From Sulfurospirillum sp. (lineage in GTDB: Bacteria > Campylobacterota > Campylobacteria > Campylobacterales > QNZT01): 32,909 nucleotides of DNA. Positions 1-32,909 of the stretch are shown here, piece after piece (the first letter of the stretch is position 1; each line of letters begins with the position of its first letter). The stretch covers positions 1 through 32,909 of the forward strand of contig JANTHT010000005.1 of the NCBI GenBank assembly GCA_024762235.1, read 5' to 3'. The notes beneath the pieces were generated by a model. The model searched no databases and had not been told where the DNA came from. It worked only from the letters and a program-made list of their open reading frames with translations. Both the position numbers and the translations under genes were made by a program.

Positions 1-2
1 GC

Positions 3-1196
3 AAAAAATATCTGAAGATGGGGAAGCGCGTACTCTCTTCAGAGCGTCTCATACGGCTCTATCTGGGTGCCCTCGATCCGCAGCATGCACCCCGAAAGAT
101 GCTCTTTCTGCTGCAACGCCTCCATAAGCGCACCCCCTCCGAGCAACTGCTGACAGCGACGCTGCGCGGGGACCGGGAAGAGATTGCACAGCAGATGCGG
201 TACTACCCTAACCTGCCTCTGTGGGACAGGATCGGTGCAGCACAGATGACCGGCGACCAACCGCGCTATCTGCAGGCACTCTTTACGGGGATGCAGAAGA
301 ACCCTTCCAACGGTACACTGCGACGCACTTTTGCCGAAGCGATTACCGCCCGCGGTCCGCAGGCGACGCTGACGCTGGCAAAGATCAGGCGCGACCGGCT
401 CGACGTGGTACGTACAGAGGGCACATTCACACATTATGCGTCGCTTGAAAAGCGATTTTCACTCTCTCACCGGGATGAACGCTTCAGCCAGAAAGGGTAC
501 CATGCCACACACCGGCATGCCGCAGCGACACTCTACGCACGTTTCAAAGATACCCGGCTGAGACTCAAAGCAGGCGTGATGCAAAAAGAGCGCTCTTTTG
601 CCACACTGGAAACGGCACTCTCCTATGAAGAAGGGGCGTATCGTGCGACTGCTGAAGCGGGGATCAATATGGAAGACGGTCTCAACAACGCGCTGCTGCT
701 CCATGGCCGTAAAAATCGCTTCGCACTGCGCGCCACCTACCGATACGACAGCCGTCACAGTCTCAGCTTCCAAATCGATGCGTCACGCCATATGGAAAAC
801 AACAGCAGCCGTGCCTATGGAAACGCTCTTCTGACGCAATTCCACTACAGAGAGAATCTGCGTCTGGGCTATCCCGACCTCTCCTATACCCTCTTTCTGG
901 AGAGGCAAAACTTCTGGGAAACCTCCGGTACACTTCCCGATGACTACTGGCAGGGAGGTTTGCGCATCGGCATCGGTGAATCTTCTGCCCGGCGATACCA
1001 GCGGCGCATGCAGCCCTATGTCGGGGCGACGCTCCTCTACAACACCCGCACACACATGGGATACAGCCTGACAGCAGGAACAGGCAGGAGGTTCATGCAC
1101 CGGGATTCTCTGAAACTCGAGGGCGCTTACGCCAGCGGCATCGGTCTGCGCGAAGAGGATTATCTGAGTATCCGCCTCAAATATCTCTACCACTGA
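3..1196 (+). CDS. Outer-membrane beta-barrel / TPR-type protein, C-terminal part (PelB C-terminal-domain-like), 5' truncated by window edge
   Basis: Frame is open from base 3 with no stop before the ATG at 18 (KKYLK-MGKRV...). N-terminal part is helical and TPR-like; C-terminal ~250 aa have alternating aromatic/polar strands and end in ..SIRLKYLYH, typical of a barrel C-terminus. No signal peptide, so the true start is probably upstream. Confidence 0.55.
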   Translation, partial: KKYLKMGKRVLSSERLIRLYLGALDPQHAPRKMLFLLQRLHKRTPSEQLLTATLRGDREEIAQQMRYYPNLPLWDRIGAAQMTGDQPRYLQALFTGMQKNPSNGTLRRTFAEAITARGPQATLTLAKIRRDRLDVVRTEGTFTHYASLEKRFSLSHRDERFSQKGYHATHRHAAATLYARFKDTRLRLKAGVMQKERSFATLETALSYEEGAYRATAEAGINMEDGLNNALLLHGRKNRFALRATYRYDSRHSLSFQIDASRHMENNSSRAYGNALLTQFHYRENLRLGYPDLSYTLFLERQNFWETSGTLPDDYWQGGLRIGIGESSARRYQRRMQPYVGATLLYNTRTHMGYSLTAGTGRRFMHRDSLKLEGAYASGIGLREEDYLSIRLKYLYH

Positions 1197-1294
1197 TCCC
1201 ACAAGCTCTCTCATCAACAAAAATTAAGATTTTTTAGGATAGGATACGCGACAAAATTTTTAAAACATACATCACACCATATAAGGAAAAGACC

Positions 1295-1489
1295 ATGTCA
1301 AGAAAATGCCAGATCAGCGGCAAAGGCCCTATGAGCGGTAACAACGTCAGCCATGCCCACAACAAAACCAAAAGAAGATTTTTACCGAACCTCAGAACCG
1401 TCAGAGTGACACTCGAAGACGGCACACGTAAAAAGATCAAAGTCTCTGCGAAAGAGCTTCGTACCATGCGTAAAAAAGCGAATCAGTAA
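1295..1489 (+). CDS. rpmB: 50S ribosomal protein L28
   Basis: 64 aa [33 protein letters not shown]...: classic L28. SD AAGGA upstream. Confidence 0.97.
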
Positions 1490-1510
1490 CCTTTTTACCG
1501 ACAAACAGAG

Positions 1511-1541
1511 TGACAGGGAGATTTCTCCGATACCCCTGTCA
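1511..1541 (+). terminator. Stem-loop downstream of rpmB
   Basis: 8-bp perfect stem TGACAGGG(1511-1518)/CCCTGTCA(1534-1541), 15-nt loop. No U-tract, so termination is uncertain. Confidence 0.35.
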
Positions 1542-1582
1542 TACACTTCCTCGCCCGGAGTGCGAGCCATGATGGAGAGTTG

Positions 1583-2701
1583 ATGAAATTTATCAAAAAA
1601 GTGAAAAAATTTCTCCACTGGCGTGAACCCAAAAAACCTGAAATCGACCTGGATACCGAACTCTACCTCCAGTTAGCCCCTTTTCGTCTCCCGCTGATCC
1701 TGACCGTTTTGATGATGTTGACCGGTACGCTCGGTTATGTCGCCATAGACCACTTCGATCTGATGGATGCCATCTACCAGACCGGCATCACCTTCACGAC
1801 AGTGGGCTTCGGAGAGATCGCCCCCATCTCCGACGCGGGACGCATCTTTACGATCACGCTGATCATCCTGGGATTCGGGGTCTTCTCTTTTTCGGTCGGT
1901 ATTCTGGTCGATGTGCTCAACAAAGGCGAACTACTCAAGATACTCAAGGAGCGCTCCATGCTGTACGATATCGCACGGCTCAAAAACCACTATGTGATCT
2001 GCAACCACAACGAATTTACGATTCAGCTGACCCGCCAGTTTCGTGACAACCATATCCCCTTTGTCGTCGTCGACCCGGCGGAAGATATCGAAGAGATCGC
2101 CAAAAAATACAGCTATCCCTACTTTGTACAGGAGGAGCCCCATACCGAAGTGGCCCTCGCCAAAGCGCATCTATCCAGCGCCAAAGGGATCATCACACTC
2201 TCCCGCAACATCGCCGACAACATCGCCGTCATCGCGTCGGCACGCCTGCATGAAAAGGAGATCAAACGACGGCGTCCCTACTTCATCCTTACCAACGCAA
2301 ACACCCTCAGCGACATCGAAAAACTCAAAAAGCTCGGAGCCGACAGCGTTGTGTCACCGACCAAACTGATGGCACAGCGCATGAGCGCGATCAGCCAGCG
2401 TCCCGAGATGGAAAATATCCTCGAACAGTTCCTCTACAAGAAGGATACACCGCTCGATATCGAAGAGATCAAAGTCCCCTCGTTTTCGTGGATGCTCTAC
2501 AAAAAACTGGGGGAGATCAACCTGCCCCGTTATGTCAAGGTCAATGTCGTGGGTATCCGCGACGACAAAGAGAACTTTATCCCGATGCCCAACGACGAAA
2601 CGATCGTGACACTGGGCGCCAAACTCATGCTGATCGGAAGCAGTGAGAGCATCCGATACGCCAAAAAGCTGGCACGTAAAAAATATCCCCCACAGGAGTA
2701 A
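1583..2701 (+). CDS. Two-TM potassium channel with C-terminal RCK (TrkA-N/TrkA-C) domains
   Basis: Selectivity filter TTVGFGE, two TM helices, then RCK-like domain. The ORF track starts at TTG 1580; the ATG at 1583 with GGAGAG upstream is the likely start. Confidence 0.88.
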   Translation: MKFIKKVKKFLHWREPKKPEIDLDTELYLQLAPFRLPLILTVLMMLTGTLGYVAIDHFDLMDAIYQTGITFTTVGFGEIAPISDAGRIFTITLIILGFGVFSFSVGILVDVLNKGELLKILKERSMLYDIARLKNHYVICNHNEFTIQLTRQFRDNHIPFVVVDPAEDIEEIAKKYSYPYFVQEEPHTEVALAKAHLSSAKGIITLSRNIADNIAVIASARLHEKEIKRRRPYFILTNANTLSDIEKLKKLGADSVVSPTKLMAQRMSAISQRPEMENILEQFLYKKDTPLDIEEIKVPSFSWMLYKKLGEINLPRYVKVNVVGIRDDKENFIPMPNDETIVTLGAKLMLIGSSESIRYAKKLARKKYPPQE

Positions 2702-2704
2702 AAA

Positions 2705-3892
2705 ATGTTCGATATTATCCCGATGAAAGGCGGCCTCGGCACTGTCGAAGGCTTCTATTGTGACGGCGTCAACTGCGGTATGCGGGAGGGCGAGCAACCC
2801 GACCTCGCTTATATCCGCAGTGCAACACCCTGCGATATCACCGCCACCTTCACCACCAACCGTTTTCAGGCAGCACCGATCAAACACTATCAGCGTTACG
2901 AAAAAGGGTTTCAGACCGATTTTTTCCTCATCAACGCCAAAAATGCCAACGCGATGACCGGAGAGAGAGGTATCCGGGATATCGACACGATCTTCGAAGC
3001 GATCGGTGAAAAAATCGAATTGACAAACCCTGTCATGAGTTCGACCGGCGTCATCGGTTACCCCCTTCCCACGGAAAAAATCATCGATGGATTTGAAAAG
3101 TTCGACCTCGATGCCAGAAATTCGGCGCGTGCCGCGGAAGCGATCATGACGACCGATCGGTTTCCAAAGGAGCTCGCTTTCGAAGTGACCCTGGAAGATG
3201 GAAGCAGTTTTCATATCGCAGGCATCTGCAAGGGTGCGGGCATGATCAATCCCGCGATGGCGACGATGCTCTGTTTCATCGTCACCGATGCCGATATCCC
3301 CGCAGCGGAGATGGATCTTCTGCTCAGAGAGAGTGTCGACACCTCCTTCAACACGATCAGTGTCGACGGTGACACCTCCACCAACGACAGCGTCTTTCTG
3401 CTGGCGAGCCGCGAAAGCGGCAGTTACGACAGGGAAGCGTTCAGGACGGCGCTCGACATGCTGACCCACCGCCTCGCGATGATGATCCTCGAAGATGGCG
3501 AGGGTGCGAATAAAGTGGTCGCTTTCGAAGTGAGCGGTGCCGCGACGAAGGCAGATGCGATCAAAGCATCCAAAACGCTCAGCAACTCTCTGCTGGTCAA
3601 AACCGCGCTTTTTGGTGAAGATCCCAACTGGGGACGTATCGCGTCGACGATCGGTGCCAGCGGTATCACCTGTGACGAAACGCGCCTTGTGATCCGTTAC
3701 GAAGATCTGATCGTCTACTCGAGTGACTATCCTGTGCTCGACGCCCAACGTGAAGCCAAAGCTGCGGAGATCATGAAGCGGCACAGTTACAAAATCCGTT
3801 GCGACATCGGTGTCGGGGAAGCTTCTCATACCAGTTACGGCTGCGATCTAAGCTACGACTATGTCAAGATTAATGCCGATTACAGAACATAA
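2705..3892 (+). CDS. argJ: Bifunctional ornithine acetyltransferase / N-acetylglutamate synthase
   Basis: ArgJ motifs, including the autocleavage motif (AM)ATML and DGDTSTNDS. Confidence 0.96.
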   Translation: MFDIIPMKGGLGTVEGFYCDGVNCGMREGEQPDLAYIRSATPCDITATFTTNRFQAAPIKHYQRYEKGFQTDFFLINAKNANAMTGERGIRDIDTIFEAIGEKIELTNPVMSSTGVIGYPLPTEKIIDGFEKFDLDARNSARAAEAIMTTDRFPKELAFEVTLEDGSSFHIAGICKGAGMINPAMATMLCFIVTDADIPAAEMDLLLRESVDTSFNTISVDGDTSTNDSVFLLASRESGSYDREAFRTALDMLTHRLAMMILEDGEGANKVVAFEVSGAATKADAIKASKTLSNSLLVKTALFGEDPNWGRIASTIGASGITCDETRLVIRYEDLIVYSSDYPVLDAQREAKAAEIMKRHSYKIRCDIGVGEASHTSYGCDLSYDYVKINADYRT

Positions 3893-3931
3893 ATGTTACA
3901 ATGAAACGGTAAAAATCAATGAGGAGAATTC

Positions 3932-4159
3932 ATGCTACATGAGTATAGAGATATCATCTCGAAACTGAAACAGGAAAATGCACACTTCGCAAAAATTTTC
4001 GAAAAACACAATGAACTCGATGACAAGATCAGGGAAGTTGAAGAGGGCAGAGAGTCTATGGATGATCTCGAGCTTGAGAAACTGAAAAAAGAGAAACTGC
4101 TACTTAAAGATGAAGCGTATGCGATGATTCTGCAATACAAAAAAGAGCACAATCTCTAA
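3932..4159 (+). CDS. DUF465 (YdcH-like) small coiled-coil protein
   Basis: 75 aa, MLHEYRDIISKLKQENAHFAKIFEKHNELDDKI...LKKEKLLLKDEAYAMI, matches DUF465 pattern. SD AGGAG upstream. Confidence 0.85.
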   Translation: MLHEYRDIISKLKQENAHFAKIFEKHNELDDKIREVEEGRESMDDLELEKLKKEKLLLKDEAYAMILQYKKEHNL

Positions 4160-4172
4160 AAAACGCTCTTCA

Positions 4173-4189
4173 GGCGGCACCCCGCCGCC
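4173..4189. terminator. Possible terminator hairpin between convergent DUF465 gene and proC
   Basis: Perfect GGCGGC/GCCGCC stem, 5-nt loop. On the - strand a T6 run follows 9 nt after the stem. Confidence 0.35.
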
Positions 4190-4212
4190 GCAGATAGAAG
4201 ATAGTTCCCCCG

Positions 4213-5001
4213 CTACTTTTCAGCAGTTTTTCCGCCTCCCACTTTTTTTGCCTGATCAAATGCAGCTTCAACCGCTTCGATGAAACTCTTTCGCACCGCA
4301 CCCGCTTCCAGCGCACCATATCCGGCAGCTGTCGTCCCACCCGGACTCATGACCGCATCTTTGAGAAGTGCGGGATGCATCTGCAACAGATCTCCCATTC
4401 CGGTAAAAAGCCCCTGTGTGATCTTCTGCGCATCTTCGCGTTTGAGCCCCGCTTTGACGCCTCCGTCCGCCAGCGCTTCGGCGATCAGCGCCAGATAGGC
4501 CGGACCGCTGCCCGCGATCGCTGTGGCGATATCTATCTCTTTTTCACTCCCGAGCCACAGCGCTTCACCGAACGCGTTGCAGATCTGCAGCGCCGCTTCA
4601 CGAAACCCCTCATCTCCACACAATGTTGTCATCGATTTACCATATTTTGCGGCGAGATTCGGCATGGCCCGTACGGTATATGCGGCGTCCAGACGGGATT
4701 TCAGATGCTCCAGCGGCACACCCGCCATGACGCTCAGATGCGCCTCTGCACGCCCTTTCAACATCTTTGCCACCGCATCGAAAGCGTAGGGTTTGACCGC
4801 CATGATGATCCTCTTTCCTGCGATATCCAACCCCTCTTGCAGTGTCGTAACAGTGATCTCTCCACCATAGTTTCGGCACAGTTTCTCCAGCCGTTCCCCC
4901 TCGCGTGCAACCACTTCGACCGGATAACGCCCTGCTACGCCCCGGATGATCGCCCCAGCCATACTGCCGCTTCCGATAATCGTCAATCTCCTCTGCATCA
5001 C
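4213..5001 (-). CDS. proC: Pyrroline-5-carboxylate reductase
   Basis: Rossmann motif IIGSGSMAGAI; VRAMPNLAAKYGKSMT; AGSGPAYLALIAEALADGGVKAGLKREDA; SPGGTTAAG. Confidence 0.95.
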   Translation of the reverse strand: MMQRRLTIIGSGSMAGAIIRGVAGRYPVEVVAREGERLEKLCRNYGGEITVTTLQEGLDIAGKRIIMAVKPYAFDAVAKMLKGRAEAHLSVMAGVPLEHLKSRLDAAYTVRAMPNLAAKYGKSMTTLCGDEGFREAALQICNAFGEALWLGSEKEIDIATAIAGSGPAYLALIAEALADGGVKAGLKREDAQKITQGLFTGMGDLLQMHPALLKDAVMSPGGTTAAGYGALEAGAVRKSFIEAVEAAFDQAKKVGGGKTAEK

Positions 5002-5369
5002 AGATACCTGCTGATCGGTTCGGCGATGCCGAAATCATGATATTTCTGCTCATCGAGAGGTACCTGTACCAGCAGCTTTTTCTCCCGGTTGACCACGATC
5101 GGTGCCAGAAAGTTGATCACCGAATTTTCGATCGGATTCTGCAGAATGACGATTGCCAGCACCAGCAGGTCCGAAGATGCCTCCGCCTCGAGCTTCACAG
5201 CATAGAAGGGTGGCAGATCGAAGGCGTAGGAACGCAGTTTGCCCGGCTCTGTCAATGTAAAGGAGATCGTATCGTGTTTGAGGGTATAGAAGTAGTCATC
5301 GATCTTCTGCAGTTCATAATCTTCAATCTCTTCGAACCCCAGTATCGGGGAGGCGACTTCAAGTTGCAT
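4998..5369 (-). CDS. fliW: Flagellar assembly factor FliW
   Basis: 123 aa, ..PILGFEEIEDYEL..., PIENSVINFLAPIVVN, typical FliW. 4-bp overlap with proC (translational coupling). Confidence 0.88.
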   Translation of the reverse strand: MQLEVASPILGFEEIEDYELQKIDDYFYTLKHDTISFTLTEPGKLRSYAFDLPPFYAVKLEAEASSDLLVLAIVILQNPIENSVINFLAPIVVNREKKLLVQVPLDEQKYHDFGIAEPISRYL

Positions 5370-5537
5370 GCTTATCCTTTTGTTAACCTTTTGCTGCTAT
5401 TTTAACCTTGTAACAGATCCGTAACAGACGTGCAAAGCGTTATGCCGGAGGCATCACAGGTTATCCGAATATCGGCTATTTTAGAGAAAAGTAACATAGA
5501 TTCAGGTAAAATATTTTACGAAAGAAGGAGAAAGCTG

Positions 5538-6182
5538 ATGATAATTCGATATATCGGACCTCTGATACTGCTTGCGGCGTTCTTTGGCGGATGCGCTTCC
5601 AAAAAGGAACATGAAGTCTATAACAAACCTGCCGCATGGTGGTATAAAGAGATTCTGAAAAAGGTCGCAGCGGGGAACATGGACAAGGCGGATGACGCCT
5701 ACACTTCTCTTGCCAGCGAGCACGTCGCTTCTCCCTACCTCCGTGAAGCGATGATGATTCTCTATCGTGTCCATATGGAAGAGGAGGAGTATCTGATGGC
5801 GCAGTTCTATCTGGACAGCTATATCAAACGCTATGCGACGGGACGCAATATCGAATATCTCAGGTATCTGAAGATCAAGACGAAATTCGCACAGTTCAAG
5901 CACCCCAAACGCAACCAGAAACTTTTACTGGACACTATTACCGAAGCCAACAGTTATGAAGAGAAGTTTCCCTCTTCGCAATACAATCCGCTGGTCGATA
6001 CGATGCTGACCAAACTCTATCTGACAGAGTTGATACTCAACCGCGATATCGTCTCGTTATATAAGCGGCTCGGCCGTAAAAAAGCTGCGGAGATCTACCA
6101 GAAAAAGATCGATGCATCGTGGCTCAAAGAGACACCGGTCGCCACTGAAAACAGCAATCTGTTTCAAAAAATATTACCTTAA
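5538..6182 (+). CDS. bamD: Outer-membrane assembly lipoprotein, BamD/YfiO-like
   Basis: Lipobox LLAAFFGGC after MIIRYIGPLI, then TPR-like helices. Start moved from the track's 5430 to ATG 5538, which has SD GAAGGAG. Confidence 0.8.
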   Translation: MIIRYIGPLILLAAFFGGCASKKEHEVYNKPAAWWYKEILKKVAAGNMDKADDAYTSLASEHVASPYLREAMMILYRVHMEEEEYLMAQFYLDSYIKRYATGRNIEYLRYLKIKTKFAQFKHPKRNQKLLLDTITEANSYEEKFPSSQYNPLVDTMLTKLYLTELILNRDIVSLYKRLGRKKAAEIYQKKIDASWLKETPVATENSNLFQKILP

Positions 6183-6200
6183 ACTAAGGAGAAATGTACT

Positions 6201-8621
6201 ATGCAATTAAGCCATTATGGTGAATTTCCCCAAAAATTGCCGATTATCGTGGAGGATGAGTTTTTTCTCTATCCTTTTATGATTTCACCGGTTTTTTTAA
6301 CGGAACAGAAAAATATCGATGCCGCAACGATGGCACTCGAAAGCAACTCTCTGGTCATGATTGTCCCTTCTCGTCCCGGACACGAAGGGGAGAGAGACTT
6401 TGAAGATATCTACGATGCCGGCGTGATCGGAACCATCATGCGAAAAGTGACGCTGCCCGACGGCCGTATCAAGATCCTTTTTCAGGGCCTGGAGAAAGGG
6501 CGACTGGTCGAAGCGCTCACCGAAGAGCCGCTCACTGCACTGGTCGATGTGATCAGACTCGCCCCCTATGACGAACTCAAAGTCAATGCGACACTGGAGA
6601 TATTGCGCGAAAAGATCCGGACACTCTCGACCACCAGCGATCTTTTCGCACCCGATCTGCTCAAGACGATCGACGAGAACAGTGAACCCAACCGAATCGT
6701 CGATCTTGTCGCGAGCACCCTCAAACTCAAAAAAGATCAGGCGTATCGCCTCTTCACGGAGACCAATCTCGAAGAGCGCATACTGATTTTGATCGAATAT
6801 ATCAGCGAAGAGATCAAAGCGAGTACCCTCCAGCGCGAAATCAAATCGAAAGTCCATTCGCGTATCGAGCAGGTGAACAAGGAGTATTTTCTCAAGGAGC
6901 AGCTCAAGCAGATACAGCAGGAACTCGGTACCGATACACAGCGTGAAGAGGAGATCGAGGAGTATCGCAAAAAGCTGGAAGCGAAAAAGAAGTATATGAG
7001 TGAAGACGCTTTCAAAGAGATTTCCAAACAGATCGACCGTTTTTCACGCATGCATCCCGATTCGGCCGATGCAAATCTGATTCAGGGGTATCTGGACTGG
7101 GTACTGGAGATCCCTTTTGGCAAATACTCCAAAAAGAAGCTCGACATCAATGAAGTGAAACGCCAGCTGGACAAAGACCACTACTCTCTGACCAAAGCCA
7201 AGGAGCGCATCGAAGAGTATTTCGCCGTCAAAGAGTTGCGTGAAAAACGGGGACTCAAAGAGAAAGATACCAAAGGGGAGATCATCTGTTTTGCAGGCCC
7301 TCCGGGTGTCGGTAAAACGTCGCTCGCCAACTCGATCGCGACTGCGCTCAAGCGCAAACTGATCCGTATCGCGCTGGGTGGGCTCGAAGATGTCAACGAA
7401 CTGAGAGGGCACAGACGCACCTACATCGGAGCGATGCCCGGACGTATCGTGCAGGGGCTGATCGAGGCGGACGAGATGGACCCGGTCATCGTGCTCGATG
7501 AAATCGACAAAGTCGCCAGAAGCCACCGCGGGGATCCGACAGCCGTACTGCTGGAGATCCTCGATCCGGAACAGAACAAAGCGTTCCGGGACTACTATCT
7601 CAACTTCAATCTCGACCTGAGCCGTGTCATCTTCATCGCCACCGCCAACGAAGTGGGATATATCCCTGCACCGTTGCGCGACAGAATGGAGTTTATCTTC
7701 CTCAGCTCCTACACACCTGACGAAAAGTATGAGATCGCCAGAAAATACCTGATCCCGCAGGAGCTCAGGAAGCATGCGCTAAAGGCGGCTGAATTCTCCA
7801 TCTCCAAAGGGGCGCTGGAGCTGGTAATCTCCAACTATACACGGGAAGCCGGTGTCCGTAACCTAAGACGTCGCATCGCCCAGATGATGCGCAAAGCGGC
7901 CAAAGAGATTCTTGAAAACCCCGATGTGACCAAAGTGAGTGTCACAGTCAAAAACCTGCACAAGTATCTAGACAAAGAGGTATTTGAGATCGAAGCGGTG
8001 CCCTCCGAGGGAAGTGTGGGTGTCGTGAACGGCCTGGCATGGACCGCTGTCGGCGGCGATGTGCTCAAACTCGAAGCGATCAAGATCGAAGGAAAAGGGG
8101 GACTTCAGCTGACAGGAAGCCTCGGCGATGTCATGAAAGAGTCGGCGCGTATCGCCATGAGCGTTGTCAAAGTACTGATCGATACCCACAAGCTCGAGAT
8201 CAATCCGGAGATCATTCCCAAAACTCCCAAGGAGAAGGAGGAAGAGATCGAACCGCCTGTCAACGAGGTCTACAAACGATACGACCTCCATATCCACGTA
8301 CCGGAAGGAGCGACCAAAAAAGATGGTCCGAGTGCCGGTATCGCCATGGCGACAGCGATCGCATCGATCTTTTCCGAGAAAAAGGTGCGCCCTGATGTCG
8401 CGATGACGGGAGAACTGGACCTTGTGGGAAATGTCCTCCCTATCGGCGGCTTGAAAGAGAAACTGATCGCAGCGTACAAAGCGAAGATCAAAACTGCGAT
8501 TATTCCGCAGAAAAATTATGAAAAAGACCTGGACGATATTCCGGAGAGTGTCAAAGAGGCGATCGATATCATCGGTGTATCCCATGTCGATGAAGTGCTG
8601 AAGATCGCACTGGAGAAATAA
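6201..8621 (+). CDS. lon: ATP-dependent protease La (Lon)
   Basis: Walker [10 protein letters not shown], Walker [10 protein letters not shown], catalytic site [10 protein letters not shown]. Confidence 0.98.
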
Positions 8622-8624
8622 AAA

Positions 8625-8661
8625 AAAGGGCAGCGCGGCCATCGTTGCCGCCCTGCCCTTT
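8625..8661 (-). terminator. Rho-independent terminator of fba (possibly bidirectional with lon)
   Basis: AAAGGGCAG-c-GCGGC / GCCGC-c-CTGCCCTTT stem. On the - strand it is followed by a run of T's (8617-8627 region). Confidence 0.85.
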
Positions 8662-8700
8662 CCACCCCTCAGAAAGGGAAACAGTACCGATAGAAAATAG

Positions 8701-9783
8701 TCAGTTTCTATCGATGCAGTTGAGATCCTCGAATGCCGTTTTCAAACGCGCCACCATCGACTTTTCACCCTCACGCAACCATTTTCTCGGATCGTAATAT
8801 TTTTTATTGGGTTTCTCTTCCCCTTCGGGATTTCCGATTTGACTCTGCAGATAGTCGAAATAGTTCGCGACATACCCGCGCACACCATCCCAGAAAGCCC
8901 ATTGCGTATCGGTATCGATATTCATCTTGATCACGCCGTAGCTGATCGCCTCCTGGATCTCTTCGTGTGAACTTCCGCTACCGCCGTGAAAGACAAAGAA
9001 TACAGGTTTCGGATCTGACGTGTTGTACTTCTCATGAATATAGTTCTGAGAGTTGTGGAGGATTTTGGGCTGCAGTGTGACATTGCCCGGTTTATAGACA
9101 CCGTGTACGTTACCAAACGATGCCGCAATCGTAAATTTGTCACTGATGCGGCTCAGGCGCTCGTAGGCATAGGCAACCTCTTCGGGCTGTGTGTAGAGCA
9201 GCGAACTGTCGACACCGGAGTTGTCCACGCCATCCTCTTCACCGCCGGTGATTCCCAGCTCGATCTCCAGCGTCATACCGATGCGGCTCATACGTTCAAG
9301 ATACTTTTCGCATATGGCGATATTTTCCCCGAGCGGCTCTTCGGAAAGGTCGAGCATGTGAGAGCTGAAGAGCGGTTTGCCATACTTTTCGTAGTGCGCT
9401 TCACTCGCTTCGAGCAGACCGTCTATCCATGGAAGCAACTTTTTGGCGGCATGGTCGGTATGGAGGATGACAGGTACACCGTAGGCTTCCGCCAGCGTGT
9501 GGACATGTTTCGCACCGCTTACCGCTCCAAGTATCGCCGCCTTCTCTTCACTGTTGTCCAACCCTTTACCGGCATAAAAGGCGGCACCGCCGTTGGAAAA
9601 CTGTATGATGACAGGAGAGTTGACCGTTTTGGCCGCTTCCATCACGGCATTGACGGAGTTGGTGCCGACGACGTTGACCGCAGGCAGTGCGAACCCCTCC
9701 TCTTTGGCGATTTTAAATATATTGGTGACATCGTCGCCCGTTACGACGCCGGGACCGACGACATCCAGGATTTTTCTACCCAT
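8701..9783 (-). CDS. fbaA: Class II fructose-bisphosphate aldolase
   Basis: HTDHAAKK zinc-site motif, VFHGGSGSS, MNIDTDTQWA. Confidence 0.96.
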   Translation of the reverse strand: MGRKILDVVGPGVVTGDDVTNIFKIAKEEGFALPAVNVVGTNSVNAVMEAAKTVNSPVIIQFSNGGAAFYAGKGLDNSEEKAAILGAVSGAKHVHTLAEAYGVPVILHTDHAAKKLLPWIDGLLEASEAHYEKYGKPLFSSHMLDLSEEPLGENIAICEKYLERMSRIGMTLEIELGITGGEEDGVDNSGVDSSLLYTQPEEVAYAYERLSRISDKFTIAASFGNVHGVYKPGNVTLQPKILHNSQNYIHEKYNTSDPKPVFFVFHGGSGSSHEEIQEAISYGVIKMNIDTDTQWAFWDGVRGYVANYFDYLQSQIGNPEGEEKPNKKYYDPRKWLREGEKSMVARLKTAFEDLNCIDRN

Positions 9784-9806
9784 CTCTCACTCCTTATTGT
9801 TGAAAA

Positions 9807-10616
9807 TTATTTCATTTTAATATCGGCTTTCGCTTTGAGTTCCTGAGCTGTTTTTTTCATCATCTCCTGGAATTTTTTCACTTTCAGTGTCTGTTCGATG
9901 TTCGGCTTCGCCTGTTCGAATGAGACATTTCCGGCAGGTTTTTTATCTTCGAGATAGATGACATGGTAACCAAACTGTGTTTTGACAGGTGTTTTGGTGA
10001 ATGCACCTTTTTTAAGCTTGAATGCCGCGTCGGAGAAGGGTTTGACCATACGTTTTGCATCGAACCATCCCAGTTCGCCACCGTTTGCGGCACTCGGACC
10101 TGTCGATTTTTTCTTCGCCAGTTCTATAAATTTCTGCTCGACATTTTTCGCTTTTTTGAGTTCATTGATCACTGCCATCGCCTCTTTTTTACTTTTAAGA
10201 AGAATGTGTCTCGCTTTGGCCTGAGCCGGCTGCTTGAACATCTGGATATTTTTGTTATAGAAATCTTTCATCTCTTTTTCGGTGACTTTGACTTTGTCGA
10301 ACTGTTTTTTCATCCAGATCTCCAGAGCCAGCTCTTTTTTCATCGTCTCGAGTGTTTTTTTGTAGTCAGGATCGTTTTCGATACCCGATTTGATTGCCTT
10401 CTCTGCCAAAAGTTTTTTCTCGACCGCCTGTTCGACGATCTTTTTCTGCTGCTCTTTGGTCAACTTGTCAAAACGCGCTCCCGGGATGACCTGGATGATC
10501 GCCTGGATATCTTTGTCCGTGATCTCCTGCCCATTGACAGTCGCATAGGTTTTTGCACTCAGTGCCGAAGTGAAGAGCGCCGCAGCAACGGCGGAAGCCA
10601 ATACAATTTTCTTCAT
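9807..10616 (-). CDS. Periplasmic peptidyl-prolyl cis-trans isomerase (parvulin/SurA-like, PEB4/CBF2 type)
   Basis: Signal peptide MKKIVLASAVAAALFTSALSA; parvulin domain KARHILLKSKKEA...GGELGWF...GYHVIYLED. Adjacent to fba, as I recall for Campylobacter peb4-fba. Confidence 0.92.
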   Translation of the reverse strand: MKKIVLASAVAAALFTSALSAKTYATVNGQEITDKDIQAIIQVIPGARFDKLTKEQQKKIVEQAVEKKLLAEKAIKSGIENDPDYKKTLETMKKELALEIWMKKQFDKVKVTEKEMKDFYNKNIQMFKQPAQAKARHILLKSKKEAMAVINELKKAKNVEQKFIELAKKKSTGPSAANGGELGWFDAKRMVKPFSDAAFKLKKGAFTKTPVKTQFGYHVIYLEDKKPAGNVSFEQAKPNIEQTLKVKKFQEMMKKTAQELKAKADIKMK

Positions 10617-10708
10617 ATTTCTATCCTTATTAGTAGTTTTGAAACGATGATACTATAACTTCACTTTATTAACCAAAAGCAAATATTATTTTTATCAATA
10701 AAGTTTAT

Positions 10709-12685
10709 TTAAAGCCTGATTGTAAAGAGCGCTCCCTCATTACTGTTGGTGACAGTCAGCTTTCCACCGCAACTCTCTTCGATGATAAATCTGGACATAT
10801 AGAGACCGAGTCCCGTCGAGTCTTTGGCATTTTTGGTCGTAAAATAGGGTTCGAATATCTTATCGATGATCGCTTCATCGATACCGCCCGCATTATCACT
10901 CACCTCGATGTAGCGATGTCTGTCCCGTTCGTAAGCGGTGATACTGATGATCGGTTTCGCGATTTCTCGTTTTATCAGGATATTTTCGGCATTTTTGATC
11001 AGATTGATCAAAACCTGAATCACTTCGTTTGGATGGGTATGGAACGCATCCGGTGCACTGTTGTCGACCATGACATCGATGCTATGCTTGCGCAGCGACG
11101 AAGACATGATAAAGAGTGCCCGTTCGATAATATAGCCGCAAGTTGTCAATTCACTCTTTTTGGTCGGTTTGAAGAAGTTGGTGAAGTCGTCTATCGTTTC
11201 GGAGAGATGCCGGACATACCCTTCGATCTTGTCGAGTGACGAGAGGAAAAAAGCTTCATCGAACTTCCCCAGCTCGAGCTTGACATGCAAGCCTGTGGAG
11301 GTTGCACTGATCGCACTGAGGGGCTGACGCCACTGGTGGGCGATCAGACTCATCATCTCTCCCATCTGTGCCAGTTTCGAGTTGTGGATCAGGATACTGT
11401 CCTTCTTCCTGTTTTTGGCCACTTCATCTCTGATCCGTGATTCCAGTTTCTGATTGAGCTCCTGAAGTTCCATCGAAGAGACTTTGGCAATGTTGCTGAG
11501 TGCACGGAGCGTCTGCAGATCTCCATGTGGATCGGTAAAGGCTCTGAAGTGCAGATCTCTTTGCGGTGGGGTATCGGATTCGCTCAGTGTCAGAAAAGTG
11601 AAACTCTGGTTGAGAAAAAGTCTCTCCTTCTCATTGGCGATAAATTCGCCATATCCGTAAAAACCGCTTACCGGTGCTATCTGGGAGAGCGGCTGCACTT
11701 CATAGAGCGCCAGCTCTTTCAGGAAACGTCTGCGCCCCGCCGAAGCGAAGACAAAGATCGACTCTATCGGTTTCTGTAACGCTTCACGCGTGATCTTTTC
11801 TACGTTGGAAAGCATTTTACGCGCATCGCCGAAACCGATCTGCACGCTCTCCCCTTCACGCATATGTGTCGCGAAAACGAGCGAACCGTCACCCGGATCC
11901 CAGAGCGGTGTTCTCGCGATGTAGCCATCTTCCCTCTGCAATACAAAAGGGAACTGCAAACCGCTCAAAGGAAGGTTTTTGGCGATCTCTTCCCCAAGAT
12001 ATCTGGCGTAGAGCGATTGTACGGACATTTTGTCGACACTGATGAGACGATTCTGTTTCGATTTCGTGATCGTAAACGCTTTACCCACCGGCTCCCACTG
12101 TGATGTGTAGTAGTTGTGCGCGATCAGCGCATCTCCCTCCAGTGCGATCGCCACAACACCCTCCGTCAGGATCCTCTCTCCATGCATGACGAATCCATCT
12201 TCAAATCTTCCCTGATCCGCCGTCAAGCCACCGGAGATGAGCAGTTTTGGATAACGTTCATGGATCCCCTCCAGCAAGCGCGGTGCATCGATCTCGTTCG
12301 AGCGCACATAGAGAAGCAACACCTTTGTCTCTGCATCGACCAATTTTCCGGCAATCTCTCTGCCTCTCTCCAGACTCTCTCTCTTCTCCGTGAAGGCGGC
12401 GATTCTGAGTTCCGTTTTCTCAAAAGCAGTAAAGGAGATGACGATATCTTTGTCGAGAATCCTGCCGTCAAGCACTTCTCCGTCCGTTGTGGTACCCGCA
12501 ATCACAGCAGATGGAAAAAGCTTTCTCAGGTGAGAGAGGATAGTAGTGACTCTGCGCTGGTCCAGGGAATAGGAAAATATCTGTATCAGAAGTGCCGGTG
12601 AATCGACAATGGCATGTCCGGCTACGAAATCTTTGAGTTTATCAAGACTACGATAGCGTAAATTGTAGGTTCTCATCTTGCACAA
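10709..12685 (-). CDS. FIST-domain sensor histidine kinase (FIST_N/FIST_C + HisKA + HATPase)
   Basis: N-terminal FIST-like region (AGTTTDGEVLDGRI..., SGGLTADQGRFEDGFVMHG, FYGYGEF); H-box AHQWRQPLSAISA; N-box LINLIKNAENIL; G boxes DNAGGIDEAI and TGLGLYM. Confidence 0.92.
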   Translation of the reverse strand: MCKMRTYNLRYRSLDKLKDFVAGHAIVDSPALLIQIFSYSLDQRRVTTILSHLRKLFPSAVIAGTTTDGEVLDGRILDKDIVISFTAFEKTELRIAAFTEKRESLERGREIAGKLVDAETKVLLLYVRSNEIDAPRLLEGIHERYPKLLISGGLTADQGRFEDGFVMHGERILTEGVVAIALEGDALIAHNYYTSQWEPVGKAFTITKSKQNRLISVDKMSVQSLYARYLGEEIAKNLPLSGLQFPFVLQREDGYIARTPLWDPGDGSLVFATHMREGESVQIGFGDARKMLSNVEKITREALQKPIESIFVFASAGRRRFLKELALYEVQPLSQIAPVSGFYGYGEFIANEKERLFLNQSFTFLTLSESDTPPQRDLHFRAFTDPHGDLQTLRALSNIAKVSSMELQELNQKLESRIRDEVAKNRKKDSILIHNSKLAQMGEMMSLIAHQWRQPLSAISATSTGLHVKLELGKFDEAFFLSSLDKIEGYVRHLSETIDDFTNFFKPTKKSELTTCGYIIERALFIMSSSLRKHSIDVMVDNSAPDAFHTHPNEVIQVLINLIKNAENILIKREIAKPIISITAYERDRHRYIEVSDNAGGIDEAIIDKIFEPYFTTKNAKDSTGLGLYMSRFIIEESCGGKLTVTNSNEGALFTIRL

Positions 12686-12754
12686 CAGCCTTAAAGTTAA
12701 AAATAATATACTTAAAGACTATTGTATTCAAATTATGATAATAAAAAGCTAAAA

Positions 12755-14323
12755 TTACTTAACTTTTGCTCCAAATGGTACAGTTATCAGAAAAATCATA
12801 TCTCCATCTGCCGAAAAATGGTGCACAGAAGCATCCAGAGCGGAAGCAGCCTGCTGCACATTTTTAGGCAAAATATCGTTTTTTCTCTCTTCCGGGACCT
12901 TCAACTGCTCTTTTTTCAGCAACTTCTCGAACATCGACTGCTGTTTGGGTGAAATCTCTTTTCGTTCGCTGGCGCGTATCTCTATCTTGAGTTCTGCTTC
13001 GTTTTTGTACAGGTCGACTCTGATACGTCGCTTGTCATACTGCACGGTAGCAGTGAAATAACTGTCGATGATCCCTCTGACGAGATCCTGCAACGCATTC
13101 GGTTCGAGCGGCAGGTAGATCTCTTCGCGGTTCTCCTCGAGTGTTTTGTCCACTTTGATACCGTTGAGATAGATCGTTTTGTACGCGGCATAGTTTTTCA
13201 GCAGTGAAGAGATGATGAAGTAGGCATTGACATCCCTGTGCTCTCTTTTGTCAATCCGGAGGATATCCCCTTCGTCTGATTTGTTGATCAACTCCGATAT
13301 ATGCTGCAGCGTGCTGTAGATCTTGCGATAGGAGCGCTCCCCCTCCTCCAGATCGATCTGCTCTTTGAGCGACAGTAGCGCAGCATTGACATCTTTGCGG
13401 CAGTTTTGAAAGTGCTCTTCGTTCTTTTTGATATCCGGAAGGTATTGATGGTTGTTCAACAGTTTGACAACGTACATCTGATGTTCGCGTATATGTGTCT
13501 TTTGCAGAAGCATCGTAAAACTGTAGGAGACGCCCTCCTTCACCACTTTCAACGCAAAGTGGAAGTCGTGCGACATGCATGCAATCTCTTCCCACTCCTC
13601 AAACGGATAATGATTGAGATAGTTGGCATCTTCCATCGTCGGCACATATTTCTGAAAGAGATGCCTGGTGGAGAGAATCTTGTTGGTTCTGTCGATATCT
13701 TCAAAAAAACGGAGAAACACTTTGTTCGCTTCAACAATCTTGTTTTTCCCCCTGTCGTAGATGAAGAGGATGTTTTCATCCACATCGAGAAAACTCCTGT
13801 AGATACCCAGATAGGCTTTGGCTTCCTCTATTTTCTGCATCATCATCTCTTCAAAAAGTGATTCATGCGGCTTTTTGTGCATATTTTTAAAGAGTGTATT
13901 GACACGTGCCCTCAGCATCACTTTATCGACAGGTTTACGCAAGAAATCGAGGTTGATATCGCGATAGGATTCGTAACGCTCCTTTCTGAAGCTGCTGTTT
14001 ATCAGCAAAATCTTGGGCACCTCTCTCAGGAGTTCCCTTTTGTTGAGTTTGTCGATTATCTCGAAACCTTCGGCCGTGGGAAGTTTCTCGTCGACGATGA
14101 TCAGGTCGATCTCCAGATGGGAAGCGATTTTAAAAGCGGATTTGAGGTTGCCCGCTTCATAGACTTTACATGCCTGCATCTTTTCAAGCAATTTTTTGAT
14201 CAGCAACAGATCTTCGTTGTTTTGTGTGATCACCATGATGTTGTATTGTACCGGCTCGCTGTGACCCGACAGAGGTGTCGGGATACTGTAGCGCTTGTTG
14301 TGAGTATCGAGTGTCACTTTCAC
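12755..14323 (-). CDS. Receiver-domain protein with PAS-like middle and degenerate HATPase-like C-terminus
   Basis: REC: DLIIVDEKLP...LLINSS...FLRKPVD. PAS-like: NILFIYDRGKNKIVEANKVFLRFF. C-terminal ALQDLVRGIIDS...ASALDASVHHFSADGDMIFLITVPF resembles a HATPase fold without N/G boxes. Confidence 0.75.
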   Translation of the reverse strand: MKVTLDTHNKRYSIPTPLSGHSEPVQYNIMVITQNNEDLLLIKKLLEKMQACKVYEAGNLKSAFKIASHLEIDLIIVDEKLPTAEGFEIIDKLNKRELLREVPKILLINSSFRKERYESYRDINLDFLRKPVDKVMLRARVNTLFKNMHKKPHESLFEEMMMQKIEEAKAYLGIYRSFLDVDENILFIYDRGKNKIVEANKVFLRFFEDIDRTNKILSTRHLFQKYVPTMEDANYLNHYPFEEWEEIACMSHDFHFALKVVKEGVSYSFTMLLQKTHIREHQMYVVKLLNNHQYLPDIKKNEEHFQNCRKDVNAALLSLKEQIDLEEGERSYRKIYSTLQHISELINKSDEGDILRIDKREHRDVNAYFIISSLLKNYAAYKTIYLNGIKVDKTLEENREEIYLPLEPNALQDLVRGIIDSYFTATVQYDKRRIRVDLYKNEAELKIEIRASERKEISPKQQSMFEKLLKKEQLKVPEERKNDILPKNVQQAASALDASVHHFSADGDMIFLITVPFGAKVK

Positions 14324-14365
14324 TCCTTACGTAGTCTTCTTACACTACATATCGGACAAAAGTGA

Positions 14366-15388
14366 TTATGCTTTACTATTGAAGAGTGATTTCGCAATCA
14401 TTTTAAATATATTTTTGAAAAAACCGTCCTGTTTCTGTGTCAGAGGAAGCGGCCGGCACGCTTTGAGCGTTCCCAGTCCTACCCTTGCAGTCAGGATACC
14501 GTTGGCAACCCCCTGTGCGCCATGGGCAGAGACTTTGGAGAGGAGTGAAGCACCGAGTATATCGTGTGAGTGGTGCAGCATGATATCACTGACTCCGGCG
14601 AAAGCGAGATTGACGAAGACTTTTTTCACGAGGGCCATCTCACCCATCAGGTTGGGGCGTAGATTGTAGACGGCGGCGACCTCTTTGATCATCGCATGGC
14701 TTCTGGAAAGAATCAGTATCGCATCGATCACGGCAACGGGACTGATGGCAGTCGATACGGCTGTCTGGTTGGCATATTTTGCGATGATCGCTTTGGCTTT
14801 ACTGTCCATCGGCGCTATCAGCACCTCTTCCAGCCGTGTCATCACTTCATCATCCATCAGCGTCGGCAACTCTCTTTCAAATGCTTCAGCCTTTTGAACA
14901 ATTTCCGGATCTGCATCCGTTTTGTAGCGTGCAATAATCTTCTTCGCAAATGCCCGTTTGTCACCTCTTTTCTCTCTTAAAATCTCCGACGCCTCCTCCT
15001 GTAGCGTATCGATACGTCTGATTCTCCGATATCCTGCTATCTCTTTGATGATGCCGGCACCCACTATCCCTATAAGTCCGAGAATCATCGCGACATAGAG
15101 AATCCCCAGCAGCGGCGCGTTGTGCAACATGGATGAGGCCGAATAGAATGCATCGTAGATCGCACCGACGATGACGATGCCTGCGACCAAACCGGCAACT
15201 ATCAGACTCTTTTTTGCGAAATCACCCATACCCTTCAGCGCTGTAAGGCGTTTTTTCTCCTCTTTTTCGATCTCTTCAATCACCGCTTCACTTTCGAGCC
15301 GGGCGGGTTTGACGACGGCCTCTTCCTGCACTTCTTCAGAGGCGATCACAGCCTCATCTTCTACTCTGCCGGGTTTGAGATTTTTCAT
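14366..15388 (-). CDS. DUF697 / YcjF-like membrane protein
   Basis: Two TM segments (SLIVAGLVAGIVIVGAIYDAF; LGILYVAMILGLIGIVGAGI), then DUF697-like GAQGVANGILTARVGLGTLKACRPLPL. 4-bp ATGA overlap with the ycjX-like gene. Confidence 0.8.
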   Translation of the reverse strand: MKNLKPGRVEDEAVIASEEVQEEAVVKPARLESEAVIEEIEKEEKKRLTALKGMGDFAKKSLIVAGLVAGIVIVGAIYDAFYSASSMLHNAPLLGILYVAMILGLIGIVGAGIIKEIAGYRRIRRIDTLQEEASEILREKRGDKRAFAKKIIARYKTDADPEIVQKAEAFERELPTLMDDEVMTRLEEVLIAPMDSKAKAIIAKYANQTAVSTAISPVAVIDAILILSRSHAMIKEVAAVYNLRPNLMGEMALVKKVFVNLAFAGVSDIMLHHSHDILGASLLSKVSAHGAQGVANGILTARVGLGTLKACRPLPLTQKQDGFFKNIFKMIAKSLFNSKA

Positions 15389-16749
15389 ACACGATCCTTC
15401 AAGATGCTATAAATCAATTTGTCCATGCGAATATGTTCAACCGCTTTCGTATCTCTTGGAGGAAAGGATAGAGGACGAAAACGGGTCACATGAAAATCCT
15501 CTTTTTTGAGAAAGTTATCTTCATGATAACTCTCCGGAAGGCGGCCGGGAAAGTGTGTGGAAGGTGCCTTCTCCCCCTCCACGATACCCCGTACGCATGT
15601 CACTTCTTTGCCGTTGATTTTGGCACGGACATCCTCTGTACTCCTGACCGCCGCGATCACCGTCACTTCCGTGTCGATATGGTGCACGTCGAGCTCTTTT
15701 TTCAGATCCCCGATCATCTCTTCCAACAACTTTTTGTATCGGTTATGTTCACTACGGGGCAGATAGTCCGCTTTCGTCGCTGCGAATATTACCTGATTGA
15801 TATGGACTCTGAAGAGGCGGGAGAGAAAGCTGTTCGAACCGTATGTGAAAGATTTGAGAATGTGCTTGAAACTCAGATGCATATCTTCAAATATATCGTA
15901 ACCATGTTCAAGCGTTTTGAGCAGATCGACCAGTACTATCTGTGTATCGAACGATTCAAAATGTTCCAGATAGAGTCGTTTCACCACTTCCGAGATATAT
16001 TTTTCGTATCGTTTCTCAAACCGGGCATAGATCGAATCCGGGTCCACTTCGCCCGTAGGCGTCGGAAGCGGACAGAACCGCAGTAACGGATCATCCTGCA
16101 TATCGCCCGGTTCGAGAAAACGTCCCGGTTGTACGAAAGAGTATCCGCGGTAATGCAGACTCTTGAGATATTCGCTGTAATGGTCATGGAGAACCTCTTC
16201 TTCATGCTCTGCATCGGGTGCAGACGCGTAGATATCGAGACGTGACAGATACGCATGCCACTCGGCAGCGTAGCGTTTGCGTTTTCCCACTTTGGAAAGT
16301 GCGAGCATCTTCTGCGACCAGGCGCTGAAATCGAGTTCAAGCATGCTCAGATCCAGCAGCCATTCACCCGGATAATCGATCAGTTCCAGATTGACGATCT
16401 GATTTTGTAAGAGTGCATATTCGCTTTTGAACTCCAGCTGAAGCGTCGTTTTACTGACAGATTTGGTGGCTTTGGGCCATTTGGGTTCTTTAAGGCGAAA
16501 AGCCTTGATCTTGCTGTAGTAGTCGAACCGGACGTAAACACTGTCGGGAGGAAGTAGTCTGGCGACGAAGGGCCTGCCGAGCTTTTCATTGAGATAGGGT
16601 AGTTTGTCGTTGGCGATCAGTTGATTGATGAGCGATGTAAGAAAGACCGTTTTTCCGCTTCGGCTCAGGCCGGTTACTGCCACTTTGATCGTTTTATCCG
16701 GTGTAGGTATTTTAAATGGAAGTTCGAATTCTTTGATAAAACTGAGCAC
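15385..16749 (-). CDS. ycjX: YcjX-like (DUF463) P-loop ATPase
   Basis: P-loop VTGLSRSGKTVFLTSLINQL; ELIDYPGEWLLDL; IFAATKADYLP; VRGIVEG. Confidence 0.88.
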   Translation of the reverse strand: MLSFIKEFELPFKIPTPDKTIKVAVTGLSRSGKTVFLTSLINQLIANDKLPYLNEKLGRPFVARLLPPDSVYVRFDYYSKIKAFRLKEPKWPKATKSVSKTTLQLEFKSEYALLQNQIVNLELIDYPGEWLLDLSMLELDFSAWSQKMLALSKVGKRKRYAAEWHAYLSRLDIYASAPDAEHEEEVLHDHYSEYLKSLHYRGYSFVQPGRFLEPGDMQDDPLLRFCPLPTPTGEVDPDSIYARFEKRYEKYISEVVKRLYLEHFESFDTQIVLVDLLKTLEHGYDIFEDMHLSFKHILKSFTYGSNSFLSRLFRVHINQVIFAATKADYLPRSEHNRYKKLLEEMIGDLKKELDVHHIDTEVTVIAAVRSTEDVRAKINGKEVTCVRGIVEGEKAPSTHFPGRLPESYHEDNFLKKEDFHVTRFRPLSFPPRDTKAVEHIRMDKLIYSILKDRV

Positions 16750-16808
16750 TCATACCCTTTGTTCTGTTTGTACTATTGTACCAAAATAAAAGTGAAAATG
16801 AGTGACAC

Positions 16809-16837
16809 AAAAAGGGCTCATCTTGTCGATAAGCCCT
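16809..16837 (-). terminator. Rho-independent terminator of oorDABC
   Basis: - strand: AGGGCTTATC-gacaa-GATGAGCCCT, 10-bp stem with one G-U, followed by T5. 13 nt after the oorC stop. Confidence 0.88.
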
Positions 16838-16850
16838 CCGGTTTATCCGA

Positions 16851-17441
16851 TCAGCAGACGGCACCGATCTCCAGATCGGCCAGGTTTTCACCCGCAAGTG
16901 CACGTTTTGCGTACGATCGTCCGAGTTCCCAGGCTTTGATATTTGCATCGAGCACTTTGGGCGGTACTTTACTCTTCATCGCTTCAAATACCTTCTCCGG
17001 TTCCATCACATGTGTCATCTCTACAGCAATCGCCAAAGCGACGACCGATTGTGTGACCACATTTCCGACCTCATACTTTGCGATACGGATGATGGGTATC
17101 TCGTAGATTTTCCATTTCTGGCGATCTTCCGGTGAAGGATGTACCAGATCAGGATCCACCACGATGATACCACCCTCTTTGACACCCTCTTTGAACTGGT
17201 CGTAGCTCACCTGCGCCACAGAGAGCATAAACTCAATCTCACCGTCGATCGCATAGGGGAAAAGAATCTCTTTGTCATCGAGAAGCATGTCGACCACAGT
17301 CGGGCCGCCGCGCACCTGGGATGTATAGGTCGCCGCTTTGACACCATACCCTCCGTCAGCGATTTTAGCAGCTGCGAGAATCTCTCCCGCCAGCAAAACA
17401 CCCTGTCCACCTACGCCGGTAAATCTAAGCTGTCTTCTCAT
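16851..17441 (-). CDS. oorC: 2-oxoglutarate:ferredoxin oxidoreductase, gamma subunit
   Basis: FTGVGGQGVLLAGEIL..., SQVRGGPTVVDM. Position in oorDABC. Confidence 0.93.
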   Translation of the reverse strand: MRRQLRFTGVGGQGVLLAGEILAAAKIADGGYGVKAATYTSQVRGGPTVVDMLLDDKEILFPYAIDGEIEFMLSVAQVSYDQFKEGVKEGGIIVVDPDLVHPSPEDRQKWKIYEIPIIRIAKYEVGNVVTQSVVALAIAVEMTHVMEPEKVFEAMKSKVPPKVLDANIKAWELGRSYAKRALAGENLADLEIGAVC

Positions 17442-18283
17442 TCAAAATCCTTTGTCGTGATTTTCGGTGCTTTACCCTGTGCCGCCTCGATCACTTTATC
17501 GTAGAGTTCACAATACTCGGGCTGCTCTTTCTCCACCAATATACCGGTCGGGAAGAGGTGTGCTCTCTCCTCTTCAGCCATCGCATCGTATTTCTTTTTA
17601 CTGACAGTGATCTCGTCAAGCCAATCCATATTTTCCATCGCTTCACCCATCTTGTTTTTACGCCCAAGATTGATATGGCAGTTGGAGAAGACATCGAAGA
17701 AACTGAATCCTTTATGCTGGAATCCCTTGACAAAAACCTTTTCCAGTTTTTTCGGATCGGTCACGGACTCTCTGGCGATAAATGTCGCACCGGCGCCTTC
17801 CGCCAGTTTACATGCATCGAAAGTAGGATCGATATTTCCGTATTGTGTCGTGACGGACCACATACCCTGAGGTGTCGTCGGACTTACCTGCGAATTTGTC
17901 AGGCCGTAGATGAAGTTGTTGATCAGAATGAAATTCAGATCGATATTTCTCCTGCATCCATGAATCGTGTGGTTACCGCCGATCGCCAGACCGTCACCGT
18001 CACCTGCGACTACCACGACATGCTTGTCGGGGTTGGCAAGTTTGACACCCGTCGCATAGGCCACGGTACGGCCGTGCGTAGTATGGATGGTATTACAGTT
18101 GACATAGGAAGAGAATCTTCCCGAACAGCCGATACCCGATACGACACAGACATCGTCCATGTTCCATCCGAGTTTGTCGGCCGCTCTGATAAATGCCTTC
18201 AAAATAATACCGTCACCACATCCCCAACACCAGAGTGTGGGCATCTTGTCCGTTCTCAAATACTCATCATAGTTAAACGCCAT
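17438..18283 (-). CDS. oorB: 2-oxoglutarate:ferredoxin oxidoreductase, beta subunit (TPP binding)
   Basis: WCWGCGDGIILKAF; GDGDGLAIGGNHTIHGCRRN..NFIYGLTNSQVSPTTP. Confidence 0.95.
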   Translation of the reverse strand: MAFNYDEYLRTDKMPTLWCWGCGDGIILKAFIRAADKLGWNMDDVCVVSGIGCSGRFSSYVNCNTIHTTHGRTVAYATGVKLANPDKHVVVVAGDGDGLAIGGNHTIHGCRRNIDLNFILINNFIYGLTNSQVSPTTPQGMWSVTTQYGNIDPTFDACKLAEGAGATFIARESVTDPKKLEKVFVKGFQHKGFSFFDVFSNCHINLGRKNKMGEAMENMDWLDEITVSKKKYDAMAEEERAHLFPTGILVEKEQPEYCELYDKVIEAAQGKAPKITTKDFE

Positions 18284-19425
18284 TAGAACATCTCCTTCAC
18301 TTTTGCAACCATATCCAGCGGTGGAATAGGTCTTCCGTTTGCAGTTCTGAGTGTCGCAAAATCTTTTCTGCCTGTCACTCTCTCAATCTCTTCTGTATAT
18401 TGTCCAAGCTGATTCAGTTCGGTAATGAAAATTTTATCGAACTTTTTACCTATCTCTGCTATTTTCTCCTCAGGACTTGGCCAGAGCATGATGGGCCTGA
18501 AAAGCCCCGCTTTGATGCCATCATTTCTGAGCTTCATCACCGCCTCTTTGGCACCTCTGGAGATAGAGCCGTACGCGATGATACATACTTCGGCATCATC
18601 GAGCATGAACTCTTCATAATCGGGCTGGTCATCGAGTTTGCCCACCTCTTTGATCTTGCCTACAAGTCTTTTGATGTTGTATGCACAGAGATCTTTGTCT
18701 TCTGTCGGGAAACCGGTAGGTCCGTGGTGGAGTCCGGTAACATGGTACTTATACCCTTTGAACATCGGATTGAGCACCGCCGGCTTGTTCATCTCCGCTT
18801 CATAAGGTTTGTAATCTTTGGGATCACAGTAGTTTGTCGCTCTGTTTTTGATATTTGCCTCGACCTCTTCGATCTCAGGCAGTATCGCTTTACCATGCAT
18901 GTGGCCAAGTGTCTCATCCAGTAACACAAAGACCGGTGTCATATAGGTCTCCGCGAGATTGAATGCACGCAGTGTCTCTGTGTAGCACTCTTCGAGTGAG
19001 CCGGGACAGAGTGTGATTGAGGCGTAGTCGCCGTGAGTCGGATACTTTGCCTGACCGATATCCGCCTGTGAAACACGTGTCGGAAGACCTGTTGAGGGGC
19101 CACCGCGCATGACATTGGCTATAACCAGCGGTGTCTCTGCGATAAAACCGAGTCCGATCTGCTCCGCCTTGAGTGATATACCGGGTCCTGAAGAAGCCGT
19201 CATCGATTTTTTTCCGGTAATCGAAGCACCGAGAGCCGCGGAAATACCACCGATCTCATCTTCCATCTGAATGAATTTATGGCCCTTTTTCGGGAGCAGC
19301 ACACTCAAATCATGCGCGATCTCACTGGAAGGGGTGATGGGATATCCACCGAAAAATTCACAATTACAGTCATATGCAGCGAGTGCACACAGCGAGTTAC
19401 CGCTTGAAATAATCTCTCTTGCCAT
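18283..19425 (-). CDS. oorA: 2-oxoglutarate:ferredoxin oxidoreductase, alpha subunit
   Basis: GYPITPSSEIAH; QMEDEIGGISAALGASITGKKSMTASSGPGISLKAEQIG. Confidence 0.95.
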   Translation of the reverse strand: MAREIISSGNSLCALAAYDCNCEFFGGYPITPSSEIAHDLSVLLPKKGHKFIQMEDEIGGISAALGASITGKKSMTASSGPGISLKAEQIGLGFIAETPLVIANVMRGGPSTGLPTRVSQADIGQAKYPTHGDYASITLCPGSLEECYTETLRAFNLAETYMTPVFVLLDETLGHMHGKAILPEIEEVEANIKNRATNYCDPKDYKPYEAEMNKPAVLNPMFKGYKYHVTGLHHGPTGFPTEDKDLCAYNIKRLVGKIKEVGKLDDQPDYEEFMLDDAEVCIIAYGSISRGAKEAVMKLRNDGIKAGLFRPIMLWPSPEEKIAEIGKKFDKIFITELNQLGQYTEEIERVTGRKDFATLRTANGRPIPPLDMVAKVKEMF

Positions 19426-19434
19426 CTATTCTCC

Positions 19435-19752
19435 TTAGCAGCTTAATGTCATATAATGGTTTGCCTTGATCGCTTCTGCACGTGCTTTCGCTTCATCGGT
19501 CAGTTTGGCAAATTTATACTCTTTCCTGGAAGCCACAAATATGGCGAAGTCAGGGCAAGAGAGTTCACAATCGTTACAACCGATGCATGTCTCGGGTGTC
19601 TCCACTTTGATCGTTGCACCGAGAATCGTCTTGTCAGAAGGAACCATCGCCAATGTACCGGCCGGACATACCGCAACACAGATGTCACACGCTTTACATC
19701 TGTCAATATCGACCCATACCGGCGTATTTTCCGGGGCTTTCATCAATCCCAT
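19435..19752 (-). CDS. oorD: 2-oxoglutarate:ferredoxin oxidoreductase, delta subunit (2x[4Fe-4S] ferredoxin)
   Basis: Two CxxCxxCxxxCP motifs: CKACDICVAVCP and CIGCNDCELSCP. Confidence 0.93.
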   Translation of the reverse strand: MGLMKAPENTPVWVDIDRCKACDICVAVCPAGTLAMVPSDKTILGATIKVETPETCIGCNDCELSCPDFAIFVASRKEYKFAKLTDEAKARAEAIKANHYMTLSC

Positions 19753-19782
19753 ATTACTCTCCTTATAATTTATATAGATTAT

Positions 19783-19811
19783 ATTATAGTATAAATACTT
19801 GCGAGTACCAA
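19783..19811 (-). promoter_or_regulatory. Candidate sigma70 promoter of oorDABC
   Basis: - strand TTGGTA-17-TATAAT (-10 at 19783-19788) about 30 bp from the oorD ATG. A second overlapping TATAAT lies at 19778-19783. Confidence 0.45.
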
Positions 19812-20092
19812 CAAAAGTGTATCATAAAGACAAACTCATACAAAAACGTCTCTTTTTGTAACACTTTGAAGATTTTAAGACTTTTTTTCTCCTTTTTTAC
19901 AATGCCAAAGCAGTAATTAATAATAATAATATCTTATCTTAAAAAGTGTTATCAATATAACAATATTAAATATAAATTATATAATGAATATTCGGATGTA
20001 ACTTTGACTAGAGATGTCAACAATTTTTGCAATGATTGTATATGAAGTTTATGTTTCGAAGTATAATCGGGGAAAGATTGAAGCGGTTTTGA

Positions 20093-20131
20093 CTCCCAAT
20101 CCTGAAATGTAGTCTATCTCAGTATTGGGAG
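20093..20131 (-). other. Stem-loop just downstream of sucD (possible transcript 3' end or processing site)
   Basis: CTCCCAAT(20093-20100)/ATTGGGAG(20124-20131), extended inward by CTGA/TCAG across one mismatch. No U-tract on either strand. Confidence 0.5.
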
Positions 20132-20147
20132 CGGTAGGCAGGAGGTG

Positions 20148-21020
20148 CTACTTTTTAAGTACCTCTGCTACAGCTTTGCCGATCTCTGCGGGAGAGACGA
20201 CTACTTTGACGCCGGCCGCTTCGAGTGCATCCATCTTCTCTTTGGCAGTACCGGCACTTCCGGATACGATTGCACCGGCATGCCCCATACGCTTGCCCTT
20301 GGGGGCTGTCTGCCCGGCGATAAAGGCGACCACCGGTTTGGTGATATTCTCTTTGATGAACTTCGCCGCCTGGATCTCCAGATCACCGCCGATCTCACCG
20401 ATCATGACAATCGCTTCGGTCTCGGGATCGGCCTCGAACAGCGGCAGCAACTGTTTATAGCTCAATCCGATGATAGGATCGCCGCCGATACCGACTGCAG
20501 TCGTGATACCGTATCCCTCTTTGACTACCTGATTGGCGCCCTCGTAAGTCAGAGTACCCGACTTCGAGATGAGACCGACATTGCCTTTTTTGAAAATATT
20601 GCCCGGCATGATACCGATCTTGCACTCTTCGGCTGTAATGATGCCCGGACAGTTCGGCCCGATCGTCTTCATGCCATGCTTGACTGCATACGCTTTTGCC
20701 ATCTGCATGTCACGTACGGGAGCACCTTCGGTGATGATTACCGCCAGTTCGATCCCGGCATCTGCCGCTTCCATGACTGCGTCACCGACAAATGCAGGCG
20801 GAACGAAAACCATACTGACAGTTGCACCGGTCGCTTCGACCGCATCTTTGACGGTATTGAAGACAGGTTTGCCCAGATGCGCCTGGCCTCCCTTGTTGGG
20901 AGTCACGCCACCGACGATCTGTGTACCGTATGCCAGACACTGTTCCGCATGAAACGTACCTTCACTCCCGGTGAACCCCTGTACAATCACTTTTGTATCT
21001 TTATTGACCAGAATACTCAT
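20148..21020 (-). CDS. sucD: Succinyl-CoA ligase [ADP-forming] subunit alpha
   Basis: [41 protein letters not shown] (phospho-His). Confidence 0.97.
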
Positions 21021-22195
21021 TATAACTCTCCTTTTGCAGCTGCAACGGCTTTTTGCGCACCATCCGCGAGATCAGTTGCAGGAATCACATTTGCGATATT
21101 CGCATTTTTCAAAATCTCAGACGCCTCTTCGGCATTGGTACCATCGAGTCTGACAACGACAGGCACATGCACATCCACCATTTTAGTCGCTTCCAAAATA
21201 CCGTTTGCAATACGGTCACAACGGACGATACCGCCGAAAATATTGACAAAAATCGCCTTGACGTTCGGATTTTTCAGGATGATCTCAAATCCTTTCGCAA
21301 CTGTCTCGGCATTTGCCTTACCGCCGACATCGAGGAAGTTCGCCGGTGTACCGCCCATGTAGTTGATCGTATCCATCGTACCCATCGCAAGGCCGGCACC
21401 GTTGACCATACATCCGATCTCACCATCGAGTGCAACATAGCTGAGACCATATTTACCCGCTTCCCTTTCATCGGGATCCTCTTCGGTGATATCACGCATC
21501 GCTTCTATTTCAGGGTGTCTGTAGAGTGCAGAATCATCAAATCCCATCTTACCGTCGAGCGCCAGGAAGTCTCCTTCTCCGGTTTTGATGAGGGGATTGA
21601 TCTCGATCATCTCCGCATCTTTGTCCATATAGACTTTGAAGAGTTTGGAGGCGAAATCGATAAATTTGCGCTGCTCCGTCTTGTCCATGATACCCAGACC
21701 GAAAACCAGTTCACGGCCGTGGAATCCCTGAAAACCGATCGCGGGATCGACCGCGACTTTGACGATCTTCTCAGGAGACTCTTCCGCTACTTTCTCGATC
21801 TCCATGCCCCCTTCGGTGGAAGCCATGATGACAGGCATCTCTTTGGCGCGGTCGAGTACGACACCCAGATAAAACTCATCTTTGATATCCGCACCCTCTT
21901 CGATATAGACTTTATGGACCACTTTGCCCTCAGGACCAGTCTGATGCGTCACGAGAGTCATCCCGAGTATCTCATCGGCATACTTTTCAACTTCCTCCAG
22001 AGATTTCGCGAGTTTGACACCGCCGCCAAGCCCTCGTCCTCCTGCATGTATCTGTGCCTTGACGACCCAGATATTGCCGCCCAGCTCTTTGGCAGCTTCA
22101 ACAGCTTCTTCGATCGTATTGGCGACGATACCTCTGGGTGTCGGTACGCCGTATTCGGCAAATATCTGTTTTGCCTGATACTCATGTATATTCAT
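21020..22195 (-). CDS. sucC: Succinyl-CoA ligase [ADP-forming] subunit beta
   Basis: [53 protein letters not shown]. Confidence 0.97.
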
Positions 22196-22212
22196 ATACT
22201 CTCCTTTCTATT

Positions 22213-22273
22213 TGATTGTTTTCTTGAAAAGGAGCAAAGCCCCTTCTCAATTCATTGCAACTAAAGCTTCGGC
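22213..22273 (-). repeat. Copy A of ~60-bp intergenic direct repeat
   Basis: tgattgttttcttgaaaaggagcaaagccccttctcaattcattgcaactaaagcttcggc; near-identical to 22289-22348. Confidence 0.9.
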
Positions 22274-22288
22274 TCTCGCCGAGATGCC

Positions 22289-22348
22289 TGATTGTTTCCC
22301 TGAAAAGGAGCAAAGCCCCTTCTAATTCATTGCAACTAAAGCTTCGGC
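22289..22348 (-). repeat. Copy B of ~60-bp intergenic direct repeat
   Basis: tgattgtttccctgaaaaggagcaaagccccttctaattcattgcaactaaagcttcggc; differs from copy A by a few bases near the left end and one 1-nt indel. Period 76 bp. Confidence 0.9.
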
Positions 22349-22361
22349 AGTTATACGACCT

Positions 22362-23753
22362 CTACGCTTTCGGTGCAATCATCTCTTCAGGTTTGACATA
22401 TTTGTCGAACTCCTCTTCACTCAATAGACCCAGCTTGAGCGCCGCCTCTTTCAGTGTCGAACCGTCGGCATGTGCCGTCTTCGCGATCTTCGCCGCGTTT
22501 TCATATCCGATATGCGGATTGAGTGCCGTCACGAGCATGAGAGAATTGTGCAGATATTCGTCGATCTTTTCACGGTTGGGCTCGATACCGACTGCCGCAT
22601 TGTCGTTGAAAGAGACGATACTGTCTGCCAGCAATCTCACCGACTGCAGAAAGTTGTAGGCGATCACCGGTTTGAAGACGTTGAGTTCGAAGTTACCCTG
22701 ACTCGCCGCGATGCCGATCGTCGTATCGTTGCCCATCACCTGGCAAGCGACCATCGTAACCGCTTCCGATTGTGTAGGATTGACTTTCCCCGGCATGATA
22801 GAACTACCCGGTTCATTGGCAGGAATCGAAATCTCACCGATACCGCATCTGGGTCCCGAAGCGAGCCACCGAACGTCGTTGGCGATCTTCATCATGTCCG
22901 CAGCCAGAGCTTTGAGTGCACCGTGTGCGAAGACGAGTGCGTCATGTGAAGTGAGTGCATGAAACTTGTTCGGAGCGGTGACGAACTGATGTCCGGTCAG
23001 CTCACTGATCTTTTTGGCCACACGTTCACCCAGCTCCGGATGGGCATTGAGTCCTGTTCCGACAGCGGTACCGCCCAGTGCCAGTTCCCGCACCGCTTCG
23101 AGCGAGTCGGCTACCATCTTGCGTGATTTTCGCAGCATCTCGACCCAACCGCTGATCTCCTGTCCCAGTGTAAGCGGTGTCGCATCCTGCAGATGCGTAC
23201 GTCCGATCTTGACAATGTCACTGAAGGCTTTCGATTTTTCATCGAGTGTCTTTTCCAGCTTCTCGATCGCAGGCAGAAGTTTCTCTTCCACCGCGATGAC
23301 TGCCGCCACATGCAGCGCAGTAGGATAGGTGTCGTTGGAGCTTTGCGATTTGTTGACATCGTCATTGGGATGGACCACTTTGTTGGTTCTGAAATCTTCT
23401 CCCAATATCTCTGTCGCACGGTTGGCGAGTACTTCGTTCATATTCATGTTGGATTGTGTTCCCGAACCCGTCTGCCATACAACGAGTGGAAAGTTTCCTG
23501 CAAGCTTTCCGGAGAGTACATCGTCGGCAGCCTGTGCTATCGCCTCGGCTTTTTTTGCATCCAGTTTCCCCAGATCCTTGTTGACCAGCGCGACCGCTTT
23601 CTTGAGAATCGCAAATGCCCGGATGATCTCGTCCGGCATCTTCTCTTCGCCTATACGGAAGTTCTGGACACTTCTTTGCGTCTGCGCCGCCCAGTAAGCA
23701 TCCTTTGGTACTTCGATCTCACCCATCGTGTCTTTTTCTACTCTAGTCTCCAT
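22362..23753 (-). CDS. fumC: Class II fumarate hydratase
   Basis: FumC signature [45 protein letters not shown]. Confidence 0.97.
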
Positions 23754-23755
23754 CG

Positions 23756-24709
23756 TTACTGATCTCCAAAAAAGTTGTTGTTGTTGAGGGTATCGATCAG
23801 TTTGCGTACCGAATCGACACTCTTTTTAAACTGTGCCTCCTGTTTTTCGTTGAGAGAAATTTCGATGATCTTCTCAACGCCTCTTGCACCGAGCGCCACC
23901 GGAACACCAGTGACCACATCACTGTATCCGTATTCACCCTCCAGCATCACCGCACACGGGAATATCTGCTTCGTATCCTTGAGTATCGCTTCTACCATGA
24001 TCGCAGTCGACTTGGCCGGCGCATAGTAAGCAGAGCCGGTTTTGAGATAACTGACGATCTCGGCTCCGCCGTGCCTTGTCTTTTCGACGATCTCTTCGAT
24101 CTCCTCCTCAGTCAGGAGGTCGATCAGAGGGACACCCGCGATAGTTGAAAATCTTGGCAGAGGCACCATATCGTCACCATGACCGCCCATGACGGAAGCC
24201 CTGATCTGTCCTGCACCGTAACCCACCTTTTCATAGATAAAGTGCGCCATGCGTGCGCTGTCGAGGATTCCCGCCATACCGACGACTCTGTTACGCTCCC
24301 ATCCCGTTTCGCGAATCGCTGTATAAACCATCGCATCTAATGGATTGGAGACTGGAACGAGTATGGCGTTGGGAGAGTATTTTTTGATGTCGCTGACTAC
24401 CTCTTTCATGATATTGGCATTGACCATCAGTAGATCGTCACGACTCATCCCCGGTAGTCTTGGGCTTCCCGCCGTGATCACAATGACATCACAATCCGTC
24501 AATTGACTCATATCTTCCGCCACAGAGACAACGGTATGCTGTCTGGCTGCATTTGCAGCCTGGCTCATATCCAGTGCCATACCTTTTGCTCTGTCTACTT
24601 TGTTATCTCTGAGAATAATCTCGTGACTGACACCTTTCATGGCGAGTGAATAGGCGACTGTTGCACCCACATTTCCCGCTCCTACAATCCCGACTCTCGT
24701 GCCTTTCAT
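23756..24709 (-). CDS. mdh: Malate dehydrogenase (LDH-like type)
   Basis: [13 protein letters not shown]; Arg-type substrate loop [12 protein letters not shown] favours MDH over [22 protein letters not shown]. Confidence 0.94.
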
Positions 24710-24781
24710 ATTGCTCCTTTGGTTTTTTTACAAAAAACCTATAACTAAATGATTAGCGAAATCAAACAATTATAGATTTTT

Positions 24782-24809
24782 AAAGAGGCGGGTAAGTACC
24801 CACCCCTTT
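24782..24809 (-). terminator. Strong hairpin between icd and mdh (partial terminator / mRNA stabiliser)
   Basis: - strand AAAGGGG-T-GGGT actt ACCC-G-CCTCTTT: about 12 bp counting G-U pairs, tetraloop, short T3 tail. 9 nt after the icd stop. Confidence 0.6.
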
Positions 24810-24818
24810 ATTTAAAGA

Positions 24819-27023
24819 CTAGATCGACTCTATGATTTTGTTAAGTGTATCGCTTGGACGCATTGCTTTTTCCGCTTTTATATCGTCCGGATGGTAATAC
24901 CCTCCAACATCCTGAGGTTTACCCTCGATGGCAAGGAGTTCAGATATGATTGTATCTTCATTTTTTCGCAGTTGGTCAGCGATATGCGTAAACTTTTCAG
25001 CCAGTTCAGTATCCGCTGTCTGTGTCTCCAGTGCTTCCGCCCAATAGAGCGCAACATAGTAGTGAGACGCTTTATTGTCAGGCTCACAGCATTTTCTTGA
25101 AGGCGCTTTGTCATTGTCCAGATAGCCCTGGTTCGCTTTGTCAAGCGCTTCTGTGAGTGCACCGATTTTCGTATCTTCTGTCTGCTGGTAGATCATACGC
25201 AGTGACTCTGCAAGTGCAAGGAATTCACCAAGGCTGTCCCATCTGAGATGTCCTTCTGCAAGAAACTGATCGACATGTTTTGGCGCTGAACCACCTGCAC
25301 CTGTTTCAAAAAGTCCTCCGCCTGCCAGCAGTGGTACGATAGAGAGCATCTTCGCAGAAGTACCAAGTTCGAGAATCGGATACATATCTGTCAAGTGGTC
25401 TCTGAGAACATTTCCGGTTACGGAGATGGTATCTTTCCCCGCTCTGACACGCTCGTTGGTATATCTAGTCGCTGCAGCCACATCCATGATCTTGATATCG
25501 AGACCTGTCGTATCATGATCTTCCAGATAGGTATTGACTTTTTTGATCATCTCGGCATCATGCGCTCTATTCTCATCCAGCCAGAATACTGCAGGATTTC
25601 CTGTCAGTTTCGCTCTCTCCACTGCCAGTCTGACCCAGTCTCTGATTGGGATATCTTTGGCTCTGGACAATCTCCAGATATCACCTTTTTTCACTTCATG
25701 AGACATCAGAACCGTACCGTCTTCCGTAGTGACGGTGACAGTACCATCTTCTTCAATCTCAAATGTGGTCGGATGTGAACCATACTCTTCCGCTTTCTGC
25801 GCCATCAGACCGACATTGGATACATTACCCATCGTCTTGACATCGAACTGGCCGTTTTTAACACAGTCAGCAACCATCTCTTCATGGAACCTTGCATAGG
25901 TACTGTCCGGAATAACCGCGACACACTCGCCTGCCGCGCCTGTTCTGTCCCACTGCTTGCCACCCTCTCTGACGACAACCGGCATAGAAGCATCGATGAT
26001 CACATCGTTGGGTGCATTGAAGTTTGTTTCGCCTTTATCGGAATCAACCATCGCGATTTTGGGGCTGTCGGCATCGACAACCGCCTGAAATGCCGCTTTG
26101 ATCTCGGCCTCTTTTGGATGCCCTTTGATCTTCTTCTCCAGATCGGACATACCCAGATTTGGATTGACGCCTACCTCTTTGAATACATCGGCATATTTTT
26201 TGAACACATCTTCAAAAAAGACTTCAAACGCATGACCGAACATGATAGGATCTGAAATCTTCATCATCGTCGCTTTGAGGTGAATCGACCAGATCAAACC
26301 TTTGGCTTTGGCATCTTCGATCGTTTTACGCACGAAAGCACGCAGTTTTTCGACAGACATGAAGGTTCCATCGAGAATCTCTTTGTCCAGCGCGTCGATC
26401 GTTTTGAGCTCTTTTCCATTGAGGGCGATCGTTACTTTTTGCGCTTTGTCTACCGTGACAGATTTTTCATTGCCGTAAAAGTCTCCGTCACCGCCCATAT
26501 GTGCGACATACGCTTTGGACTCTTCTGCGAATGGTTTGAGTCTGTGCGGATGTTTCTGCGCATAACTTTTGACTGCTTTGGCCGCTCTTCTGTCCGAGTT
26601 TCCTTCACGGAGTACCGGGTTGACCGCAGATCCTAAGCACGGATTGTACTTTGCCTGAATCGCTTCCTCTTCAGGAGTCGATGGGTTTTCGGGATAATCA
26701 GGTATCTTGTATCCCTGGCCCTGCAGCTCTGCAATACACTCTTTAAGCTGTCCGACAGAGGCAGAGATGTTTGGCAGTTTGATAATGTTTGCTTCCGGTT
26801 TATGTACCAGTTCACCCAGATAGGCGAGTTCATCATCGATCATCTGATCGGTCGTCAGATACTCTCTCATCGCTGAGATCACTCTTCCCGCAAGCGAAAT
26901 ATCACGCAGGTCTACATCGACCCCCGCTTCTTTCGTAAAGGCTTCTACGATCGGTAAAAACGAGTAGGTTGCTAAAGCCGGAGCTTCATCGATTTTGGTC
27001 CATACAATAGTTGGTTTTGACAT
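24819..27023 (-). CDS. icd: Isocitrate dehydrogenase, NADP-dependent, monomeric type
   Basis: 734 aa; [29 protein letters not shown]..; [35 protein letters not shown]; typical monomeric IDH. Confidence 0.96.
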
Positions 27024-27106
27024 ATAGTATCCTCACTTTCAATGTTTGATCTGTAACAGTACAGACAGAATCTAACTGTACCACTACGATTTATAATTAA
27101 AATTAA

Positions 27107-27134
27107 ATTATACAAAGATAAGATTGCGCTACAA
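27107..27134 (-). promoter_or_regulatory. Candidate sigma70 promoter of icd
   Basis: - strand TTGTAG(27129-27134)-16-TATAAT(27107-27112), about 84 nt from the icd ATG. Confidence 0.5.
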
Positions 27135-27215
27135 TAAAGTGTTACGAATTTTCACTTTAAAAAATCCACTTTTCCCAAATATGTTTCAAATATTCACAAT
27201 CAGGAAAGCGTGATT

Positions 27216-28166
27216 TTACCTCGGTATCGCTTTCATATGCGCTTTGTAACTGTTGGTAAAACGGTGTCGGCCATTCTTCCCTTTGACGAAATAGAGATAT
27301 TGCACCTTCGCAGGGTGCATCGCCGCTTCCAGAGCGGCAATGCTGACCGTACAAACCGGTGCAGGAGGTAACGCAGCGATCTTATAGGTGTTGTAGGAGG
27401 AGTTGTCGTCACGGATACGTTGCGGCGTCACTTTGACATGTGAATATTTTCCGTAATTGAGCGTCCCGTCCATCTGCAATTTCATTTTGCGTTTCAACCG
27501 GTTATAGATCACTGCTGATACCAGCGGCATCTCTTCAGTATCGGCAGCCTCTTTCTGTATGATCGAGGCGATCGTCACATATTTGCCGAACCACTCCTTC
27601 TCATGATAATGCCCCAGACCTTTTTGCGCTATTTCCCTGTGCTTTTGCAACGACTGGCGCAACAGATAGGTTACGAGTCCCTCTTCGTCAATCCCTTTTG
27701 GCACACGATAACTCTCAGCAAGCAACACCCCTTCGGGAATCTTTGTCTCACGCGCATATACGGCATGCAGTTTCGTGACATTGAGATCGAGAGATTTTGC
27801 TATCTCCCGAAAAAAGATCTCCGTCGTTTCGCCCGGAATCAGTGTCACTTTCCGTAACGCCGCTTTGGCGTGTGTGATGGTATAAAGAAACCGGCCTCTA
27901 CGCATCTGTGTCGCGCCGAGATCGATCCAGCCTGCCTGCGGATAGCCGATCAGTTTGACGAGATATTCGTCTCGCCAGTCCAGAGGAATACCGCTTTTTC
28001 GCAGCGCCTCAAGCGCTGATTTTGAAGAGCCTTTGGGTATATAGAGTGTTTGTGGAAGCGTAAGTTCTTCTGCAAGGTAGTGTTTAAAATAGAAAAATGC
28101 CGCGACCAGTGTCACGATCGCCAGAATGATTACCAGGAGAAGCGACTTGAGAATTTTCGTCAACAT
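27216..28166 (-). CDS. mltG: Endolytic murein transglycosylase MltG (YceG-like)
   Basis: N-terminal TM anchor; IASIIQKEA catalytic Glu motif; SAVIYNRLKRKMKLQMDGTLNYG; YNTYKIAALPPAPVC. Confidence 0.93.
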   Translation of the reverse strand: MLTKILKSLLLVIILAIVTLVAAFFYFKHYLAEELTLPQTLYIPKGSSKSALEALRKSGIPLDWRDEYLVKLIGYPQAGWIDLGATQMRRGRFLYTITHAKAALRKVTLIPGETTEIFFREIAKSLDLNVTKLHAVYARETKIPEGVLLAESYRVPKGIDEEGLVTYLLRQSLQKHREIAQKGLGHYHEKEWFGKYVTIASIIQKEAADTEEMPLVSAVIYNRLKRKMKLQMDGTLNYGKYSHVKVTPQRIRDDNSSYNTYKIAALPPAPVCTVSIAALEAAMHPAKVQYLYFVKGKNGRHRFTNSYKAHMKAIPR

Positions 28167-28175
28167 AGCATGTCG

Positions 28176-28193
28176 ACTCCCCCGAAGGGGAGT
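28176..28193 (-). promoter_or_regulatory. UUCG-capped hairpin spanning the mltG ribosome-binding site
   Basis: - strand ACTCCCC-TTCG-GGGGAGT, perfect 7-bp stem. The 3' arm GGGGAG is the only good SD, about 10 nt before the mltG ATG. Confidence 0.7.
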
Positions 28194-28199
28194 TGTACT

Positions 28200-30776
28200 C
28201 TATTTCATCATCTCTTCAAGCATCTCAGGCTCTACCTGGTCGAAGTTGAGATATTTGTAGACTTTGTCCATCATATCTGGCGTGATTTTTTTACGCATGA
28301 TGGAGAGATACTCCTCTTTGGTCGGGATGCGTCCCAGCAGTGCCGCTACTGCAGCCACTTCCGCGGAACCGAGATAAACCTGCGCACCTTTACCGAGACG
28401 GTTGTCGAAGTTTCTGGTAGAGGTGGAAAAGACCGTCGCATTGTCTGCAACACGTGCCTGGTTACCCATACAGAGTGAACATCCCGGTACTTCGGTTCTG
28501 GCACCCGCAGTTCCGAAAATCGCATAGTAACCCTCTTCTGTCAGAGTCTTCTCATCCATCTTCGTCGGCGGTGCGATCCAGAGTTTGGACTTCACAACAC
28601 CCTCACCCTTGAGTACTTCACCCAGTGCACGGAAGAGACCGATATTGGTCATACAGGAACCGACAAACACTTCGTCGATCTTGTGCGGTCTGTGTGTACT
28701 CTCGAGTACCTCCGTCAGCGTCGCGACATCATCCGGATCGTTCGGACATGCGACAATCGGCTCTGTCACTTCATTCAGATCGATCTCGATAACCGCTGCA
28801 TAGCTTGCATCTTCATCTCTTTCGAGCAGTTCAGGGTTTTCGATCCACGCTTTCATTTTGTCGGCACGTCTTTGCAGCGTCTGTGCATCCTGGTAGCCGT
28901 CTTTAATCATCTGCTCGATCAGTGCGATATTGGATCTGAGATATTCGATAATCGGCTCTTTGTTCAGTTTGACGGTACATGCAGCTGCACTTCTCTCGGC
29001 CGACGCATCCGCCAGTTCGAACGCCTGCTCACACTTCATGTCAGGCAAGCCTTCGATTTCAAGGATTCTTCCGGCAAATACATTTTTCTTACCTTTTTTC
29101 TCGACAGTCAGAAGGCCTTGCTTGATCGCGAAATAAGGAATCGCATTGACAAGGTCTCTCAGAGTAATGCCCGGCTGCATCTCCCCTTTGAACTTGACCA
29201 GTACAGATTCCGGCATCGTCAGAGGCATCATGCCCGTTACCGCGGCAAACGCCACCAGTCCGGATCCTGCGGGAAATGAGATTCCGATAGGGAAACGTGT
29301 ATGGGAGTCACCACCCGTACCGACTGTATCGGGAAGTACCATTCTGTTCAACCAGGAGTGGATAATACCATCACCAGGTTTGAGGATGACCCCTTTTCTG
29401 CTGGTCCAGAAAGGCGGCAATTCATGCTGGAGCTTGATATCTGCAGGTTTTGGATAGGCTGCCGTATGGCAGAATGTCTGCAGTACCAGGTCGGCACCGA
29501 AAGTCAGCGCCGCCAGCTCTTTGATCTCGTCTCTGGTCATCGGACCTGTCGTATCCTGTGAACCGACTGTCATGACGACCGGCTCACAGTAAGTACCGGG
29601 TTTGACACCTTCCATACCTGCCGCTTTACCGACCATCTTCTGTGCCAGGGTAAACCCTTTGCCGTCATCTTCAGGCATTTCAGGATGGATAAACTGCTCA
29701 CTTGCACCCAAGCCCAGCGCTTCACGTGCTTTGGATGTCAATCCCTTACCGATAATGAGGGGAATACGTCCTCCGGCACGCATCTCATCCGGAAGTGTGT
29801 TTGGTTTGAGTTCAAACTCACTGACCACTTTGCCATCTTTGTAGATTTTGCCTTCATAGGGCTTGACCGTGATCACATCGCCCATGGAGAGCTCGGAGAC
29901 ATCCGCTTCGATAGGGAGACATCCGGAATCTTCGGCAGTATTGAAAAAGATAGGCGCGATAATACTTCCGATCACAACACCACCGGTTCTCTTGTTCGGT
30001 ACACCCGGAATATCATGTCCCAGATGCCACTGTACAGAGTTGATACCCGATTTTCTCGAACTACCTGTACCAACAACGTCACCTACATAAGCCAGTGGAT
30101 GTCCGAACTCCTCTTTGAGGCGCTTGATCGTACCGATAGGATCTTCCATCTTCGCTGTCAGCATAGAGTTGGCATGCAGGGGAATATCCGATCGCGTAAA
30201 GGCTTCGGAAGCGGGAGAGAGATCGTCGGTATTGGTTTCACCCGGTACCTGGAAAACCGTCAGTGTCATCTCTTCGGGAAGTGGATCTTTGGAGGTGAAC
30301 CACTCCGCGTTCGCCCACGATTCGATCACCTCTCTGGCATAGGCGTTGCCCTCATCCATCAGATTCTTGACATCATTGAACGCATCGTAGACAAGAATCG
30401 TATGTTTCAGCTCATCGGCAGCTGCCTGCGCAACCTCTACATGTTCACTTTTCAGTGCTTCGACGAGAGGTCCGACATTGTAACCGCCCAGCATCATACC
30501 GAGGATCTTGATCGCATCCACTTTGTCGATCGCCTTGCAGGTCGCATCTCCGGTAACGATCGCGTTGAGAAAGCCCGCCTTGACATAGGCAGCATCATCC
30601 ACACCGGGATTGATATGGTTTGTAAACAGGTCCAGCAGATACGCCTCTTCGGGAATCGGATCCTGTTTCAGTAACTCTACCAGTTCCGCAGTCTGCTTCG
30701 CTGTCAGTGGAAGGGGTGGAACGCCCAGTTTCGCGCGCTCTTCTGTATGTGCTTTATACTCTTCTATTAAACCCAT
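28200..30776 (-). CDS. acnB: Aconitate hydratase B / 2-methylisocitrate dehydratase
   Basis: 858 aa; [30 protein letters not shown] (Fe-S Cys); [20 protein letters not shown]. Confidence 0.97.
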
Positions 30777-30805
30777 GGTTCATCTCCTTGCAAAATATCT
30801 CTACG

Positions 30806-30833
30806 ATTATACTGCAATGTCCGTTGAAGTCAA
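30806..30833 (-). promoter_or_regulatory. Near-consensus sigma70 promoter of acnB
   Basis: - strand TTGACT(30828-30833)-16-TATAAT(30806-30811); predicted TSS ~30799; 5' UTR ~23 nt with AAGGAG SD. Confidence 0.75.
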
Positions 30834-30839
30834 ATCATC

Positions 30840-30887
30840 TGTTACCATTTGTTACACTAATAATTTTAAAGGTTACTATATGTTACA
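30840..30887. promoter_or_regulatory. Array of four TGTTAC-like boxes upstream of acnB -35
   Basis: + strand TGTTACC 30840-30846, TGTTACA 30850-30856, GGTTACT 30871-30877, TGTTACA 30881-30887. Start-to-start spacing 10/21/10 bp. Confidence 0.75.
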
Positions 30888-30909
30888 ACGATCCGCAGAA
30901 AACGCAGTG

Positions 30910-32907
30910 TCAGACCAGTATCTCACGCTGTCCTTTGGCGTTGGGTGAAGAGATGACACCGGTCAGTTCCAGCTGTTCCACGATCCGTGCTGCACGGTTG
31001 TATCCTATCTGAAGCCGTCGCTGCAGATAGGAGATAGAGGTCTTTTTATCGGAGAGTACGATACTTTTGGCCTCTTCGTAGAGTTCATCGAAGTCGTCGT
31101 CGCCGCCCTTTTTGACATCGTCTGCACCAGTGATCATCAGCGAACCGGGTTCGTTGAGAAAAGTCTCGTCATACTGCACTTCACGCTGTGACTTCAGAAA
31201 TTCGACGATTGTTTCGATCTCCCGTTCGGTGATGAAGGGCGCATGCAGACGGATCAGTCCCGACGTCCCCGGAGGGGTAAAGAGCATGTCACCCCGCCCC
31301 AGCAGCGACTCTGCACCCGTAGCGTCGAGGATCACCTTCGAGTCGATCTTCTGCCCTACTTTAAATGAGATACGACTGGGAAGATTCGCTTTGATCAGAC
31401 CGGTCACGACATCGACCGAAGGACGCTGTGTCGCGACGATCAGGTGGATACCGCTCGCTCTGGCCATCTGTGCCAGTCTCGCGATGTAGAACTCCACATC
31501 TTTCCCGCTGGTCATCATCAGATCGGCCAGCTCGTCGATGATGACGACAATGTACGGAAAGGTTTCATACCCCTCTCTTTTCGCTTTTTCATTGTAGTTT
31601 TCGATATTTTTCGTTTTCGTCTTACTCATGAGTTTGTAACGCTTCTCCATCTCGACCACCATGTTCGCAAGTGCCAGGATCGCCTGTTTGGCCTGCGTGA
31701 TGACAGGTGTCAGCAGGTGGGGAATGTCGTTGTATATCGAAAACTCCAGCATCTTCGGATCGATCATGAGCAGTTTCAGATCGTCTGGAGAGTTTCGGTA
31801 GAGCAGCGAGACCAGCATGGCGTTGATACCGACCGACTTACCGCTTCCCGTAGTACCGGCGATGAGCAGGTGCGGCAACTTTTTGAGATCGGTCACGAAC
31901 GCATTGCCGACGATATCTTTGCCCACCGCCATCGTCAGCGGTGAAGCCGCCTTCTGGAATGTCTGGCTCTGGAGAATATCTTTGAGATAGATCGTATCGA
32001 TCTCTTTGTTCGGAATCTCGATACCGACGACATCTTTGCCCGGTACCGGCGCCTGGATACGGATCGTCTGCGCTTTGAGCGCCATCGCGAGATCGTCCTG
32101 AAGCGTCAGAATCTTGGAGACTTTGATATGGGCATCGGGACGGAATTCGAAAGTGGTGACGACAGGCCCTGAATAGGTCGCGACGACATCACCGGTGATC
32201 TTGAACTGCGCCAGCTTCTCCAGCAGGTCGACGATCTTCTGATCGATCTCCGCTTCGTTGATATGGTGGCGTTTTTTGGGCGCTGAATCGAGAAAATCGA
32301 GATAGGGAAGTTTGAAATTTTTGGGTTTGCGGATCTTCGCCCGCTTGTCGGTCTGTGCGAGATGGCGCTTGTTCTCTGCGATCTCTGTCACGAGATGGGC
32401 TTTGGGCTTCTGAGACTCCGGTGCCGCGTGCTCTGCGGCAGGTCTCTGATGCAGCTGCGTCAGATCTCTCTCCAGCTCCCGGCTCTCTTGACGGATTTGC
32501 GCGATACTCTCTTCGGGTACGCTCTCTTTCGCACGAGAGTGCGTTCCGCCTCCGGACAGCGGCTCCTGCTGTAAAATCTCTTCGATGCTACCGTGATATT
32601 CGAGTGTATCGTCGGAAACATCCTGCCGTTTTGCGGAGTACTCCTGTGCCGGGCGGGTGATACGCTGTGGCGCGGGAGCCGGTGTCGACGGGGCCATCTG
32701 TTCGTGAACCACACCGCCCGGGGATATACTTCGCGGTATCAGATCCTTCAGTGCCGCAAACTTCTCAGCCACCTCATCTTTCAGGCGTCTGAGATACTCC
32801 CGTATTCCCAGAGCGAGTGAAAAGTTGTCGAGTGTGGCGTTGGCCAGAAACGCCGCGGAGGTGAGCAACAGGCCGAAGATCACGACCCAGATCCCGACAC
32901 TGCCGAC
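30910..32907 (-). CDS. ftsK: DNA translocase FtsK/SpoIIIE, N-terminus truncated by window edge
   Basis: Walker A IAGTTGSGKSVGIN; IDELADLMM; C-terminal gamma winged helix RRLQIGYNRAARIVEQLE. Frame stays open to the edge (VGSVGIWV-VIFGLLLTSAAFLA, a TM helix), so GTG 32883 is not the real start. Confidence 0.95.
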   Translation of the reverse strand, partial: VGSVGIWVVIFGLLLTSAAFLANATLDNFSLALGIREYLRRLKDEVAEKFAALKDLIPRSISPGGVVHEQMAPSTPAPAPQRITRPAQEYSAKRQDVSDDTLEYHGSIEEILQQEPLSGGGTHSRAKESVPEESIAQIRQESRELERDLTQLHQRPAAEHAAPESQKPKAHLVTEIAENKRHLAQTDKRAKIRKPKNFKLPYLDFLDSAPKKRHHINEAEIDQKIVDLLEKLAQFKITGDVVATYSGPVVTTFEFRPDAHIKVSKILTLQDDLAMALKAQTIRIQAPVPGKDVVGIEIPNKEIDTIYLKDILQSQTFQKAASPLTMAVGKDIVGNAFVTDLKKLPHLLIAGTTGSGKSVGINAMLVSLLYRNSPDDLKLLMIDPKMLEFSIYNDIPHLLTPVITQAKQAILALANMVVEMEKRYKLMSKTKTKNIENYNEKAKREGYETFPYIVVIIDELADLMMTSGKDVEFYIARLAQMARASGIHLIVATQRPSVDVVTGLIKANLPSRISFKVGQKIDSKVILDATGAESLLGRGDMLFTPPGTSGLIRLHAPFITEREIETIVEFLKSQREVQYDETFLNEPGSLMITGADDVKKGGDDDFDELYEEAKSIVLSDKKTSISYLQRRLQIGYNRAARIVEQLELTGVISSPNAKGQREILV

Positions 32908-32909
32908 AT

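Follow-up and report, generated by a model that had tools for sequence, protein, structure and literature searches.

Four near-identical boxes lie in the short intergenic region in front of acnB, the first gene of a tricarboxylic acid (TCA) cycle cluster of a Sulfurospirillum strain. This raises two questions: what kind of operator do the boxes form, and which regulator might bind there? Both were approached by analysing the window, i.e. the whole stretch of 32,909 nucleotides containing the cluster, together with related genomes of the class.

The ftsK-acnB intergenic region

By inspection, the genes of the cluster are arranged in the order acnB-mltG-icd-mdh-fumC-sucC-sucD-oorDABC. The open reading frame identified in this way as acnB (aconitate hydratase) occupies positions 28200 to 30776 of the minus strand. 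It is separated by an AT-rich gap of 133 bp (30777-30909) from another minus-strand open reading frame, named ftsK-like by inspection (30910-32883), which forms the upstream boundary of the gap. The plus strand of the gap contains the boxes TGTTACC, TGTTACA, GGTTACT and TGTTACA, starting at 30840, 30850, 30871 and 30881, respectively, with the sequences and positions given in the initial annotation. A promoter scan also recovered the sigma-70-type acnB promoter described there, TTGACT-16-TATAAT (30806-30833, minus strand, 11/12 matches), past whose -35 hexamer the first box begins after 6 bp. It was the sole promoter match in the region, and all distances from the start site given below refer to the start predicted from it. 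For a sigma-54 promoter, no match better than 3 mismatches was present in the gap, which is not above chance.

The boxes are halves of a conserved inverted repeat

A search with AcnB showed that 586 stretches encode relatives, of which 80 were collected; counts for acnB upstream regions refer to 78 of them. In the upstream DNA of these relatives an ACA followed TGTWAC at an offset of N11 in 57/96 cases. The offsets adjoining N11 were found once each (N10 in 1/96), and the next commonest, leaving aside the self-overlap of TGTWACA, accounted for 11/96. What the relatives conserve is thus an inverted repeat of 17 bp, TGTWWC-N5-GWWACA, called the dyad below. The four boxes resemble direct repeats only because the difference between TGTTAC and TGTAAC falls on a degenerate position.

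Read on the sense strand of acnB, the four boxes make up two dyads. The proximal dyad, TGTAACAAATGGTAACA (30840-30856, minus strand), has the form TGTAAC-AAATG-GTAACA and matches the consensus at 12/12 positions, while the distal dyad, TGTAACATATAGTAACC (30871-30887, minus strand), has the form TGTAAC-ATATA-GTAACC and matches at 11/12; both are inverted repeats given the W degeneracy. They start at -80 and -111 from the acnB ATG and, relative to the predicted transcription start, are centred near -49 and -80, respectively. In other words, the two dyads are 31 bp, or approximately 3 helical turns, apart.

The same object emerged when all trinucleotide pairs at gaps of 0-20 were counted for each upstream set without a template. 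TGT-N11-ACA was the top gapped pair upstream of acnB (66/78, expected 4.3), of the ATP-citrate lyase gene acl (30/30, expected 1.7) and of nuoA (16/26, expected 1.3), and it was prominent upstream of icd (22/30); it was absent from the top gapped patterns upstream of gltA. Dyads matching at least 11/12 positions were present in 57/78 acnB, 21/30 acl, 18/26 nuoA and 12/29 icd regions, where shuffles gave 0.3-0.9, a null that ignores the relatedness of the sequences. Over 1.26 Mb of DNA from relatives, dyads occurred at a background rate of 0.03 per 300 bp.

Upstream of acnB the most conserved position of the dyad was -110 to -124 from the start codon, and many relatives, including the sister genomes L007-L009, had a second dyad at about -79 to -83. 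These positions are held in most genera having them, although much of the other upstream DNA differs between genera. Inverted forms found among the relatives include TGTAACTATCCGATACA and TGTTTCACATGGTTACA. Where dyads were paired (n=60), the spacing was 42 bp in 30 cases, followed by 31-33 and 63 bp, all close to whole helical turns; the vector strength was 0.84 at 10.5 bp. The helical phasing originally noticed for the single boxes is thus borne out at the level of dyads, and the comparison of the gap across relatives proposed in the initial annotation found the boxes conserved at fixed distances, albeit as inverted and not as direct repeats.

Other promoters with the element

Two dyads precede acl in several families and in the same genome (contig C118), most often 42 bp apart at -151 and -109. 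Upstream of nuoA a perfect dyad was found in 15/26 regions, including that of the same genome (C1:22479). Within the window, icd is preceded by a weaker dyad, TGTGAATATTTGAAACA (27182-27198, minus strand, 10/12), starting at -175 from its ATG. This sequence is identical in L293 and has related forms in L282 and L297, and the type TGTG.A-N5-GAAACA recurs in most icd upstream regions. The proposal of a dedicated array at the first gene of the TCA cluster therefore needs some qualification: a phased regulatory array does lie before acnB, but "dedicated" is too narrow, as the element is also found upstream of acl, nuoA, icd and ispDF-cemR.

At the last of these promoters, TGTATAAT-TTC-GTAACA or a shifted dyad was present in 54/58 genomes (shuffles 0.5). 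The copy overlaps the -10/start region, its left half reaching into the -10 hexamer, so that part of the conservation may serve the promoter. The position of the dyad suggests that CemR, the product of cemR, may regulate its own synthesis. No dyad at 11/12 or better was detected in 22 gltA upstream regions, including those of inferred Campylobacteraceae-like genomes, and nuoA of inferred Arcobacter-like genomes had no clear dyad, the best being a single 11/12 match. Although gltA was included as a negative control, it is among the published targets of CemR, so this null result was counted against an assignment of the dyads to CemR.

Pattern scans of the same genome gave 7 perfect dyads compared with 2 for the reversed control. 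Three lie outside genes (acnB, nuoA and a gap between thioredoxin and molybdopterin genes), whereas the four inside genes are probably due to chance.

Several further repeats were recorded. The third intergenic copy just mentioned is a perfect palindromic dyad, TGTTACTTAAAGTAACA (L092, 1501-1517; C1:2039), between a thioredoxin-like and a molybdopterin oxidoreductase gene. Another perfect dyad, TGTTACTTTTTGTAACA in L236 (genome G047), is located close to the 5' end of a TonB-receptor-like gene and faces a malic enzyme gene. Between the fliW-like and bamD-like genes of the window (5410-5496) there are three GTAACA boxes, the first two forming TGTAAC-N6-GTAACA, whose spacing departs from that of the dyad by one base. 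The fumC-sucC gap (22213-22348) holds two near-identical copies (35 + 25 nt) of TGATTGTTTyCyTGAAAAGGAGCAAAGCCCCTTCT...AATTCATTGCAACTAAAGCTTCGGC, spaced at 75-76 bp and each with a possible AAGGAGCAAAGCCCCTT hairpin.

CemR as the candidate regulator

For HP1021 the published box is TGTTWCW, and among the Cj1509 boxes the strongest is TGTTACA (PMC6052347), in agreement with the TGTT[T/A]C-type boxes named in the initial annotation. The boxes at 30850 and 30881 are exact TGTTACA, the one at 30840 (TGTTACC) is without the final W and the one at 30871 (GGTTACT) differs at position 1. The half-site of the dyad is the same as the published box, down to the W degeneracy. The protein most likely to bind the dyads is CemR, the orphan response regulator of the HP1021/Cj1608/Abu0127 family. 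Deletion of CemR in C. jejuni lowers most TCA enzymes, and the CemR protein of A. butzleri has been shown to bind nuoA-N and to activate it (PMC11334517); the published direct targets are gltA of C. jejuni and nuoA of A. butzleri. The boxes reported so far are single heptamers, with no dyads reported at oriC (PMC6052347, PMC8266642, PMC11334517), and the Cj1509 consensus of C. jejuni was considered too relaxed to predict sites reliably in silico (PMC6052347).

As presumed earlier, the genome encodes an HP1021 orthologue. It is located directly downstream of ispDF (C34:9044-9934) and comprises 297 aa. Its receiver is atypical in that the phosphorylated Asp is replaced, while Cys27, the cysteine common to HpCemR and CjCemR, is kept. 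According to orthologue comparison the last 30 residues are near-invariant and comprise the helix-turn-helix. The match to Pfam HTH_8 (Fis-type) is partial, scoring 19.2 bits where the cut-off is 22 (22.2 with neighbours), and no recognisable Pfam match to an AAA+ domain was obtained. When the AlphaFold model (mean pLDDT 87.6) was compared with known structures, NtrX, NtrC4 and NtrC1 gave the best full-length fold matches. CemR can be described as an NtrC-like protein in shortened form: its receiver is atypical, its central domain is degenerate and its C-terminus carries a helix-turn-helix of the Fis type. NtrC relatives without the sigma-54 loop are known to regulate sigma-70 promoters (PMC10274813).

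Full-length CemR matches are present in approximately 145/150 genomes of the class, and with a regulator so nearly universal, co-occurrence hardly separates CemR from another universal regulator. In group g16, two CemR-negative genomes are without the element and two CemR-positive genomes keep a weak form (10/12), a difference that is only suggestive. The genomes G007 and G117 (family f6) have neither a full-length CemR match nor an AcnB match and are thus uninformative in this respect. CemR of the Sulfurovum-type genomes L223-L230, L232 and L233 does not possess Cys27, so that redox sensing may differ there.

Alternative explanations

The two halves of the dyad also permit a reading as tandem TGTTAC half-sites 10-11 bp apart, bound by an OmpR/PhoB-type regulator. 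This was suggested by the common orientation of the boxes in the window and their 10/21/10 spacing, and the sister genomes L007-L009 retain a distal element resembling a direct repeat. While both arrangements fit the window, the relatives decide for the inverted one: TGT-N11-ACA is the top pair in three gene sets and is what the 78 relatives keep upstream of acnB, and the helix-turn-helix of the candidate regulator is of the Fis/NtrC type and not an OmpR winged helix. The direct-repeat reading was rejected because the relatives conserve the inverted form, and we consider it very improbable. Even a little less probable are operators of the CRP/FNR type or NifA type (TGT-N10-ACA) or sigma-54 upstream activator sites. 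Their TGT...ACA ends are alike and a NifA-like sigma-54 activator is encoded elsewhere in the genome (C24), but the spacing found was N11 rather than N10, the acnB promoter is of the sigma-70 type and the gap contains no good sigma-54 promoter; this reading was likewise discarded. The probability that the boxes are a functionless chance cluster appears negligible. The short gap is indeed AT-rich, and TGTTAC is over-represented in the non-coding DNA of the window generally: the window contains 15 copies against 7.66 expected, a number reached by 0/100 shuffles, with 11 copies in 2,371 non-coding bp and 4 in approximately 30.5 kb of coding DNA. However, three exact copies within 133 bp have a Poisson P of about 5e-6, so that chance hardly accounts for the cluster, and the distances from the acnB start are fixed across many genera.

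A more serious competitor, though still an unlikely one, is another phylum-wide regulator of TCA, reductive TCA (rTCA) and respiration genes which binds the dyads, their likeness to the CemR box being coincidental. It would be compatible with the absence of clear dyads at the counterparts of the confirmed CemR targets, C. jejuni gltA and A. butzleri nuoA, in the related genomes searched, and the universality of CemR deprives co-occurrence of its value. Against it stand the identity of the half-site with the measured HP1021/Cj1509 box down to the W degeneracy, the element at the promoter of the cemR operon itself in 54/58 genomes, and the fit of the regulon with CemR physiology. Moreover, the helix-turn-helix of CemR is near-invariant, like the site.

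A proposed model for regulation by CemR

We therefore prefer the view that the boxes represent a pair of CemR operators upstream of acnB, a prediction of binding from sequence to which we give a probability of roughly 70%. Most likely one CemR dimer would occupy each 17-bp inverted repeat. Two dimers, centred at about -49 and -80 and approximately three turns apart, would lie on the same face of the DNA and might jointly bring RNA polymerase with sigma-70 to the promoter of acnB. Activation rather than repression is indicated by the location of the dyads upstream of the -35 hexamer, which is typical of activators, and by the published mutants. The input signal may be oxygen or the redox state. 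The element upstream of acl, icd and nuoA would place acnB within a regulon of TCA/rTCA and complex I genes, and the dyad in the -10/start region of ispDF-cemR could provide feedback on CemR itself. The odds seem to us slightly better than even for the full scheme, in which CemR would be a redox-sensing shortened activator of the NtrC type acting on phased pairs of 17-bp dyads, coordinating acnB, acl and icd with complex I and limiting its own synthesis by negative feedback.

The regulator and its half-site were already known; the dyad, its phasing and the set of acl, acnB, icd, nuoA and cemR promoters appear to be new with respect to the literature searched, in which we found no description of a regulator of the rTCA cycle in Campylobacterota. 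A fixed, phased 17-bp dyad would make the CemR regulon predictable from sequence and allow exact mutations to be defined. It would also connect the enzymes of the rTCA cycle, the CO2-fixing route of many free-living Campylobacterota, with the sensing of oxygen or redox state. If true, this would amount to a transcriptional switch for rTCA carbon fixation in Campylobacterota of vents and sediments.

Comparison with known systems

The proposed operators share with the known CemR regulon the half-site TGTT[A/T]C(A), an orthologue with Cys27 adjoining ispDF, and TCA and Nuo target genes. They differ in that the boxes are halves of a 17-bp dyad occurring in helically phased pairs, and in that chemolithoautotroph relatives carry these dyads in front of acnB, acl, icd and nuoA. 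For the published targets gltA (Campylobacter) and nuoA (Arcobacter), the search of related genomes yielded no clear dyads.

With tandem OmpR/PhoB half-sites the array has in common repeats of approximately 10 bp on one helix face upstream of the -35 hexamer, but what the relatives conserve is the inverted orientation, and the candidate regulator does not belong to the OmpR type. TGT...ACA ends also occur in the sites of CRP, FNR-like proteins and NifA (TGT-N10-ACA).

The geometry resembles that of the NtrC family, whose operator is TGCACC-N5-GGTGCA, with sites at glnA paired about three turns apart; binding of a Fis-type dimer to a dyad of 17 bp is the arrangement typical of NtrC. TyrR boxes, which may also be compared here, have the form TGTAAA-N6-TTTACA. 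The dyad described here is likewise 17 bp long with N5, its paired sites are about three turns apart, and the candidate regulator has a Fis-type helix-turn-helix. However, the half-site sequence is unlike that of NtrC, and CemR possesses neither a recognisable AAA+ Pfam match nor a phosphorylatable Asp. In contrast to classical NtrC activation, the acnB promoter is of the sigma-70 type, with no good sigma-54 match in the gap. NtrC of R. capsulatus provides an example of an NtrC-like protein that acts with sigma-70.
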